Origin: Brevinematales bacterium
GTDB taxonomy: Bacteria; Spirochaetota; Brevinematia; Brevinematales; Thermospiraceae
Assembly: GCA_013177995.1 (NCBI GenBank)
Contig: JABLXN010000009.1
Location: forward strand, 1-63,540
Length of the DNA: 63,540 nt
Direction: 5' to 3'
In this document: piece after piece, positions 1-63,540 of the stretch
Numbering within the stretch: the stretch's first letter is position 1
Layout: each line of letters starts with the position of its first letter
Made by a program: the position numbers and the translations under genes
Notes under the pieces: model-generated
What the model was told of the DNA's origin: nothing
Databases searched by the model: none
What the model saw: only the letters and a program-made list of their open reading frames with translations

Positions 1-236
1 CAGAAAAAACTTGTTTATCTAAAATGTTCCCTGTATACTACAGTTGACAAAAATCTTTTGAGCCAGGGGTAACTTCTTTATCCTTTTCTCTCTCTTTCAG
101 GTCTCCTGTTGGAAACGTAATCAAAAATTTTTCCCAAGAACGTCTTTCTCCATCTCATTGAAAGATAAGAAATTAAAATATCAAGATTTCTTGTAATTTT
201 TTTCATAACAAGGACTTAGAAAACGGCTTTTACTTC
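1..236. other. Non-coding stretch at the left edge
   Basis: This AT-rich stretch precedes the nrdD promoter and I see no credible gene in it. A TTGACA hexamer occurs near position 44 but without a convincing -10 box at the right distance. It may be the far end of an intergenic region whose neighbour lies outside the window. Confidence 0.5.
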
Positions 237-265
237 TTGACATGTCAGAAAGGGTGTGGTATACT
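237..265 (+). promoter_or_regulatory. sigma70 promoter of nrdD
   Basis: A perfect -35 box TTGACA (237-242) is followed after 17 bp by TATACT (260-265), giving a predicted start near 272. The -10 box lies inside the inverted repeat GGTAT-N4-ATACC (258-271), which could be an operator for a repressor of ribonucleotide reductase genes. I see no convincing NrdR box, so the regulator is unknown. Confidence 0.8.
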
Positions 266-291
266 GATACCACTGTGTATGGGAGGGGATT

Positions 292-2394
292 ATGCGAGAG
301 GCGGTAACAACATTAGCCGAATCAAAAAAAGCCCAGAGACATGCCGTTTTTGTCAAAAAACGAGAGGGAAACCTTGTTGACTTTGATCCATCCAAGATAG
401 CCAACGCTATCACCAAGGCCTTTGAAAGCACCGGCGAAGCGGATTCCACCAAGGCATGGGAACTCACCGCTGTGGTAGTTTCCCGACTTGAGGGAGAAAT
501 TGTCGAAATTGAGACCATCCAGGACATTGTCGAAGATACCCTCATGAATGCCGGGTATCGTAAGACTGCCAAAGCATACATTCTCTACCGCGCCAAGAGA
601 GCTGAAAACCGAAATACCCAAAAATTATTATCTCAAACACTTCAAGTTATTGATGACTATGTCAATATCCGCGACTGGCGCATCAATGAAAACAGCAATA
701 TGACCTTTTCGCTTCAGGGTCTCAATGCCCACATCTCTTCTACCATCACGGCCAACTACTGGCTTTCCAAGCTCTATACCCCAGAAATCGGCGAGGCTCA
801 CCGTTCCGGGGCTATCCATATCCACGACCTCGGTGCCCTTTCCGCCTACTGTGTGGGATGGGACTTAGAACAGCTCCTTATTGGAGGGTTTGGTGGTGTG
901 AGTGGCAAAGTCGAAAGCCGTCCCGCGAGACACTTCCGAACAGCCCTTGGCCAGATTGTGAACTTCTTTTACACCCTCCAGGGAGAAGCGGCCGGAGCCC
1001 AGGCTTTTGCCAATTTTGACACCCTCCTTGCTCCGTTTGTGTATTATGATGGTCTTTCTTATGCCGAGGTCAAACAGGCTATGCAGGAATTTGTCTTCAA
1101 TCTCAATGTCCCTACCCGTGTGGGATTTCAAACCCCTTTCACCAATATCACGTTTGACCTTCGTGTCCCCTCCTACTTTGCCAATCAGTATGTTATCGTT
1201 GGGGGAGAAATCAAAGACAAAACCTATGGGGAATTCCAGGAAGAGATCTACATGATCAACCAGGCCTTTGCTGAGGTGATGATCGAGGGAGATGGCAAGG
1301 GAAGACCCTTCACCTTCCCTATCCCGACCTACAATATCACCAAGGACTTCGCATGGGACAATCCCCGCTACAAGGCCATCTGGGAGATGACGGCGAAGTA
1401 TGGAACACCTTACTTCAGCAACTTTGTCAATTCTGACATGAGCGAAGAAGATGCCCGTTCTATGTGCTGTCGCCTCAGGCTGGATAACCGTGAGGTACGA
1501 AACCAGCTCTCCAAAAAGGCCATCATTCACCACGAAGAAGAGCACCATTTGAGGCGTGGTGGGCTTTTTGCCGCCAATCCGCTTACTGGTTCAATTGGGG
1601 TGGTCACTATCAACCTTCCCCGAATTGCTTACCTCTCCAAAAGTGAAGAGGAATTCTTCTCAAGGCTTTTGGAAGTGATGCAAATAGCCAAAACCTCTCT
1701 TGAAATAAAACGAAAGGTTGTAGAGGATCTCACCGAAAGAAACCTCTATCCCTACACAAAGATATATCTCAGCGATATCAAAAAACGCAGTGGCAACTAC
1801 TGGACTAACCACTTTTCAACTATTGGTATCCTGGGGATGAACGAGGCGGTTATCAACCTCAAAAAGATCCCCTATCACACCGACGAGGGACGGGACTTTG
1901 CCGTCCGCGTGCTTGACTTTATGTTAGAGCATTTGGAACAGTTCAAACAGGAAACAGGTCATCTCTACAACCTTGAAGCCTCCCCGGCTGAGGGTGCTTC
2001 CTACCGACTTGCCAAGGCTGACAAAACCCGTTTTCCAGATATTATTACCTCAGGGACCAATGAAGCCCCTTACTACACCAATTCTGTGCATCTCCCTGTA
2101 AATTACACCGATGATATCTTTGAGGTACTGGACCATCAGGATCCCTTACAGTCCCGTTTTACAGGTGGTACGGTGATCCATATCTTCTTGGGCGAAAAAA
2201 TCACCGATCCCTTTATGGTGGCCAAATTGGTAGAAAAAATTGCTCATAATTATCATCTCCCCTATTATTCTATTACCCCAACCTTTTCTATCTGTCCTGT
2301 TCATGGATACATACCGGGAGAACACTGGATATGTCCCTATCCCCATACCGAAGCGGATCTCAAACGTTATGGCAAATACCTTGAATGTCTATAA
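292..2394 (+). CDS. nrdD: Anaerobic (class III) ribonucleoside-triphosphate reductase, large part without glycyl-radical tail
   Basis: NrdD reduces ribonucleotides to deoxyribonucleotides without oxygen, using a glycyl radical installed by NrdG. The 700-residue product has an ATP-cone near residues 17-100 (VKKREGNLVDFDPSKIANAI), the long GFGGVSGK/QAFANFDT catalytic barrel region and a C-terminal zinc-type segment with CPVH and CPYPH. It stops right after this segment. The glycyl-radical motif that normally closes NrdD is absent and is found on the next ORF, in the same frame, 18 nt past the TAA. The ATG is chosen because GGGAGGGG lies just upstream. It is the first gene of an operon with the tail ORF and nrdG, behind a consensus promoter. 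Identity of the enzyme is secure; how the two parts work together is inference. Confidence 0.95.
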   Translation: MREAVTTLAESKKAQRHAVFVKKREGNLVDFDPSKIANAITKAFESTGEADSTKAWELTAVVVSRLEGEIVEIETIQDIVEDTLMNAGYRKTAKAYILYRAKRAENRNTQKLLSQTLQVIDDYVNIRDWRINENSNMTFSLQGLNAHISSTITANYWLSKLYTPEIGEAHRSGAIHIHDLGALSAYCVGWDLEQLLIGGFGGVSGKVESRPARHFRTALGQIVNFFYTLQGEAAGAQAFANFDTLLAPFVYYDGLSYAEVKQAMQEFVFNLNVPTRVGFQTPFTNITFDLRVPSYFANQYVIVGGEIKDKTYGEFQEEIYMINQAFAEVMIEGDGKGRPFTFPIPTYNITKDFAWDNPRYKAIWEMTAKYGTPYFSNFVNSDMSEEDARSMCCRLRLDNREVRNQLSKKAIIHHEEEHHLRRGGLFAANPLTGSIGVVTINLPRIAYLSKSEEEFFSRLLEVMQIAKTSLEIKRKVVEDLTERNLYPYTKIYLSDIKKRSGNYWTNHFSTIGILGMNEAVINLKKIPYHTDEGRDFAVRVLDFMLEHLEQFKQETGHLYNLEASPAEGASYRLAKADKTRFPDIITSGTNEAPYYTNSVHLPVNYTDDIFEVLDHQDPLQSRFTGGTVIHIFLGEKITDPFMVAKLVEKIAHNYHLPYYSITPTFSICPVHGYIPGEHWICPYPHTEADLKRYGKYLECL

Positions 2395-2412
2395 ACCAAA
2401 AAGGAGGAGCGT

Positions 2413-2589
2413 ATGGAAAACGAAAACAAAAAGCTTGTAATGCCCACAGAGGTGTATTCCCGTGTAGTTGGGTATTACCGACCAGTTCAGAACTGGAACG
2501 TCGGCAAAAAACAGGAATTCTCAGAACGTCTCACCTACGACAAGGCCTTTGACAATGTTTTACGGCATTCAGAGAACCACGTTCGTTGA
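2413..2589 (+). CDS. Stand-alone glycyl-radical domain of class III ribonucleotide reductase
   Basis: This 58-codon ORF carries TEVYSRVVGYYRPVQNWN and then GKKQEFSER, which is the C-terminal glycyl-radical signature of NrdD; by comparison with the family Gly20 (RVVGYY) would be the radical-bearing residue. It has its own strong ribosome-binding site (AAGGAGGA, 2401-2408) five bases ahead of ATG. It lies in the same reading frame as nrdD, separated by the nrdD TAA and six sense codons, and it overlaps the nrdG start by 35 nt, suggesting coupled translation. The likely role is a small subunit that docks in the NrdD barrel and receives the radical from NrdG. I recall short NRDD-family entries in other genomes but cannot check how similar they are. 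Stop-codon readthrough producing a fused protein is the alternative. Confidence 0.85.
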   Translation: MENENKKLVMPTEVYSRVVGYYRPVQNWNVGKKQEFSERLTYDKAFDNVLRHSENHVR

Positions 2590-3187
2590 TTTTCCGGGGA
2601 AAATTGCAGCCACTCTCTTCACGGGTGGCTGCAACTTCCGTTGTCCCTGGTGCCACAATCATGACCTTGTCTACCCTGAGAGGGTGGCAAGGCTTTCTCC
2701 TTTGGATGAAGAGGATATCAAAGCCTTTCTTATCAAGAGAAAGTCTCAGTTAGAAGGGATATGTATCACGGGCGGTGAACCTACCCTCTGGGGGGAACGT
2801 CTTCTTTCTTTTCTTTCCTGGCTCAAACAAACAGGATATGAAACCAAAGTGGATACTAACGGATCAAACCCTGAATGGGTAGAGGTGGCGCTCAAAGAGG
2901 ATGTGGTTGATTTTTTTGCCATGGATATCAAGCACCCATGGGAAAGCTATCACGAAGCCATTGGTATACACTATGATATTGAGCGCCTCAAAAAGACCGT
3001 GTCTCTCATCAAAGAAAGTGGTAAACCTCACCAGTTCCGTACCACTCTCATCCCTGGACTTTCAAAGGAAAGAATGCTTGCCATAGCAAAAGAAATGGAT
3101 ATTGAGATTACCTTCCAGACCTATCGCGATCCGTTCCTGTTAGCAGGGGGTGAATCCCTCCTTCTTGCCGAAGGAAGCCCTGCCTAA
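2555..3187 (+). CDS. nrdG: Anaerobic RNR activating protein, radical SAM
   Basis: NrdG uses S-adenosylmethionine and a [4Fe-4S] cluster to place the glycyl radical on the reductase. The 210-residue product begins MFYGIQRTTFVDFPGK and has the cluster motif CNFRCPWC near residues 27-34, followed by the GGEPTLW segment of radical SAM proteins. This N-terminal style (FVDFPGKIA) is that of the NrdG2/TIGR02495 group rather than the shorter E. coli NrdG. An upstream in-frame start at 2468 would add 29 residues without family resemblance and would lie inside the glycyl-radical ORF, so the ATG at 2555 is preferred. The gene overlaps that ORF by 35 nt and ends just before a strong hairpin terminator. 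Confidence 0.92.
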   Translation: MFYGIQRTTFVDFPGKIAATLFTGGCNFRCPWCHNHDLVYPERVARLSPLDEEDIKAFLIKRKSQLEGICITGGEPTLWGERLLSFLSWLKQTGYETKVDTNGSNPEWVEVALKEDVVDFFAMDIKHPWESYHEAIGIHYDIERLKKTVSLIKESGKPHQFRTTLIPGLSKERMLAIAKEMDIEITFQTYRDPFLLAGGESLLLAEGSPA

Positions 3188-3193
3188 AAAAAT

Positions 3194-3213
3194 CCCCCAC
3201 CAACAGGTGGGGG
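3194..3213. terminator. Bidirectional hairpin terminator between nrdG and tRNA-Thr
   Basis: An 8-bp stem CCCCCACC/GGTGGGGG with an AACA loop is flanked by an A run on the left (a T run on the minus strand). It is a strong factor-independent terminator for the tRNA on the minus strand and may also end the nrd transcript. Confidence 0.85.
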
Positions 3214-3215
3214 AA

Positions 3216-3288
<73 letters not shown>

Positions 3289-3303
3289 ACACATGAGGTA
3301 TAT

Positions 3304-3332
3304 AGTATAGCACAAAATGCACAATTTGTCAA
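3304..3332 (-). promoter_or_regulatory. sigma70 promoter of tRNA-Thr
   Basis: On the minus strand TTGACA (3327-3332) and TATACT (3304-3309) are 17 bp apart, a full-consensus promoter about 15 bp upstream of the mature tRNA. It lies in the 62-bp space shared with dnaE, whose own promoter may overlap it on the other strand (TTGGCA, then TATAGC at a 16-bp spacing, weaker). Confidence 0.85.
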
Positions 3333-3350
3333 TACTCAGGAGAGATACCC

Positions 3351-6300
3351 ATGGACTTTGTCCACCTGCATGTTCACTCTCATTACAGTTTATTGGATGG
3401 CGTAAGTCAGATACCCCATCTCATCGAACGCACGGCAAACCACAAGCAAAAAGCTCTTGCCCTTACCGATCATGGCAATCTTTTTGGTGCCATGGAGTTC
3501 TACAGTGTCTGTCAGGATTTTTCCAAGGCCCATCCAGAGACACCGGTGAAACCCATCATCGGGTGTGAATTCTATGTCGCCCCCCATAGCCGTTTTGACA
3601 AGGACAAAGAGGAAAAATACTACCATCTCGTTCTTTTAGCTCAGGATATCACGGGGTACAAAAATCTTTTGAAACTCTCCTCGGCAGGCTATCTGGAGGG
3701 TTTCTACTCCAAACCCCGTATTGATCACGAACTCCTTGAAAGACATTCGGCAGGACTTATTGCCCTTTCTGCCTGTCTTGGTGGCGAAATCCCCTCTTAC
3801 ATCCTTTCTGAACAAACAGAGAGACTCCACCATACGATCACATGGTACAGAGAGATTTTTGGGAAAGACAGGTTTTTCTTTGAACTTCAGGACCACGGTA
3901 TCGCTGAACAAAAGATCGTCAATCGAGAACTTATCAAGCTTTCCAGAGAGTATGACATTGGGTTAGTGGCTACCAACGATGCCCACTACCTGTATCCTCA
4001 TGATGCCGAACTCCAAGAAGTCATCTTTGCTATCCGGGACAAGACCACCATCGATGACCCAAAACTCCAGCGCTATCCCACCAATCAGTTTTACCTCAAA
4101 AGCACAGAAGAGATGGCGGCTCTCTTTGGAGAGATCCCAGAAAGCCTCTCCAATACCCTCCGCATAGCCGAGATGTGCAACCTTTCCTTTTCTTTTAAGG
4201 AGATGCATACCCCTGTTTATCCCCTTCCCGAAGGAGAAGATGCCCACAGTTATCTCACGAAGCTCGCCAGAGATGGTCTTATGCGACGCTTTCAGGCCAA
4301 AACCTATGAAGAGATCCCGGAAAACTACCGAAAAAGGCTGGAGACAGAACTGGACCTCATCCACTATATGGAAACCACCAAGGGCATTGGTTTTTCGAAT
4401 TACTTCCTCATTGTCCAGGACTTTGTTCATTTTGCCAAAAGGCATGGGATTGGTGTAGGACCTGGCCGTGGTTCTGCCGCCGGGGCTATCCTCGCCTGGT
4501 GTTTGGAAATCACGCAGGTTGATCCTATCAGGTATCAGCTTCTTTTTGAACGATTCCTGAATCCCGAACGCGTCAGTATGCCTGATATTGATATTGACTT
4601 TGAAGATAACCGTCGCGATGAAGTCAAAGAATACATCCGTGCCAAGTATGGCTACAACCGAACGGCTGATATTATCACCTTTGGTATGCTGAAAAGCCGT
4701 TCCACCATCCGGGATGTAGGTCGCGTCCTGGGTATTCCCCTGAGTGAAGTGGACAGAATAGCCAAACTCATTGACCCCAATGAACCCCTCACCAAAACCC
4801 TTGAAGTCGTTCCCGAAGTCGCGGCCCTCAAGAATGGTACTGAAATACAAAAAAAATGGCTTGAATATTCTATTCGTCTCGATGGAAACCTCAGAAACCT
4901 TGGAACCCATGCTTCCGGTATCATCATCTCCGATATTGATCTCACCGAAGTCGTTCCCCTCTACAAAGATATGAGTTCTGGGGCTATCTCCACCCAATAT
5001 GAAGGCACCTACCTCGAAAAAAATGGACTCCTCAAGATGGATATCTTGGGGCTCGCCAACCTCAGTATCATCAAAGACACCCTTGAACGGATTTGGCATA
5101 ATCACCACCTCCGTCTTGATATCCAGCACATTCCCCTTGATGATCCTGAAGTGTACGCCACCTTTTCCCGTGGAGAGACCAAAGGTATCTTTCAGTTTGA
5201 ATCGGCTGGAATGACCGAATATCTGAAACAACTTCAACCCACGTGTATTGATGATCTGATCGCTATGAACGCCCTCTACCGCCCTGGCCCCCTTGAACAG
5301 ATCCCTGCCTACATCAGACGAAAGAAGGGTGAAGAGCCTGTTGACTGTTTTCATGAAAACCTACGCCCAATCCTTCAAAGCACCTACGGGATCATTGTGT
5401 ATCAGGAACAGGTGATGCAAATCGCCCAGGTCCTGGCCGGTTTCAGCCTTGGAAAAGCCGACAATGTACGACGTATCATGGCCAAGAAAAAACCAGAGGA
5501 TCTGGCCAAAATCCGCCCCGAGTGGATTGAAGGAGCCCTTGCCAATGGATATTCCCGGGAACTCGCGGAAAAGATCTTTGAAATTCTTGTGCCTTTTTCT
5601 TTCTATGCCTTCAACAAGTCACATTCAGCCGCTTATGCCATCCTTGCGTACCAGATTGCCTATCTCAAGACCCATTTCCGACCTGAATTTATGGCAAGTC
5701 TTCTCACCGCCAACATGAGCAAGACCGAAGATGTGCAAGCCTACTGTGAAGAAAGCACAAAAGCCGGTATCTCTATCCTTCCCCCTGATGTGAACCACAG
5801 CACCTATGAGTTTCAGGAAGTTCGGCTTGAAAACGGAAAATGGGCCATCCGTTTTGGACTGGGGGCCATCAAAGGGATGGGTGAAGGTTTTGCCAAAGCC
5901 ATGGAAGAGGAACGAAAACAGAGAGGACCTTTTCAGAGTTTTGAGGATTTCATTGAACGGATGCATACCCATCAGGAGTTTCGCCGTCCCGTGGTAGAAA
6001 TTCTTTTGAAAGCGGGAGCCTTCGATGAACTCTTCGGAGAAGAACGACAGACCAAGAAAGCCCTCTACCTTGATCAGATAGAATGGTATATTGATCACTA
6101 CGAACAAAAAAACAAAGACAAAACCAACGGCGTTGCCGGCCTTTTTGATTCCATAGAAATCGAACCCTCTCCACAGCCAAAAACCAAAGTCCGAACCCTT
6201 ACTCTCCAGGAAGAATTCATCATGGAAAAGGAAGTGATGGGCTTTTCCCCCTCGAACCGGTTCCTCTCCCACTATACAGAGAAACTCTCCAATCTGCTCT

Positions 6301-6857
6301 GGATCCCGGAAACCACCCTATCCACCATTCCCCTCAATATCCCCTTTTCTCTGTGGGGATACCTTGGAGAGGTGAGTGTTCGTACCACCCAGAAAGGCAA
6401 ACCCTTTGCGAGTTTCAGGCTTTTCTACGGAAACACCAGTATCAAATTCAGCGTCTTCTCACCAGACTATGAACGCTTCGAAGACATCATAAAAGAAAAC
6501 CAGTTTGTCTATGTCAAGGCACGATACGCCCCTGGCAAAGAAGGGGCTGTCTATGCCAACATTATCGATATGATACCCCTTGATACCATTCTCTCCAAAC
6601 GCTTTGTTCTTCGAGAGCTTCATCTCTTCTGGGACGGAAAAGAGGACAATACCATCCTCAAGACCTCTCTCAAAAACCTTTATGATCTTGTCCAGAAACC
6701 AGAGCACCATGGAACTATTCGACTCGTCCTTCATATTGCCACAGAGAAGGGCGTCTCCTCCCTCCATCCTCATGAAAACTGTAGCCTTGCCTTCTCTCCC
6801 GATCTGATGAACTCCATCAAAAACCTCCCCTGCCTGAAGGGCTACTGGTTTCTCTAA
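3351..6857 (+). CDS. dnaE: DNA polymerase III alpha subunit
   Basis: DnaE is the catalytic subunit of the replicative polymerase. The 1168-residue product opens with the PHP domain (FVHLHVHSHYSLLDG, then LTDHGNLFGA), continues with the C-family palm (GVGPGRGSAAGAILAW and the acidic PDIDIDFEDNRRDEV), the finger/tandem HhH region (FNKSHSAAYAILAYQIAYLK) and ends with an OB-fold region containing GYLGEVSVRTTQKGKPFASF. The length is typical of bacterial DnaE (about 1100-1200). AGGAGAG lies 10 bp before the ATG. No proofreading exonuclease domain is present. The following 720 bp have no gene, so it is probably transcribed alone. Confidence 0.97.
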   Translation: MDFVHLHVHSHYSLLDGVSQIPHLIERTANHKQKALALTDHGNLFGAMEFYSVCQDFSKAHPETPVKPIIGCEFYVAPHSRFDKDKEEKYYHLVLLAQDITGYKNLLKLSSAGYLEGFYSKPRIDHELLERHSAGLIALSACLGGEIPSYILSEQTERLHHTITWYREIFGKDRFFFELQDHGIAEQKIVNRELIKLSREYDIGLVATNDAHYLYPHDAELQEVIFAIRDKTTIDDPKLQRYPTNQFYLKSTEEMAALFGEIPESLSNTLRIAEMCNLSFSFKEMHTPVYPLPEGEDAHSYLTKLARDGLMRRFQAKTYEEIPENYRKRLETELDLIHYMETTKGIGFSNYFLIVQDFVHFAKRHGIGVGPGRGSAAGAILAWCLEITQVDPIRYQLLFERFLNPERVSMPDIDIDFEDNRRDEVKEYIRAKYGYNRTADIITFGMLKSRSTIRDVGRVLGIPLSEVDRIAKLIDPNEPLTKTLEVVPEVAALKNGTEIQKKWLEYSIRLDGNLRNLGTHASGIIISDIDLTEVVPLYKDMSSGAISTQYEGTYLEKNGLLKMDILGLANLSIIKDTLERIWHNHHLRLDIQHIPLDDPEVYATFSRGETKGIFQFESAGMTEYLKQLQPTCIDDLIAMNALYRPGPLEQIPAYIRRKKGEEPVDCFHENLRPILQSTYGIIVYQEQVMQIAQVLAGFSLGKADNVRRIMAKKKPEDLAKIRPEWIEGALANGYSRELAEKIFEILVPFSFYAFNKSHSAAYAILAYQIAYLKTHFRPEFMASLLTANMSKTEDVQAYCEESTKAGISILPPDVNHSTYEFQEVRLENGKWAIRFGLGAIKGMGEGFAKAMEEERKQRGPFQSFEDFIERMHTHQEFRRPVVEILLKAGAFDELFGEERQTKKALYLDQIEWYIDHYEQKNKDKTNGVAGLFDSIEIEPSPQPKTKVRTLTLQEEFIMEKEVMGFSPSNRFLSHYTEKLSNLLWIPETTLSTIPLNIPFSLWGYLGEVSVRTTQKGKPFASFRLFYGNTSIKFSVFSPDYERFEDIIKENQFVYVKARYAPGKEGAVYANIIDMIPLDTILSKRFVLRELHLFWDGKEDNTILKTSLKNLYDLVQKPEHHGTIRLVLHIATEKGVSSLHPHENCSLAFSPDLMNSIKNLPCLKGYWFL

Positions 6858-6987
6858 TCACTGTCTTCTCAAACCTTTCCAGAGCCATGGAAAAGAGAAA
6901 GTGTTAGAGGACATAAAGTGTTTTTCTCTGGCTCCCATAGCTTTTCTCAAAGGATAGTCCTCCCCCGCCTTCCAACCAGGCTACTTC

Positions 6988-7039
6988 GCTATCACCATGT
7001 TTCAGCAAAAATCCCCCTTTGCTGAAACAAAGACATAGC
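6988..7039. repeat. GTTTCAGC hairpin repeat, copy 1
   Basis: The outer arms GCTAT/ATAGC and inner arms GTTTCAGCAAA/TTTGCTGAAAC form a long interrupted hairpin. The same design recurs at 10833-10886, 12812-12869 and 57114-57172, always in intergenic space near a gene end. Confidence 0.8.
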
Positions 7040-7071
7040 CTCTTCTCACTTTGCGAACCTCAAGACATACC

Positions 7072-7272
7072 GAGACCTTTGCACGAATGTGCAAAGGTCT
7101 CAAAAAAGTAATAAAGAAACAAAAATTAGTATCAAAATGTTCCTTGCCGTAATAAATAAATCGATTTTTTTGAATAAAAAAGACAAACCAGCCCTTGTGA
7201 ACAGAAAAATCGGGGAAGAGGGGCGCAGCCCCTGACCCAAACAGGGGAAGAAAACACCCGTGCAAGGGTCTC
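7072..7272. mobile_element. 201-bp miniature inverted-repeat element, copy 1
   Basis: The element has terminal inverted repeats GAGACCTTTGCACGAATG and (complement) GAGACCCTTGCACGGGTG, with the left end extended into a 30-nt palindromic hairpin. It is flanked on both sides by ATACC (7067-7071 and 7273-7277), a 5-bp target duplication. The interior has an AT-rich half and a small GGGGC-GCA-GCCCC hairpin. No transposase is encoded. Three more copies of exactly 201 bp occur at 10956, 34110 and 54580. Confidence 0.92.
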
Positions 7273-7319
7273 ATACCTCTCTCTTTTCGCCTCTTTCCTT
7301 GTTTCAGCAAGAGGGCATA

Positions 7320-7333
7320 GTTAAACGTTTAAC
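7320..7333. repeat. Perfect 14-bp palindrome in a partial hairpin repeat
   Basis: GTTAAACGTTTAAC is a perfect palindrome within GGGCATA...TATGCCC-like arms, next to a stray GTTTCAGCAAG from the hairpin family. It may be a decayed repeat or a protein-binding site; nothing else in the sequence identifies it. Confidence 0.5.
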
Positions 7334-7394
7334 CATACCCCTTGTAACCACTTTCCAGAGGCAAACTTTTTTCTCTCTGCCAACAAAAAAGAAA

Positions 7395-7414
7395 GGCCCC
7401 TCATAGGTGGGGCC
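7395..7414 (-). terminator. Terminator downstream of the first flagellin gene
   Basis: On the minus strand a GGCCCC/GGGGCC stem with an 8-nt loop is followed by TTTCTTTTTT, a classic factor-independent terminator 167 bp after the stop codon of the flagellin gene at 7581-8456. Confidence 0.8.
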
Positions 7415-7580
7415 TTCAAAATTTCTTTCTTTTTCTCCTCAAAAATCCTAAAGGAAAATCCAAAAAATTCGATACTTACATTGTAAGAAAAAACAAAAAT
7501 AAAAATTCAGGGACCCCGCATAGTTACCGTTTTGTTTGCGTTATCTTGTCACCGAAGAGTTAGTGGATATCTGCCTATCC

Positions 7581-8456
7581 CTAACCCAAGAGCCTCAGCA
7601 CCAGCTGAGGCTTTAAATTTGCCTGGGCCAACATGGATACGTTGGACTGAGCAAGGATCTGGTTTTTCACAAAGTCACTCATCTGCTCAGCCATATTGGT
7701 ATCGCGAATACGAGACTCTGCCGCCTGCGTATTCTCGTATGCCACATACAAACCCTTATACAGCTTCTCAAACCGGTTCTGGTAAGACCCGAGATCGGTT
7801 CTCTGTTTGATCACCTTCTCAAGGGCCTTGTCAATAATCCCGATGGCCCGGTTAGCGGTATCCATGGTGCTGGCACTGATAACCTTTTGACCATCCTGGG
7901 TCATAAGTCCAAGTGCCACAGCTCCCATATCTCCTACGAATACCTGTACTCTCTGGTCCATATTAGGTCCGATATGGAACCACAGACCAGCCGTACTATC
8001 CGTAGGCCCACTTGTATTGCCACCAGTAGGCTGAGCGAAACGACCGGTGAGGATGTTCATTCCATTGAACTGAGCATGTTTGGCGATACGATCGATCTCA
8101 TCCACAAGCTGAGACATTTCCACATTGATGAGCATACGATCCTGATCGCTGTAGATTCCGTTTCCAGCCTGTACAGAGAGTTCTCTCATACGCTGGAGAA
8201 TCATGGTTGTCTCATCCAAATATCCCTCTGTGGTCTGGAGGAACGAAATAGCATCCTCCGTGTTTCGCATAGCCTGATGCAATCCGGAGATCTGTGCCCG
8301 CATCTTTTCTGACACCGCAAGACCGGATGCATCATCACCAGCCTTGTTGATCCGAAGACCCGATGATAACTTCTCAATGTTGCCATTGAGGGTGAGATCG
8401 GTGATCTTCAGCTGGCGGTTTGAGAATATGGAACTGATATTATGGTTAACAATCAT
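7581..8456 (-). CDS. flaB: Periplasmic flagellar core flagellin, FlaB family (paralogue 1)
   Basis: FlaB proteins polymerise into the core of spirochaete periplasmic flagella. The 291-residue product starts [16 protein letters not shown] and has the D0/D1 signatures [20 protein letters not shown], the TEGYLDETT and [13 protein letters not shown] segments, and the C-terminal [18 protein letters not shown] helix. It has no signal peptide, as expected for FliC-type export. The ATG at 8456 follows AAGGAGGGAGGT; a longer reading frame to 8540 adds residues unlike any flagellin. Compared with its neighbour it carries a Gly/Thr-rich insertion near the middle ([14 protein letters not shown]). It lies 257 bp downstream of the second flagellin gene, with an inverted repeat between them, so the two may be unequally expressed. 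Confidence 0.95.
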
Positions 8457-8600
8457 ACCTCCCTCCTTGTTTCGATGTGAGGTAAACACCATCCTTGTGT
8501 ATACTATGGGGGTCCCTGAGTACTGCACGTCAGGTGACATGCAGCAATGGAGGGGTATGATCGTCTCTTTCCTCAGAACTATATCCTATCAAAACACCCA

Positions 8601-8623
8601 GGAAGGTGGTGTTCCCACCTTCC
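8601..8623. repeat. Inverted repeat between the two flagellin genes
   Basis: GGAAGGTGG and CCACCTTCC form a perfect 9-bp stem with a 5-nt loop, 90 bp after the stop of the upstream flagellin gene (minus strand). The following bases (TGGGTGTTTTG) form only a weak T tract, so it may be a partial terminator or an RNA-stabilising hairpin. Confidence 0.6.
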
Positions 8624-8713
8624 TGATTGGCTGCCTATCATTTTTTCTCCCCCTGTGGGGAAACACTCACCGGGAGGCTTCTCCCTCAGGGAAACTATCC
8701 CCAAGAGCCCCGG

Positions 8714-9574
8714 TTATCTGAGAAGCTGCAATACAAGTTGCGGCTTCTGATTTGCCTGAGCGAGCATTGCCGTTGCGGACTGTACAAGGATCTGGTTCTT
8801 GACAAAGTCACTCATCTCCTCGGCCATATCGGTATCACGGATACGAGATTCAGCGGCCTGGAGATTTTCATACCCAATCAAGAGGCCTTTGGAAAGGTGC
8901 TGCAAACGGTTCTGGTAAGCCCCAAGATCGGCTCTCTGCTTGTTGACCTTTTCAAGAGCCTTGTCCACAATACCAATAGCCATATTGGCCTTCTCAGGGG
9001 TAGATATACTGAGAGGATCTCTCGTCGAAATATCACGAACCCCAAGAGCGGCGGCTGTCATGGTACCAATATAACTGCGGATTCTCTGGTCCATATTGGG
9101 ACCAATGTGGAACCACATGCTGGCAGCAGGATTGTTACCAGCCACATCATAGGCAAAACGACCGGTCAGCATGTTAAGCCCATTGAACTGAGCGTGGGAG
9201 GCAATACGATCCACCTCCGCAATCATCTGAGACACCTCCACCTGAATCTGCATACGATCTTCCGTGCTGTAGATACCGTTGGCAGCCTGAACGGCCAGCT
9301 CACGAATACGCTGCAGAATCTGGGTGGTTTCTTCCAGATACCCTTCGGTAGTCTGGATGAAAGAAATGGCATCCTGGACGTTCTTTTCAGCCCGTCGGAT
9401 ACCATTGATCTGCGCACGCATCTTCTCCGATACGGCCAGACCAGAAGCATCGTCACCAGCGCGGTTAATCCGCATACCAGAAGACAGCTTCTCGATGTTC
9501 TTGTCGGCGGCAAGATTATCCAGCCGCAAAGAACGTTGTGAGAAAATAGAACTGATGTTGTGGTTGATAATCAT
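8714..9574 (-). CDS. flaB: Periplasmic flagellar core flagellin, FlaB family (paralogue 2)
   Basis: The 286-residue product is the closer match to classical spirochaete Fla[17 protein letters not shown] at the start, [53 protein letters not shown], the [16 protein letters not shown] segment and a C-terminal [18 protein letters not shown] helix ending in LQLLR. It forms the helical filament core in the periplasm and is exported without a cleaved signal. AAGGAGGA precedes the ATG, and a small hairpin (CCCACA/TGTGGG, about 9600-9615) lies in the leader. No clear sigma28 promoter is visible. The gene is upstream of its paralogue and in the same orientation. Confidence 0.96.
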
Positions 9575-9848
9575 AGTATCCTCCTTGATCTATGATCCTC
9601 CCACATCCTTGTGGGATTTTTTCGCTTGAAACACTCAAGACTTTGGCTCAAGTGTCGATAATCCTAATAGGCGTTATAGGGGGACTTCTCCTCCTCACCT
9701 TTCTTCGGAATTTACCTATTCTTTTTATCGGGTGCTTTCCCAAAAAACTTGAGAATTTCTGCTATTTTTTTTATCCTATAGACGAAAAGTTTGCCTCTTG
9801 AGAGAAAATATATTATATTTTTCTTATATGAAATCCAAGGAGAAAGCG

Positions 9849-10814
9849 ATGATTAACCTCCATATCTCTACTTCTTCTTCAGAAAACACTACCGACATCT
9901 ATGATGTGATTATCGTCGGTTCTGGCCCTGCGGGAATGACTGCTGCCATTTACACAGGTCGTTCTCTTCTCAAGACATTACTCCTCGAAAAAATTGGATC
10001 AGGTGGACAGGCCGCCCTCACCGAACTCATCGAGAATTATCCTGGTTTTCCTCATGGAATAAATGGCTACGAACTCTCGCAGCGCATGGAAGAACAGGCC
10101 AAAAACTTTGGGGCCTCTTTTGAATACGCTGATGTTCAAAAAATAACCCGAGACGACCAAGGCCTTTTTCACGTCCATACAGAATCCCGCGAATTTCTCT
10201 CAAAAACCGTGATCATAGCCACAGGGGCCAGTCCCAAGAAGCTTGGCATCCCAAACGAAGAGAAATTCATCGGAAGAGGAATCTCCTTCTGTGCCACCTG
10301 TGATGCCTCCTTCTACCGGGACAAGGTTGTCGCCGTGATTGGTGGGGGTGATTCCGCCGTAGAAGAAGGCATGTACCTCACCAAATTTGCCAAAAAGGTG
10401 TACCTCATCCATCGTCGAGACCAGCTCAGGGCAGCGAAAATAGTTCAGGAAAGAGCCTTCAAAACACCTGGTATGGAATTCATCTGGAACACCATTGTTG
10501 AAGAAGTAAAAGGAGAAAACTTCCTTGAAGCTATCAAACTCAAAAATGTCAAAACAGGAGAAACCTCCTGGCTTGAGGTCAATGGCATGTTTCTTTACAT
10601 AGGCCTCTACCCAAATACCTCCTTCCTTGAGGGAGTGAATTGCGACGAACAGGGATACATCCTGACAGATGAGATGATGCGAACCAATATCCCGGGTCTC
10701 TTTGCCGCTGGCGACTGCCGTCATACCCCCCTTCGTCAGGTTATCACCGCCGCTTCTGATGGGGCTATAGCTGCCTATGCGGTAGAAAAATACCTCGAGG
10801 AAATAAAGGGATAA
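9849..10814 (+). CDS. trxB: Thioredoxin reductase
   Basis: TrxB transfers electrons from NADPH through FAD to thioredoxin. The 321-residue product has the FAD-binding IIVGSGPAGMTAAIYTGRS at about residues 20-38, the redox-active CATC (Cys148 and Cys151) and the NADPH-binding VIGGGDSAVEEGMYL, followed by the C-terminal GLFAAGDCRHTPLRQ motif of the family. The ATG at 9849 is preferred because AAGGAGA lies 7 bases upstream; an earlier in-frame start at 9798 adds 17 poorly supported residues. A possible promoter (TTTGCC-17-TTATAT, about 9790-9819) precedes it. It is followed by a GTTTCAGC hairpin and a 201-bp mobile element, so it is probably monocistronic. Confidence 0.95.
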   Translation: MINLHISTSSSENTTDIYDVIIVGSGPAGMTAAIYTGRSLLKTLLLEKIGSGGQAALTELIENYPGFPHGINGYELSQRMEEQAKNFGASFEYADVQKITRDDQGLFHVHTESREFLSKTVIIATGASPKKLGIPNEEKFIGRGISFCATCDASFYRDKVVAVIGGGDSAVEEGMYLTKFAKKVYLIHRRDQLRAAKIVQERAFKTPGMEFIWNTIVEEVKGENFLEAIKLKNVKTGETSWLEVNGMFLYIGLYPNTSFLEGVNCDEQGYILTDEMMRTNIPGLFAAGDCRHTPLRQVITAASDGAIAAYAVEKYLEEIKG

Positions 10815-10832
10815 CTAAACATCTCCTAAAAA

Positions 10833-10886
10833 GGCTATCACCTTGTTTCAGCAAAACACCTGTTTTGCTGAAACAGCGACATAGCC
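10833..10886. repeat. GTTTCAGC hairpin repeat, copy 2
   Basis: GGCTAT/ATAGCC outer arms and GTTTCAGCAAAACA/TGTTTTGCTGAAAC inner arms form the most perfect member of the family, 18 bp after the trxB stop. It could act as a transcript 3' end even though the downstream T run is poor. Confidence 0.85.
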
Positions 10887-10955
10887 AAAAGCCTCAAAGA
10901 ACAAAGGTTCCCCTTTTTCTCGATACTCTCTCTAACTTTGGTAAAGAGAAGGAAT

Positions 10956-11156
10956 GAGACCTTTGCACGAATGTGCGAAGGTCTCAAGAAAGTAATAAAA
11001 AGCAAAAAGTAGTATAAAAATATTTCTTTACATAATAAAGAAGCCTATTTTTTGTATAAAAAGAGACAAATAAGCCCTTGGAAACAGAAAAAACGAGGTT
11101 TCAGGGGCGTAGCCCCTGACCCAGAAAGGGCAAGAAAGCACCCGTGCAAGGGTCTC
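10956..11156. mobile_element. 201-bp miniature inverted-repeat element, copy 2
   Basis: This copy has the same ends (GAGACC...GGTCTC), the same left-end hairpin and the same length as the copy at 7072. The target duplication is GGAAT (10951-10955 and 11157-11161). It sits about 100 bp upstream of the rex promoter. Confidence 0.92.
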
Positions 11157-11257
11157 GGAATGGCTTTTGATGGCATCGTTTCCTCTGTGATTGTCCTTGT
11201 CATGTTCTCATATTTTCTTTTTATGTACCTCTTTTGATTTCAAAAAACTCTATCTTC

Positions 11258-11286
11258 TGGACAAAAATAAAAAAAATATGTATACT
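11258..11286 (+). promoter_or_regulatory. sigma70 promoter of rex
   Basis: TGGACA (11258-11263) and TATACT (11281-11286) are spaced by 17 AT-rich bases. A GGAGGA ribosome-binding site follows before the ATG. No TTGTGA-type Rex half-site pair is evident. Confidence 0.7.
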
Positions 11287-11317
11287 TTTTATCATATTTT
11301 GAAGACGGAGGAACATT

Positions 11318-11983
11318 ATGGCGGAGAAAAGAAAAAGCATTACCAGACTTATCCTCTACAACAAAGCTCTCACCAGATTAAAACAACTTGGCTTTCACAA
11401 GGTTTTTTCTGACAATTTAGCCGACGCTACCGGCATCAATCCCGCCCAGATACGAAAAGATTTTTCTCTTTTCAACATCTCTGGGAGCAAAAAAGGTGGC
11501 TATATCATTGATGAAATTCTCCCCCGCATTCAAGAGATTCTTTCGAAGGATAAACCCCAGGAAGTTATTATTATTGGGGCGGGAAACCTCGGTATGGCCC
11601 TTCTGCGTTATCGAGGATTTGAAAAAGAAGGGATCCACATCAAGGCCGCCTTTGATATTCTGCAGGAAAAGATTGTCAAAAACCCAGGTCTTCCCCTCTA
11701 CCCCATGAGTGAACTGGAGAGTTTTGTGAAACAACATCATATCAAGGTGGCTATTTTAGCCGTTCCTGAACATGCCGCCCAGGGGGTCCTTGACCAGCTC
11801 ATCAATGCCGGGATTGTGGGAATCCTCAATTTCGCTCCTGTGAGACTGAGACCCACCAAGAACTGCTATATCAACAATGTCAACTTAGAAAACGAGCTTG
11901 AAAAGGTTATCTACTTTGCCAGAGTGCTTGAACAGGGATCAGCTGATGGAATCGATCTTGAGGAAAACGATAGCTGTGAGTAA
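11318..11983 (+). CDS. rex: Redox-sensing transcriptional repressor Rex
   Basis: Rex binds DNA when NAD+ is high and leaves it when NADH accumulates, derepressing fermentation and respiration genes. The 221-residue product has an N-terminal winged helix (TRLILYNKALTRLKQLG, then ADATGINPAQIRKDFS) and a Rossmann domain with GAGNLGMALLRYRGF near residue 87, followed by the AILAVPEHAAQGVLDQL and NFAPVRLR segments typical of Rex. Length matches the family (about 210-220). GGAGGA lies 5 bases before the ATG. Its 3' end overlaps the convergent HAD phosphatase gene by 77 nt. Confidence 0.95.
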   Translation: MAEKRKSITRLILYNKALTRLKQLGFHKVFSDNLADATGINPAQIRKDFSLFNISGSKKGGYIIDEILPRIQEILSKDKPQEVIIIGAGNLGMALLRYRGFEKEGIHIKAAFDILQEKIVKNPGLPLYPMSELESFVKQHHIKVAILAVPEHAAQGVLDQLINAGIVGILNFAPVRLRPTKNCYINNVNLENELEKVIYFARVLEQGSADGIDLEENDSCE

Positions 11984-12623
11984 GCGCCGTATACAAACCC
12001 TCAATATCCGGAAAGAAGGCATACTCCCCATTGAACTGAGGGGTCCTGTACCATCCCACTACTGCCGCAGGAATGCCTAATTTCCGAGCCGCCTCGTAAT
12101 CCACCTCAGAATCCCCTATCATGATCGCCTCACTGGGGGAGGCACCAATCTTTTGAAGAGCAAAAAGAAGGCTTTCCGGGTGAGGCTTTGGATTTTCAAT
12201 GTCGTTTCCGGTTATAGCTACAGAAAAATACGCCGTTATTCCTAACTTCTCCAAAGAGATGGCCAAACTTCTTCTGCCCTTTCCCGTCACAATACCATGG
12301 ACATACCCCTCTTCAGAAAGAATCCGAAGGAGTCTTGCTATACGTTTGTGATAAATAGCAAACAAAGAATGATACTCTTCATAAAGCGTATGATACATCT
12401 CGATAGCCTTTTCGGCACGAGAAGAGGACACAAAATACCTTCGAAGAAGCTCATCCTCAGGTGGACCAAACATCGAGGCTATCTCCCTATCAGAAAGAAA
12501 ACGCCCATCCCCATAGAGAAAACTCTGACGAAGGGAAAAGAATACCAGAGGAAGCGTATCCACGAGCGTCCCATCAAAATCCCAAAGGAGAACCTTGCGA
12601 GAAGAAAACTTGTCAGTCATCAT
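11907..12623 (-). CDS. HAD-superfamily phosphatase, PGP/PpaX-like
   Basis: HAD phosphatases of this branch hydrolyse small phosphoesters or pyrophosphate. The 238-residue product has motif I LWDFDGTLVDTLP, motif II near GIVTGKGR, and motifs III/IV in PKPHPESLLFAL and MIGDSEVDYEAARKLGI, with an alpha-helical cap between motifs I and II. The substrate cannot be named. Two adjacent ATG codons (12623 and 12620) are possible starts; no Shine-Dalgarno is visible and the promoter places transcription start at or next to the first ATG, so the message may be leaderless. The last 77 nt overlap the end of rex on the other strand. Confidence 0.85.
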   Translation of the reverse strand: MMTDKFSSRKVLLWDFDGTLVDTLPLVFFSLRQSFLYGDGRFLSDREIASMFGPPEDELLRRYFVSSSRAEKAIEMYHTLYEEYHSLFAIYHKRIARLLRILSEEGYVHGIVTGKGRRSLAISLEKLGITAYFSVAITGNDIENPKPHPESLLFALQKIGASPSEAIMIGDSEVDYEAARKLGIPAAVVGWYRTPQFNGEYAFFPDIEGLYTALTHSYRFPQDRFHQLIPVQALWQSR

Positions 12624-12629
12624 AGAATA

Positions 12630-12658
12630 AGTATATAGCCTTTTTCTTTTTTTTGCAA
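12630..12658 (-). promoter_or_regulatory. Promoter of HAD phosphatase gene, probably giving a leaderless mRNA
   Basis: On the minus strand TTGCAA (12653-12658) and TATACT (12630-12635) are 17 bp apart. The predicted start of transcription falls at about 12623, which is the first base of the first ATG. Confidence 0.7.
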
Positions 12659-12686
12659 GAAAATGAGAGGATCGTCATCAATGGAT

Positions 12687-12725
12687 TGTCGTTCCACATA
12701 TGAAACTGAATAGCTGTTTTCACAT
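12687..12725 (+). repeat. TGTCGTTCCACA short repeat unit
   Basis: The unit reads TGTCGTTCCACATATGAAAC and continues TGAATAGCTGTTTTCACAT. Close copies are at 36325-36360 and, in rearranged form, 63415-63467. It supplies the left inverted repeat of the 781-bp element. Confidence 0.7.
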
Positions 12726-12811
12726 TTCTTATGAACAGGGAAACAACACAAAAGCTTTCTGTTATGATGCCTATTGAAAAAAGTTGCGCTTGAAAACATT
12801 ACGGCAAGATA

Positions 12812-12869
12812 GGGCTATTACCCTGTTTCAGCTAAACCATCGTTCTTTGCTGAAACAAAGTCATAGCCC
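12812..12869. repeat. GTTTCAGC hairpin repeat, copy 3
   Basis: GGGCTAT/ATAGCCC and GTTTCAGC/GCTGAAAC arms form the hairpin, with a longer loop than in the other copies. It lies inside the 781-bp element, as the copy at 57114-57172 lies inside the second large element. Confidence 0.8.
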
Positions 12870-13161
12870 TCCCCCCTGCCGCGGTGCTATATCCAAAAAG
12901 CCCCTCTGAAAAAGAAGCTCTGCGGGCTGGTGAGAGAAGGCCTTGTTCTTTTACCCCTTTTTTCTGTACCCCACTTCGACTTCGCTCAGTATCCACCGGG
13001 CCACTTTTGCGGTCGTTTGTCTTTTGCCGCAAGAGGGAAGTTCTCCCGGAGTGAGGGTGCGTATCAGTTGAAAGTTGAAAGTTTGTAAAGTTTATAAAGT
13101 TGGGGGCAAGGTTCAGTAAGACGAGTTGTGGTTGTCGAAGTTCCGAGGACGAGGCAATGTT

Positions 13162-13269
13162 GCCCACGGAGGAAGGACTTGCCCTTCTCAAGGGAAATGT
13201 TCTCCCATGGCCCGCAAAAGCGGCCCATGTTCCGTCCGAGGCGCATGCGTAGCATGCGACGAGGACAAT
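13162..13269 (-). other. Perfectly conserved 108-nt hairpin-rich core of the large repeat
   Basis: This segment is identical over 108 nt to 56734-56841 (opposite orientation) although the flanks of the two elements have diverged clearly. It contains nested inverted repeats: GCATGC-TAC... GCATGC, CATGG-CCGC/GCGG-CCATG and CCCTT-GAG-AAGGG. This pattern suggests a structured RNA or a DNA site under selection, or recent gene conversion. Peptides read through it are also identical, but no ribosome-binding site supports translation. Confidence 0.6.
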
Positions 13270-13504
13270 ACCCTTCTGGAGCCGCCGCAGGGGCGGGGTG
13301 GGGTTTTCAAAAGGGGCGAAGCCCCTTTTGCCCCGCGCGGGAGCGCTTTGTGAAAGAAGGGAGAAGGGTAACAAAAAGAACCAAGAATTGGAACAGAAAA
13401 GATGGTCGAACAAGTATTCACTTTTTGTGTAAAGATAAACCATTCTGTATGAATGTGGAACGACAAACCTTCCCCCTGAAGTTATAAAAAACACTTCTCT
13501 TCAC

Positions 13505-13533
13505 TTGACAGATATCCTTCTTTCCCATACAAT
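13505..13533 (+). promoter_or_regulatory. sigma70 promoter of the DUF4912 gene
   Basis: TTGACA (13505-13510) and TACAAT (13528-13533) are 17 bp apart, followed by AAGGAGGGG immediately ahead of the ATG at 13564. Confidence 0.8.
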
Positions 13534-13563
13534 AAAGGAGAGAAATCCAGAAAAGGAGGGGTT

Positions 13564-14679
13564 ATGACGAAGACGGATCTTCAAAAAAAGACCAAAGCCG
13601 AACTTCTTGAATTAGCGAAAGAAAAGGGTATCAAAGTGGGGGCATCGGCTACCAAGGACGCACTGATCGATATGATCCTTTCTGCGGGGGAAACTACAAA
13701 ACCAGCCAAAAAATCCCCCTCCCCGGCAGCCAAAAAGGCTCCCTCTCGCAAAAAAACCGAACCCATCCCTGAACCTCCACGAGAGGCCTTTGATCCTATC
13801 ACAGCAGGTGAAAGCAAAAAATTCGAGATCGAGGATTATCGTCAGGTGAGATCTTCTGTGATGCCTGATCTCAGCGATATTTACGATATACCAGACAGTT
13901 ACAATGAAAACCGTCTCACCCTCCTCGTGCAGGATCCCTACTGGATCCATGCCTACTGGGATCTCTCCCAGGAAACCAAAAAGAAACTCCAGTCAGAAAA
14001 CCTTGGGCTCGTTATTCGTCTCTTCTATGGCGAGAAACAAACCATGGACATCGATGTGAATCTCAATGCCAAAAACTGGTATATCAATGTTCCCCTCCCC
14101 AATGTCAGTTATCGGGGAGAACTCGGGTATATCCAGCATGGGGTCTTTGTTTCCATCACAGGCTCCAACTCCATTACCGTTCCAAGAGACAAACCGGCGG
14201 AGAAACCTGCTCCCAAGGCAGGCTATGAAGCCTCTCCGTCCTTCCGCAAAGAAGAAACGCTCGCCGCCGAAAAACAAGAAAAACTCTTTGAACGCTCCGG
14301 CGGCTATGTCATTCACAAGCTTGTAGGATCTGAAGTGGTAAGCGAATGGGTGTCCGCTCCTTCAGGTCTCTCCTCAGGGCAGATATCCTCTGGAAGTGGA
14401 GGTATGGCTGTTGTCCAGCCAACAGGAAGAAAACGCAAATTCTGGGCAGAACTCCACACTGAACTCATTGTGTACGGGGCTACCGAACCAACAGCTAAAG
14501 TCACCTTAGGGGGAGTGCCTATCCAGCTCACCCCGGAGGGAACCTTCTCGATACGGTTCTATCTCAAAGACGGCTCCCATGCTATTCCCTTTGTGGCTAC
14601 ATCCGAAGATGGTGTGGAAACCATTGAGATTACACCGTTTGTGAACAAGTACACCACACGAGAAGACCGCCTGAACTAA
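13564..14679 (+). CDS. DUF4912 protein with N-terminal Rho-N/SAP-like motif
   Basis: The 371-residue product starts with a short helix-extended-loop-helix motif (KKTKAELLELAKEKGI...) like those of Rho N-terminal or SAP domains that bind nucleic acids. A Lys/Pro/Ala-rich linker (about residues 42-70) follows, then a DUF4912 domain recognisable by RLTLLVQDPYWIHAYWDLS near residue 120, and a C-terminal beta-rich part with the hydrophobic ELIVYGATEPTAKVTLGG. Function of DUF4912 is unknown to me. A strong promoter and AAGGAGGGG precede it. The downstream metallophosphoesterase and ybeY follow within 30 nt and are probably co-transcribed. Confidence 0.8.
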   Translation: MTKTDLQKKTKAELLELAKEKGIKVGASATKDALIDMILSAGETTKPAKKSPSPAAKKAPSRKKTEPIPEPPREAFDPITAGESKKFEIEDYRQVRSSVMPDLSDIYDIPDSYNENRLTLLVQDPYWIHAYWDLSQETKKKLQSENLGLVIRLFYGEKQTMDIDVNLNAKNWYINVPLPNVSYRGELGYIQHGVFVSITGSNSITVPRDKPAEKPAPKAGYEASPSFRKEETLAAEKQEKLFERSGGYVIHKLVGSEVVSEWVSAPSGLSSGQISSGSGGMAVVQPTGRKRKFWAELHTELIVYGATEPTAKVTLGGVPIQLTPEGTFSIRFYLKDGSHAIPFVATSEDGVETIEITPFVNKYTTREDRLN

Positions 14680-14706
14680 AAGAAAAAAAGGGGGCAGGGA
14701 GGACGT

Positions 14707-15195
14707 GTGACCCGCTTACTGGTTATCAGCGATTCACATGGGAAAGTGGATCGTATTTATGATCTTATCCGCAAACACAGGGATGAGTTCGATGTGCTTT
14801 TTCACCTCGGTGACAAAAGCTATGATATGTTGTCCTTTTTAGAGGATGGTTTTCCTCTCATCCTTGTCAAAGGCAATATGGAGACAGTTTACCCTGAGAT
14901 GAATATGGTGGTTGACTGGGAACGCATCACCGAATATGATGGGGTCAAGCTTCTCGCCACTCACGGTCATCGCTACAGTGTCCATTCTACCCTCGTCTTT
15001 CTCAAAAAGCATGCCCTGCATCTCGGGGTGAATTTAGTCCTCTTTGGCCACACCCACGAACAGACATGCTTTGAAGAAGAAGGAATCACCTATTTTAATC
15101 CAGGGGCTCTTCAGGACGGTCACTACGGGATGTTAACGCTCAATAGTGGCAAAGTGACAGAAACGAAACTTCTTTTTCTTCCAGACAGGTGGTAA
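14707..15195 (+). CDS. YfcE/MJ0936-family metallophosphoesterase
   Basis: Proteins of this family are small metal-dependent phosphodiesterases that act on simple phosphodiesters in the cytoplasm. The 162-residue product has the complete motif set: VISDSHGKVD, HLGDKS, VKGNME, ATHGHRY and LFGHTHEQ, followed by NPGAL. The start codon is GTG, with GGGAGGA upstream; no earlier ATG in frame is available. Its natural substrate is not evident. It lies between the DUF4912 gene and ybeY, 3 nt ahead of the latter. Confidence 0.88.
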   Translation: MTRLLVISDSHGKVDRIYDLIRKHRDEFDVLFHLGDKSYDMLSFLEDGFPLILVKGNMETVYPEMNMVVDWERITEYDGVKLLATHGHRYSVHSTLVFLKKHALHLGVNLVLFGHTHEQTCFEEEGITYFNPGALQDGHYGMLTLNSGKVTETKLLFLPDRW

Positions 15196-15198
15196 AAT

Positions 15199-15750
15199 AT
15201 GATTGAAATCCGAAACGAACAAGAGATTTTTGACAACCCTCTTTTTTTTGATCGTTTGACTCAACTCATCCGAAAAATTCTTGGAGATCATCAGGCTTCT
15301 CAGTATGGACTCTCTCTTCTTCTCTGCGACAATCCCACCATCCAGGAACTCAATGCCCTTTATCGTGGCAAGGACTATGCCACTGATGTGCTTTCTTTTT
15401 CCTTGACAGAGGGAGAGGCCCTTGAAGACTTTTCCCAGATGGCCATGGAGGATGAAAACGGAGAGATCTATGAAATGTTAGGGGATATTGTCATCTCGAC
15501 TGAAAAGGCTCAAAGCCAGGCCAAAGAAAATCATCTCTCATGGGAAGGAGAAATCGCAAGACTCACCATCCATGGGACGCTCCATCTCTTGGGATACGAT
15601 CACGAGAAAGGCGAAAAAGAAGAAGAAGAGATGTTCGAAAAACAGGACGCATACCTTGAGTGGTTTTTGGCTCGTTACCCTGAATATACTACGGAAGACG
15701 GATCCATACCACCTGAACCCCCATCCAGAGCACAAGACACAACCAGCTAA
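15199..15750 (+). CDS. ybeY: rRNA maturation endoribonuclease YbeY
   Basis: YbeY is a zinc-dependent endoribonuclease involved in 16S rRNA 3' maturation and ribosome quality control. The 183-residue product carries TDVLSFSL and the signature HGTLHLLGYDHE with the three zinc-binding histidines. The C-terminal extension of about 30 residues is rich in Glu and Pro. It starts 3 nt after the metallophosphoesterase gene. In many bacteria ybeY is next to phoH and a PgpH-like gene; here these are 2-5 kb away on the opposite strand, and the ybeY 3' end overlaps the convergent vWA gene by 62 nt. Confidence 0.95.
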   Translation: MIEIRNEQEIFDNPLFFDRLTQLIRKILGDHQASQYGLSLLLCDNPTIQELNALYRGKDYATDVLSFSLTEGEALEDFSQMAMEDENGEIYEMLGDIVISTEKAQSQAKENHLSWEGEIARLTIHGTLHLLGYDHEKGEKEEEEMFEKQDAYLEWFLARYPEYTTEDGSIPPEPPSRAQDTTS

Positions 15751-16747
15751 TCAAGGCAAATGGCCAGAAATTTTCCGTCCAGAAGAGGCGTCGTTGAATA
15801 GTAATCTTTGATTTTTCCAGTTTGTCGATATCATCGTAGATGGTGGCAAGCGTTTGCCTATCATAGGCCCTGTAGTACTTTCCCCCTGTTTCTTCTGCCA
15901 TCCAGGCCAAAAGTTTCTCATCAATGGATTCTCCTGATCGCAGCACATAAAATCGACCAGAACGATCCGCAGGTTGCAAAACCACATCCGGATTCCCGAA
16001 TCCGATGGTATAGACACGAATCCCCTTTTCTTTGGCTATTGCAGTGGCTGTTTTTGGGTCCACAAGACCAGCATTATTCATACCATCTGTGAGAAGGATA
16101 ATCACCTTGCTTTTCGCCTTTGAAGAAGCAAAACGGTTAATGGCTGTGGCCACCCCCATCCCAATGGCTGTCCGGTTATTCGCAGGATTAAACATAATCC
16201 CATCTATCAAGCGAAGCACCATATCCCTATCATAGGTGAGTGGAGTAAGCGTATAGGCATACGTCCCAAAGAGCACAACCCCGATACGATTCTGGGCCTG
16301 TTTTTCCACATAGGATTTGATAACCCTCTTGGCAGACTCAAGACGGGTATACTCTGTTATCCGTCCAGAAGGATCCTCGTAAATCATCTCTCCGTACAAT
16401 CGCCGCTTCACAAGAAACGATGGCACCTCATCTACAAACAGCATGGTTTCAGAAACGTCCAGTACCAGCACAATATCCACCCCATAAAGATTATCCTGAG
16501 CTATAGTTTGACCGCCGATCGGCCTAGCTAAGGCCACAATCCCAAAGAAAAGACCCACCACAACAAGAATATCTAAAATTCTCTCATACCAGATTGTCCA
16601 GAGATTCTCTCTCCCAAAGAGCCGAAGATCAGAAACCACAAGAGAAGCGTCCCCTTTCCTCCCCCAGAAACGATGGCTATACCTGAGCCAGAGATAGAGA
16701 GGTATCACCACCAGAGCAAGAAAATACCAGGGATGCAAGAATCTCAT
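15689..16747 (-). CDS. BatA-like von Willebrand factor A membrane protein
   Basis: The 352-residue product has two N-terminal membrane segments (about residues 5-20 and 57-77, with RFLHPWYFLALVVIPLYLWL), a vWA domain with the metal-site motif VLDVSETM near residue 93 and LLTDGMNNAG near 214, and a C-terminal membrane helix (FALISWLCLVLWMGVQVVW). The MIDAS reads DVSET rather than DxSxS with Ser at the last place. This is the BatA layout, thought to act with MoxR chaperone ATPases in stress tolerance. Its ATG overlaps the stop of the upstream gene in ATGA. The moxR/DUF58/DUF4129 partners are 30 kb away. Confidence 0.85.
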   Translation of the reverse strand: MRFLHPWYFLALVVIPLYLWLRYSHRFWGRKGDASLVVSDLRLFGRENLWTIWYERILDILVVVGLFFGIVALARPIGGQTIAQDNLYGVDIVLVLDVSETMLFVDEVPSFLVKRRLYGEMIYEDPSGRITEYTRLESAKRVIKSYVEKQAQNRIGVVLFGTYAYTLTPLTYDRDMVLRLIDGIMFNPANNRTAIGMGVATAINRFASSKAKSKVIILLTDGMNNAGLVDPKTATAIAKEKGIRVYTIGFGNPDVVLQPADRSGRFYVLRSGESIDEKLLAWMAEETGGKYYRAYDRQTLATIYDDIDKLEKSKITIQRRLFWTENFWPFALISWLCLVLWMGVQVVWIRLP

Positions 16748-17529
16748 GCGTTTTCCTCCTTGGGTGGAACAAGGTATCTATATATCTCTTCACTTTCTCT
16801 GAGAACCTGCTTACGCTTCTCAAGAGAGGTGGTGTGCTTCGCATACTTCACCCTATCACACCACTTGAGAACATCTAAGATTCGCTCCTTCAATTCCCTA
16901 TCCACAGAGAGAAACGAAGCAATCTCCCGGCTTCCCATTTCTCTTGCAGGAAAACCATACGTCGTCTCAAGAAGCCACCGGAGAAAATACGCCACCTCAG
17001 AATAATACGCCTTCTCCTCCATGGTTTCTACCCCACTCCGAAGACGAAAGAGATAGTCTTCAAGCGTTTCAGAAGGTGCCCTTTCCACCACCTCTTCTCT
17101 TTTTTTCCTTCTCAAGAAAAACCACACTACTGCTCCCACCACACCTACCCCAAGAATAACCCACACTATCCACCAAAAATCATAGAGAGGGTAAATATCG
17201 GCTACCGGATGAAGGTTTGACACAGTTACATTCGTCGGTGCTACCCGAAGTGTCCACTTCTCAAAGACAAGACGATTGGTTTTTCCTTTCACCACGGCTA
17301 CTACCTCAAGAGGGGGAATAGAAAGAGAAGAAATCGAGACATGCTTGAGAGAAACTACAAGTCCCTTTTCATTAGTAAAAGACTCAACAAAGACAAAAGG
17401 GGAAAGTTCCTCCTGAAAGGCATACGAAACCACTTCCCCCTCCACAGGATAAAGGGCTTCCACCCTCTGCATCATAGCAATCTCATTCGTAGGAAAAATC
17501 GGCACAAGCAACAACCACCACCAGAGCAT
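16744..17529 (-). CDS. Membrane-anchored Bat-operon protein (BatD-like)
   Basis: The 261-residue product has a hydrophobic N-terminus that looks like a signal peptide (MLWWWLLLVPIF), a periplasmic beta-rich region of about 110 residues, one membrane helix (about residues 120-142, FWWIVWVILGVGVVGAVVWF), a basic stop-transfer (RRKKREE) and a cytoplasmic helical tail. This arrangement and its position directly before the BatA-like gene resemble BatD or the small partner of vWA/MoxR systems. I do not recognise a conserved catalytic motif. It overlaps both neighbours by 1-4 nt, so it is translated in the phoH-pgpH operon. Confidence 0.6.
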   Translation of the reverse strand: MLWWWLLLVPIFPTNEIAMMQRVEALYPVEGEVVSYAFQEELSPFVFVESFTNEKGLVVSLKHVSISSLSIPPLEVVAVVKGKTNRLVFEKWTLRVAPTNVTVSNLHPVADIYPLYDFWWIVWVILGVGVVGAVVWFFLRRKKREEVVERAPSETLEDYLFRLRSGVETMEEKAYYSEVAYFLRWLLETTYGFPAREMGSREIASFLSVDRELKERILDVLKWCDRVKYAKHTTSLEKRKQVLRESEEIYRYLVPPKEENA

Positions 17530-19682
17530 TAGTCCCTCCTTGTCGGATAGTCCATACGCTTATGAAAGGCGGCTGTAAGATACTCCACAAAGGCATCCCG
17601 GATTTTTTTCACCTGAGCTAAGGTGATAGGACACTCATCCAGTTGCCCTGCTTGAAGTCTCTGTTCAATAATATCATCCACAATATCCTCTAACGCATGA
17701 GGAGTAACCTTTGACTCTCCACCTTTTTGCTGGTAGGCACGCGTGGCCGCTTCAATGCCGTCCGCAAACATAAGAATGGCCGTCTCAAGGGAATGTGGTT
17801 TTGGCCCAGGATACTGATAATCAGCAGGATTTATCGTCTCCTCTCCATAGAGCCGAAGAGCCTGATGATAGAAGTAAGAAATAGAAGTCGTCCCATGGTG
17901 TTCTTCTATAAAGGCCACTATCTCCTCAGGAAGCCGATATTTTCGTGCCAGTTCCACCCCATACTTCACATGCTGTTTGATAACGGATATAGAAAGCCCC
18001 GGCTTGATCTCATCATGAGGATTTTCACCAGCCTGATTCTCTATGAAAAACTCAGGTGTCTGCAATTTTCCCACATCATGGTAGTAAGCCCCCACCTTGG
18101 CAAGCAGGGCATCCGCCCCAATCTCAGAAGCCGCCACCTCACACATTTCCCCAAGCCGCTGAGAATGAAGATACGTGCCGGGTGCCTGTTCCTGAAGCAA
18201 ACGAAGCAGGGGACTGGTAGAAGGGGATGAGAGTTCTGTTAAACGAAAATACGTCGGAATTCCGAACACATTCTCAAAAAGCGGCAAAAGGGCAAACGCC
18301 ACCAAAGCCGAGATAAGACTGTTTCCCAAGGCAAAGAGCCCCACCACAAACCAGTCCGAAAGAGTGAGCTTGATCTGATAAAACCATTCATAAAAGAACG
18401 AAAACAAAAGTTGAAGAAGAAAAATTTCCATACCAATCACAAAAAAATCATACCTTTTCTGAAAGGTCTTCCGTTTCTGAGAAGCCGTATAGAGGGCAAA
18501 AAGAGACAAACTCAAAAGATTGGTAAAACTCACCACATCCGTCAGCGGATAAAAGATGGCATACAAACTATAATTGATCAGAAGAACAAAAGCCACCGGC
18601 TGCTGTTGAAAGAGAATAGGAAGCGTCAGGGTGATAATCGCAAAGGGGATATGCAAAAAAACCGGAAGAAAAAAAGCCCCAAACGACACATGGCTATACC
18701 AGAGAAAAAGATGATGGAGAAGATAAAAAATCAGCGAAAGCAAAAAGAAAGACGACTTTTTCCAGAGAATGTCCTGATAGCGATGATACCGGTAGATAAA
18801 AAGAACAAAAATCACCCCCATCATGAGAAGCACCACAGGAAAACGAGTGAAAAAAAGATTCTCCTTGTATTTTCTATAGGCCTGAAGCCTCTCTATATCT
18901 CCCGCCGAAAGCACCGCCCCACGTCCAACGATGACCTCTCCCTTTTTGATCACCTCTTTTGGTACCCGCTGGGCCACCTGAGAAGAAATCACCCTCTCCC
19001 GGGCTACATCATCCAGATCCGCCGTTGGCTGAAGAAGAGACACCAAAATCTCTGCAATAGCCTCATAAAAGAGTTCATTTCTATGGCCAAAGAGACGACG
19101 CAGGATCGCAAGAAGTTGAGACTTTTCCACAGGCACAAGCAAAAGCTGATCATACGGCAAAATCTGAATCTCCTTGCCCTTCTGGACATAGACTATATCT
19201 CTTTTTTCAGGTAACATCCTTCGCACCAGAAGATAATTCGCCTGCAAAAAATCCAGCGCAAAAAGAAACCTGTTTTCATACCTTGCTAAAAGAGCCCGGT
19301 TTTCAAGGATATACTCCCGTATCCGTTCACTGTAGGAATAGTTTCTCTGCAAAAGGAAAGCCTCAAAAACTTCCCTCTTATTCGTAGCCATGGAGAGCCA
19401 TTCTAAGATAAGACGCCTATTTTCCTCTTCGCTTCCCGAAAGCATCCGATAATAAAAAGGGGTATTCTTTTCTATCTCTTTTTTCACCTGCAAGGATGCC
19501 TGTTGATTCTCATAGGCAAAGGTGTACCAGGAAATAACCTGTTTCGGGGCAACTAAGCCTATCTGATACTCCCGAAAAGAAGAAGGCCAATAGGTAAAGG
19601 TCAACAAGAGAGCACTGATAAAGAATACCCCTGCTAAGAGACCTATCATCGTCTTTTTAGACAACGGTTCATCAAACTTCAT
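17529..19682 (-). CDS. pgpH: 7TM-HD phosphohydrolase, PgpH-type
   Basis: PgpH proteins degrade cyclic di-AMP at the membrane. The 717-residue product has an N-terminal membrane helix, a large extracytoplasmic 7TMR-HDED region, about seven membrane helices between roughly residues 270 and 470, and a C-terminal HD domain with YYHDVGKLQTPEFFIENQ, the H...H pair in ISVIKQHVKYG and EEHHGTT, and a final MFADGIEAA. All expected HD residues are present. The gene is cotranscribed with phoH (ATGA overlap), a common pairing. The exact nucleotide substrate is inferred from the family. Confidence 0.88.
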   Translation of the reverse strand: MKFDEPLSKKTMIGLLAGVFFISALLLTFTYWPSSFREYQIGLVAPKQVISWYTFAYENQQASLQVKKEIEKNTPFYYRMLSGSEEENRRLILEWLSMATNKREVFEAFLLQRNYSYSERIREYILENRALLARYENRFLFALDFLQANYLLVRRMLPEKRDIVYVQKGKEIQILPYDQLLLVPVEKSQLLAILRRLFGHRNELFYEAIAEILVSLLQPTADLDDVARERVISSQVAQRVPKEVIKKGEVIVGRGAVLSAGDIERLQAYRKYKENLFFTRFPVVLLMMGVIFVLFIYRYHRYQDILWKKSSFFLLSLIFYLLHHLFLWYSHVSFGAFFLPVFLHIPFAIITLTLPILFQQQPVAFVLLINYSLYAIFYPLTDVVSFTNLLSLSLFALYTASQKRKTFQKRYDFFVIGMEIFLLQLLFSFFYEWFYQIKLTLSDWFVVGLFALGNSLISALVAFALLPLFENVFGIPTYFRLTELSSPSTSPLLRLLQEQAPGTYLHSQRLGEMCEVAASEIGADALLAKVGAYYHDVGKLQTPEFFIENQAGENPHDEIKPGLSISVIKQHVKYGVELARKYRLPEEIVAFIEEHHGTTSISYFYHQALRLYGEETINPADYQYPGPKPHSLETAILMFADGIEAATRAYQQKGGESKVTPHALEDIVDDIIEQRLQAGQLDECPITLAQVKKIRDAFVEYLTAAFHKRMDYPTRRD

Positions 19683-20623
19683 GATTTCCTCATCTCATAC
19701 CGAGACAGAATACGAGCTACTAAAGGATGACGCACAATATCATCCTCATCAAAATACAGAATACTAATCCCCGGCACTTTTGTCAACAGGTGAAGGGCTT
19801 CAACCAGACCAGAATCCTGCGCCGAAGGAAGATCTATCTGCGTCACATCTCCCGTCACCACCATTTTTGTCCCCTCTCCTAAACGAGTGAGAAACATCTT
19901 CATCTGCATCTTTGTAGCATTCTGAGCCTCATCAAGAATCACAAAGGCATGGGAAAGGGTTCTTCCCCGCATATAGGCAAGGGGAGCGATCTCCACCTGA
20001 TGAGAGAGCAGAAGCCTCTCCGCCTCCTCAGCAGAAAGAATATCCTCAAGGGCATCAAAGAGAGGTCGAAGATAGGGATGAAGTTTTTCCTCAAACGTTC
20101 CCGGAAGAAACCCCAAATTCTCCCCGGCCTCTACCACAGGACGGGTGAGAATAAGCCTTTTCACCTTTCCAGCAAAAAGATAAAAAAGCCCTACCGCCAT
20201 AGCAAGATAGGTTTTGCCTGTTCCTGCTGGTCCCACCCCAAAAACAAGATCATCCTGATGAATAGCCTCAATATACTGTGCCTGATGAGGGGTACGGGGT
20301 TTAATCTTTCGAGCACGCTTCGTAATCACAAGCCCCTCTGTGAGAAGCTTGGAAGCCGAGTGGGCAATCTTGCCCTCCTGCTCAATGAGAAACTTGATCT
20401 CCCCATGAGAGACAGGGGTATTCCCACGTGCCAGCTGAAAAACCTCCTTCAACACATGTGTGGCACGTGTACAATTCTCCTCTGTGCCCTCAATGACCAA
20501 CCTATCATCAACCGGACGAATCTTTACCTCAAGGAGCCTCTCCATTAGCCTGAGATTGGAATCATGAACCCCCAACGCCAACACTGGATGAATGTCTCCC
20601 GGCACGGGAAACTCACATCGCAT
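19679..20623 (-). CDS. phoH: PhoH family ATPase
   Basis: PhoH-like proteins are ATP-binding proteins related to RNA helicases and are often linked to RNA metabolism together with YbeY. The 314-residue product has an N-terminal KH-like segment (MERLLEVKIRPVDDRLVIEG), the Walker A GPAGTGKTYLAMA near residue 136, the Walker B FVILDEAQN, and the QIDLPSAQDSGLVEA motif typical of PhoH. The length is standard. It is the gene directly upstream of the PgpH-type gene, overlapping it by 4 nt, and lies 18 nt after the degenerate rtcB. Confidence 0.92.
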   Translation of the reverse strand: MRCEFPVPGDIHPVLALGVHDSNLRLMERLLEVKIRPVDDRLVIEGTEENCTRATHVLKEVFQLARGNTPVSHGEIKFLIEQEGKIAHSASKLLTEGLVITKRARKIKPRTPHQAQYIEAIHQDDLVFGVGPAGTGKTYLAMAVGLFYLFAGKVKRLILTRPVVEAGENLGFLPGTFEEKLHPYLRPLFDALEDILSAEEAERLLLSHQVEIAPLAYMRGRTLSHAFVILDEAQNATKMQMKMFLTRLGEGTKMVVTGDVTQIDLPSAQDSGLVEALHLLTKVPGISILYFDEDDIVRHPLVARILSRYEMRKS

Positions 20624-20641
20624 AGCACACCCTCATCTCTC

Positions 20642-22048
20642 TCATGGTAAAAGAATACCCACCGGTCTCACCATAGCAATTCGACTTCCCCAACCACTTC
20701 TTGTCCAGAAATCCACCGCAGACCTTGGAGACTCATAGTTCTTCGCATAGAGACGCCAATCCATATTTTCCGACTGAGAACGAACAACCATCTCCTGTCC
20801 CTTGAGAAGCTTCGCCCACTCTGCAGCCGGAAGAAAATGCGGCGGAATAGCAGGCTGAAGAACCTCAAAAGAACCAAAACTCTTCTCCAAAAGCGTATCT
20901 CTCCCCGAGAGAATATAGGAAGGCTGTCCTATACCACCCCACATGATGGTTGGATTCCCCACCACCTGATAGGAACGAGAGAGATCCCTCTCATTCTGGA
21001 TCTGGGTGCGAACACTTCCCTTCCGGTAGACGTAAACCTTCTCCGGAAGTGATCCAAGGGAGTGGGTCTCTAAACGAACCGTATTGGTGGCACTATCGTA
21101 CATCGTATTGGCTTCCACATCCTTGAGAAGCGTATTGAGTACATGATAAACCTGGGTGGCCATAAATTGTCTATTGGCTAACGCATAGTTAGAAACACAC
21201 TGAACGGCCTGATAAAACAACTGGGCTTCAGATGTCTCCACAGGAAGATACACAAGCGAAGGATGAACAGGAGCAAGATGATAACGTTCCATCCTTTCAC
21301 GGAAAAGTTTGTAATAGTACCACCACACCGCCCGACCAAGACTCCCTGAACCCGCCCTATAGGTGATCAGAATCTGATTCTTGAAAAGCCCGTAAATACG
21401 GGCCTTTTCCACATCAAAAATCTCACTCACGATCTGAATCTCTAAAAAATGCCTGATTGTTCCGAATTGTCTATGTTCCTCTTCAAGAAGATGCTCCGGC
21501 ACACTGGAAAGATTGGAAACAGGAAGATCCCCATAATCCTCAATATACTCAAGTTCATCCACAAACTCCGGGGACTTTTTCTCCTGGACCCACCTTGCCC
21601 CCTGACTGAATACCTCAAGCAAATCCTTTTTGGAAAGATTTACCCTGCCTGTTGCCTTCTGACCAGAAGGAAGAAGTCTTTGTATATCCTTGAGAATCAG
21701 GGGAAGCTTTTTCTCCACATCAGGAAGAATAAGATTCGTGGTCAAAGTACGAACCCCAAGATTGATGTCCCAGTGAATAGCCGAAGGAATCATCACCCCA
21801 TCGTTCGTCCCCACCGCAAAGACACACCCCGATGGGACCCCATGAGAGGGTACCGCATGAGGAAAAACCACCACAGCATCCCTCACGCCCGGCAGGGAAG
21901 CCACCATCTCCACCTGTTGAAAAAGATAGGGATGGAGCTTCGAGAGATGTTGATGGGTCACCAAAAAACGGATGGCGGCCTGATGAGGGTCCTTACGTGG
22001 CAGAACACGTTCAAATTCACTCACCCTTTGAAGTTCGCTTTGTTCCAT
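20642..22048 (-). CDS. Degenerate RtcB-family protein (probable pseudoenzyme)
   Basis: RtcB ligases join RNA ends using Mn2+ and a guanylylated histidine. This 468-residue protein is collinear with RtcB but most active-site residues are changed. Asp94 is kept in DINLGVR, yet the metal-binding Cys is Leu97; His200 is kept in HFLEIQ but the GSGN before it is gone; the HTGSRG histidine is Tyr230 (YRAGSGSLG); the HN pair before the RKGA loop is Thr321-Asn322; and the CHGAGR motif bearing the guanylylated His is replaced after FGS (391-393). RKGS (342-345) and NYALANRQ (287-294) remain. The reading frame is intact, so it is kept for another role or is an unusual ligase; I favour a non-catalytic RNA-binding role. 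It has its own promoter and leads the phoH operon. Confidence 0.75.
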   Translation of the reverse strand: MEQSELQRVSEFERVLPRKDPHQAAIRFLVTHQHLSKLHPYLFQQVEMVASLPGVRDAVVVFPHAVPSHGVPSGCVFAVGTNDGVMIPSAIHWDINLGVRTLTTNLILPDVEKKLPLILKDIQRLLPSGQKATGRVNLSKKDLLEVFSQGARWVQEKKSPEFVDELEYIEDYGDLPVSNLSSVPEHLLEEEHRQFGTIRHFLEIQIVSEIFDVEKARIYGLFKNQILITYRAGSGSLGRAVWWYYYKLFRERMERYHLAPVHPSLVYLPVETSEAQLFYQAVQCVSNYALANRQFMATQVYHVLNTLLKDVEANTMYDSATNTVRLETHSLGSLPEKVYVYRKGSVRTQIQNERDLSRSYQVVGNPTIMWGGIGQPSYILSGRDTLLEKSFGSFEVLQPAIPPHFLPAAEWAKLLKGQEMVVRSQSENMDWRLYAKNYESPRSAVDFWTRSGWGSRIAMVRPVGILLP

Positions 22049-22075
22049 CTCCCTGTCCTGTTTTTATGTGGTTAT

Positions 22076-22104
22076 ATTGTACACTACTTTTGGGAAAAAG
22101 TAAA
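22076..22104 (-). promoter_or_regulatory. Probable promoter of the rtcB-like/phoH operon
   Basis: TTTACT (22099-22104) and TACAAT (22076-22081) are 17 bp apart on the minus strand, 28 bp ahead of the start codon, within the 174-bp gap that separates this operon from rsfS. Confidence 0.6.
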
Positions 22105-22222
22105 TACCTTTGGGAAAGTTTTTTTGAAGCCATTCCGTTGTCTAAAAAGAAAAACAAGAGAATCCTTTTTCCCAACAGCAACCACAAAAAATACCAACCC
22201 CTACGCTGATGGAGAAAGAAAT

Positions 22223-22609
22223 TTAGACGTTTCTTTTTTCCTCATTCTGGAGAGGAACAACTTCCTCTGTAATCTCACGTCCCTCTATGAGATGATCAAG
22301 AGCATAAAACGAACGAAGTTCCTCAAGCATGATATGAAAGATCATATCCCCAAAATCAAGAAGAAGCCACCCGCCCTCCCAGGGTTCTAAGGGGTTTTTG
22401 AGATACCAGCCATGCTTTTCCATTTCTTCTATCACACGATTTCGCACAGCCTCAAGCTGGATCACAGAATCCACTGTCCCGATCACAAAAATATCCGCCA
22501 GAAGAGAATATCCCGAGGCGTCCACAATACGAAGAGCACGCACCTTGAGTTTCTGGATTTCCTCTATGACCCGAGGAAGCATCTTCTCAGCAGAAAGTTT
22601 TGTCCGCAT
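22223..22609 (-). CDS. rsfS: Ribosomal silencing factor RsfS
   Basis: RsfS (YbeB/Iojap) binds ribosomal protein uL14 and blocks subunit joining under starvation. The 128-residue product has the family pattern: ALRIVDASGYSLLADIFVIG near residue 23, VEEMEKHGWYL-like helix, PLEPWEGGWLLLDFGDMIFHIM with the diagnostic W-LLDFGD-V/I-H segment, and RSFYALDHLIEG near the end. A short charged tail (EEVVPLQNEEKRNV) follows. It starts 2 nt downstream of the lipoprotein gene and is the last gene of the murJ-rsfS transcription unit. Confidence 0.93.
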   Translation of the reverse strand: MRTKLSAEKMLPRVIEEIQKLKVRALRIVDASGYSLLADIFVIGTVDSVIQLEAVRNRVIEEMEKHGWYLKNPLEPWEGGWLLLDFGDMIFHIMLEELRSFYALDHLIEGREITEEVVPLQNEEKRNV

Positions 22610-22611
22610 GA

Positions 22612-23400
22612 CTACTCCAGAGGAAACATCGCTAACGTTTTTGCAAGAGCACCCTTGTCCATCTCCCTGAGGATAACCTCACGATAAAGACGGAAAAACT
22701 CCTCATCACTCAGAGATGAAATCTGAGCCCTCTCTTTGATAGCCTTGATCTCACGAGAGATCACTATTTGTTTTTTTATTTCCTTGAGACGATTCTCAAA
22801 ATCAGGACTTCCCTCAAGAAAGGCCTTGAGCAGTTTATTGTCTGAAAGAAACTTGGCCACAAAATAGACTTCTGCATGGGTTTTCACAGGAAAAATATAC
22901 CGTCTGTAAAAAGAAAGCACCTGTTCTAAAGAAAAATCCCCAAGTCTTCCATCAGTCGTCACCTTTTTCCACCACGAAGAAAGCCTTTTGTCCTTTTGTA
23001 TGAGGGCCTGGATATCCCTGGCTACAGCCTTCTCATCATATGCGAACTTCACCAGGACTTGAGAAGGAAGCGCACTCACAAAAAAGGCATAATCATCCTG
23101 ATGAAAACCGGTGAGAATAAACTTTTTGAAAAAGAGTCCTACCTGATCCATACGAAAGGTATGAATAGCCTCATCAAACATCACCTTGTCCATGGCATTA
23201 CTAAGTTCTTGATCTGAGGCCATGCGATTTTCAAGGAGTTTCCCAAAAGTGGCAAAATCGTCTGAACAAAAAGCCGCCTTTTCTTCTTTATTGAGCAAGC
23301 GATAAAAATGATCAAAGCGTTGCTTATACCTGTGTTCCACGGTAGTTACCGCACATCCCACAAGCATAACTATCAAGAAAGAAAACACTCCCTTTTTCAT
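22612..23400 (-). CDS. Putative lipoprotein of unknown function
   Basis: The 262-residue product has a signal peptide with lipobox LVGC (Cys near residue 16) and is then almost entirely charged and helical, with no repeats or motif that I recognise. It is presumably exported and lipid-anchored. It lies between lolA and rsfS in a tightly packed operon, 13 nt after lolA. A second lipoprotein of similar style and length (57991-58851) also ends in a helical region and contains comparable FYRRY/YFVS-type segments, so the two may be distant paralogues; this is only an impression from reading. Confidence 0.65.
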   Translation of the reverse strand: MKKGVFSFLIVMLVGCAVTTVEHRYKQRFDHFYRLLNKEEKAAFCSDDFATFGKLLENRMASDQELSNAMDKVMFDEAIHTFRMDQVGLFFKKFILTGFHQDDYAFFVSALPSQVLVKFAYDEKAVARDIQALIQKDKRLSSWWKKVTTDGRLGDFSLEQVLSFYRRYIFPVKTHAEVYFVAKFLSDNKLLKAFLEGSPDFENRLKEIKKQIVISREIKAIKERAQISSLSDEEFFRLYREVILREMDKGALAKTLAMFPLE

Positions 23401-23413
23401 CTCTTCACCTCTC

Positions 23414-24067
23414 TTATGATTCAGACGGGGTTGATATCAAAATATCATCAAAGATATAGGTATTCTCATCCGGTTCATAGAGAAACCTATCCTCACCTAA
23501 GGACATATTGAATCCTGTATACGAAAGTTCCAGCTGGACTTCCCGTCCTAACTGGTTTCTGGCCACCATACGCTGAATCTGTCCCTCAGGACTCACCACA
23601 AACTCAATATAACGAAAGGCTGACAAGGTGGACTTCGGCTTGAATTCTATTCGATAGGCCTGTTTTCCACGGAACATCACCGCATAATCCTTGGGAAGAA
23701 ATGGAATGTACTCCTTCTGCAGACGCTGGATATTCCAGCCGGTAATAGGCGTAGCGGTTTTGGTTTTTTCGAGATTTTCCCGGATGGCGATATTCTGATC
23801 CTTAATCACAATCCAGAGAACCTTCCCATCTGAGAGCATACGATTTCCGGAAGAGTACTCCATAGCAAACTTATTGGGAGCCTTGTAATACAAAACCCCC
23901 TGATAGGTCTTCTTATTCACCACATAGACAAAATTCGCTGTAAAGGTTCGCACCGTTGAGGTATAGTTCTGGATCTTCTGAAGAAGCGTGTTCACGCTCA
24001 CCTTCTCCTGACCAAAGCCCAAAAAAGGTATCATCAAAAGAAAAAGAATAATCATCAGTCTTTTCAT
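23414..24067 (-). CDS. lolA: LolA-like periplasmic lipoprotein carrier
   Basis: LolA-type proteins carry lipoproteins across the periplasm. The 217-residue product has a signal peptide (MKRLMIILFLLMIPFLGFGQ) and the family features: a helix with VRTFTANFVYVV, GVLYYKAPNKFAMEYSSG, the beta-strands LSDGKVLWIVIKD, and SAFRYIEFVVSPEGQIQRM. The start at 24067 is chosen because it begins the signal peptide; the longer frame to 24094 adds a polar stretch unlike a signal. No LolB is seen. The FN3-like lipoprotein gene lies 10 nt upstream. Confidence 0.85.
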   Translation of the reverse strand: MKRLMIILFLLMIPFLGFGQEKVSVNTLLQKIQNYTSTVRTFTANFVYVVNKKTYQGVLYYKAPNKFAMEYSSGNRMLSDGKVLWIVIKDQNIAIRENLEKTKTATPITGWNIQRLQKEYIPFLPKDYAVMFRGKQAYRIEFKPKSTLSAFRYIEFVVSPEGQIQRMVARNQLGREVQLELSYTGFNMSLGEDRFLYEPDENTYIFDDILISTPSES

Positions 24068-24077
24068 AGTTCTCTCT

Positions 24078-24518
24078 CTATGGTTTTGTGGCATTGGTAA
24101 TATTACTCCGTGGACTCTGAACGTTATACTGGGCGCTATAAGCCTTCACATAGAAGAAATAGGTCACCCCGCTTACCAACGGATCTCCCTTGGCATCTTT
24201 GGTCACGGTATAAGTGAAAAGTGTCACCGAACTCATCACCGAAATATTTGGCATGGTAGCCTGGTTTTCTGAGGGACCAGGAATCTTCTCTCCCTTGTCT
24301 TCCAGGGCATCCTGCATCGAAGAGGCTATATAGATATTGTACCCTTCAAAATAAGGCTCATTATTCATCCCCCAGAAGGAAAGCACAATATCCCCATCTC
24401 CATTGGTCGTTGCCGAAAGCCCAAGAGGAGGATTGAGAGAAATCTCCTGCTCAAAACTCTCAATCCCACAGGAAGCCAAGAACAAAAGAAGCGCAATACC
24501 CAATCCCTTCCACTTCAT
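24078..24518 (-). CDS. Small lipoprotein with fibronectin type III-like fold
   Basis: The 146-residue product has a lipoprotein signal ending in LASC (Cys about residue 17), then one beta-sandwich-like domain: PPLGLSATTNGDGDIVLSFW, EGYNIYIASS, VTYFFYVKAYSAQYNVQSP, which is the pattern of a fibronectin type III domain. The ATG at 24518 overlaps the pnp stop by one base (TGATG), so it is translated in the pnp operon. Function is unknown; surface or periplasmic protein binding is a guess. Confidence 0.7.
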   Translation of the reverse strand: MKWKGLGIALLLFLASCGIESFEQEISLNPPLGLSATTNGDGDIVLSFWGMNNEPYFEGYNIYIASSMQDALEDKGEKIPGPSENQATMPNISVMSSVTLFTYTVTKDAKGDPLVSGVTYFFYVKAYSAQYNVQSPRSNITNATKP

Positions 24519-26596
24519 CAAAGTTCCTTGAGAACAATTCTATGCTTCTCATCAATGTCGGTTACAACAGCATCCACAATCTGTCCCAACTGATACGCAG
24601 AACGAACTGGCTTCTTTTCTTTCATGTTGGAACGATGAAGAAGCGCACTCTCACCGGGGATCAGTTCAAGAAATACCCCATAATCCTCTATGCGGATCAC
24701 CTTTCCTTTGACCTTTTCCCCGCGTTCAAATCCATTGACGATATGGTTCACAATATAGAGACATCGCTCAATATCCTCTTCTTTCTTGCCACAGATAGCC
24801 ACCCGTCCATCATCATCAATGGAAATCGTGGTCTCCGTTTCCTCCATGATACGTTTGATGACCCTGCCTCCCGTTCCAATCACCTGTCCAATCGTTGACT
24901 CAGGAATGTAGATCACCTTGATCTTGGGTGCATTGGAGGAAAGTTTCGGTCTAGGGGCATCAATCACCTCATTCATCTTGGAAAGGATGTAGGCCTGACC
25001 AGCCAAAGCCTGATTCAAAGCCTCTTCCATCATACTCTGGGTGAGGCCTATGGTTTTCACATCCATCTGGAAGGCCGTAATACCGTCCTTCGTCCCGGCT
25101 ACCTTGAAGTCCATATCCCCAAAATGATCCTCAAGCCCCTGAATATCTGAGAGAATACAGTATTCGCCTGTTTGTTTATTCCATACAAGCCCCATGGCAA
25201 TCCCTGCTACAGCCTTGCGGATGGGAACACCCGTAGCCATCAGGGCCAAACTTGAGCTACACACTGTTGCCATCGAAGAAGAACCGTTCGACTCCAGGAT
25301 CTCCGACACCACACGAATGGTATAGAGAAATTCATCCTCAGAAGGCAAAACAGGCTCAATAGCCCGATAAGCCAAATGCCCATGCCCAATCTCGCGGCGT
25401 GAAGGAGCCAGCGATTTTTTCACTTCGCCCGTGCTAAAAGGAGGGAAATTATAATGAAGCATGAATCGCTTTGATTCTTCTTCTTCCATGGTATCGATAT
25501 ACTGCACATCAGAGGTAGAACCAAGCGTTACAATACCCAAACTTTGCGTTTGCCCTCGTGTAAAAAGCGCCGACCCATGCACATTCTCCAAGAGATCCAC
25601 TTCTATCGTAATAGGCCGAATCTCGTCAGGGCGTCTTCCATCCGGACGAATCCTTTCCTTGAGAATCGTTTCCCTGATAACCTCAACCTCTATCTCGTCA
25701 AGAAGGTTTTTCGCCTCTTTATAAGCCTCATGCTCTTCGTTTATCCCAAACTGCTCAAGAATAGACTTCTTGAGTTTATCCACTGCCTCGGCACGAGCCT
25801 TTTTGTCAATCGTATAGGCGGCCTCTCTCATGGGCTTCCACACAGTCTCTCGAATCTGTCTCCTCACATCCTCAGAGAGAAGAAAAGTCGGCTCTTCAAG
25901 AGAAATCTTTTGGGGCTGAACCAGCCTCACCAACTCTTCAATAAGGGCAATCTCTTCTTTGATATGAACATGAGCTATCCGAAGGGCTTCCAGAAGCACC
26001 TCTTTGCTCACCTCATTGGCCCCTCCCTCTACCATGGTGAGGCCTTCTTTGGTACCACCAACCACAATATCAAGGAGAGCCTCTTCTACCTCTTTCATGG
26101 AAGGATTGACCAGATAACGCCCATCCTTCATGTAGGCAATACGAACAGCCCCAATCGGTTCAAGAAAGGGAATCGGCGAAATGGAAAGGGCTGCCGATGC
26201 CCCCACAATACCAAGAATATCGGTTGAATACACCTGATCAGCCGACAGGGTACTTGCTATCACCTGCACTTCATTGTAAAAATTCTCTGGAAAAAGAGGA
26301 CGAATGGGCCTATCAATGAGACGGGAAACAAGTATCTCCTTTTCTGTTGGTTTTCCCTCTCTCTTGAAATAGCCCCCCGGAATCTTTCCGGCTGCATAAA
26401 ACTTTTCCTGATAGTGTACTGTCAGAGGAAAAAAATCAATTCCCTCAGGGACCTCTTTGGACATACAGGCTGTTACCAGGACTGCATTGCCACCACTCTT
26501 GACTAAAACCGCCCCATCAGCCTGTTTGGCCATCTTCCCTGTTTCGAGAATAATCTCCTTATCCCCGACTTTGCCTTTAACTGTAAAAAAACTCAT
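24518..26596 (-). CDS. pnp: Polynucleotide phosphorylase
   Basis: PNPase degrades RNA 3' to 5' by phosphorolysis and can also add tails. The 692-residue product has the two RNase PH domains (KIPGGYFKREGKPTEKEIL and FTRGQTQSLGIVTLGS; LAPSRREIGHGHLAYRAIEP), SNGSSSMATVC-SSLALM, the KH domain with IGTGGRVIKRIMEET near residue 565 and a C-terminal S1 domain (GKVIRIEDYGVFLELIPG). The length is typical. It follows rpsO by 45 nt, the classical rpsO-pnp arrangement. Confidence 0.97.
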   Translation of the reverse strand: MSFFTVKGKVGDKEIILETGKMAKQADGAVLVKSGGNAVLVTACMSKEVPEGIDFFPLTVHYQEKFYAAGKIPGGYFKREGKPTEKEILVSRLIDRPIRPLFPENFYNEVQVIASTLSADQVYSTDILGIVGASAALSISPIPFLEPIGAVRIAYMKDGRYLVNPSMKEVEEALLDIVVGGTKEGLTMVEGGANEVSKEVLLEALRIAHVHIKEEIALIEELVRLVQPQKISLEEPTFLLSEDVRRQIRETVWKPMREAAYTIDKKARAEAVDKLKKSILEQFGINEEHEAYKEAKNLLDEIEVEVIRETILKERIRPDGRRPDEIRPITIEVDLLENVHGSALFTRGQTQSLGIVTLGSTSDVQYIDTMEEEESKRFMLHYNFPPFSTGEVKKSLAPSRREIGHGHLAYRAIEPVLPSEDEFLYTIRVVSEILESNGSSSMATVCSSSLALMATGVPIRKAVAGIAMGLVWNKQTGEYCILSDIQGLEDHFGDMDFKVAGTKDGITAFQMDVKTIGLTQSMMEEALNQALAGQAYILSKMNEVIDAPRPKLSSNAPKIKVIYIPESTIGQVIGTGGRVIKRIMEETETTISIDDDGRVAICGKKEEDIERCLYIVNHIVNGFERGEKVKGKVIRIEDYGVFLELIPGESALLHRSNMKEKKPVRSAYQLGQIVDAVVTDIDEKHRIVLKEL

Positions 26597-26641
26597 TGAA
26601 GTCTTCTCCTTTTTTAAACTTCCGACAGAAGCCGGATAGCC

Positions 26642-26905
26642 TTACAACCCAAGTTCCTTCTTCAAGGCGTGATATCTCTCCGCATTCTCGCGATGGAGAT
26701 AATTCAGAAGGGACTTTCTTTTCCCAAGAAGTCTCTGAAGACCTCGAAGTGACTTATAATCCTTGGGAAATTTCTGCAGATGCTGACTGAGATTATTAAT
26801 CTCAAGTGTCAATACGGCAATCTGCACTTCGGTGTTTCCCGTGTCCTTCTCGTTCTTGCCATACTTCTGAATAGCAAGCTTCTTCTGTTCTGCTGTTACA
26901 GCCAT
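26642..26905 (-). CDS. rpsO: Ribosomal protein uS15
   Basis: uS15 binds the central domain of 16S rRNA early in 30S assembly. The 87-residue product has the usual features: KYGKNEKDTGNTEVQIAVLT near residue 15, INNLSQHLQKFPKDYKSLRG and the KRKSLLNYLHRENAERY C-terminal part. The start codon overlaps the end of ribF by 10 nt. In many bacteria uS15 controls its own translation through a leader structure; here the leader would lie within ribF and I did not identify it. Confidence 0.98.
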   Translation of the reverse strand: MAVTAEQKKLAIQKYGKNEKDTGNTEVQIAVLTLEINNLSQHLQKFPKDYKSLRGLQRLLGKRKSLLNYLHRENAERYHALKKELGL

Positions 26906-27846
26906 AATCGTCTATCCTCCAAACCATTCATTGTTTTCTTCAGGTTATATCGACGCAAAGTCCATAGAACCTTCACCCTATCATTATAAAGCGCTTTTTG
27001 TAATTCTTCAAGATTATGGAAGGTTTTTTCTTCACGAATTTTTTTGACAAAGGCACAGGCGACTATTTTCCCCACCTGAGGAACCCCTGAAAGCACATGG
27101 CTTTCCAGCCTGAGATCCTTGCCCTCTACCGTAGGACGATAACCCACATAACTCATCGACGGATGCCACCCATCGTCTGTAAGCGTCCACGTCGCATATA
27201 CCCCCTCTGCTGGGAGAACCTGCGTTCCAAGGCGAATATTTATTGTAGGAAAGCCTATTTTTCGACCTATCCTGTCCCCTTCGATGACCTCCCCCTGATA
27301 GACAAAAGCCCGACCCAAAAGCCGAAAAACCTTCTCCATATTCCCTTCAGCCACCGCATGCCGCACCGCTGTGGAACTCACCACCTCTTTTCCCTTTCGC
27401 ACAAAGGGAAACACCCTCAAGCGAAAGTCGTACTTCTTTTCCCACTCTCGAAGAAGCGAAATATTCCCCGTTCTGTCCCTGCCAAACTGAAAATCCTCCC
27501 CTACCACAAGAAGGGGTTCTCTCATCCGGTGAAGGATCTGCAAAAGAAACTCCACCGCTGAAAGGGATTGAATCTCCTGAAACGAAAGCCGCACCGCATA
27601 CTCAAACCCCAAACGATCAAAAATCCGCCATTTCGTTTCAAGGGGAAGAATCTCTCCCCTGTACTCAGGGCGCCCCAACCAGAAGCCGGTTGGTTTATCA
27701 AAACTGATAACCACATGGGAAGCCTTTCTTCCTAAGACCCACTTCAATAACTTCTGATGTCCTATGTGAACACCGTCAAAATTCCCAATGGTTACCACAG
27801 GCTGAGAAAGAACGGGAAGATCCTCAATATGCGTGACCACCTTCAT
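26896..27846 (-). CDS. ribF: Bifunctional riboflavin kinase / FAD synthetase
   Basis: RibF makes FMN and then FAD from riboflavin and ATP. The 316-residue product has the nucleotidyltransferase domain with IGNFDGVHIGHQKLLKW near residue 18 and VVGEDFQFGRDRTGN, and the C-terminal riboflavin kinase domain with VIEGDRIGRKIGFPTINI and PAEGVYATW. The start at 27846 is chosen because its ATG overlaps the stop of the HAD gene in the sequence ATGA; the longer frame adds four residues only. It lies in the murJ-HAD-ribF-rpsO-pnp operon. Confidence 0.96.
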   Translation of the reverse strand: MKVVTHIEDLPVLSQPVVTIGNFDGVHIGHQKLLKWVLGRKASHVVISFDKPTGFWLGRPEYRGEILPLETKWRIFDRLGFEYAVRLSFQEIQSLSAVEFLLQILHRMREPLLVVGEDFQFGRDRTGNISLLREWEKKYDFRLRVFPFVRKGKEVVSSTAVRHAVAEGNMEKVFRLLGRAFVYQGEVIEGDRIGRKIGFPTINIRLGTQVLPAEGVYATWTLTDDGWHPSMSYVGYRPTVEGKDLRLESHVLSGVPQVGKIVACAFVKKIREEKTFHNLEELQKALYNDRVKVLWTLRRYNLKKTMNGLEDRRLWL

Positions 27847-28490
27847 TGGATAACCCACTTCAGGACAAAATCTTTTGCCTCCGAGAGATCAGAAAACACC
27901 CTATGGGCAAGCGAAAAATCCTGATTTCTCGTATACTCATTGGGAACAGCAAGGGGGAGACAACCCGCCGCATGCGCCGCCCGAATGCCATTGGCCGAAT
28001 CCTCAAGAACAGCAACCTGCGACCCCTCAAGCCCAAGCCCCTGACAGGCCTTCTCAAAGATTTCTGGACTTGGTTTTCCAGCCTGCACATTGTCCGACGT
28101 CTGTATAAAATCAAAAAAGCCCTCAAGACCTAAAATACGCAAAACCTCCTGCACCATCTTTCGTGTATTTCCTGTTCCCACCGCCAGTTTTGCCACCGGT
28201 CGAAGAGCCTCAAGAAGTTCATAGAGACCCGGCATCGGCCTCAGTTCCCGACGCATTGCCTCAAGAATCCGCTCATCCCTTTCGGCTAAAAGAACAAGCG
28301 GATCCTCATCAATACCCAGTTCTTCTACAAACATCCTCATGGAATCTATGGGCTTCTGCCCCATCATGCGATGGAGAAGGGAATCTTCCACTACCCTGCC
28401 ATACCTTCTCCCCATCTCCCGTTCCACCTGAAAATAAAACATCTCCGTATCCACCATGAGACCATCCATATCAAAAATAACACCCTTCAC
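27843..28490 (-). CDS. HAD-superfamily phosphatase, beta-phosphoglucomutase-like
   Basis: The 215-residue product has motif I FDMDGLMVDTE at the N-terminus, a four-helix cap, motif II LAVGTGNTRKMV, motif III at SGKPSPEIF-like AGKPSPEIFEKAC and motif IV VLEDSANGIRAAHAAG. This is subfamily I with a C1 cap, near beta-phosphoglucomutase and sugar-phosphate phosphatases; the substrate cannot be read. It starts with GTG, overlapping the murJ stop (GTGA), and its own stop overlaps the ribF start, so translation is coupled on both sides. Confidence 0.88.
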   Translation of the reverse strand: MKGVIFDMDGLMVDTEMFYFQVEREMGRRYGRVVEDSLLHRMMGQKPIDSMRMFVEELGIDEDPLVLLAERDERILEAMRRELRPMPGLYELLEALRPVAKLAVGTGNTRKMVQEVLRILGLEGFFDFIQTSDNVQAGKPSPEIFEKACQGLGLEGSQVAVLEDSANGIRAAHAAGCLPLAVPNEYTRNQDFSLAHRVFSDLSEAKDFVLKWVIQ

Positions 28491-30031
28491 CGATGAAACC
28501 CCACTCGAAAAAATTTAGTAAAAAGATAATACAAACCCATAAAAACGACAAACACGCCACCAGCAAGAAGCATATAGATCCACCCCTTTCCCACTATTCC
28601 CTCAAGCCGTATATAAGCCTCCCGAACCACCCATCCCAAGACAAGAGAAATCCCGGTCCAGACCATCCCGCGCGAGAAAACATTTCTCCATACCTTTCCT
28701 TCCACCAGGCTGCGTTCCATACGCAGAAAATAATACATCATCACCACATAACTTGAGACCGTCTCAGCAATAATCACCCCTTTCACCCCCAGGGTCGGAA
28801 CAAAAGCAAGAAAGTACAACCCTCCACAGAGAAGAAGGGTAAGAAGACTCGAACGAAGGGGGGTTTTTGCGTCATGCGTAGCATAAAAAATCTTCTCAAA
28901 CACCACCGCCGCACTCATAGGCAAAAGAGACAGGGCAAAAATCCTGAGAACCTCGCAAGAAAGCGTTAAAAGCTCAGGTGTCATTCGCCCACTTCGACCC
29001 AAAAAGGCCACAAAAATATCATAAAAAAGCACCCTGTTCACTGTCTCAGGAAGCATCACCATATACACCATAAGCGGTATGGTCCAGTAAAGAAGAAAAA
29101 GAAACCCCTCCTCGACCGCCTGAGAAAACTCCTCCTTACTTCCTCTCTCGCGAAAACGGGAGAGAAGGGGCATCATCACCGTGCCCACCGCGATAGCAAT
29201 GAAACCCAACGGAGCGCTTACCACCGTAAACCCGTTCATATAGGCCACATAGCCCCCAACAAAGAAAGACAAAAACCACGTAGCAAGAAAATTTTTCACT
29301 GTTAGCGCAATCATATTCCCCGCCGTAGGCCAGAAAAGCCCCCAGAACTTGGCTTCTGCAGGATGTTTTTGCCACACAGGTCGAAAAGCATACCCTACCC
29401 GCTTTATATCAAAATATTGCATGGCCACCATCCCCAAAGCCCCAATCACCACGGAAATCGCTGAAACATAAATCCCTACCTTGCCTGCAAAAAAAAGGGG
29501 AAGTCCAATAAATACCACATTGAAAAGTACCGGTCCTGCGGCTGAAGAACCAAAGAGATGAAAACTATTGAGAATCCCCATTCGAAAAGCATACCAGTTC
29601 ACCAAGGGAATGTAGGGCATCATGACAATCATGAGAAGAATATACTCTCGCATCCTTTCCTGAGAAAACCCCGGGGCAAGCCATGGCCCATACCAGAAAG
29701 CTAAAAGAGACAAAACCACAGCAAGCCCTACCGAAAAAAAGCCAAAAACCGTCATCACCCTGTGAGCAAAAGCCTTTGCCGTTTCTTCTCCCTCTTTCTC
29801 TTTGACCTGATTAAACACAGGGATAAAGGCACTCCCTAGTGCCCCGCCCTCTCCAATATACCGACGAAAGGCATTCACTAACCGAAAAGCAGCCCAGAAG
29901 GTATCCCCAGAAGAACCAAAAAGATAGGTAAAAATCATCTGCTTCACCACACCGGTCACCCTGGAAAGAAAGGTCCAGAAGCTATTGGTACCAATGTGGC
30001 GAAGAGAAAGAAGCCTCTTTGAAGTACTCAT
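28487..30031 (-). CDS. murJ: Lipid II flippase MurJ
   Basis: MurJ flips lipid II across the inner membrane for peptidoglycan synthesis. The 514-residue product is almost wholly hydrophobic with about 14 membrane helices and the family segments SRVTGVVKQMIFTYLFGSS, FWAAFRLVNAFRRYIGEGG, GSAFIPVFNQ, SAAGPVLFNVVFIG and KIFYATHDAKTPLRSS. The Arg-rich central cavity motifs RRYIGEG and FYA-DAKTP are present. It is the first gene of the operon that continues through ribF, rpsO and pnp to rsfS. The CsgG-like gene lies 19 nt upstream in the same orientation, so the transcript may start earlier. Confidence 0.95.
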   Translation of the reverse strand: MSTSKRLLSLRHIGTNSFWTFLSRVTGVVKQMIFTYLFGSSGDTFWAAFRLVNAFRRYIGEGGALGSAFIPVFNQVKEKEGEETAKAFAHRVMTVFGFFSVGLAVVLSLLAFWYGPWLAPGFSQERMREYILLMIVMMPYIPLVNWYAFRMGILNSFHLFGSSAAGPVLFNVVFIGLPLFFAGKVGIYVSAISVVIGALGMVAMQYFDIKRVGYAFRPVWQKHPAEAKFWGLFWPTAGNMIALTVKNFLATWFLSFFVGGYVAYMNGFTVVSAPLGFIAIAVGTVMMPLLSRFRERGSKEEFSQAVEEGFLFLLYWTIPLMVYMVMLPETVNRVLFYDIFVAFLGRSGRMTPELLTLSCEVLRIFALSLLPMSAAVVFEKIFYATHDAKTPLRSSLLTLLLCGGLYFLAFVPTLGVKGVIIAETVSSYVVMMYYFLRMERSLVEGKVWRNVFSRGMVWTGISLVLGWVVREAYIRLEGIVGKGWIYMLLAGGVFVVFMGLYYLFTKFFRVGFHR

Positions 30032-30050
30032 CCTACAGGCTCTCTACTCC

Positions 30051-31232
30051 TCAAAAGAGAAAACTCAAGCGAAGACCACTATAAAAATAACTCATCCCAT
30101 CTTTAAGATAAGAAACGAGTTCATTGGGAACATAATAAGTCTCATCTGAAATTTTCTGATAACTTCCTGGTTCCCCTTCATACTCACCTGTCACATAATT
30201 GTAAGTAGGTTCAGGATAATCACTCTCAGAGATAAAAAGCCCAAACCCTGGAATAAACGAAGCCTCCGCCACTAACATGAAAGAGCGTCCAAGATGAATC
30301 CCGAACTGAAGAGAAAGGGGCACTGTCCACTCAAAACAGGAGATAGAATACTCTTTGGTCGCGTGCTTGAAAACAGGAATATCAAAACCAAAACCAATAC
30401 CCCCTCCCAAAAGCACATACCCATTGGCAATCAGATTGAACATAAACCCAAGATTAAAATTAACCCCCCCCACATTCCAGTTCGTAGCCACACTGGCCCC
30501 ATAAAGCCTGAGATCCATATAAAATTCGCTATGCCTATCTCCTGGACTCTTGATCATAAAAGAAAGAGCTCCACCCTCAAGTGCCCCTACATTAGTAGAA
30601 ACACTCAAGCTATAAAAACCTATATCAAGGGCTTCATCTGGCCTGCTATAATAATCATAATCATCATACGAAGGGCGAGATGTTTGAGAATAACGAGGAG
30701 CAGTCGTTTCCTGTGAAGGCTTCTGCTGTGGGGGCTTCTTCTTCGGTGTATAAGCCGAGAGATTTTCTCCCCGAGCCTTTCGTACCATACGATCGGCCAA
30801 ATCAGGAATCACATCCAAAAGGCTTTCCGTATCATAAGCATACACCTGATCGGCAAAATCTATCACCCCCGTCTTGGTATCAATCGACTTCATGGTAATC
30901 ATATACTTTTCTCCAAAACGAGCAAGCGAACCCACCCAGATCTTCTGCGCACCCAAAAGACTTCCAATCTGTGTTGCCTGTTCCTCTTCTGTGAGACCAG
31001 AAAGACTAAGTTTCTGTTCTTCTAATATTCGGTTGAGTTGACTTCTCTCCACTACAAGAAAATAGCGTTTATTGACCACTTCTATCTGAAGAGATTCAGT
31101 GAGAGCATCGGTATCTACATCTTCCTGCAGCCGATTCTCTATCCGAAGAATAGCAATTTTCACCTTTTCTGTCTCTGCCCACCCCACAAACACCATAAGC
31201 CAGATTGCCAAACCATAAACTATCCGTCTCAT
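30051..31232 (-). CDS. CsgG-family protein with outer-membrane-like C-terminal domain
   Basis: The 393-residue product has a signal peptide (MRRIVYGLAIWLMVFVGWAE) and an N-terminal CsgG-like domain (VKIAILRIENRL, KRYFLVVERSQLNRILEEQK, GSLLGAQKIWVGSLARFG, KYMITMKSIDTKTG). A low-complexity Pro/Lys/Tyr linker (about 165-200) leads to a Gly/aromatic-rich domain with alternating beta pattern that ends in LRLSFLF, as outer-membrane barrels do. Lack of a lipobox distinguishes it from CsgG proper. A role in outer-membrane assembly or secretion is likely but not specific. Confidence 0.7.
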   Translation of the reverse strand: MRRIVYGLAIWLMVFVGWAETEKVKIAILRIENRLQEDVDTDALTESLQIEVVNKRYFLVVERSQLNRILEEQKLSLSGLTEEEQATQIGSLLGAQKIWVGSLARFGEKYMITMKSIDTKTGVIDFADQVYAYDTESLLDVIPDLADRMVRKARGENLSAYTPKKKPPQQKPSQETTAPRYSQTSRPSYDDYDYYSRPDEALDIGFYSLSVSTNVGALEGGALSFMIKSPGDRHSEFYMDLRLYGASVATNWNVGGVNFNLGFMFNLIANGYVLLGGGIGFGFDIPVFKHATKEYSISCFEWTVPLSLQFGIHLGRSFMLVAEASFIPGFGLFISESDYPEPTYNYVTGEYEGEPGSYQKISDETYYVPNELVSYLKDGMSYFYSGLRLSFLF

Positions 31233-31455
31233 ACGTTTCCTCCTTCCTCAGGGGATCCCCCTTTTTTCCTCATACATATTATACCATTTTCCCAAAAGTT
31301 TTTCAAAATTCAAAGCCGATTTTTGAAAAAATCATTATTACAGACGTCCAAAAAAGAAAACGCATGAAAAGAAGCTTTCCACACGTATTTTCTTCCCCAA
31401 AGAATTTCCAAAACCCTCAGCAGAAAAAGAAAACCCATCACAGGAGTACGCACCC
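31233..31455. other. Intergenic region between dapA and CsgG-like gene
   Basis: The part next to the CsgG-like gene contains its promoter and a small GGGGATCCCC palindrome in the leader. The rest (about 31310-31455) is AT-rich with no hairpin, terminator or gene that I can support. Confidence 0.5.
31278..31306 (-). promoter_or_regulatory. sigma70 promoter of the CsgG-like gene (and probably the murJ operon)
   Basis: TTGAAA (31301-31306) and TATAAT (31278-31283) are 17 bp apart on the minus strand, followed by a short leader and AAGGAGGAAA before the start codon. Confidence 0.75.
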
Positions 31456-32340
31456 TTAAAAGACCTTCAAAAGCCCTCTCTCCTTGAGAAAATCTTTCAG
31501 TTTCCCATCATTAGCCGAAGAAAGGGGACATAGTGGCAAGCGATATTCGAGAGCCGGAATCCTCCCCATATAATAAGCCGCGGCTTTCACCGGAATAGGA
31601 TTGGTTTCGATAAACATCATCCGATGGAAGGGTAGCATATCAAAAAAGATCTTCTGCGCTCTTTCTCTATCTCCAGCAAAATACGAGGCAAACATCTCAT
31701 GATTCTGTTTTGGAAGAATATTTGCCGTTACCGAGATTGCCCCCACCCCACCCATCGCGAGAAGGGCATACGCGGTAAAGTCATCTCCCGAGATCAGAAG
31801 AAACCCCGATTTTACCTTTTCCATCATCTCTGCGGCATACTTGAGATCCCCAGTAGCCTCTTTCACTCCAATCACATGGGGAAGTTCCGAAAGCCTCCCC
31901 ATGGTCTCAGGAGCAAGAGAGACTGCTGTTCTTCCTGGCACATTGTAGAGAATCATTGGCAAAGCTACCGCCTCCTGAATAGCCTTGAAATGCTGATAAA
32001 GCCCTTCCTGGGTAGGCTTGTTATAATAAGGGGTGATGGAGAGATGGGCATCAGCCCCAACCTCTTTGGCCGCCTGAGCAAGTTCAATGGCTTCACGAGT
32101 AGAATTAGAGCCTGTTCCCGCAATCACAGGAACCCGTCCTCTCACCTTCTTCACCACAAAGGCCACAACCTCTTTGTGTTCAGCATGACTCAGCGTCGCC
32201 GATTCTCCTGTTGTCCCGCAGGGAACAAGCGCATCCGTTCCCTCGGCAATATGCCACTCAATCAAACTTTCCAAAGCCTCGTAATCCACTTCCCCATTTC
32301 GGAAAGGCGTAATAAGCGCGACCATCGAACCACGGAACAT
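31456..32340 (-). CDS. dapA: 4-hydroxy-tetrahydrodipicolinate synthase
   Basis: DapA condenses pyruvate with aspartate semialdehyde in the lysine/diaminopimelate pathway. The 294-residue TIM barrel has MVALITPFRNGEVDYEAL, the GTTGES(A)TL motif (residues near 43), the catalytic tyrosine region MILYNVPGRTAVSL, the Schiff-base lysine in VIGVKEATGDL and SGDDFTAYALLAMGGVGAIS. Length and residues are standard. An SD-like GGAGGAG precedes the ATG. It follows the acyl-CoA synthetase gene by 19 nt and may share its transcript. Confidence 0.96.
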   Translation of the reverse strand: MFRGSMVALITPFRNGEVDYEALESLIEWHIAEGTDALVPCGTTGESATLSHAEHKEVVAFVVKKVRGRVPVIAGTGSNSTREAIELAQAAKEVGADAHLSITPYYNKPTQEGLYQHFKAIQEAVALPMILYNVPGRTAVSLAPETMGRLSELPHVIGVKEATGDLKYAAEMMEKVKSGFLLISGDDFTAYALLAMGGVGAISVTANILPKQNHEMFASYFAGDRERAQKIFFDMLPFHRMMFIETNPIPVKAAAYYMGRIPALEYRLPLCPLSSANDGKLKDFLKERGLLKVF

Positions 32341-32359
32341 AACTCCTCCACGTCCTCTT

Positions 32360-34087
32360 TTACGTATTCAGAAAATCTGTACCGGAATACAAAAATCGCT
32401 TGATTTCCTTTGTCGATGTCTTGGCAAATTCCTCTCTGCGAATACGAAAATCTCGAATCTTTTTGTAGTCCGGAAGTTTCGCATTCACCTCTTTCATGTG
32501 TTTTGCAATACACTCTTCCACCAATTCATCGGTGAGTTCAAGATTATTGAGATTGCAATAAGTATCAAAAAACTCATAGTTTGGCACCACATAAGCATAG
32601 ATATTCTCACCCTTGGAATGCTGACTCTCGGGAATCCCAATCACCAGACTCTCTAAAACAAAATCGCTTTCATTGATGAGTTCCTCAATCTCTTCTGGAT
32701 AGACATTCTTTCCTCCCGGGGTCACAATGATATTCTTGATACGGCCGGTAACAAAGAGATAGCCGTTTTCGAGTTTACCAATATCCCCTGTATGGAGCCA
32801 TCCATCCTTATCAATCACTTCTTTGGTGGCCTTGGGATTCTTGTAGTACCCCTTCATCACAATGGGCCCTCGCACACAGATTTCCCCATTCCCCTCACTA
32901 TCAGGATTATCAATCTTTACCTCAATACCTTCAATGAGTTCTCCCACCGAGAGATTGTTGATACGATCCACTCGATTCACCGACACCACGGGTGAAGTTT
33001 CCGTGAGCCCATACCCATTGAGAAGCGTAATACCGAGTACCTCAAAGCCCTTCGCCACCTTGTGATTCAGGGGAGCTGCCCCGGAGATGGCAAAGCGTAT
33101 CCCATCAAGGTGGGCTTTCTTGCGGAGAAAAGAAAAGATCACCTTGCCAGCCTTCTTGCGGGTAAGGGCGTTGAGCCCCGCCGTGAAATGATAAAGCCCT
33201 ATAAGCACATGCTTGACACCAAAGGGAAGATTTCTTACCTGCCGCATAATCCCATCATAAATCTTCTCAAACAGCAAAGGTACCCCAATCATCACCGTGA
33301 CACCTGTCTCTCTGATATTGTCAAACATCTTGTTGGGCTTGAGACTCTCCGCATAGGTGATACTGGCCCCTTTGTAAAGCACGGTAAGTTCCACCGAAAA
33401 TTCATAGGTATGATGCAAAGGCAAAACTGAAAGAAGCACATCCGTATCCATCAGGGGTACCGCCTTGGAAAGGGCATTGATCTGAGCGGCAAAATTCGAG
33501 TGCATAAGCATCACCCCTTTGGGTTTGCCTGTTGTTCCGGAGGTATAAATGAGAGAAGCCACGTCCTCAGGACTGACCACCAGTTCACGGTGTTCCTTGT
33601 GTTCCTTTGCCCAGCCCTCCTCAAGAATATCCTGCCAGTAGCGAACCTTTTTCTGAAGTTCCTTCGGCACCTCCACCCGATCAAAAAGAATAATCTCCGA
33701 AAGTTGTTTCACCACCTCAGGCTCTGCAAGAACATTTTCCAGAAGAGAAGCCGTAGTAAAAAGATACTTTGTCCCACAATCGGTGATGAGATTCTTCACC
33801 TCCAAGTCTGTCAAACGAGCATCAAGGGGAACAGCCCAGATGCCATTGTAAACGATTCCGAGATAGGCCATCATCCATTCCGGTCGATTCTCGGAGTAAA
33901 TAGCCACCATATCACCCTTTTTTAATCTTTTCAAACGAAGAAAATACGCCGCCACAGAACGAATATTCTGAACAAACTCATAGTAGGTATATTGACGATA
34001 CGTTGTTCCCTCTTTCATACGGGACACAACCTTGCGTCCAAAAATGGACAGATAATTCACCAGATGCTGCAACGTGGTAATTTCCAT
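32360..34087 (-). CDS. fadD: AMP-dependent acyl-CoA synthetase
   Basis: Enzymes of this family activate fatty acids to acyl-CoA through an acyl-adenylate. The 575-residue product has the P-loop-like SLIYTSGTTGKPKGVMLMH near residue 175, LSVLPLHHTYEFS, the ATP motif LLNGYGLTETSPV, and DGWLHTGDIGKLENGYLFVTGR with the AMP-binding and linker residues. It is closest in style to long-chain fatty-acid CoA ligases; the chain length is not readable, and fadD is a family symbol. It starts 22 bp from a 201-bp mobile element that separates it from a consensus promoter. Confidence 0.9.
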   Translation of the reverse strand: MEITTLQHLVNYLSIFGRKVVSRMKEGTTYRQYTYYEFVQNIRSVAAYFLRLKRLKKGDMVAIYSENRPEWMMAYLGIVYNGIWAVPLDARLTDLEVKNLITDCGTKYLFTTASLLENVLAEPEVVKQLSEIILFDRVEVPKELQKKVRYWQDILEEGWAKEHKEHRELVVSPEDVASLIYTSGTTGKPKGVMLMHSNFAAQINALSKAVPLMDTDVLLSVLPLHHTYEFSVELTVLYKGASITYAESLKPNKMFDNIRETGVTVMIGVPLLFEKIYDGIMRQVRNLPFGVKHVLIGLYHFTAGLNALTRKKAGKVIFSFLRKKAHLDGIRFAISGAAPLNHKVAKGFEVLGITLLNGYGLTETSPVVSVNRVDRINNLSVGELIEGIEVKIDNPDSEGNGEICVRGPIVMKGYYKNPKATKEVIDKDGWLHTGDIGKLENGYLFVTGRIKNIIVTPGGKNVYPEEIEELINESDFVLESLVIGIPESQHSKGENIYAYVVPNYEFFDTYCNLNNLELTDELVEECIAKHMKEVNAKLPDYKKIRDFRIRREEFAKTSTKEIKRFLYSGTDFLNT

Positions 34088-34109
34088 ACACTACCTCCCC
34101 ATATATGTC

Positions 34110-34310
34110 GAGACCCTTGTACGGGTGTATTCTTATCCTATCTGGGTCAGGGGCTACGCCCCTCTCCCCCGCTTTTTCTGTTTACAAGGGCTTATTTGTC
34201 TTTTTTGTCCAAAAAGAGATGATTATTTATTATTACAAAGAATACTTTTTATACTATTTTTGTTTTTTTATTACTTTCTTGAGACCTTCGCACATTCGTG
34301 CAAAGGTCTC
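34110..34310. mobile_element. 201-bp miniature inverted-repeat element, copy 3, in the fadD leader
   Basis: The copy is in the opposite orientation to copies 1 and 2, with the palindromic hairpin at its right end. ATGTC occurs on both sides (34105-34109 and 34311-34315) as the 5-bp target duplication. It lies between the fadD promoter (34324-34351) and the fadD start, so any transcript from that promoter carries the whole element as leader. Confidence 0.93.
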
Positions 34311-34323
34311 ATGTCACAGGTAT

Positions 34324-34351
34324 ATTATAAGGGAAAATATACCAATTGCAA
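34324..34351 (-). promoter_or_regulatory. Promoter for fadD upstream of the inserted element
   Basis: On the minus strand TTGCAA (34346-34351) and TATAAT (34324-34329) are 16 bp apart. The -10 box is enclosed in the inverted repeat GGTATATT-N9-AATATACC (34319-34343), a possible operator. Confidence 0.65.
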
Positions 34352-34384
34352 GACCTACAAAAAATTTTTTGAGTTTCCCACCTC

Positions 34385-35542
34385 CTAATACAGGACAAAC
34401 GAGAAGACAAGAATCAGAAGGGTAAGCACCGCCATCGCCACGATACCCACAATGATAGCTGAAGAAACACTGGCTTGATTTTTCGGTTTCTCTCCAACTG
34501 TTAAATCCGGAATAGTGGTATCAGAGAGAGAAGATGGGGCAACAGGATTTCCATCCGCATCAAAATTGAGGCTAAAAATCACCGGTTCCTTACTCGAAGA
34601 AACGTCCCCCCCTTTCGAAGATGCTGTAGAAGATTTTGCTGCGGCTTCTGTTCTTGTTTGCACCCGAACCTTGCCTCCAAGCACAAAAGAACCAAAAATT
34701 CCCGGCCCAAAGAGAAGGGTAACCCTTCTGTTTTCCGACTCTGGCATCAGTTGGTTTTCAAGAACCTTGCCCACAATGGTGGTGGGAGCAAGAATATCCG
34801 GTGGACGAAGCCTCTCTACCAGTTCAGGCACAATAGGACGATCATCCAGCACCCGCACATACACCTCATCCATAGACGAAAGGCTCTCCACATCCTTGCC
34901 TCCTAAAGGGGAAAGCACTGGTTCCACTTTCAGGTTCATAAGAACGAGATTCGCCGGATTATTAGAGATGGCTTTGAGCCCATCATGGGTATTACTCAAA
35001 AAGGCTCTCGTACGAAAGATATCAGCCTCTTCTAACACAAACTTGACAAGTACATTCGCATCATAAATCACTCGATTGATCTCATTGGTAAAAAAACGCT
35101 TGAGATTGATAAGGTCCGGATTGGTTTTGTCCGCTAAGTATCCTGTGAGTACAGAGATATTGTCCCGTGAGAGTACCTGGGCTTCTATCCTCGACGCCAC
35201 ATCTGGATCCGATTCCTGGGCCATCTGGTGTACTCGAAGAGATTCCACATATGCCGCCCATGGATCCTCAATACGAATACGACTGAGATTCAGATCTGTT
35301 GAGCACACCACAAAGATATACTCTGGAACCAGACTCTGATGGTTGTAAAAAAGCAGGAATGCCCCATAAAGATTCCGGCGAGAGGCTATAAACTTCCCCT
35401 TCACGACGGTAATATCTTTGTCAGAAGATTCCATCATCTGGATGACCTTGTCAACATCCCCCTCAAAAAAATCCAAAAGATTCTGTGCAAACTCCTGCGA
35501 AATACCATAATTGTTGACAAGGATATCCGCTTCTACACCCAT
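34385..35542 (-). CDS. Uncharacterised tail-anchored protein with UBA-like N-terminus
   Basis: The 385-residue product starts with ILVNNYGISQEFAQNLLDFF and DVDKVIQMMESS, which reads like a three-helix UBA/EF-Ts-type motif, followed by a long soluble region without known catalytic motifs (about residues 50-290), a Ser/Lys/Ala-rich low-complexity stretch (about 295-345) and a C-terminal membrane helix (SSAIIVGIVAMAVLTLLILV). There is no signal peptide, so it is predicted to be cytoplasmic and anchored by its tail. AAGGGGGAGAT precedes the ATG and a clear promoter lies upstream. Function is unknown. Confidence 0.75.
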   Translation of the reverse strand: MGVEADILVNNYGISQEFAQNLLDFFEGDVDKVIQMMESSDKDITVVKGKFIASRRNLYGAFLLFYNHQSLVPEYIFVVCSTDLNLSRIRIEDPWAAYVESLRVHQMAQESDPDVASRIEAQVLSRDNISVLTGYLADKTNPDLINLKRFFTNEINRVIYDANVLVKFVLEEADIFRTRAFLSNTHDGLKAISNNPANLVLMNLKVEPVLSPLGGKDVESLSSMDEVYVRVLDDRPIVPELVERLRPPDILAPTTIVGKVLENQLMPESENRRVTLLFGPGIFGSFVLGGKVRVQTRTEAAAKSSTASSKGGDVSSSKEPVIFSLNFDADGNPVAPSSLSDTTIPDLTVGEKPKNQASVSSAIIVGIVAMAVLTLLILVFSFVLY

Positions 35543-35577
35543 ATCTCCCCCTTCGTAGGGCTAACTTTCTCGTTTTT

Positions 35578-35605
35578 ATTATAAGCCATTTTCAAAAAAA
35601 ATCAA
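35578..35605 (-). promoter_or_regulatory. Promoter of the tail-anchored protein gene
   Basis: TTGATT (35600-35605) and TATAAT (35578-35583) are 16 bp apart on the minus strand. The -35 box overlaps the stop codon of the upstream gene, so this gene has an independent start of transcription. Confidence 0.7.
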
Positions 35606-36240
35606 CTATCCCGGGAAAGAATTGTCTTGATGGCCTTTGCCACAATCTCAGGACTGGTATTGATTTTTTTGTCGTTCACCTTGAAAGAGACCGTATTATC
35701 CTTGAAGGTAGGTTTCTCTTTCTCATACTCCGTCCGAAGCTGCTCATAGTCTTCCCTGAGAGAAGATGTTTCCCCTGCCGGTGCAAACTCTTTTTCATCA
35801 GTATCACTCCCAACAGCCGCAGCAGGATTAAAAACCTCGCGTTCCCACTCATCAGAAGCAGAAACCGTCGAAGAAGAAGGCTCTATCACCGACTCCCATG
35901 TATCACTATCCTCTACCATATTCACCGTGCTCCCAGGTGAAGTTCCTCCCTGAAGACCTTCTTCTCCCTCTGTCTGGGAATTCTCCACAAGAGACGAAGA
36001 GACTTCAGAAGGACTTCTCCCCTCCAGAAGCGCCATAAACTCCTCAAAATCCTGAGAGGGAAGTATCCGCGAAAGGACAAAAAGAAAAAGAAACCCCATT
36101 CCACCCATCACTATTCCACTGACCACAGCCCGAAAAAGCACTATCCCAACAGGCACACGGGCAACCAGTCCCAGAAGGAAAGAGACTCCCAATCCCAACA
36201 CAGCTAAAAGAAGCACAAAACGATGTGTGAGAAATCGCAT
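35602..36240 (-). CDS. Uncharacterised membrane protein with acidic cytoplasmic region
   Basis: The 212-residue product has two N-terminal membrane helices (FVLLLAVLGLGVSFLLGLVA and a second at about 38-58 ending in FLFVLSRIL), then an acidic Ser/Glu-rich probably disordered region, and a short C-terminal ordered part (NDKKINTSPEIVAKAIKTIL). I do not recognise the family. The start at 36240 follows GGGAGGAAGT; the longer frame to 36285 is not needed. It lies directly upstream of the tail-anchored protein gene, and both are membrane proteins with low-complexity linkers. Confidence 0.7.
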   Translation of the reverse strand: MRFLTHRFVLLLAVLGLGVSFLLGLVARVPVGIVLFRAVVSGIVMGGMGFLFLFVLSRILPSQDFEEFMALLEGRSPSEVSSSLVENSQTEGEEGLQGGTSPGSTVNMVEDSDTWESVIEPSSSTVSASDEWEREVFNPAAAVGSDTDEKEFAPAGETSSLREDYEQLRTEYEKEKPTFKDNTVSFKVNDKKINTSPEIVAKAIKTILSRDS

Positions 36241-36256
36241 ACTTCCTCCCTTGTTT

Positions 36257-36285
36257 ATTATTTCACAGAAAGAAAAAAAAGTCAA
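36257..36285 (-). promoter_or_regulatory. Promoter of the acidic membrane protein gene
   Basis: TTGACT (36280-36285) and AATAAT (36257-36262) are 17 bp apart on the minus strand, just ahead of GGGAGGAAGT and the ATG. Confidence 0.6.
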
Positions 36286-36324
36286 GATTTAGAGAGTTTT
36301 GACAAAAATACTTCTCTTTGATGA

Positions 36325-36360
36325 TGTCGTTCCACATAGAAACTGAATACCTATTTTCAC
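36325..36360 (+). repeat. TGTCGTTCCACA short repeat unit, second copy
   Basis: TGTCGTTCCACATAGAAACT and GAATACCTATTTTCAC match the unit at 12687-12725. It abuts the truncated mobile element that begins at 36364. Confidence 0.7.
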
Positions 36361-36363
36361 ATT

Positions 36364-36475
36364 GAGACCCTTGCGCGGGTGTTTTCTTCCCCTATCTGGG
36401 TCAGGGGCTACGCCCCTCTTCCCTGCCTTTTCTGTTTACAAAGGTGAGACCTTTGCACGAATGTGCAAAGGTCTC
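36364..36475. mobile_element. Internally deleted 112-bp derivative of the 201-bp element
   Basis: Both ends are present (GAGACCCTTGCGCGGGTG and the hairpin GAGACCTTTGCACGAATG with its complement), but the AT-rich inner half is missing. The flanks ACATT and AGAGT do not match, so the outer context has been rearranged. It borders the 3' end of the restriction endonuclease gene. Confidence 0.85.
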
Positions 36476-36497
36476 AGAGTTTTACAGTTTAATCTCT

Positions 36498-37214
36498 TTA
36501 AACAACCTTATTTATAACACTGTCATAGAGATTTTTCTTCTCTACCTTATAAACATCAAAATCTTTAATGTTCTTGTGTGTTATACCAATCTGGTACTCA
36601 ATGCCGCCTCTGTGTTGATGGCTAAAATGCCGGTTCTGTTCCACTTCTTTTGCAGACATGACCCAATAGAGAATCTCATCCACCCACACTCCAATAAAGA
36701 TAAAAACATCACAAATCTCAGGTTTTAACTGTTGAAAGTTCAGCCAGAAAGGCTCGGTGGCATTGCGGCGTAAAGCTCTGGAAACCACATCGCCACGTTT
36801 TTTCGTGGCAGTAGCCCTGGCCGCCTTGACTTCAATCCGCACTATTTTTGACTCTTTTTGAATATACAGGTCGTATTGCCCCTTGTAGTTAGGATCAACA
36901 GATTTGTTTGGCTTCATGAATCTTGCATCTATTGCCCTCACGTGCTGTTCACCCCAGACTTGCCCAAAGATTCTCGGTGCGAGACTATACAAGTCAAGAT
37001 ATAAATTTGCAAACACGTATTTTTCTCTGAGTTCTTTGTAGTCATCAAAGTTGAGGGTTCCACGACTTACCAGAAACGTTAGAATGAACTCATACTCATT
37101 GAAAGGGAAAACGGATGATAATTTCTTCAATTCTTTCTTTAACAATGAGTTGTCTTGATTTTCGAGTTGAGCAACCAGGTTGTTCAAGTAACAGCGGAGT
37201 TCTTGAAGATCCAT
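36498..37214 (-). CDS. Probable type II restriction endonuclease
   Basis: The 238-residue product lies 14 nt after a DNA methyltransferase gene, the usual place for its cognate nuclease. Residues about 115-130 read QYDLYIQKESKIVRIEVKAA, which fits the PD-(D/E)xK nuclease core (Asp, then E-x-K). The surrounding helices and QLKPEICDVFIFIGVWVDEI are also compatible with that fold. No closer family is recognised and the recognition sequence is not readable. Codon use looks more AT-rich than the neighbours. Confidence in the nuclease role rests on context plus the motif. Confidence 0.7.
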   Translation of the reverse strand: MDLQELRCYLNNLVAQLENQDNSLLKKELKKLSSVFPFNEYEFILTFLVSRGTLNFDDYKELREKYVFANLYLDLYSLAPRIFGQVWGEQHVRAIDARFMKPNKSVDPNYKGQYDLYIQKESKIVRIEVKAARATATKKRGDVVSRALRRNATEPFWLNFQQLKPEICDVFIFIGVWVDEILYWVMSAKEVEQNRHFSHQHRGGIEYQIGITHKNIKDFDVYKVEKKNLYDSVINKVV

Positions 37215-37228
37215 GTTCTACCTCCGAT

Positions 37229-38251
37229 TTAGCGTTCCAACTCTGGGAAGGGACTACGCCATTGCCAACCTGGTTTGCCAGTTTTCCGGTAATGTTCAAG
37301 TCGCCTAATTGTCAGTTCCGCAAAGATGGGATCTATATCAAAAGTGTAAACTTTTCTCCCTAATTTTTCTCCCGCTATGAGTGTAGTACCTGAATGGGCA
37401 AAAAAATCTACCACCAAGTCGCCATTCTGGGTACTTGCGGCTATGATACGCTCTATGGCTTTTAAGGGTTTCTGGGCGTAACAGCCGGGAACGTTCTCCT
37501 CTAATCGGTAGAAAACTTGTTGAATATCTACCCAGACATTTCCGGCACGGATGGTTCCTGAGCGACTACGCTCAAGGTTTTCGGTCATTTGCCCGTTGAC
37601 TTCTTTGTAGTAGCCACGCAGGATTTTAGGAATGTCAGTGTATTCGGCTTCTACATTGAAACCAGGATTTCCCTTGACGTAATACAGTAATTCCTGACGC
37701 ACCCACATCCAGTTCTTTGAAGTACCGTAACCTCTTTGTTTTCTCATTGTAATAAAGTTTCTTGGCCGGAGCTCGGGGAATTCCCTCATCATGATCATAA
37801 AATCAGGCAGAGGTTGAAAATTGTCTGTATAATCAGCCCCTATCCAGATATAAAGATGAGCATGGTCTTCCATGATTTCAAGAGCATTTTGAACCCAAGC
37901 TCTTGAAAAGCAGAGATATTCCTCGATGTCAATTTTGGCAAGATTGGCCGTGTTGGCATTGCCAACTTTGATGTTGTAAGGGGGATCGTTGATAATCAAC
38001 GAAGTCTTTTCAGCGTGCATAATCTTAAGCACATCTTTGCGACAGGTTGCATCCAAAACTCCAACCCGATGTCCAGCCACCGGATCTATCCAAATTTCAC
38101 CTTTTTGTAAACGACAAAAGGGCAATAATCTCTCACGCAACTCGGTATACTTATCAATTCTTGGCAACCTTTCAGTTGTCGATACTCTTTTTACTGAATC
38201 TATTACCATCTGATGCTCAAATAAAGTTTCTTTAATTGTAGTTATTGCCAT
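37229..38251 (-). CDS. DNA (adenine-N6 or cytosine-N4) methyltransferase
   Basis: The 340-residue product has the catalytic motif NDPPYNIK (DPPY at residues 89-92) ahead of the AdoMet motif region VVDFFAHSGTTLIAGEKLGR and the LGRKVYTFDIDP loop, the order of beta-class amino-methyltransferases. DPPY fits either m6A or m4C. It would protect the host from the nuclease encoded 14 nt downstream. The ATG at 38251 follows GGAGAAGG; the longer frame to 38326 would start upstream of the promoter. Confidence 0.88.
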   Translation of the reverse strand: MAITTIKETLFEHQMVIDSVKRVSTTERLPRIDKYTELRERLLPFCRLQKGEIWIDPVAGHRVGVLDATCRKDVLKIMHAEKTSLIINDPPYNIKVGNANTANLAKIDIEEYLCFSRAWVQNALEIMEDHAHLYIWIGADYTDNFQPLPDFMIMMREFPELRPRNFITMRKQRGYGTSKNWMWVRQELLYYVKGNPGFNVEAEYTDIPKILRGYYKEVNGQMTENLERSRSGTIRAGNVWVDIQQVFYRLEENVPGCYAQKPLKAIERIIAASTQNGDLVVDFFAHSGTTLIAGEKLGRKVYTFDIDPIFAELTIRRLEHYRKTGKPGWQWRSPFPELER

Positions 38252-38272
38252 TACCTTCTCCCCTACGTTTTT

Positions 38273-38301
38273 ATTATAAAACCAAACTTTTAAAAAGTCA
38301 A
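38273..38301 (-). promoter_or_regulatory. Promoter of the restriction-modification operon
   Basis: TTGACT (38296-38301) and TATAAT (38273-38278) are 17 bp apart on the minus strand, 21 bp before the methyltransferase ATG. No controller (C-protein) gene or C-box is seen. Confidence 0.75.
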
Positions 38302-38375
38302 ATTCATTTAGAATGCTTCCTTGCAAGGTTATGATTTTGAAGAAAAAGGATTATTGTTTTATTCATTGCTTTTCT

Positions 38376-38405
38376 GAGCCCTTTGCAGATTCGTGTAAGG
38401 GGCTC
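38376..38405. repeat. Solitary, diverged hairpin of the 201-bp element family
   Basis: GAGCCCTTTGCA and TGTAAGGGGCTC form a 12-bp stem around a 6-nt loop, matching the 30-nt terminal hairpin of the mobile element in length and loop place. Some changes are paired (an A-T pair replaced by C-G), so the structure is kept while the sequence drifts. It lies on the far side of the restriction-modification operon. Confidence 0.7.
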
Positions 38406-38442
38406 AAAAAGTTTCTTTTTGAAAACACCTCTTTTCCAAAAT

Positions 38443-38471
38443 TTGCCTTTTTCTTTTCCCCTCACTACAAT
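38443..38471 (+). promoter_or_regulatory. Promoter of the secreted metallophosphoesterase gene
   Basis: TTGCCT (38443-38448) and TACAAT (38466-38471) are 17 bp apart. A GGGGG-type ribosome-binding site lies before the ATG at 38498. Confidence 0.6.
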
Positions 38472-38497
38472 ATGTTATCACCTCAAGGGGGAATAGA

Positions 38498-39769
38498 ATG
38501 AAATGTTTTTCTTCTCTTTTCTTTCTGACCATTTTTTCTTTCGCTTTCGGGCAGTCGATCAATTGGGTAGTGGCCTCAGATTTTCATTATTACAGTGCCG
38601 ATTTAGGAACAAATGGCAAGGCCTTTGAGGCCTACTTGGCCGATGATAGAAAACTTCTCAGAGAAAGCCCTCAACTCCTTGACGCCTGGATAGCCGATGT
38701 CATGAAATTGGATATTCAGTTTGTGCTTATTCCCGGTGATCTCACCAAAGACGGAGAGATGGTAAACCACCTCGGCGTCAGAAATGCCCTGCGAAAACTA
38801 AGAGATACTCATCCAAATCGTCCTCGAATCTTTGTTGTCCCAGGGAACCATGACCTCAATAATCCTGAAGCCTATCGTTATATCGAAGACAGAACAGAAC
38901 CTGTGGATTTCCTCTCTTCAGAGGATTTTGCCTCTTTTTATGAAGACTTTGGATACAGAGATGCCTTCAGTCGAGACCCGTCTTCTCTCTCCTATGCCGT
39001 AACGATTACCTCCAATCTGTGGCTCGTAGCCCTTGATTCCACTATTAACGAATCCAATCGGATGCTCAAACACCCCGTCACTGAAGGAAGACTGAAGCCC
39101 CAGACCCTTTCCTGGCTCCAAACCATAGCCACCAAAGCCCAAAAAGAAGGGGCTACCATCCTTCTCATGATGCACCACGGCCTATTCGAACACTGGCCAG
39201 GTCAAAGAAAACTCCATCCTGAATACCTTCTCAACAATAGACGTGACTTAGCCTCTTTGATGTCTCGATATGGCATACGTGCCGTTTTTACCGGCCATTA
39301 TCACTCGCAGGATATTACGGCAAGTGCGGTCAATAAACAAACCCTCTTCGATATCGAAACAGGCTCTCTTGTCTCCTATCCTTCCCCTTATCGGCTCTGC
39401 CGTCTTGATGGGGAATGGCTTACCATACAGACGAGAACTCTCTCTCTTTCCCCTGACTTTGAAGCCTACAGCCGACAATACCTTATTCACGGTCTCACCG
39501 GGCAGGCACTCAAAACCATACGAAAATATGGGGTTCCCGACTCTGAGGGGGTGAAAATAGCTGAAGACGTAGCCAAAGGGTTTGCTGTCCATTATGCGGG
39601 AGATGAACCAGGAGTCGAGTTTTTCCCGGACAGTCGAAATATGGGTTTCAAGGCCAAATTCATCCTCTGGTATCAGGGGTATGTGATCAAGGGGCTTCAA
39701 ACAGACCTTCTTCCACCCGATAGAGAACTCAAAATCAACCTCAAAACAGGAGCCTGGAGTAATCTCTGA
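38498..39769 (+). CDS. Secreted calcineurin-like metallophosphoesterase
   Basis: The 423-residue product has a signal peptide (MKCFSSLFFLTIFSFAFGQS) and a metallophosphoesterase core: VVASDFHYYS, LIPGDLTKDGEM, VVPGNHDLN, LLMMHHGLFEH and FTGHYHSQDI, covering all metal-binding positions. The C-terminal third (about 290-423) has no motif that I know. It should act on extracytoplasmic phosphate esters or nucleotides; the substrate is open. It ends one base inside the start of yjbQ (TGATG), so the two genes are translationally coupled. Confidence 0.88.
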   Translation: MKCFSSLFFLTIFSFAFGQSINWVVASDFHYYSADLGTNGKAFEAYLADDRKLLRESPQLLDAWIADVMKLDIQFVLIPGDLTKDGEMVNHLGVRNALRKLRDTHPNRPRIFVVPGNHDLNNPEAYRYIEDRTEPVDFLSSEDFASFYEDFGYRDAFSRDPSSLSYAVTITSNLWLVALDSTINESNRMLKHPVTEGRLKPQTLSWLQTIATKAQKEGATILLMMHHGLFEHWPGQRKLHPEYLLNNRRDLASLMSRYGIRAVFTGHYHSQDITASAVNKQTLFDIETGSLVSYPSPYRLCRLDGEWLTIQTRTLSLSPDFEAYSRQYLIHGLTGQALKTIRKYGVPDSEGVKIAEDVAKGFAVHYAGDEPGVEFFPDSRNMGFKAKFILWYQGYVIKGLQTDLLPPDRELKINLKTGAWSNL

Positions 39770-40164
39770 TGGTCAGACGATCTCTCACCACTCCATCACG
39801 TGAGGGTATGATCAATATCGATGCTCTCGTGAGAGAAGTGATCACAGAAGCAGGGATAAAAGATGGTCTTTTGACCATTTTTGTTCCCCATACCACGGCA
39901 GCTATCACCATCAATGAAAACGCTGATCCCGATGTCCAGAGAGATATTCTCTCCCACTTAGCGAAGATCATACCCCAGAATCCTCATTTTCACCATAGCG
40001 AAGGAAATTCCGACGCCCACATCAAAAGCGTTCTCACAGGACCGTCCGTTACTCTCATTATTGAAAATGGAAAACCCCAACTTGGAACATGGCAGAGTGT
40101 CTTTTTTTGTGAGTTTGATGGCCCAAGAAAACGGGAAATATGGTTTCAAATCATCGCGGCCTAA
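39769..40164 (+). CDS. yjbQ: YjbQ/UPF0047 family protein
   Basis: Members of this family have a compact beta-barrel fold and have been reported to show weak thiamine-phosphate synthase activity; the cellular role is uncertain. The 131-residue product has LLTIFVPHTTAAITINENADP, the FHHSEGNSDAHIKSVLTG segment with conserved histidines, and GTWQSVFFCEFDGPRKRE at the C-terminus, as in the family. It follows the metallophosphoesterase gene with a one-base overlap and ends 4 nt inside the convergent lptG-like gene. Confidence 0.9.
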   Translation: MVRRSLTTPSREGMINIDALVREVITEAGIKDGLLTIFVPHTTAAITINENADPDVQRDILSHLAKIIPQNPHFHHSEGNSDAHIKSVLTGPSVTLIIENGKPQLGTWQSVFFCEFDGPRKREIWFQIIAA

Positions 40165-41432
40165 GTACGAAGACGCCTGTAAAACCAGAGAGAAATAGGG
40201 GCTAACACCATTGTTCCAAAAAATCCCCCTATCAGGGGTGGAAGGTCCCCATTACCCGCAAAGCTTGCCCCCATCGCAAAAATCACATAGAGAAGCCCAA
40301 AACTTACAAAACACATCACTAAGTTCTCAATGAGAGAAATCTTTTTCTTTGAGATATCGATAAGCCCAACTAACAAAAGAACCAGAAAGAAGACATTGAA
40401 AACATAGGAGATATTCGAGTAATACACCGCCTCAAGATCCGCATAAAACTGACCCGACTTCTTGCGAAGGCGGATAAGAGCCTGAAGCTGGGAAGGTCTC
40501 AGGGCATTCATGTCATACCAGATACGTTCAAGATAGTATGGTTCAATGGAGAGAAGATTGGTTGAAAACGTAGAAAACTTCTCCGAACGAACAGCAAACG
40601 TTTCAGGATCAATAGTCCAGAGAAGCCCATCATACAAAATCCATTTATCCTTATCCCACACCATCGCTTTGGCATCAATACGCATAGTAAAATTCACCTG
40701 CCGCAAAACCTCAAGAGAACGTTGCTGTTCTATCATCTGAAGATTACTGAGAAGATACTCATTGGAAAGCACTAAAGAATTTTCCTGAAAAGGTGTTTTC
40801 TTTGGAGAAAGGGAGAGAATCACCACATTTTCAAGTTTTTTGGCAAGAGCATAATACCGTTCCCCCATGTAAAGTGTATTATTCGGGCCGTAAACTACCA
40901 CATTCTGGTTATCCTTGAAACGATCTATATTTTCTAAAGCTACCCTCTCAAAAACAAGCTTTTTATAGGCAAAATGCCGTTGATAGAGAGGAAAAATGGC
41001 ATTTTCTTGAAGAAAAAACACTATCACAAAAACAAGAAGAGCTGTCACAAAGAGGGGATAAAACATCACCCGCCTGAGACTGATTCCTGTGGAGACCATG
41101 GCACGAAGTTCATGATGATTGGCAAGCCTCGTGAAAACCACCACCGCCCCAAGACTGAGGGCCAGGGGAAGAAAAATCATCCCCCAGTAGGCACCCTCAT
41201 AGAAATTCATCATAAAAATATCCCAGCCCTTCGTCCCTTCCGGAAACCACCTCAAAAACTGAAAAACCTGAATCACTTCGTACAAGACGACAATAAACAA
41301 AAGCGCAAAGAAACTTACCAGAACATACTGACGAAGGATGTACCTATCAAAGATGGAGGGACGATAGTATTTCCAGATAACCCGGAGCCTTTCCAGAAGA
41401 GGCCAAAGATAGTCCTTTTCCCACTGCTTCAC
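40161..41432 (-). CDS. lptG: LptF/LptG-family permease (second of the pair)
   Basis: LptF and LptG form the membrane part of the transporter that extracts lipopolysaccharide from the inner membrane. The 423-residue product has the N-terminal DRYILRQYVLVSFFALLFIV helix, about six membrane helices and a large periplasmic beta domain (about 150-310). I prefer the GTG at 41432, preceded by GGGAGTAAGG, because it starts after the upstream permease stop; the ATG at 41504 would overlap that gene by 67 nt. Assigning G versus F is tentative. No LptB ATPase gene is in the window. Confidence 0.82.
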   Translation of the reverse strand: MKQWEKDYLWPLLERLRVIWKYYRPSIFDRYILRQYVLVSFFALLFIVVLYEVIQVFQFLRWFPEGTKGWDIFMMNFYEGAYWGMIFLPLALSLGAVVVFTRLANHHELRAMVSTGISLRRVMFYPLFVTALLVFVIVFFLQENAIFPLYQRHFAYKKLVFERVALENIDRFKDNQNVVVYGPNNTLYMGERYYALAKKLENVVILSLSPKKTPFQENSLVLSNEYLLSNLQMIEQQRSLEVLRQVNFTMRIDAKAMVWDKDKWILYDGLLWTIDPETFAVRSEKFSTFSTNLLSIEPYYLERIWYDMNALRPSQLQALIRLRKKSGQFYADLEAVYYSNISYVFNVFFLVLLLVGLIDISKKKISLIENLVMCFVSFGLLYVIFAMGASFAGNGDLPPLIGGFFGTMVLAPISLWFYRRLRT

Positions 41433-41437
41433 TACCC

Positions 41438-42769
41438 TTACTCCCTGAGTTTTTGTCCCATCACCCAGAGCCCAACAAGAAGATACACACCATTGGGGAT
41501 CCACACAAGCCAGGGATCACCATTCCCGGATTCAATAATTCGACGCATCCCCATCCATGCCCCATAATACACGATCATCACAATCATGGCAATCCCAAGA
41601 TTCTCGTTTCTCCCCCCTCGAGGAAGAAACATTCCCAAAAACACACAGAGAAGCGCAAAAACCACAATAGAAACAGGGAAAGAATACTTTTCCATGAGGC
41701 TCATCCGTTCACGAGGCAAAAGACTCCTCTCCCGCTTCACCAAGTCCTTTTTCTGTTTGGCTATGTCCGCAAGAGAAGCCTTGAGTTCTTCTTCTTTCGC
41801 CTTTCGCTGAGCAGGATCCTGAAGGGTTTTCTTTAGCGCTAGAAGTTGCTCTCTCAAGACTTTTTCTGTTTGTCGGAGTCGGACCCTCTCATTGGTGAGA
41901 CTCTGCCAGGCAAAGCTCTTTTTGACCTCTTGCTCGATTTTTTTCTCAAGTTCCCACACCGTCATGCTCTCAGGAATCTCAGCGAGGTTGAAACCCTCAA
42001 CGGAAATGGGAATATACACCGTGAGATATTTGAAAGAAGCAATAAACATCTTCTCCTCTCTGGTCCCATTTTCATTCTCTATAGTTTGCACCTCGGAAAT
42101 ACCCCCGTTTTGGAGCTTGATGACATAATTATTCGCCGACTCTGGATCCTTGTAGAGACGTCCCTTCTCAGCCGTAATAGTTCTCTTGCCCGGCAAATCT
42201 ACAAGCTGAACATTCAAGAGTACCTCAAGATTTTCAAAGGTGATACTTCTATCAAATTTCAATTGGTACTTCCCCACATTGAGAAAAGCCTGATTCCGAA
42301 GCTGGACAATTGGCTTTTCTCTTTCTGATTGGGCTCGAAGAAGAAGATAGGCTTTTGTAGCCGGATAACCAATAAAATTATTGAACACCAGAGCAAACAA
42401 GGTCAAAACCACACTGAACACAAGTCCAGGAAGCACAATACGAAATGTCGAAACCCCACAGGAACGAAGAGCCACAATCTCTGAATCCCTCGAAAGCCTT
42501 CCCATCGCCAAAATGTACCCAAAAGGCACACCGAGCGGAAGAGTAATCGTAGCAAGAAAAGGAAGTAAATTGATCACCATGAGGAAAATATTTTTGAGCG
42601 GTACATTGGACTTGATATAGAGTTGAATGAGGTTATACAGTTCCACAATCCCCTGGAAAAGGGTCACAAAAGCAAATCCCACAAGAAAAGAAGGGATCAG
42701 AATACGATAAAAATACCTATCATAGGTAGCCCAGAAATACTGCCGTATCCACGCCCCCACGTTTCTCAT
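41438..42769 (-). CDS. lptF: LptF/LptG-family permease (first of the pair)
   Basis: The 443-residue product has the family start DRYFYRILIPSFLVGFAFVT, six membrane helices in a three-plus-three arrangement, the conserved LPFLATITLPLGVPFGYILA and GRLSRDSEIVALRSCGVS segments, a periplasmic domain, and an unusual charged coiled-coil insert (about residues 260-345, rich in Lys/Glu with LRQTEKVLREQLLALKKTLQ). That insert may extend the periplasmic part. Its ATG overlaps the Yip1-like gene stop by 4 nt and it is followed after 5 nt by its partner permease. Confidence 0.85.
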   Translation of the reverse strand: MRNVGAWIRQYFWATYDRYFYRILIPSFLVGFAFVTLFQGIVELYNLIQLYIKSNVPLKNIFLMVINLLPFLATITLPLGVPFGYILAMGRLSRDSEIVALRSCGVSTFRIVLPGLVFSVVLTLFALVFNNFIGYPATKAYLLLRAQSEREKPIVQLRNQAFLNVGKYQLKFDRSITFENLEVLLNVQLVDLPGKRTITAEKGRLYKDPESANNYVIKLQNGGISEVQTIENENGTREEKMFIASFKYLTVYIPISVEGFNLAEIPESMTVWELEKKIEQEVKKSFAWQSLTNERVRLRQTEKVLREQLLALKKTLQDPAQRKAKEEELKASLADIAKQKKDLVKRERSLLPRERMSLMEKYSFPVSIVVFALLCVFLGMFLPRGGRNENLGIAMIVMIVYYGAWMGMRRIIESGNGDPWLVWIPNGVYLLVGLWVMGQKLRE

Positions 42770-43341
42770 ATCCCCCCCTGAAGCCCGAGAAGAATACCCA
42801 TTCTCAGTACACCAAAAATCCCTGCCAGGACAAGCACAACAAAAGGAAGCACCATCACTATCAAAGCTTTGCCCCGCGAAAGGGCATATTCAAGACAAAG
42901 GGTCTCCCACAACCAGAAAAAAGAAAATAGCGACGAAAGAATCACAAGAAACGAAGGAAGCCACGGTATCCACAGCGACAAAAGAAAAAAGGGAAAAACA
43001 CCCACCCAGGGAAGATGAGAAACACCAAGAAGAAAAAAAAGCCTCTCAGGAATAACCACCCGGCGAAAGACAGCGGTAAGAAGAAACATCATCCCCCCAA
43101 TCACTACCATCCAGTAAAGTATCGTCCCCAGAGAAAAAAAACTTACCATAGCTAACGAATGAAAAAGAGACGAAAACCGTCCTCCAACAGAAAAAAGGGT
43201 GGCCATAGTCATAGCCAAAACCTCAAGACCAAAAACAACCCCCAGTTCCCACCAGAAAAACTCTTTTTGGGCTACGGCTTCTCTTGCCCCTTGCCAGGGG
43301 TACCACCACAAACACCCCAAAGAGACCCATCTCTCTTCCAT
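42766..43341 (-). CDS. Yip1-like multi-spanning membrane protein
   Basis: The 191-residue product has about five membrane helices and the general layout of Yip1-domain proteins (an N-terminal PWQGAREAVAQKEFF amphipathic segment followed by hydrophobic helices with a central Arg-containing loop, FRRVVIPERLFFLLGVSHLP). No catalytic residues are visible. It lies between murI and the lptF-like gene, 10 nt after murI, in the cimA operon. The assignment rests on pattern and position only. Confidence 0.6.
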   Translation of the reverse strand: MEERWVSLGCLWWYPWQGAREAVAQKEFFWWELGVVFGLEVLAMTMATLFSVGGRFSSLFHSLAMVSFFSLGTILYWMVVIGGMMFLLTAVFRRVVIPERLFFLLGVSHLPWVGVFPFFLLSLWIPWLPSFLVILSSLFSFFWLWETLCLEYALSRGKALIVMVLPFVVLVLAGIFGVLRMGILLGLQGGI

Positions 43342-43351
43342 GGTCTTCCCC

Positions 43352-44170
43352 TTAGACTACTGGTGTCGAGGCCAACCGAACCTCTTCAAACACAAGAGAA
43401 GGTACCTCCGGCAAAATCATCCTTGCTAAACTATTAAGATGTTCCGTAATATCCGTCGCATAGAAAAGCCTCGATGGCACAAGGGCATCAGAAAGCCATC
43501 CTTTCTCAAGGAGAAGTTGTCTGAGTTCCCGGGCCGTTGAGTAGGCAGAATCCACCAGAACAACCTCAGGAAGCACAGACTGAATAGTATCACGGATGAG
43601 AGGATAATGGGTACACCCTAAAATCAGAGAGTCAATCTTTCCACGCAAAGGGGACAAATACTCCTGAGCGATGAGGGTGGTAGCTTCATGATGAAGAAAT
43701 CCCTCCTCTATTAAAGGAACAAAGAGAGGGCAGGCTTTGCCTATCACCGTTGCTGTTGGCTCGATCTCATGAATCTTGTGAGTGTACATCTGAGTCCGAA
43801 TGGTACGTTTGGTTCCTATCACCCCAATCCGGTGATTGGGACTCACCTTCACCGCTTCTTTCGCCGCCGGCTCAATCACCCCAATCACAGGAAAATCAAA
43901 GGCCTGTTGAAGATCAGAAAGGGCTACAGAAGAGGCCGTATTACAGGCAACAACCATCACCTTAATATCAAATTCCTGAAGAAAGCGGGCATTGTGAAAG
44001 GCATACTGACGGACCATCTCCGCTGATTTCTCCCCATAGGGAAGATTGGCAGTGTCCCCCAAATAAACAAAAGACTCCGATGGCAGGATCTCCATCATGG
44101 CTCTCACCACGGTAAGCCCACCTACCCCGGAATCAAAAACCCCGATGGGCTTATTTCGTAGACTCTCCAT
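43352..44170 (-). CDS. murI: Glutamate racemase
   Basis: MurI makes D-glutamate for peptidoglycan. The 272-residue product has the two catalytic cysteine motifs: VACNTASSVAL near residue 74 and LGCTHYPLIRD near 187, plus GVFDSGVGGLTVVRAM at the start and YLGDTANLPYG. All are standard. It starts 3 nt after the cimA stop and is followed by the Yip1-like gene, so it is part of the cimA-murI-lptFG operon. Confidence 0.96.
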   Translation of the reverse strand: MESLRNKPIGVFDSGVGGLTVVRAMMEILPSESFVYLGDTANLPYGEKSAEMVRQYAFHNARFLQEFDIKVMVVACNTASSVALSDLQQAFDFPVIGVIEPAAKEAVKVSPNHRIGVIGTKRTIRTQMYTHKIHEIEPTATVIGKACPLFVPLIEEGFLHHEATTLIAQEYLSPLRGKIDSLILGCTHYPLIRDTIQSVLPEVVLVDSAYSTARELRQLLLEKGWLSDALVPSRLFYATDITEHLNSLARMILPEVPSLVFEEVRLASTPVV

Positions 44171-44173
44171 GGG

Positions 44174-45739
44174 CTACTTTTCCACCTTCATCAGAATATA
44201 ATGCATACTATCCACAAGCGCCTGCCAGCTGGCTTCGATAATATTTTCCGAAACACCCACCGTCTGCCACTCATAACCATTGTACTGGAAAGAAACCAGC
44301 ACCCTTGTCACAGCAGCTGTTCCTGCCTTGGGATTCAGGATACGAACCTTGTAGTCGGTGAGTTTCACCGCCTTGATCACAGGATAAAACACCGAAAGCC
44401 CCTTCTTGAGGGCAATATCAAGGGCATTCACAGGACCATCTCCTTCCCCAACGGTGAGTTCCTCCATTTCTCCTACCCGAAGTTTCACCGTCGCTTCCAC
44501 CATGCTGTAATCATTAGTCTTGACAAAGGTGGAAACCCTGAAGGAAAGCACCTCAAACCGCTCCACAAAATGACCTGTGATTCGTTTCACAAGAAGCTCA
44601 AAAGAGGCATCCGCACCCTCAAACTCATAGCCCATGTTTTCCATCTCTTTCACCTTTTGCAAAAGAGGCTGGACAAAGGCTTCCTTCACCTCGAGTCCCA
44701 ATTCTCGGGCTTTCTCCAAAATGTTGGACTTTCCCGATTGTTCAGAAATAAGAATACGTCGTCTATTACCCACCTGTTCAGGTTCAATATGTTCATAGGT
44801 CCTAGGGTTTTTCTCTACAGCATTGACATGGACCCCTCCCTTGTGAGCAAAGGCACTCTGTCCGGTATAGGGCTGTTTGTTATCCGGAGAAATATTGGCC
44901 ACCTCATACACATAATGAGAAACCTCCGTAAGCTGTCTGAGCCTTTCCTTTGTGATGGCCCCACAGTCGTATCCCATTTTGAGAATAAGATTCGGGATAA
45001 TAGAAACTAAATTGGCGTTTCCACAACGCTCCCCTATGCCATTCATCGTTCCCTGAACCTGAACAGCCCCTGCTTCCACAGCCTCAAGGGAATTCGCCAC
45101 CGCACAATCGCTATCATTATGGGCATGAATGCCAATATGAACCTTGATTTCCTTCACCACTTCTTTCATAATCGCTCGAATCATGGAAGGAATCATCCCT
45201 CCGTTGGTATCAGCAAGAACAATCGCATCGGCTCCTGCTTTTTCGGCTGTACGAAGTACCTCCATCGCATATTCAGGATTGCACCTGTATCCATCAAAAA
45301 AGTGTTCCGCATCAAAAAAGACCTGTTTGTTATGGCTTTTGAGATAGTCAATGGACTCATAGACAAGCTTCAGGTTCTCCTCAAGGGGAATATGAAATAC
45401 CTCCCGGACATGCAAGTCCCAGCTCTTGCCAAAGATAGTCACCACAGGAGTATCGGCTTTGAGAAGGGCTTCTATGTTGGGATCATCCTGAACCCGGTGT
45501 TTGGCATGACGGGTACTTCCAAAGGCCGCCACACGTGCATTCTGGAGTTCAATTTTCTTAATTTCTTCAAAAAAGGTTCTGTCTTTGGGATTGGCTGCTG
45601 GCCACCCGCACTCGATATAATCAACCCCAAATTGGTCTAACTTTTTGGCAATGGCTATCATATCCCCAAGGGAAAGATTCACATTTTCTGCCTGTTTCCC
45701 ATCCCGAAGGGTGGTATCATAGATCCAGATCCGTTTCAT
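44174..45739 (-). CDS. cimA: Citramalate synthase (CimA-type 2-isopropylmalate synthase homologue)
   Basis: CimA condenses pyruvate with acetyl-CoA in a threonine-independent route to isoleucine. The 521-residue product has the DRE-TIM motif YDTTLRDGKQAENVNLS, YIECGWPAANPKD, FGSTRHAKHRV, VHIGIHAHNDSDCAVANS with metal-binding histidines, and a C-terminal regulatory domain (DYSMVEATVKLRVGEMEEL). This longer form with FGSTRHA matches the TIGR00977 type of citramalate synthase. A consensus promoter lies upstream. It leads the operon through murI to the Lpt permeases. Confidence 0.9.
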   Translation of the reverse strand: MKRIWIYDTTLRDGKQAENVNLSLGDMIAIAKKLDQFGVDYIECGWPAANPKDRTFFEEIKKIELQNARVAAFGSTRHAKHRVQDDPNIEALLKADTPVVTIFGKSWDLHVREVFHIPLEENLKLVYESIDYLKSHNKQVFFDAEHFFDGYRCNPEYAMEVLRTAEKAGADAIVLADTNGGMIPSMIRAIMKEVVKEIKVHIGIHAHNDSDCAVANSLEAVEAGAVQVQGTMNGIGERCGNANLVSIIPNLILKMGYDCGAITKERLRQLTEVSHYVYEVANISPDNKQPYTGQSAFAHKGGVHVNAVEKNPRTYEHIEPEQVGNRRRILISEQSGKSNILEKARELGLEVKEAFVQPLLQKVKEMENMGYEFEGADASFELLVKRITGHFVERFEVLSFRVSTFVKTNDYSMVEATVKLRVGEMEELTVGEGDGPVNALDIALKKGLSVFYPVIKAVKLTDYKVRILNPKAGTAAVTRVLVSFQYNGYEWQTVGVSENIIEASWQALVDSMHYILMKVEK

Positions 45740-45765
45740 GAAGCACTCCTTTTTCTCTCCTTTTT

Positions 45766-45794
45766 ATTATACACAGGAGAAAAGGTTCTGTCAA
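45766..45794 (-). promoter_or_regulatory. sigma70 promoter of the cimA-murI-lptFG operon
   Basis: TTGACA (45789-45794) and TATAAT (45766-45771) are 17 bp apart on the minus strand, a full-consensus promoter. The -10 box lies in a loose CTCCT...AGGAG inverted repeat. Confidence 0.85.
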
Positions 45795-45854
45795 AAAAGA
45801 AGGGGAAAGCACCTCAGGCACCAGTCCTTTTTTTCCTCTTTTTCTTGAGAATAC

Positions 45855-45882
45855 TTGCAAAATCTCCAAAAAGTGGTATAAT
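45855..45882 (+). promoter_or_regulatory. sigma70 promoter of the moxR operon
   Basis: TTGCAA (45855-45860) and TATAAT (45877-45882) are 16 bp apart, and the -10 box lies between GTGGT and ACCAC (45873-45889). The cimA promoter diverges only 60 bp away. Confidence 0.75.
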
Positions 45883-45907
45883 AAACCACCTGAAATAAGG
45901 AGGGGGT

Positions 45908-46870
45908 ATGGATCTCGAAAAAATTCAGCAAATCTCTCAGAAGATTATCAAAAATGTGGAGAAGGTGATCGTTGGGAAGCGTCCTGTGATCGAAAAACTT
46001 CTTGTGAGTCTTGTCTGCAAAGGACACGTTCTTCTCGAGGATGTTCCCGGTCTTGGAAAAACCATGCTTGCCCGTTCTATTGCCAAAACCATCAACGCTA
46101 CCTTCAAACGTATCCAGGGAACACCTGATCTTTTGCCTGCGGATATCATTGGTGTTTCCATCTACAATCCCGATACCAAACGATTTGAGTTCCGAAAGGG
46201 TCCTCTCTTTTCTCAGATTCTTCTGGTGGACGAAATCAACCGTGCCACCCCCAAAACCCAGTCAGCCCTTCTTGAAGCCATGGGAGAAGGCCAGGTTTCC
46301 ATTGAGGGCATGAGTGTCACTCTTCCCCAACCCTTTTTTGTGATAGCCACGCAAAACCCCATCGAATTTGAAGGTACCTTTCCCCTTCCAGAAGCCCAGA
46401 TGGACCGTTTTTTTATGAGTTTAGCCCTGGGGTATCCCGATATGGATGAAGAGGCAGAGATCATTCTCAGACAAAACAAGGTCCACCCCATTCAGTCCTT
46501 GGAAGCCGTTGTTGAAGTGCAGGATATCCTCACTCTTCAGGTTGAAGTCCCCAACGTCTATATGGATGCGTCGCTCCGTCAGTATCTTCTCCAGATCGTG
46601 GATGCCACACGACATGATCCCAATATCCTCCTCGGGGCTTCTCCTCGTGGAAGTATTGCCCTCTACAAAGCGGCGCAGGCTTATGCTCTCCTCAATGGGC
46701 GGGATTATGTGATTCCTGAAGATATCAAGACCCTTGCCGTTGACGTACTCAAACACCGACTGGTGCTCCGCTCTGAGACGAGACTGAAGAATATCGATGC
46801 CAAAGCCATTATTGAAAGGATCCTCAATAATATCCCTGTTCCTATGGAACAACCAAAACCTCAGGGATAG
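45908..46870 (+). CDS. moxR: MoxR family AAA+ ATPase
   Basis: MoxR ATPases act as chaperones for vWA-domain or DUF58 partners. The 320-residue product has Walker A LLEDVPGLGKTMLAR near residue 45, Walker B LLVDEINRATPKTQSALLEAMGE, sensor FVIATQNPIEFEGTFPLPEAQ and the C-terminal LGASPRGSIALYKAAQA. All family motifs are complete. AAGGAGGGGG lies just before the ATG. DUF58 and DUF4129-like genes follow within 10 nt, while the BatA-like protein sits at 15689-16747. Confidence 0.95.
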   Translation: MDLEKIQQISQKIIKNVEKVIVGKRPVIEKLLVSLVCKGHVLLEDVPGLGKTMLARSIAKTINATFKRIQGTPDLLPADIIGVSIYNPDTKRFEFRKGPLFSQILLVDEINRATPKTQSALLEAMGEGQVSIEGMSVTLPQPFFVIATQNPIEFEGTFPLPEAQMDRFFMSLALGYPDMDEEAEIILRQNKVHPIQSLEAVVEVQDILTLQVEVPNVYMDASLRQYLLQIVDATRHDPNILLGASPRGSIALYKAAQAYALLNGRDYVIPEDIKTLAVDVLKHRLVLRSETRLKNIDAKAIIERILNNIPVPMEQPKPQG

Positions 46871-46873
46871 GAA

Positions 46874-48055
46874 ATGAATAGAAGACTCTGGATTACCCTT
46901 GCTGTACTCATGGCCGTCGTGGCTTTGATGGTGGATTTGTCAGGGATCAAAATTTTTTTGTATGCTTCTGTGCTTTTCCTCACCATAAACTGGCTCTATA
47001 TCCGTTTCATTCCGCGATTTATTACTGTCAAACGCTACCTCGAAACCACGCAGGTCTTTTCCACTTTGGCTGAAGACAACTTTCTCCATATTACCAATAC
47101 GTCGCTTTTTCCTGTGGGATACATGTTTATCAGCGATGCTATTGACATCCATCTTGCTCCACGCCAGAGTTACCCCTTTCTTCTCACGTTAGGTCCCCAT
47201 GAACGTCAGATGCTCTCCTATAGTTTTTCAGGACGAAGAAGGGGAAAATTTACCATCGGTCCCACCCGTCTCTTTCTCTCAGATTTCGTCGGATGGTTCG
47301 ACACAGAAATCGAATACGACACCAAAAAGGCGATCATCGTCTATCCCACCCTTTTTCGACTCACCGGCCACAAGTATCGAAGCATGCAACCCTTTGGCGT
47401 CATCAAAAATCCCATGCCTATCTTTGAAGATCCCACGCTCATTACCGGACTCAAAGAATACACCATCGGTGATGAGATCAGACGTATCAACTGGAAGGTC
47501 TCAGCCAAACAGGGAAAGTTCTATGTAAATACCTACCAGCCGGCTATCTCCTCAGCCAGCCTTGTTCTGCTCAATTTGGCTGATGAAGACTATAGCTTTC
47601 ACAACAAGGATTACTACATCGAACGGGCTATTGAGGTAACCGCCTCACTTTTGCGAGAACTTTTTCTGCTCCGACAGGAAATGGCTCTTATGGTCAATGG
47701 ACGTGTCGATAACGTTGATGAAGTGATCTCCAACGACGTAGCCAAGGGAGATACCCACCTCACCTCCATGCTCTCTCAACTCGCTGTGGTGGAAGCAGCA
47801 AAGAGTGTCCCTTTCCGGGAGGTACTTGCCAAACATCTCAAGGGTATTTCCTGGGGGGTGAGCCTCTTTGTCATCTCTCCCCGCCTCTCGCCGGAGTGTA
47901 TCCAGCACCTCATCAATCTCTATCATAGCGGCCACTCCATCACCATTATCCAGGTGGGACCGGAACTCTCAAAAGAACTCAGCCTTTGGAACATCGGTTT
48001 CCAGAGTTATTATGCTGAACATGAAGCAACCCTTATTCAACTCACCCGTTTGTAG
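46874..48055 (+). CDS. DUF58 domain protein
   Basis: The 393-residue product has two N-terminal membrane helices (about residues 8-45), a beta-rich central part and the DUF58 signature near residue 200: GLKEYTIGDEIRRINWKVSAKQGKFYVNTY, where the RRINWK block is typical. The rest resembles a vWA-like fold. Such proteins are usual partners of MoxR, encoded 3 nt upstream. Their molecular role is not settled. The following DUF4129-like gene begins 9 nt downstream. Confidence 0.88.
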   Translation: MNRRLWITLAVLMAVVALMVDLSGIKIFLYASVLFLTINWLYIRFIPRFITVKRYLETTQVFSTLAEDNFLHITNTSLFPVGYMFISDAIDIHLAPRQSYPFLLTLGPHERQMLSYSFSGRRRGKFTIGPTRLFLSDFVGWFDTEIEYDTKKAIIVYPTLFRLTGHKYRSMQPFGVIKNPMPIFEDPTLITGLKEYTIGDEIRRINWKVSAKQGKFYVNTYQPAISSASLVLLNLADEDYSFHNKDYYIERAIEVTASLLRELFLLRQEMALMVNGRVDNVDEVISNDVAKGDTHLTSMLSQLAVVEAAKSVPFREVLAKHLKGISWGVSLFVISPRLSPECIQHLINLYHSGHSITIIQVGPELSKELSLWNIGFQSYYAEHEATLIQLTRL

Positions 48056-48064
48056 GAGGCTCTC

Positions 48065-49549
48065 ATGAGTCATTTTCTCTGGATAAGTCTCTTGTGTGGC
48101 CTGACCATCGTATTCACGGGAAGCCTTCTCTCCTTGGGAATTACTAACCCAGAGGCTCTCATGCCAGCTTTGTGGATAGGATGCCTCACTCAATCAGCAT
48201 TCATGGGGTTTCGTATTCATCACCGAATTCGCTGGACAACCATCACAAAAGTTCTCCTCGCTTTCCCATTCTCTCTTCTGATAACCTGGGCGGGCACTTC
48301 TCTTCTGAATATAAGCCCTCTTTCCTTCCCTGCTCTTGTGTGGCTCTTGGGCTTTTCCTGGGGGGTAATGCTTCTTTTCTGGTGGGCTTTTTCAAGAAAA
48401 CCCCGAATGTTCTTTCATCTTTTAACGGGTCAACCTGCAGAGAGTTCCCTCTCCTATGAAAAATGGGCAGCTGAAGAAATAGCCCGCCTCAATCTCAACA
48501 CCTCCCTTGACTCTACCGAAAGACTTTTCTTCTGGATGCTTCTTTTGTCTCTTCTTGTCAGTAGTATCGCTATCCTTGTTCACCCCAAAATGCAACTTTC
48601 TCTCACCATCGGCTGGCTTGTGCTGTTCGTGGGCTTCTGGGGAACTCGTGCCTTTCTCCACGAACAGGCAGAAATTTTTGGCTGGAGAATGCAAGGGCTT
48701 TCCTTAGAACAGGCGAAACGAACCATACCTCACGGACTTGTGGTACTCTTGCTCGCTCTCTGTTTGGGGATTGGCTATCTTCTTCCGCATCGTTTTGTTC
48801 TCATTTCTCTCGAGTCGTTAGGTGTCAAATTCAGAGAATCAGTGAAACAAACAGAAATAGAACTCCAGAATCAGCAGGAAACTCCTCCCACCGTTTCCTC
48901 AGAAGAAAATACTCCCCCTCCCAGTACCTCACCTCTTTCTTCCCCATCTCCCCTTTTCCTCTGGGGATGGCGTGTGTTCTTTTCTCTTTTTCTGCTCTAT
49001 CTTGCCGTAGGGCTTACGGGGCTTTTCTTTGAACGTTTCTGGTCATACAAACCCAAGAATACCTTTATCCGCTGGCTTATCCGTTTCTATGAAAGAAACA
49101 AACCCTTCTTTCAGGTTATAGAGTTTCTCCTCACCCTCCTCTGGACAGTACTCTCCACCATCAGCGGTATTGCTCTCATCCAGAAAGCCTTAGCCAAACG
49201 AAAAGAAGCCAAAACCGAAAATGAAGCCCTGAGACAACAGCTCTACGCCCTCTTTGAGAATGCAGAAACCACCAGCGACGAGAAAAAAGAAGAAATCATG
49301 ACGATCGTGAAATATTTTGTGATGCTTATCGAAACCGCCAGTAGTCGTATTCTACCCTATCGACCTTCGTATGGTCCCCTTGAATACATCGAGAAACTCA
49401 CCCAGAATATCCCCTCCCTCAGAGAAAGCCTTCTCTGGATTGTTTCTGTGTTCAACGAGAGCCGCTATAGCCTCCATCTTCTCTCTCAGGAGAAGCGCTC
49501 CACCTTTGCCCAAACCGTGGAAACCGTCATTGCCGAGATGAACAAATAA
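48065..49549 (+). CDS. Multi-spanning membrane protein with DUF4129-like C-terminus
   Basis: The 494-residue product has about eight membrane helices (several in the first 100 residues, more around 155-200, 220-250 and 300-370), a Pro/Ser-rich linker near 275-300 and a soluble tail containing RPSYGPLEYIEKLTQ and FNESRYSLHLLS, the pattern of DUF4129. No transglutaminase core is present, so it is not a full TgpA. It is the third gene of the moxR operon and probably anchors or assists the MoxR-DUF58 pair. It ends 3 nt from the convergent Memo-like gene. Confidence 0.7.
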   Translation: MSHFLWISLLCGLTIVFTGSLLSLGITNPEALMPALWIGCLTQSAFMGFRIHHRIRWTTITKVLLAFPFSLLITWAGTSLLNISPLSFPALVWLLGFSWGVMLLFWWAFSRKPRMFFHLLTGQPAESSLSYEKWAAEEIARLNLNTSLDSTERLFFWMLLLSLLVSSIAILVHPKMQLSLTIGWLVLFVGFWGTRAFLHEQAEIFGWRMQGLSLEQAKRTIPHGLVVLLLALCLGIGYLLPHRFVLISLESLGVKFRESVKQTEIELQNQQETPPTVSSEENTPPPSTSPLSSPSPLFLWGWRVFFSLFLLYLAVGLTGLFFERFWSYKPKNTFIRWLIRFYERNKPFFQVIEFLLTLLWTVLSTISGIALIQKALAKRKEAKTENEALRQQLYALFENAETTSDEKKEEIMTIVKYFVMLIETASSRILPYRPSYGPLEYIEKLTQNIPSLRESLLWIVSVFNESRYSLHLLSQEKRSTFAQTVETVIAEMNK

Positions 49550-49552
49550 AAG

Positions 49553-50401
49553 CTACCACACCACCGCCGAAAGGTAACCAACCACCTGACGGGTATCCCC
49601 TGAGACCTCACCGGAATGCCTGTAGCAGAGTTCTTTGACCTGGGTTCTTCCAAGTTGCTTTGCCAGTTCACACATCACCAGCAGGGGGAAAATCCCACAC
49701 GCTTCAATCACACCAGAAAGAGCGTCCCTCATGAGGGCTTCCGTATCCATGGCCAAAAGATGACGGATCAACCGCCTATCCATCTCTTCCGCCTCTTTCG
49801 CCGGATGGTAATGAGAGAGATCCGTAGAAATTACAAAAAGTACCCGTTCATTCCGACGACGATAAAGAGTCACTAAGGTTTTGGCTATGTCAAGCACTGT
49901 CTGACGGGAAAGAGAACCCAACAAAATGGGCACCATCCGAAACTCCCCCTCAATCACATCCTGAAGAAAAGGAAGCTGCGTCTCAAGACAATGTTCCCTC
50001 TCATGGGCTGAAGAAAGATACGAAAAAAGATGGGGATCCTCCTCAATAAGCGCCGCATTGTAATCCTGATCCACCTCTATTTCCCCTAAGGGAGTTTGAA
50101 AGGCCACGGCCGATGAAAGAGCCCCTCCTTCAAAGTGTACATAGTGACTTGGTCCAAGAAGTACCACCACATCCCAGTTGGTATGCTCAATGAGCTTATA
50201 CCCATAAGCCGCTACCTGACCTGAATACACATACCCCGCATGGGGAGAAATAAGCGCAAAGGGAAGCCCTATCTTCTGAGCCAAATCCTGAATAAGCCGT
50301 TCGTCCACCTCTGCCAAGAATTCATTTACCATCGCTTTGAGGTTGATTTTATCCCCGGGATAAAAGATATTGGCCACCGCTGGCCGTCTCACTTCTCTCA
50401 T
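49553..50401 (-). CDS. Memo-family protein (AmmeMemoRadiSam protein B)
   Basis: The 282-residue product has the family segments RRPAVANIFYPGD, LISPHAGYVYSGQVAAYGY, VVLLGPSHYVHFEG, EHCLETQLPFLQ and STDLSHYHPAKEAE, including the conserved histidines of the metal-like centre. Memo homologues are often encoded with an AMMECR1 protein and a radical SAM enzyme; neither is seen here. The function is unknown. It follows the cysteine desulfurase-like gene with one base between. Confidence 0.9.
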   Translation of the reverse strand: MREVRRPAVANIFYPGDKINLKAMVNEFLAEVDERLIQDLAQKIGLPFALISPHAGYVYSGQVAAYGYKLIEHTNWDVVVLLGPSHYVHFEGGALSSAVAFQTPLGEIEVDQDYNAALIEEDPHLFSYLSSAHEREHCLETQLPFLQDVIEGEFRMVPILLGSLSRQTVLDIAKTLVTLYRRRNERVLFVISTDLSHYHPAKEAEEMDRRLIRHLLAMDTEALMRDALSGVIEACGIFPLLVMCELAKQLGRTQVKELCYRHSGEVSGDTRQVVGYLSAVVW

Positions 50402-50402
50402 C

Positions 50403-51536
50403 TTACCCTCCTTGTTTGAGGAGTTTATCTATAGTTGTCAGGGCTTCTATCAGATAGTCTATATCCTCATCGGTATGCCAGAGGGAAAAACTCAAGCGAA
50501 GCGTCCCTTCTGGAAACGTCCCAAGCTTTTTGTGGGCTAAAGGCGCACACTGAAGCCCGGCACGGGAGGCTATGTTGTATTCACTATCTAAAATACTCGC
50601 CAGTTCCTGCACCCCCACCCGTGGATGACGTAAACTCACGACCCCGATACCTTCAGATGGTCGATACCACACAAAGTCTGTCCCTTCTAACCCCCGTGCA
50701 AAACGCTGAAGAAGCCTTCTTTCGTGGACCAGGGCATCCTTTCCCTTCATCCATCGAATACCGGCTAAAAGCCCGGCAATACCGGGAAGATTGGGTGTCC
50801 CCGCCTCCAATCGATAGGGCATTTCCTCTGGCTGGAAAGGCTCCTCAGAACGATATCCCGTCCCTCCCACACGCCAGGGACGAAGTTCCATCCCTTCCTT
50901 TACCACGAGAAAACCAATACCCATAGGACCATAGAGATGCTTATGTCCCGTTCCAGCGATCAAATCTATATTCTGGTCCTCAAGAGACACAATCCCCGCA
51001 CTCTGCGACACATCAACGAGGACAAATGCCCCACTTTTTTCTTTCACCACCCTGGCTATCTCTTCCACCGGCAGGATGATACCTGTCACATTGGAGATAT
51101 GATTGAGACACACAAGCCTGACCCTCTCATCAAGATGGGGAAGAAAATCCTCCACTGTATAGTTCTCTCCCCCAGGACAAACCACTTTCACCTCAAGAAG
51201 ATTCTCCCTTTCCATTTCAAAAAGTACACGCAAAACCGCATTGTGCTCATACACCGTCGTCAATACTTTGTCCCCTGGCTTCACCACCCCGCGAATAGCC
51301 ATATTGAGAGCATCTGTCGCATTGAGGGTAAAAATCACCCAGGAGGGATTTTTTCTCCCAAAAAGAAGACCTACCTCACGCCTGGCCTCCTCAACAAGTG
51401 CCTCTGCCTCCCTGGCCAACCTGTGTCCCCCACGCCCAGGATTAGCCGAAAGCGTCGTAAGACAGGTCGTCACTGCCTCTCTCACTTCTGGTGGCTTGGG
51501 AAAGGTGGTGGCTGCATTATCAAAATAGGTATTCAT
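50403..51536 (-). CDS. Class V aminotransferase / cysteine desulfurase-like protein
   Basis: The product is 377 residues of the PLP-dependent class V fold, beginning MNTYFDNAATTFPKPPEV. The PLP lysine is in GTGHKHLYGPMGIGFL, and the chains SNVTGIILPVEEI and VDVSQSAGIV hold the cofactor. A cysteine is present in the late loop SRAGLQCAPLAHK, consistent with desulfurase activity. It matches the TIGR01977-type cysteine desulfurases not linked to iscU. It may supply sulfur for Fe-S or tRNA modification, but no partner is nearby. The stop overlaps nothing; the ATG overlaps the phosphopantetheinyl transferase gene by 4 nt. Confidence 0.88.
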   Translation of the reverse strand: MNTYFDNAATTFPKPPEVREAVTTCLTTLSANPGRGGHRLAREAEALVEEARREVGLLFGRKNPSWVIFTLNATDALNMAIRGVVKPGDKVLTTVYEHNAVLRVLFEMERENLLEVKVVCPGGENYTVEDFLPHLDERVRLVCLNHISNVTGIILPVEEIARVVKEKSGAFVLVDVSQSAGIVSLEDQNIDLIAGTGHKHLYGPMGIGFLVVKEGMELRPWRVGGTGYRSEEPFQPEEMPYRLEAGTPNLPGIAGLLAGIRWMKGKDALVHERRLLQRFARGLEGTDFVWYRPSEGIGVVSLRHPRVGVQELASILDSEYNIASRAGLQCAPLAHKKLGTFPEGTLRLSFSLWHTDEDIDYLIEALTTIDKLLKQGG

Positions 51537-52162
51537 CCCTGTTCTCCTCTTTTCATCTCAAAAACTTCGCCGGATCCCTTGTCCCCCAAAGAAAACCACT
51601 GTCCCCTCTCATCTTCCTCCCACACGAGAACCGAAGAAATACTCCCGTGCTGAGCACAGAGACACGCCCTGTACTCCCCAAACCTTTCCCCTAAAAGAAA
51701 AGGCACAAGAAACCAGCCCTCTTCTGGGGAAGCCACCACCCCCTCCCTGATAACAGAAAAAGACGAAAGCCTCACCCGAATACCAATTCCTTTTGCCTTG
51801 AGATACGCTTCCTTGGCCGTCCAGACCTCATAGAACTTGGCCTCATCAGTTCCCACCCACCCCCTCTCCTCCGGATGATAAAAGCGTTCTGTGAGGGCTA
51901 AAAAATTCCGTGGAACTATCCTCTCTATGTCCACCCCTACCGGTCTCTCATCACAGGCGAAAAGGACTAACTGCCCACTATGGGCTATATTAAAATGACA
52001 GGTTGGATGAGAAAGACAAAAGGGTTTCCCCCACTCATCCACCTCCCAGATGATCTCCTCACCTACTCTCTCCCGCAGTCTTTCCATAGCCCAGCGCTTT
52101 GCTAAAGAAGAAACCTCCGTTCGTTTTCGGCTTTCTCTCAAAACCAAGAGATGAACCTCCAT
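51533..52162 (-). CDS. 4'-phosphopantetheinyl transferase (Sfp-like)
   Basis: This enzyme moves the phosphopantetheine arm from CoA to carrier proteins. The 209-residue product has RPVGVDIERIVPRNF with the magnesium-binding Asp and Glu, and EFYEVWTAKEAYLKAKG, the W-x3-KE signature. This is the larger Sfp/AcpT type rather than AcpS. The ATG at 52162 follows GGGGTGAGAAG and begins 4 nt after the rsmA stop; the longer frame would run into rsmA. No polyketide or peptide synthase is in the window, so fatty-acid ACP is the likely substrate. Confidence 0.88.
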   Translation of the reverse strand: MEVHLLVLRESRKRTEVSSLAKRWAMERLRERVGEEIIWEVDEWGKPFCLSHPTCHFNIAHSGQLVLFACDERPVGVDIERIVPRNFLALTERFYHPEERGWVGTDEAKFYEVWTAKEAYLKAKGIGIRVRLSSFSVIREGVVASPEEGWFLVPFLLGERFGEYRACLCAQHGSISSVLVWEEDERGQWFSLGDKGSGEVFEMKRGEQG

Positions 52163-52166
52163 CTTC

Positions 52167-52997
52167 TCACCCCACCGAAAGAAAAAGTCTCTGCCACTCT
52201 TCAACACCCACCTCTTCCGGCCGAACATCAGGGTTAGTCCCTGCTTCTACCAGCCACTTTTCTATGGCTTTTTTCTCCCCTTTTCGACGAAGATTATTGA
52301 GAAGTGTCTTGCGTTTGGAACCAAACCCCTCCAAGAGAAAATTTCGAAAGTCCTTCTGGAGCGTAGCAAACTCTTCTTTCGATTTTCCCATAACTAAAGA
52401 TTTTTTTCTCATCCGAATCACCACAGAATCCACAGAAGGAACGGGAAAAAAACACCCCCGCGGCACAAAAAAAAGTTTCTCCACCTCAAGAAAGGTCTGA
52501 ATGAGTACCGAAAACACCCCATAATTTTTTCCACCCACAGGAGCCATCATCCGATCATAAAACTCCTTTTGCACCATCACCACCCCTTCCTCAAAAACCG
52601 CCTCCTCAATGAAACGCCGCACGGCCTCTCCAGAAATACTATACGGAAGATTGGAAAGAAAAAAAAGCCTCTCTTCCCCAAGAGATGCCACATCAAACTG
52701 CAAAAAATCACTTTCTATCAAATGAATGGCTGGATGAACCACAAGTTCAGAAACTAATGAGAATACGCCGTGATCCACCTCAAGGGCATACACCTTCCTT
52801 GGAGGGAGAAGGACCGTCAGTGAACCAAGCCCACACCCCACCTCAAGCACAGGCACATCCGCCGGGACAAAAGAAACAATCCGAAGGGCTATCTCCCTCT
52901 CCACCAAGTAATTCTGGCCACGAGAACGGGCAAGCCACAAGCCTCTCTCTCTCAGAACCCTCTCCACCTCTGACACACGATACGGATTCCAGTTCAT
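52167..52997 (-). CDS. rsmA: 16S rRNA dimethyladenosine transferase
   Basis: RsmA (KsgA) dimethylates two adenines at the 3' end of 16S rRNA. The 276-residue product has GQNYLVEREIALRIV, the AdoMet motif VLEVGCGLGSLTVLL near residue 50, and the catalytic FLSNLPYSISGEAVRRF (NLPY), then MVQKEFYDRMMAPVGGKNYG and PVPSVDSVVIRM. The length is normal. The ATG overlaps the lpxD stop by 4 nt, and the phosphopantetheinyl transferase gene follows. Confidence 0.95.
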   Translation of the reverse strand: MNWNPYRVSEVERVLRERGLWLARSRGQNYLVEREIALRIVSFVPADVPVLEVGCGLGSLTVLLPPRKVYALEVDHGVFSLVSELVVHPAIHLIESDFLQFDVASLGEERLFFLSNLPYSISGEAVRRFIEEAVFEEGVVMVQKEFYDRMMAPVGGKNYGVFSVLIQTFLEVEKLFFVPRGCFFPVPSVDSVVIRMRKKSLVMGKSKEEFATLQKDFRNFLLEGFGSKRKTLLNNLRRKGEKKAIEKWLVEAGTNPDVRPEEVGVEEWQRLFLSVG

Positions 52998-54004
52998 TCC
53001 CGTTCAATACCCATCCGCTTTTCAATCTCAGCCACCCTTTTGACAAGTTCTGGAAGCCTGAGTTGTGCCGCTAATATCCTCTTCTGTTCCATGAAATCAC
53101 GGGCTGGTGTGCCAAAGAGAATCTTTCCAGATGGAACCTCTTTGTCTTCTATCCCGCTCTGGGCCATCACCACCACCCGATCCCCAATCTTCACATGATC
53201 GGCTACTCCCACCTGGCCGGCCAAAATACACCCTTCTCCAAGTGACGTACTGCCCGCAATTCCCACCTGTGCCACAATAATAGAATGAGCCCCGATATGA
53301 ACATTATGGGCAATCTGGACCAGATTATCAATTTTGACATCATCTTCTATCACCGTTTCTCCCAGGGCAGCCCTATCAATAGTCACACACGCACCAATTT
53401 CTACATCATTGCCAATACGGATACGTCCAATCTGAGGGATTTTCATGTTTTTGCCTTCCTCAACCACATACCCAAACCCATCTCCACCAACAACGGTATT
53501 GTGGTGTATGATAACCCTGTCCCCAAGAGTGGTCAGGTCATCAATCTTCACTCCTGCCTTGATGAGACAATCTTTTCCGATTTTTACCCCCTTGCCAATA
53601 AAAACATGGGGATAAATCACGGTATTCTCCCCGATTTCTGCCCCTTCCATAATACAGGCAAAAGGCATCACCGTCACCCCTTCTCCTAACTTTGCTGAGG
53701 GATGAACATAGGCCTGCGGAGAAATTCCCTTCTCATAAGGTGTATAGGGAGAAAACCATTCCACCACACGTGAAAAGGTGTACTTGGGATTTTTGCTCTG
53801 GATAAACGGTTTCTGAAGTGTCACCCCTTCAGGAACAATAAAGGCCGCTATCACAGAGGCTTCTGCCTCTGCCACCATTCGCTTATTCTCAATAAAACCC
53901 AAGGTGCCGGCCACAGGATGATCAAGCCCTGAGACTCCTTCTATTTCTCTATCTTCTCCCTGAAAGGGAAGACCCACCCTTCTAGCTATTTCTGAGAGTT
54001 TCAT
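52994..54004 (-). CDS. lpxD: UDP-3-O-acylglucosamine N-acyltransferase
   Basis: LpxD adds the second acyl chain in lipid A synthesis. The 336-residue product has the N-terminal uridine-binding domain (EIARRVGLPFQGEDREIEGV, LGFIENKRMV) and then the left-handed beta-helix of hexapeptide repeats (VHPSAKLGEGVTVMPFACIM, IGENTVIYPHVFIGKG, VGGDGFGYVVEEG with the catalytic His in HHNTVVGGDGFGY). The C-terminal helix follows. Its presence points to lipid A in this organism. It heads the operon lpxD-rsmA-phosphopantetheinyl transferase-desulfurase-Memo. Confidence 0.95.
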   Translation of the reverse strand: MKLSEIARRVGLPFQGEDREIEGVSGLDHPVAGTLGFIENKRMVAEAEASVIAAFIVPEGVTLQKPFIQSKNPKYTFSRVVEWFSPYTPYEKGISPQAYVHPSAKLGEGVTVMPFACIMEGAEIGENTVIYPHVFIGKGVKIGKDCLIKAGVKIDDLTTLGDRVIIHHNTVVGGDGFGYVVEEGKNMKIPQIGRIRIGNDVEIGACVTIDRAALGETVIEDDVKIDNLVQIAHNVHIGAHSIIVAQVGIAGSTSLGEGCILAGQVGVADHVKIGDRVVVMAQSGIEDKEVPSGKILFGTPARDFMEQKRILAAQLRLPELVKRVAEIEKRMGIERE

Positions 54005-54023
54005 ATTCTCTTATCCTCCTTCT

Positions 54024-54527
54024 TTATCGTTTATCCTGAGTCGCAAGCCTCACCATCTCCCATGCCCACTCTCGAGCCCTTTGCTTTTGTTCCTCCCTCT
54101 TTTTACTCCAGAGAGGATCAACAAAGCCGCAAAAACCAAGAAGAGAGGCCGTGCTCAACTCTCTTCGAAAACGCTTTTCAATAGAACCAGGCCCACCTGC
54201 ATGACAATAGAAACAGGCTATTTTTTTTCCTGTGAAATTCCACCTCTCAAAAAGCGTATTGAAAACAGGAGCCCATGAACCGGCCCATACCGGCGTCCCA
54301 AAAAAAATGAGATCATAGGACAAAAGATCCTTTTCTATTGGCTCAAGCTCTGGCTTCTCCCGCATCACCGCTGATTTGCCATTCCACACATACTTCATAA
54401 ACCCGGTGTAGTGTTTCTCCTCACGAGGATGAAGCCTCACCTGATCTGCTCCAATGGTCTTTGCTATCTCACTGGCTATCAATTCCGTATTTCCCTCATA
54501 CGAATAAAAAAGCACTAACGTCTTCAT
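54024..54527 (-). CDS. Flavodoxin-like protein
   Basis: The 167-residue product has the FMN phosphate-binding loop near the start (VLFYSYEGNTELIASEIA), LIFFGTPVWAGSWAPVFNTL for the ring-binding loop, and KKIACFYCHAGGPGSIEKRF. This resembles the flavodoxin/NAD(P)H-quinone-type proteins of about 160-170 residues. An electron-transfer role is likely, and class III RNR activation needs such a donor, but nothing links it to nrdG directly. It has its own promoter. A 201-bp mobile element sits just upstream of that promoter. Confidence 0.85.
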   Translation of the reverse strand: MKTLVLFYSYEGNTELIASEIAKTIGADQVRLHPREEKHYTGFMKYVWNGKSAVMREKPELEPIEKDLLSYDLIFFGTPVWAGSWAPVFNTLFERWNFTGKKIACFYCHAGGPGSIEKRFRRELSTASLLGFCGFVDPLWSKKREEQKQRAREWAWEMVRLATQDKR

Positions 54528-54544
54528 AGCAACTCCCTTCTATC

Positions 54545-54573
54545 ATCTTAGAGAAAAATGGGGAAAAAGTCAA
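54545..54573 (-). promoter_or_regulatory. Promoter of the flavodoxin gene
   Basis: TTGACT (54568-54573) and TAAGAT (54545-54550) are 17 bp apart on the minus strand. The mobile element's target site TTTAG begins two bases beyond the -35 box, so upstream sequence has been displaced by the insertion. Confidence 0.65.
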
Positions 54574-54579
54574 TTTTAG

Positions 54580-54780
54580 GATACCTTTGCACAAATGGGC
54601 AAAGGTCTCAAAAAGTAATAAAGAAACAAAAAAATAGTATCAAAATGTTCCTTGTCGTAATAAATAAACCAATTTTTTTGAATAAAAAAGACAAACTGGC
54701 CCCTGTAAACAGAAAAAACGGGTGAGAGGGGCATAGCCCCTGACCCAGCCAAAGGAAGAAAATACCCGTGCAAGGGTCTC
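54580..54780. mobile_element. 201-bp miniature inverted-repeat element, copy 4
   Basis: The ends are GATACCTTTGCACAAATG (one change from the family start) and GTGCAAGGGTCTC. The 5-bp target duplication TTTAG lies at 54575-54579 and 54781-54785. It separates the divergent promoters of the flavodoxin gene and rpiB. Confidence 0.92.
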
Positions 54781-54818
54781 TTTAGACTGATGGCTTCCAA
54801 GAAAAGATTTTCCATTCA

Positions 54819-54847
54819 TTGACATCTTCAAAAAAATTCTGTATACT
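54819..54847 (+). promoter_or_regulatory. sigma70 promoter of rpiB-aroE
   Basis: TTGACA (54819-54824) and TATACT (54842-54847) are 17 bp apart, a full-consensus promoter ending 28 bp before the rpiB ATG. Confidence 0.85.
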
Positions 54848-54875
54848 TTACCCACACAAAACACGGGAGTTTCTC

Positions 54876-55328
54876 ATGAAGATTGCCATGGCATCAGACC
54901 ATGCCGCCTACCACCTCAAAGAACACCTCAAGACCTACCTCACGAAGTCAGGTCATGAGGTTATTGACTTTGGTACCCATTCAGAGGAGTCCATGGACTA
55001 CCCGGATACCATCAAGTTGGCGGCTCGGGCCGTCGCTAAAAATGAAGCCGAACGTGGTATTGTGCTCTGTGGTTCAGGAATCGGGGCCTCTATTGTGGCT
55101 AACAAGATCCGGGGCATCAGGGCTGCCCTTTGCCTTGATGAATACTCCGCCGAATACAGTCGCCGACACAATGATGCCAATGTGATGGTGCTGGGAGGAA
55201 GACGTACCTCTCCAGAAGAAGCAGAAAAACTGGTGGATATATGGCTTTCCACCGCCTTTGAAGGGGGAAGACATATTCGCCGTATCGAAAAAATCCACAC
55301 CATCGAAAAAGAGGAATGCCGTGATTAA
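54876..55328 (+). CDS. rpiB: Ribose-5-phosphate isomerase B
   Basis: RpiB interconverts ribose-5-phosphate and ribulose-5-phosphate. The 150-residue product has MKIAMASDHAAYHLKEHLK, IVLCGSGIGASIVANKIRGI with the active-site Cys, and CLDEYSAEYSRRHNDANVMVLGGR, as in the RpiB/LacAB family. The start at 54876 is chosen because it opens the conserved MKIAMASDHA; the longer frame begins upstream of the promoter -10. Its last 222 bp are the left part of a 361-bp unit that is repeated directly downstream. The stop overlaps the GTG of the chimeric ORF. Confidence 0.95.
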   Translation: MKIAMASDHAAYHLKEHLKTYLTKSGHEVIDFGTHSEESMDYPDTIKLAARAVAKNEAERGIVLCGSGIGASIVANKIRGIRAALCLDEYSAEYSRRHNDANVMVLGGRRTSPEEAEKLVDIWLSTAFEGGRHIRRIEKIHTIEKEECRD

Positions 55329-55828
55329 CGCCCATACTCAGGTGTATGGTATCATTGGACACCCTGTTCGCCATTCCTTCTCCCCGGCTCTGCACAATGC
55401 CGCCTTTCAGGCCTGTGGTCTCAATGCCGTCTATGTGGCCTTCGATGTAGAGAACATTGAAAACGCCATCCGGGGCATCAGGGCTGCCCTTTGCCTTGAT
55501 GAATACTCCGCCGAATACAGTCGCCGACACAATGATGCCAATGTGATGGTGCTGGGAGGAAGACGTACCTCTCCAGAAGAAGCAGAAAAACTGGTGGATA
55601 TATGGCTTTCCACCGCCTTTGAAGGGGGAAGACATATTCGCCGTATCGAAAAAATCCACACCATCGAAAAAGAGGAATGCCGTGATTAACGCCCATACTC
55701 AGGTGTATGGTATCATTGGACACCCTGTTCGCCATTCCTTCTCCCCGGCTCTGCACAATGCCGCCTTTCAGGCCTGTGGTCTCAATGCCGTCTATGTGGC
55801 CTTCGATGTAGAGAACATTGAAAACGCC
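55107..55828. repeat. Exact 361-bp tandem duplication spanning rpiB and aroE
   Basis: Bases 55107-55467 and 55468-55828 read the same throughout. Each unit runs from ATCCGGGGCATCAGGGC in the late half of rpiB to the matching ATCCGTGGCATCAGGGC in the early part of aroE. The 17-nt near-identity (one mismatch) at those two original sites marks the junction, consistent with recombination at microhomology. rpiB and aroE both remain complete; a chimeric ORF is created between them. Confidence 0.93.
55321..55689 (+). CDS. Chimeric ORF: AroE N-terminus fused in frame to RpiB C-terminus
   Basis: This 122-codon frame starts at the first aroE GTG and encodes about 50 residues of AroE (VYGIIGHPVRHSFSPALHNA onward) joined through the shared peptide IRGIRA to the last 60 or so residues of RpiB (LCLDEYSAEYSRRHNDANVM to the end). 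The fusion is in frame because both parents encode IRGIRA in the same phase. It has the same ribosome-binding context as true aroE. It lacks most of both active sites and is probably non-functional, though it could form mixed assemblies with RpiB. Confidence 0.75.
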   Translation: MINAHTQVYGIIGHPVRHSFSPALHNAAFQACGLNAVYVAFDVENIENAIRGIRAALCLDEYSAEYSRRHNDANVMVLGGRRTSPEEAEKLVDIWLSTAFEGGRHIRRIEKIHTIEKEECRD

Positions 55829-56527
55829 ATCCGTGGCATCAGGGCCCTTGGTATTGCCGGTGCCAGTGTCACCATTCCCCACAAAGTAGAAGCTATCCGT
55901 TTCCTTGATGATATCACCGATCTTGCCCAGAAGATAGGAGCCATCAATACCATCTACTGGGAAAATGGCAAACTCAAAGGGGACAATACGGACGCCTATG
56001 GATTTTATGAATCCCTTTCCCGGCACACCTCCATCACAGACAAGCACGTCGTTGTTCTTGGCTCAGGTGGTGCCTCCCTTGCCGTCTGTTTTGCCCTTTT
56101 TGCCTACGACAGTCCAAAGAAACTCACCATCATTGCCAGAAACCAGGAAAGCCGAAACAACCTTCGGGAACGTCTTCTTGCTTCCTTTCCCCATGCCCTG
56201 ATTGAAACGGCCAATTTTGAATCCCTTGCCACTATCCTTCCCAAAGGGGATGTGCTTGTCAACACCACACCCGTCGGCATGTTCCCTCACGAAGACGTCT
56301 CCCCTGTAGAAGAGTCTCTCATTCCTTCAGGCATCACCGTGATGGATCTGATTTACCACCCACTTGAAACCAAACTCCTCACGTTTGCTAAACAAAAACA
56401 CTGCACAACCGTGAACGGAGCCGAGATGCTTCTTTTTCAGGCCACAAGACAATTCGAAATATGGACAGGGGAAAAGGCCCCCTTCGATGTGATGGAAAAA
56501 GCCCTGCAAAAGTGCCTGAGATCATAA
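55682..56527 (+). CDS. aroE: Shikimate dehydrogenase
   Basis: AroE reduces 3-dehydroshikimate with NADPH in aromatic amino-acid synthesis. The 281-residue product starts at GTG and has VYGIIGHPVRHSFSPALHNA, VTIPHKVEAIRFLDD with the catalytic Lys, NTIYWENGKLKGDNTDAYGF, the NADPH motif VVLGSGGASLAV, VNTTPVGMFPHED and NGAEMLLFQA near the end. AGAGGA lies about 8 bases upstream, inside the duplicated rpiB end. An extension to 55619 is in frame but would start within rpiB sequence. It is expressed from the rpiB promoter. Confidence 0.94.
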   Translation: MINAHTQVYGIIGHPVRHSFSPALHNAAFQACGLNAVYVAFDVENIENAIRGIRALGIAGASVTIPHKVEAIRFLDDITDLAQKIGAINTIYWENGKLKGDNTDAYGFYESLSRHTSITDKHVVVLGSGGASLAVCFALFAYDSPKKLTIIARNQESRNNLRERLLASFPHALIETANFESLATILPKGDVLVNTTPVGMFPHEDVSPVEESLIPSGITVMDLIYHPLETKLLTFAKQKHCTTVNGAEMLLFQATRQFEIWTGEKAPFDVMEKALQKCLRS

Positions 56528-56733
56528 CCTCTCTTCCCTTTGAAAAGAAACCTCCCAAGTCAATAACCCCTGTTCAATGGCCAATATGTCGTTTTACCGT
56601 TCATGCAGAACGGTTATCTTCACACAATAAAGTGAATACTCGTTCAACCATCTTTCCTCTTTCAATTTTGAGCTATTTTTGTCACTCATCTTCCTTCTTT
56701 ACACGAAGCACTCCTGGCCAGAACAAAAAGGGC

Positions 56734-56841
56734 ATTGTCCTCGTCGCATGCTACGCATGCGCCTCGGACGGAACATGGGCCGCTTTTGCGGGCCATGGGA
56801 GAACATTTCCCTTGAGAAGGGCAAGTCCTTCCTCCGTGGGC
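56734..56841 (+). other. Perfectly conserved 108-nt core, second copy
   Basis: The sequence is identical to 13162-13269 on the minus strand. The first differences appear right outside this span. It contains GCATGCTACGCATGC and the CATGGGCCGC/GCGGGCCATG stem around TTTT. Confidence 0.6.
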
Positions 56842-57113
56842 GACATTGCCTCGTCCTTGAGACTTCGGCAACCACAACTCGTCCTCCTGACTTCTGCGAC
56901 TAACTTTACAAACTTTCAACTTTCAACTGATACGCACCCTCACTTCGGAAGGACTTCCCCTTTAGCAGTATAAAGAGTATTCTTCGAAACCGCAAAAGCG
57001 ACCCAGTGGGGTACAGAAAAAAAGTGTGGTGAAAGAATAGGGTTTTCTCTCACCGGTCCGCGGCGCTTGTTTTCCCCCAGGGGCTTCTTACTTATCGCAC
57101 CGCGACAGGGACG

Positions 57114-57172
57114 ATGGCTATTACCCTGTTTCAGCAAAAACCCCTCCGTAGCTGAAACAAGGTGATAGCCAT
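57114..57172. repeat. GTTTCAGC hairpin repeat, copy 4
   Basis: ATGGCTAT/ATAGCCAT outer arms with TGTTTCAGC/GCTGAAACA inner arms form the hairpin 10 bp after the TIM-barrel gene stop (minus strand). It may serve as the 3' end of the secA operon transcript. Confidence 0.8.
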
Positions 57173-57181
57173 TTCGGATTT

Positions 57182-57994
57182 TTAATCTTCGGCCAATACT
57201 CTCTCAAAAACCGCAGAGAGATACGCCATATCTTCCCTGAAATCATCAAGTGTCGTTTGTGATTTTTTGTAGGCCTCATTGGTGAGAGCAAGATGAAAAA
57301 GATTCGCCTTTCCAATGAGACGAACAATCTCCTCAATCGGAAAATCCCCCTCACCAAAATGAAGGTGTTCATCCAAGACGCCATTCCAGTGGCCATCCGT
57401 AAGATGAAGAAGAGAAGGTTTCAACAAAAGAAAAGCCGAAAGCATCTCCCACGGCGAAACCCCAAAGCCATTAGCCGACGTAATCGCATGCCCGATATCA
57501 AGACAAAACCTCACCCCCGTCTCTTCCATGACAAAAGCCATCTCCTCAGGAAGGGCCCCATTGCAGAGAAGATTTTCCCCATGTCCATAGCGCGGCTTAT
57601 TCTCAAGGATGAGCCTCTCATCCCAGAAAAGCCTGATCTGGCGGGCTGTCTCCTCTATGGTTCCATTGACTCCCGGATGGACAATCACGAGAGATGCCTC
57701 CGTCCTATCGGCAAAACGAAGACTCTCTTCTATGAGCAAGCGATTGGAGGCTTCCCTTTCCCTACAGGCAAGACAAAGCCCATGACTGTAATGGGGAGCA
57801 TGGACAATCATCGGGATGCCAAGTTCCCCATGAAGCCTCCCCCAAAAAGAAGCCGTTGCCTCTCCTGTTTCCGGGAGGACATACACCTCAATATACTGCA
57901 TCACCCCATCCGCCCAGAGAGAACGAATAGAAGCCTCATACTCACGGTTTATAGACCAGACCTTGAGTCCGAAAGGGGGATGTGGCACTCTCAT
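57182..57994 (-). CDS. Sugar phosphate isomerase/epimerase-like TIM barrel
   Basis: The 270-residue product has features of the AP-endonuclease-2 superfamily: IEVYVLPETGE, MIVHAPHYSHGL with metal-type histidine, LVIVHPGVNG, LILENKPRYG (metal-binding Glu) and VRFCLDIGHAITSANG. These residues fit a xylose-isomerase-like metal site, used by epimerases, isomerases and endonuclease IV. It is not endonuclease IV itself, since that protein's usual signature is missing. The substrate is unknown. Its ATG overlaps the stop of the lipoprotein gene (ATGA). Confidence 0.78.
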   Translation of the reverse strand: MRVPHPPFGLKVWSINREYEASIRSLWADGVMQYIEVYVLPETGEATASFWGRLHGELGIPMIVHAPHYSHGLCLACREREASNRLLIEESLRFADRTEASLVIVHPGVNGTIEETARQIRLFWDERLILENKPRYGHGENLLCNGALPEEMAFVMEETGVRFCLDIGHAITSANGFGVSPWEMLSAFLLLKPSLLHLTDGHWNGVLDEHLHFGEGDFPIEEIVRLIGKANLFHLALTNEAYKKSQTTLDDFREDMAYLSAVFERVLAED

Positions 57995-58851
57995 TTTTTG
58001 AAAAGCGTCTGTTTTGTTGACTGATTGTAGAGAGAAAGCAGATTCTGATACTCATGAACAAAATCAAGGTTGGCCCATATCCCCATGGTGAACTTTTTGT
58101 TCTCTAAGCCCTTCACAAACTCACTCTCTAAATCAGAAACAGGCCTGCCCAATTTTTTTGTCCAGGCCTCCTTGTCATACGTCATCCTTGCCACCTGCCG
58201 GATAGTGCCTCTGCCATACCGCTTCTGAAGGAAGGTAAGCCATTCCACACTCTCTGGCAACACCACCAGCTGAAAAAACACCGTCGGAAGATCGTTCATG
58301 GTATAATAACGTCCATAACGTTCCATAAGTTCCTGCAGAGAAACAAAATATACCTCCACACTGAGAAACTGGATGAGATACTGACGGGCCTCCCGTATCT
58401 GAGACAGACTCAAACCATACTTTCGAAAGAGATCATCAAAATCCCTGATTCTCGCATAGGAAATCATCTCCTCTTTGAGAAGAGATGCCCACGGGGACTT
58501 TGAAACCTCCGCCTCATAGCGCATCGCTTCCCAGACCTGCTGGATCCACGCCCAGCGAAGCGTGAGATTCTTCCAGTCTTTCAGAAGTTTATTGCCTATC
58601 AGAAAGGTATCCTGATACGGATCTCCGGTGAGCCTCACCTCATCAGAGATTTGGGCTTTTTCAAGAGTCGCTAACCGACGAAAAACCTCACTATAAAACG
58701 CCACTTGAGAAGGAGAGGGAGAAGCAGGAAACACCAAGGTAAGCATCGTATGAGAGAGCTTAAGCGTCAATCGTTCATTCTGGAGCTCAACATCAAGCCG
58801 TGCACAGGAAAACAAAAGCCCTATGATTCCCCAAAAAAGCCATCGCTTCAT
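57991..58851 (-). CDS. Putative lipoprotein with SurA/PrsA-like helical character
   Basis: The 286-residue product has a signal peptide ending in LFSC (Cys about 16) and a long helical, charged body. Its order of segments (a helical region, then VVLPESVEWLTFLQKRYGRG) faintly recalls parvulin-type chaperones, but no parvulin signature is clear, so I leave the function open. The ATG at 58851 overlaps the rnr stop and follows GGAGGAG; one further upstream GTG is possible. It is between rnr and the TIM-barrel gene in the secA operon. Confidence 0.6.
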   Translation of the reverse strand: MKRWLFWGIIGLLFSCARLDVELQNERLTLKLSHTMLTLVFPASPSPSQVAFYSEVFRRLATLEKAQISDEVRLTGDPYQDTFLIGNKLLKDWKNLTLRWAWIQQVWEAMRYEAEVSKSPWASLLKEEMISYARIRDFDDLFRKYGLSLSQIREARQYLIQFLSVEVYFVSLQELMERYGRYYTMNDLPTVFFQLVVLPESVEWLTFLQKRYGRGTIRQVARMTYDKEAWTKKLGRPVSDLESEFVKGLENKKFTMGIWANLDFVHEYQNLLSLYNQSTKQTLFKK

Positions 58852-60629
58852 CACTCCTCCTCTTCCACCAGTTCAAAATCTATGTGTTGTTTTTTGACAT
58901 TCGCCCGCACAAGCCGCACTCGAACACTCTGCCCCATCTGGTACATTTTCTTTGTCCGCTTTCCAACCACACTATGGCTTTCCTCATGATAGACAAAATA
59001 ATCAGGGAGATCGGCAAGCCTCACCAGTCCCTCGATCCCCGTTTCACGGATAGACACAAAAAGACCAAACGACGTCACCCCACTGATCACCGCATCAAAC
59101 TCCATACCTTCCTTGCCCTGCATGTATCGAACCGATTTTATCTTGTAAAACTCTCTTTCGGCTTCCATGGCCACGCGTTCCTGCTTGGAGATATGATTGG
59201 CAATAGTCGCCAATTCCTTGTCCGTATAGGAGATTTTGGCTATACCAAGGTGAGTTTTGACAAGACGATGAACAGTGAGATCCGCATATCGTCTAATAGG
59301 AGACGTGAAATGGGTGTAATACTCAAACCCAAGCCCGTAATGGCCAAGGTTCTCATTCTGATAACGAGCCTGCTGCATCGAACGAAGAAGCATCTGGTTC
59401 AAGAGTTCCTGGTAGGGCTTGCCCTTGACCGCTTCCAAAAGACGCTGAAGTTCCTGGGGTGGGGGTGGGGTATGTGTACGAAACTTATACCCAAACCGAA
59501 GCGCCATCGCAAGAAAAGACTTGAGTTTCTCCTCCTCTGGCTCTTCATGAACACGATACATGGCATACTCTGTCTTCTCAGAGAGAAACCTTGCCACCGT
59601 CTGATTGGCAAGAAGCATAAACTCCTCAATGAGACGTTCAGCATCAAGCCGTTCCTTGAGCCAAAACTTCACTGGCTCATCCCACTCATTCAGTTCACAC
59701 TTCTGTTCTCGAAAGTCAAAATCAATACTCCCCTCTCGTATCCGTTTCTCATGCAAAAGACGGAAGAGTTCATTCATCTCCAAAAGACTTTTCTGGAGCT
59801 TTTCATCTGGCATGATGGTATTTCCCTTGAGCACACCCTCCACCTGGGGATAGGTGAGCCGGTACTGAGAATGGATAATCGACGGCACAATCTGATACTT
59901 TGTCACCTCTCCCTTTCTGTTTACCTCCATGATGACCGACATGGTGAGCCTGTCCTCATGGGGATTGAGACTGCAAAGACCATTGGAAAGCTTCTCAGGA
60001 AACATCGGCACCACACGGTTAATGAAATAGAAACTATTTCCCCTTTTGAGTGCCTCTTTGTCCAGGGGACTGTGTTTTGGTACATAGTACGAAACATCAG
60101 CAATATGGACACCAAGTTCCCATCCTGTGGGAATGCGTTTGATGGAAACCGCATCATCCAGATCTTTGGCATCCGGCCCATCAATGGTAAAAATCATCTC
60201 CTGTCGAAGATCCAGCCGGTTAGCTATCTCTTTTGCCGGGATTTCTGGTGGGATAGCTTCCGCCTGGGCAAGAGCCTTTGGGGGAAAATCTTTGCGGATA
60301 TGATGGACATCAAGGATATAGTCAAAATCCTCTGAAGCCTCATAGTTTTTTCGTTTGCCGTCCTCTCGCAGGGTAGAACGACGGTAGATCTTTGCCGACT
60401 TTTTTTCTTCTGATTCAACACTTGGGGATGCCTTTGACTTCTTTTTCTGTCCCTTCACCACCACCTTGTCATCAGCAAACTGGACAATCCCCTCACGTTC
60501 AAGGTCGTGAAGAATATGCCGTAGCCTTTTCTGGCTACTCTTGCCCGAGGCTTCAAACTCCTTGTAGAGACCTTGAAGAGAAACCTCTTTCTCTGTTTCT
60601 AAAAACTTCAGTACATCCTTTCGTTTCAT
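58851..60629 (-). CDS. rnr: RNase R-family 3'-5' exoribonuclease lacking cold-shock domains
   Basis: RNase R degrades structured RNA from the 3' end. The 592-residue product has an N-terminal winged helix (about residues 1-60), a basic linker, the RNB domain with TIDGPDAKDLDDAVSI near residue 152, HIADVSYYVP, GNSFYFINRVVPMFPEKLSNG and TSPIRRYADLTVHRLV, and a C-terminal S1 domain (VISGVTSFGLFVSIRETGIEG). The two cold-shock domains normally between helix-turn-helix and RNB are missing, which explains the short length against 700-800 residues. Active-site aspartates are present. Confidence 0.92.
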   Translation of the reverse strand: MKRKDVLKFLETEKEVSLQGLYKEFEASGKSSQKRLRHILHDLEREGIVQFADDKVVVKGQKKKSKASPSVESEEKKSAKIYRRSTLREDGKRKNYEASEDFDYILDVHHIRKDFPPKALAQAEAIPPEIPAKEIANRLDLRQEMIFTIDGPDAKDLDDAVSIKRIPTGWELGVHIADVSYYVPKHSPLDKEALKRGNSFYFINRVVPMFPEKLSNGLCSLNPHEDRLTMSVIMEVNRKGEVTKYQIVPSIIHSQYRLTYPQVEGVLKGNTIMPDEKLQKSLLEMNELFRLLHEKRIREGSIDFDFREQKCELNEWDEPVKFWLKERLDAERLIEEFMLLANQTVARFLSEKTEYAMYRVHEEPEEEKLKSFLAMALRFGYKFRTHTPPPPQELQRLLEAVKGKPYQELLNQMLLRSMQQARYQNENLGHYGLGFEYYTHFTSPIRRYADLTVHRLVKTHLGIAKISYTDKELATIANHISKQERVAMEAEREFYKIKSVRYMQGKEGMEFDAVISGVTSFGLFVSIRETGIEGLVRLADLPDYFVYHEESHSVVGKRTKKMYQMGQSVRVRLVRANVKKQHIDFELVEEEE

Positions 60630-60660
60630 GGGTTATTGTATCTCCTTTTGTCTGCCACAC

Positions 60661-63318
60661 TTAACTCGATCTTGCCTGCCTCTGATCAGCCTCGTAGTGA
60701 CAATATTTGTACTTTTTTCCGCTGCCACACCAGCAGGGATCATTTCGTCCAAGTTTAGGTCCTCTCTGTACAGGTTTGGGTTTTTCCATACCGGGATTTG
60801 CCGCCCTCATGGCCCCAAACTGGCCAAACTCTGTATGACGGGTTTCAATCTTCTGTGGGCCTGTTTCCACAGGGACTTCTTCCATCTGGAGTTGAATCTC
60901 AAGGTGGGCAAGCATGGCAAGGGCATCCGCCATAAAGTTCGAACGCATCTTGGCAAAGAGATCAAAAGCCTCCACCTTGTATTCCACAATGGGATTCTTG
61001 CTTGCATATTGACGGAGAGAAATACTCTCCTGAATATAGTCAATTGCCCTGAGATGTTCCTTCCACCGGTTATCTAAGGTGCTGAGAAGCACATATTTCA
61101 AAGCATCATAGCGAATCGCCTCAGGAACATGGGTAAACCTATCCCACACCCTGGTTTTAATAAGCCGATGAAGAATCTCTTTGGCCTCGTCTGCATCCCT
61201 TGGATTCCAGTCCGCAGGAAGCTCGACCATGAACTGGAGTTTCAACCACTTCTCCAGTTCTTCCTTAGGCCAATTGTGGGGACGAGTTGGTTGTGGGAAG
61301 GTACTTATCTTGTCCTCAACCACAAGGTCAATAATCGTATCAACCACCTCGGGATGATGGGCAATATCAAGTATCTCATCCCTCAAGCGATAAATATAGG
61401 TTCGCTGTTCGTTCATCACGTTATCATACTCAAGAAGGTGCTTACGAATCTCGAAGTTTCTATTCTCCACACGCTTCTGAGCATTTTCAATAGCATTGGA
61501 GATAAGCTTACTCTGAATCTCCTCATCCTCACTAAATCCAAGGTTTTTCATCATTTGAATCCGGTTATCCATCCCAAAAAGTCGCATCAAATCATCTTCA
61601 AGGGATACATAAAACTGAGATCGGCCCGGATCTCCCTGACGCCCTGAACGACCACGGAGCTGATTATCAATACGACGGGATTCATGCCGTTCACTTCCGA
61701 TAACTAAAAGCCCACCTAATTCCTTCACTCCCGGGGCAAGCTTGATGTCTGTTCCACGACCGGCCATGTTTGTCGCAATCGTCACCGCATAGGGCTGTCC
61801 AGCCTGGGCAATAATCTCGGCTTCCTTCTCATGGTACTTGGCATTGAGCACATTGTGGGGAATACGACGCTGTTGAAGCATCTTGGAAAGCCTTTCTGAT
61901 TTTTCCACAGAAATCGTTCCTATCAGGATTGGCTGTCCTATCTTGTGGTACTTCTCCACGTCTCGCACAATAGCTTTGAACTTTGCCGCCTCGTTAATAT
62001 AGATTTTGTCCGGATCATCCCGTCTCTGTACAGGAACATTCGGAGGAATCACCACCACATCAAGATGATAAATAGAATAAAATTCCTGGGCTTCTGTTTC
62101 CGCGGTTCCTGTCATACCAGCCAACTTGGTGTACATTCGGAAGTAGTTCTGAAAGGTAATGGTGGCCAACGTCTGGAATTCCTGACGAATAGAGACCCTT
62201 TCCTTGGCCTCAATAGCCTGATGGAGCCCATCCGACCAGCGACGCCCTGGCATCTTTCGTCCCGTAAACTCATCCACAATCACCACTTCGCCATTCTCTA
62301 CCACATAGTCCACATCCCGATGATAAAGACGATGAGCCCGAATAGCCTGGATGATATGATGCACAAGCTTGCTATTGCGAGGTGAATACAGTTCCTTCAC
62401 TCCCAAAAGCTGTTCAATCTTTTCGATACCCTGTTCGGTAAGCACCACGGTTTTGTCCTTCTCATCCACGGCATAATCCCCAGTTCCTTCGATGGGTTCG
62501 TTTTTGTCATTTACCTGAGCCTCTGTGAGACGGGGAACAATCCTATCCACCTTATAATAAAGGTCTGTTGCCTCTTCACTTGGACCGGAAATAATAAGCG
62601 GCGTTCTTGCTTCATCAATGAGAATGGAGTCCACCTCATCCACAATAGCGTAATAATGCCCCCGCTGAACCTTCTGCTCAAGGGAAAACACCATGTTGTC
62701 CCGAAGGTAATCAAACCCAAACTCATTGTTGGTTCCATAGGTGATATCACATCGATAGGCTTCTTGCCGGCTACATTCACGATACGTTGTTTTGAACTGA
62801 CTGATATCCTCCCAGTCCACATAATAACTCTTTTCATGGTTAATAATCCCCACAGAAAGCCCCAAAAACTTGTAGATGGGGCCCATCCACACCGCATCTC
62901 GACGGGCAAGATAATCGTTCACCGTCACCAGATGCACCCCCTTCCCTGTAAGGGCGTTCAAATACAAGGGAAGTGTGGCTACCAACGTTTTTCCTTCTCC
63001 GGTTTTCATTTCGGCAATCTTGCCCTGGTGGAGAACCACTCCTCCCATGATCTGAACATCAAAATGGCGCATATTGAGTGTTCGTTTGGCCACTTCTCTC
63101 ACCACCGCAAAAGCCTCAGGAAGGAGATCATCAAGCGTTTCTCCCTTGGAGAGCCTCTCTTTGAACTCCTCCGTTTTGTGGGCTAACGCATCATTGGAAA
63201 GAGTTGAAATTTCTGGTTCTAAAGCGTTGACCTTTTCGACAAAAGGGCGCAGTTTTTTGATGTCTCGTTGCTGCTTTGTCCCGATAATGGCATAAACTAA
63301 CGAAGTAAGGATTCCCAT
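60661..63318 (-). CDS. secA: Preprotein translocase ATPase SecA
   Basis: SecA drives protein export through SecYEG. The 885-residue product has the DEAD motor with MKTGEGKTLVATLPLYL, VNDYLARRDAVWMGPIY, YAIVDEVDSILIDEARTPLI, the second helicase half GRGTDIKLAPGV and QLRGRSGRQGDPGRS, and a C-terminal zinc site CWCGSGKKYKYCH. The ATG at 63318 follows AAGGAGTG and opens MGILTSLVYAIIGTKQQRDI; the frame extending to 63363 adds residues unlike SecA. A TATACT-like -10 box lies upstream but without a good -35. It leads the operon with rnr, the lipoprotein and the TIM-barrel gene. Confidence 0.97.
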   Translation of the reverse strand: MGILTSLVYAIIGTKQQRDIKKLRPFVEKVNALEPEISTLSNDALAHKTEEFKERLSKGETLDDLLPEAFAVVREVAKRTLNMRHFDVQIMGGVVLHQGKIAEMKTGEGKTLVATLPLYLNALTGKGVHLVTVNDYLARRDAVWMGPIYKFLGLSVGIINHEKSYYVDWEDISQFKTTYRECSRQEAYRCDITYGTNNEFGFDYLRDNMVFSLEQKVQRGHYYAIVDEVDSILIDEARTPLIISGPSEEATDLYYKVDRIVPRLTEAQVNDKNEPIEGTGDYAVDEKDKTVVLTEQGIEKIEQLLGVKELYSPRNSKLVHHIIQAIRAHRLYHRDVDYVVENGEVVIVDEFTGRKMPGRRWSDGLHQAIEAKERVSIRQEFQTLATITFQNYFRMYTKLAGMTGTAETEAQEFYSIYHLDVVVIPPNVPVQRRDDPDKIYINEAAKFKAIVRDVEKYHKIGQPILIGTISVEKSERLSKMLQQRRIPHNVLNAKYHEKEAEIIAQAGQPYAVTIATNMAGRGTDIKLAPGVKELGGLLVIGSERHESRRIDNQLRGRSGRQGDPGRSQFYVSLEDDLMRLFGMDNRIQMMKNLGFSEDEEIQSKLISNAIENAQKRVENRNFEIRKHLLEYDNVMNEQRTYIYRLRDEILDIAHHPEVVDTIIDLVVEDKISTFPQPTRPHNWPKEELEKWLKLQFMVELPADWNPRDADEAKEILHRLIKTRVWDRFTHVPEAIRYDALKYVLLSTLDNRWKEHLRAIDYIQESISLRQYASKNPIVEYKVEAFDLFAKMRSNFMADALAMLAHLEIQLQMEEVPVETGPQKIETRHTEFGQFGAMRAANPGMEKPKPVQRGPKLGRNDPCWCGSGKKYKYCHYEADQRQARSS

Positions 63319-63414
63319 ATTCACTCCTTGAAAGGATTCTCGTATAAGTATAACACAAAACAACAGAAAAAGGAAATTTTTTTAGGTTTGTGTTTCCCGT
63401 AGGCTGTCTTTGTC

Positions 63415-63467
63415 TGTCGTTCCACACATTAACAGAAGGGGTATTTCCACATAGAAACTGAATACCT
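63415..63467 (+). repeat. TGTCGTTCCACA repeat unit at the right edge
   Basis: TGTCGTTCCACA (63415-63426) and TTTCCACATAGAAACTGAAT (from 63444) repeat parts of the unit at 12687 and 36325. The remaining bases to 63540 hold GGGCTATCTCC, which may begin another element beyond the window. No gene is visible between 63319 and 63540. Confidence 0.55.
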
Positions 63468-63540
63468 CATAAGTGTACCTCTACCTGGTGGAATTTTCAA
63501 CTTTTTCTTTCCATGGATAACGGGCTATCTCCTCACCTTT

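Follow-up and report, generated by a model that had tools for sequence, protein, structure and literature searches.

MITEs are usually a few hundred bp long and AT-rich. The BOX repeats of Streptococcus pneumoniae are composites of the form boxA-boxB(n)-boxC with sizes of 67-637 bp (PMC3049150), and MITEPye1 of Paracoccus yeei, which has a helper of the IS1182 family, is found in 1-3 copies per chromosome (PMC11578231). On the side of autonomous elements, the long-TSD members of the IS1202 family carry target site duplications (TSDs) of 16-28 bp, have ends starting with TGT and measure about 1.3-1.75 kb; ISTde1, a member of this group, has a length of 1327 bp and a TSD of 17 (PMC10132070). The repeats that we describe here from a Brevinematales bacterium are of a known kind, MITE-like non-autonomous IS derivatives that are modular like pneumococcal BOX, while the family itself is apparently new. 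Compared by architecture alone, and not by the boxA, boxB and boxC sequences, they resemble BOX as modular dispersed repeats with MITE features, fixed end modules, an exchangeable interior, strong predicted folding and variable size. However, BOX varies mainly by the tandem number of boxB, whereas the interior of the present elements is pieced together from different modules and contains hypervariable slots; they also differ from BOX in their size of 0.6-1.3 kb, in ends that match another IS type, and in TSDs of 14-20 bp. With MITEPye1 they share the non-autonomous state, a helper IS assigned by shared ends, long predicted stem-loops and an intergenic location, but not the helper family or the low copy number. 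Unlike the IS of the IS1202 family, they are derivatives without a transposase, and a limited literature search found no MITE-like derivative of the long-TSD IS1202 group.

The window analysed is the stretch of 63,540 nt at positions 1 to 63,540 of contig JABLXN010000009.1. The original prediction had singled out 13162-13269 as identical to 56734-56841, rich in inverted repeats and embedded in flanks that differ. The identity is indeed exact over 108 nt, with a mismatch directly beyond each end, the first core being the reverse complement of the second and thus in opposite orientation, and all the inverted repeats named are present (GCATGC-GTA-GCATGC, CCGCAAAAGCGG and CCCTT/AAGGG). As to the flanks, those downstream diverge immediately after the core, whereas those upstream are still alignable and about 78-95% alike in stretches. 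An identity of this extent is far beyond chance because the two elements, W1 and W2, belong to a single repeat family, for which a covariance model finds 37 full cores in the genome. The 108-nt identity as such is not special. The proposed local conservation between dispersed copies holds for W1 and W2, but the pattern of a conserved core in diverged flanks is true of that pair only. The majority of the other cores carry differences within the 108 nt, the core of L077 matching W1 at 106 of 108 nt, and W1 has exact runs with other copies outside the core, of 85 nt with L052 (13050-13134), 73 nt with L054 (13046-13118) and 72 nt with L051 (13335-13406).

When the 861 nt around the core were searched against the source genome of 57 contigs (2.38 Mb), 105 matches were obtained in about 40 places, and sequence was read only in the stretches around such matches. 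W1 is a full MITE-like element of 782 nt on the plus strand (12686-13467), with terminal repeats at both ends and no transposase gene. Its terminal inverted repeats (TIRs), TGTCGTTCCACA, lie at 12687-12698 (plus strand) and 13454-13465 (minus strand), and its ends, TTGTCGTTCCACAT... and ...ATGTGGAACGACAA, recur in many copies; the genome contains 73 exact occurrences of TGTCGTTCCACA and 0 of the reversed control pattern. Its interior contains a hairpin module, CTATTACCCTGTTTCAGC...GCTGAAACAAAGTCATAG, at 12815-12869, an upstream module of the CCGCTTTTGCGG...AAGTCCTTCC type at 12995-13056 (plus strand) and the core (plus strand). The upstream module is by its sequence an imperfect inverted partner of the core, and the predicted fold of L056 pairs the two. 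W2, on the minus strand (56587-57175), lacks the left end and begins in the hairpin module, carries its core at 56734-56841 and has a degraded right terminal repeat. The hairpin, CTATNACCNTGTTTCAGC, which is REP-like and found at 12815-12869 and 57116-57170, is a module of the elements but also exists independently of them, with 203 near matches genome-wide.

Target duplications of 14-20 bp flank nine elements, and a control in which left and right flanks of different copies were paired gave 0 of 110. Neither W1 nor W2 has a visible target duplication of its own, so their insertion is deduced from membership of the family and, in the case of W2, also from an empty site in a related genome. The right TIR was located for 23 of the 37 cores, always with the core in a fixed orientation to it, and follows downstream at 144-148 nt in 14 copies and, where an extra module is present (five copies), at 198-206 nt; it was undetected for the other 14 cores, some of them at contig ends. 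L061 and L079 are intact two-ended elements devoid of a core, indicating that the core is not needed for transposition. The family thus has the TIRs and target duplications of MITEs, lacks a transposase gene while sharing its ends with an autonomous element of its own genome, and has a highly base-paired predicted structure, the seven elements folded being more stable than shuffled sequences on both strands (z from -2 to -10). Given that the elements are larger than MITEs (592-1310 bp) and not AT-rich (G+C 0.45-0.55 vs 0.46 in the window), we call them MITE-like non-autonomous IS derivatives rather than strict MITEs.

The length of the TSDs and the TGT start of the ends suggested an element of IS1202 type as the helper. 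A profile search for ISNCY transposases recovered open frames on contigs C8, C12 and C54, each flanked by two inward-facing copies of the terminal repeat of the elements. These three full IS copies measure 1365-1372 bp, and all three are without the core. Target duplications of 18 bp flank two IS copies, and the left 41 nt are identical between the IS copy L094 and the element L061. The encoded protein of 406 aa is a DDE transposase with an integrase-type core. Its match to the ISNCY_2 profile (2e-38; NF033594) scores 132 bits, below the curated cut-off of 250, and it also matches the IS481 profile (6e-34, 118 bits), again below the curated cut-off; we refer to the transposase as ISNCY/IS1202-like. 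In its size, TGTCG ends and TSD the helper IS agrees with the long-TSD IS1202 elements (PMC10132070), and it is likened to ISTde1 by description, without alignment. The sharing of ends and the similarity of TSDs suggest that this transposase would move the elements in trans. A further copy of the helper IS, reduced to a terminal repeat and the final 19 transposase codons (minus strand), lies at 63415-63540 and is truncated by the contig end. Additional contigs break within the helper IS as well (e.g. C20, C23, C32, C37, C43); since contigs end inside its copies, its copy number is underestimated.

Along W1, the nearest relative switches about every 60 nt, passing through L056, L079, L051, L060, L061, L054, L077, L052, W2, L078 and L051 again. 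The loci read share 76 exact runs of at least 70 nt with one another, and 22 of the 76 exceed 108 nt, some of them stemming from a second repeat family nested in those loci. With a different nearest copy for each segment of W1 and so many exact runs, the 108-nt tract is one of many exchanged pieces. The core is very probably an internal module of a MITE-like non-autonomous family that is homogenised piecemeal by recombination. In such a scenario, the elements would be moved by the helper transposase, recombination or gene conversion among dispersed copies would keep swapping short tracts, and one swapped tract, common to W1, W2 and L077, would be what appears as the 108-nt identity. The original prediction came close in offering gene conversion limited to this part, the element being a patchwork, and also in offering the cis-acting site of a mobile element, in so far as the core does lie inside a mobile element with TIRs and target duplications. 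Several observations sit uneasily with this account: W1 and W2 have no TSD of their own and W2 no intact ends, 14 of the 37 cores lack a detectable right TIR, and the elements are oversized and not AT-rich for MITEs. Moreover, uniform conversion leaves unexplained why parts of the core are constant and others variable.

This contrast is evident within the core, where three boxes alternate with two slots, all on the plus strand in W1 and with identities measured against W1. Box 1, ACGGAGGAAGGACTT (13166-13180), is 99% identical across copies and is followed by the hypervariable slot 1 (13181-13210), with 64% identity and a regex-defined length of 27-36 nt in 37 copies. Box 2, CCCGCAAAAGCGGC (13211-13224), at 97%, precedes slot 2 (13225-13231), a variable 7-mer with 15 alleles in 37 copies, and box 3 (13232-13266) is a hairpin around GCATGCGTAGCATGC with about 97% identity in its centre. 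Identity per 15 nt is 84-99%, with 97-99% in the boxes, which do not drift in the manner of the flanks. A coding function of the core is ruled out by the lengths of slot 1, which spread over all three frames. Near-identical alleles of slot 1 (such as TCCCTGGGGAGTGGGATTTCTCACTAC) are combined with different alleles of slot 2 (in this case CCACCAT, CCATGTT and CTGTCTT); the alleles of the two slots thus reassort, indicating that exchange or replacement acts over about 15 nt. The loop of box 3 reads GTA, or inverted TAC in L062 and L072, where the left GCATGC arm is perfectly complementary, a state that resembles inversion at the palindrome.

Could W1 and W2 simply be two recent copies of one parent whose flanks were altered afterwards? 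They do belong to one family, but outside the core W1 is closest to L052, L054, L051, L060 and L078, and neither the left part nor the downstream module is present in W2, making this so improbable that we give it hardly any weight; common descent of the two as whole elements is contradicted by the mosaicism and by the exact runs with other copies. A new class of functional structured small RNA, encoded by the core and carried by the element, with the boxes as stems and the slots as tolerated or diversified loops, is very unlikely. Such an RNA would fit the three boxes being as conserved as the terminal repeats, and the folding of whole elements beyond that of shuffles; that excess, however, is present on both strands, as palindromic DNA would give. 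In addition, the covariation term for the core's consensus structure is -0.04, and eight broken cells stand against a single compensated one. The hairpins of slot 1 are not significantly better than those formed by halves joined from different copies (permutation p=0.11), which rejects compensatory pairing in slot 1, and slot 1 is not tracked by its counterpart in the upstream inverted module (p=0.73). Rfam over the window gave a tRNA as its sole match and thus none for the core, and the intact elements without a core speak against the RNA as well. The suggestion of an undescribed small RNA class is thus not supported, given a covariation that is essentially nil and copies that vary inside the 108 nt. 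Drift of the core at the pace of the flanks had been foreseen as a counter-indication to a functional element, and is found in part: slot 1 varies in the other copies without covariation, but the three boxes show no such drift.

A constraint on the core sequence itself is possible. Were the core to act in cis as a DNA site of the element, or to bind a host protein, with the boxes selected and the slots free, both the contrast between boxes and slot 1 and the near-constant distance to the right TIR would be accounted for. The core is nevertheless absent from intact elements and from all three full IS copies, which shows that it is not required for transposition, and no binding protein is known, so that we entertain this DNA site tentatively, with the chances somewhat against it. 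The two accounts do not exclude each other, and such a site would give the MITE-like family a function. The likeliest, if unproven, explanation of the contrast between boxes and slots is selection on a DNA site; under the MITE-like account, the boxes might be kept as DNA, as a protein-binding or transposition-related site or through a mutational effect of palindromes, rather than as base-paired RNA. A fainter prospect still than the small RNA is that the core is a functional cassette, with boxes held by selection and with the 27-36 nt of slot 1 and the 7 nt of slot 2 actively varied and reassorted among the approximately 40 copies. If this were true, the copies would together form a repertoire of, e.g., variant binding sites or regulatory RNAs.

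G001, a genome of the same genus, lacks the W2 insertion. By alignment end points, the genes flanking W2 are 119 nt apart there vs 700 nt in the window, a difference (581 nt) that agrees with the length of the element (589 nt). At the W1 site only the right-hand neighbour is conserved in G001, so no empty site can be read. The core had no DNA match in 40 relatives and no covariance-model match in the 12 other genomes of the order, and a pattern scan of genome_contigs, which may omit the source genome, hit five unrelated bacteria with one isolated match each, which we judged to be chance. As far as these searches reach, the family appears restricted to the source species.

Other repeats are present in the window. 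A second MITE-like family, whose repeats are about 200 nt long and have the ends GAGACCYTTGCACG..., is found at 7072-7273, 10954-11157, 34109-34311, 36363-36476 and 54562-54780; its copies nest in the core-family elements L057, L074 and L076, and the target duplication of L068 lies inside one of them. A lone exact TGTCGTTCCACA at 36325-36336, near a second-family copy, is probably a remnant element. An exact 300-nt direct repeat (55107-55406 and 55468-55767, offset 361 nt) lies over the start of a shikimate dehydrogenase gene; the alignment with G001 is what a single copy there would give, which points either to a tandem duplication of recent date or to an artefact of the assembly. Diverged direct copies (75-89%) at 7644-8257 and 8777-9375, about 1.13 kb apart and over neighbouring minus-strand open frames, are probably a tandem gene duplication.

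What had been a candidate RNA class is replaced here by a concrete account, that of a non-autonomous element family with an identified helper IS, which resembles the little-studied long-TSD IS1202 group. In the core of these elements, invariant boxes contrast with hypervariable slots that reassort 15 nt apart, and this makes the family usable for testing how dispersed bacterial repeats are shaped by gene conversion, by selection and by palindromes.
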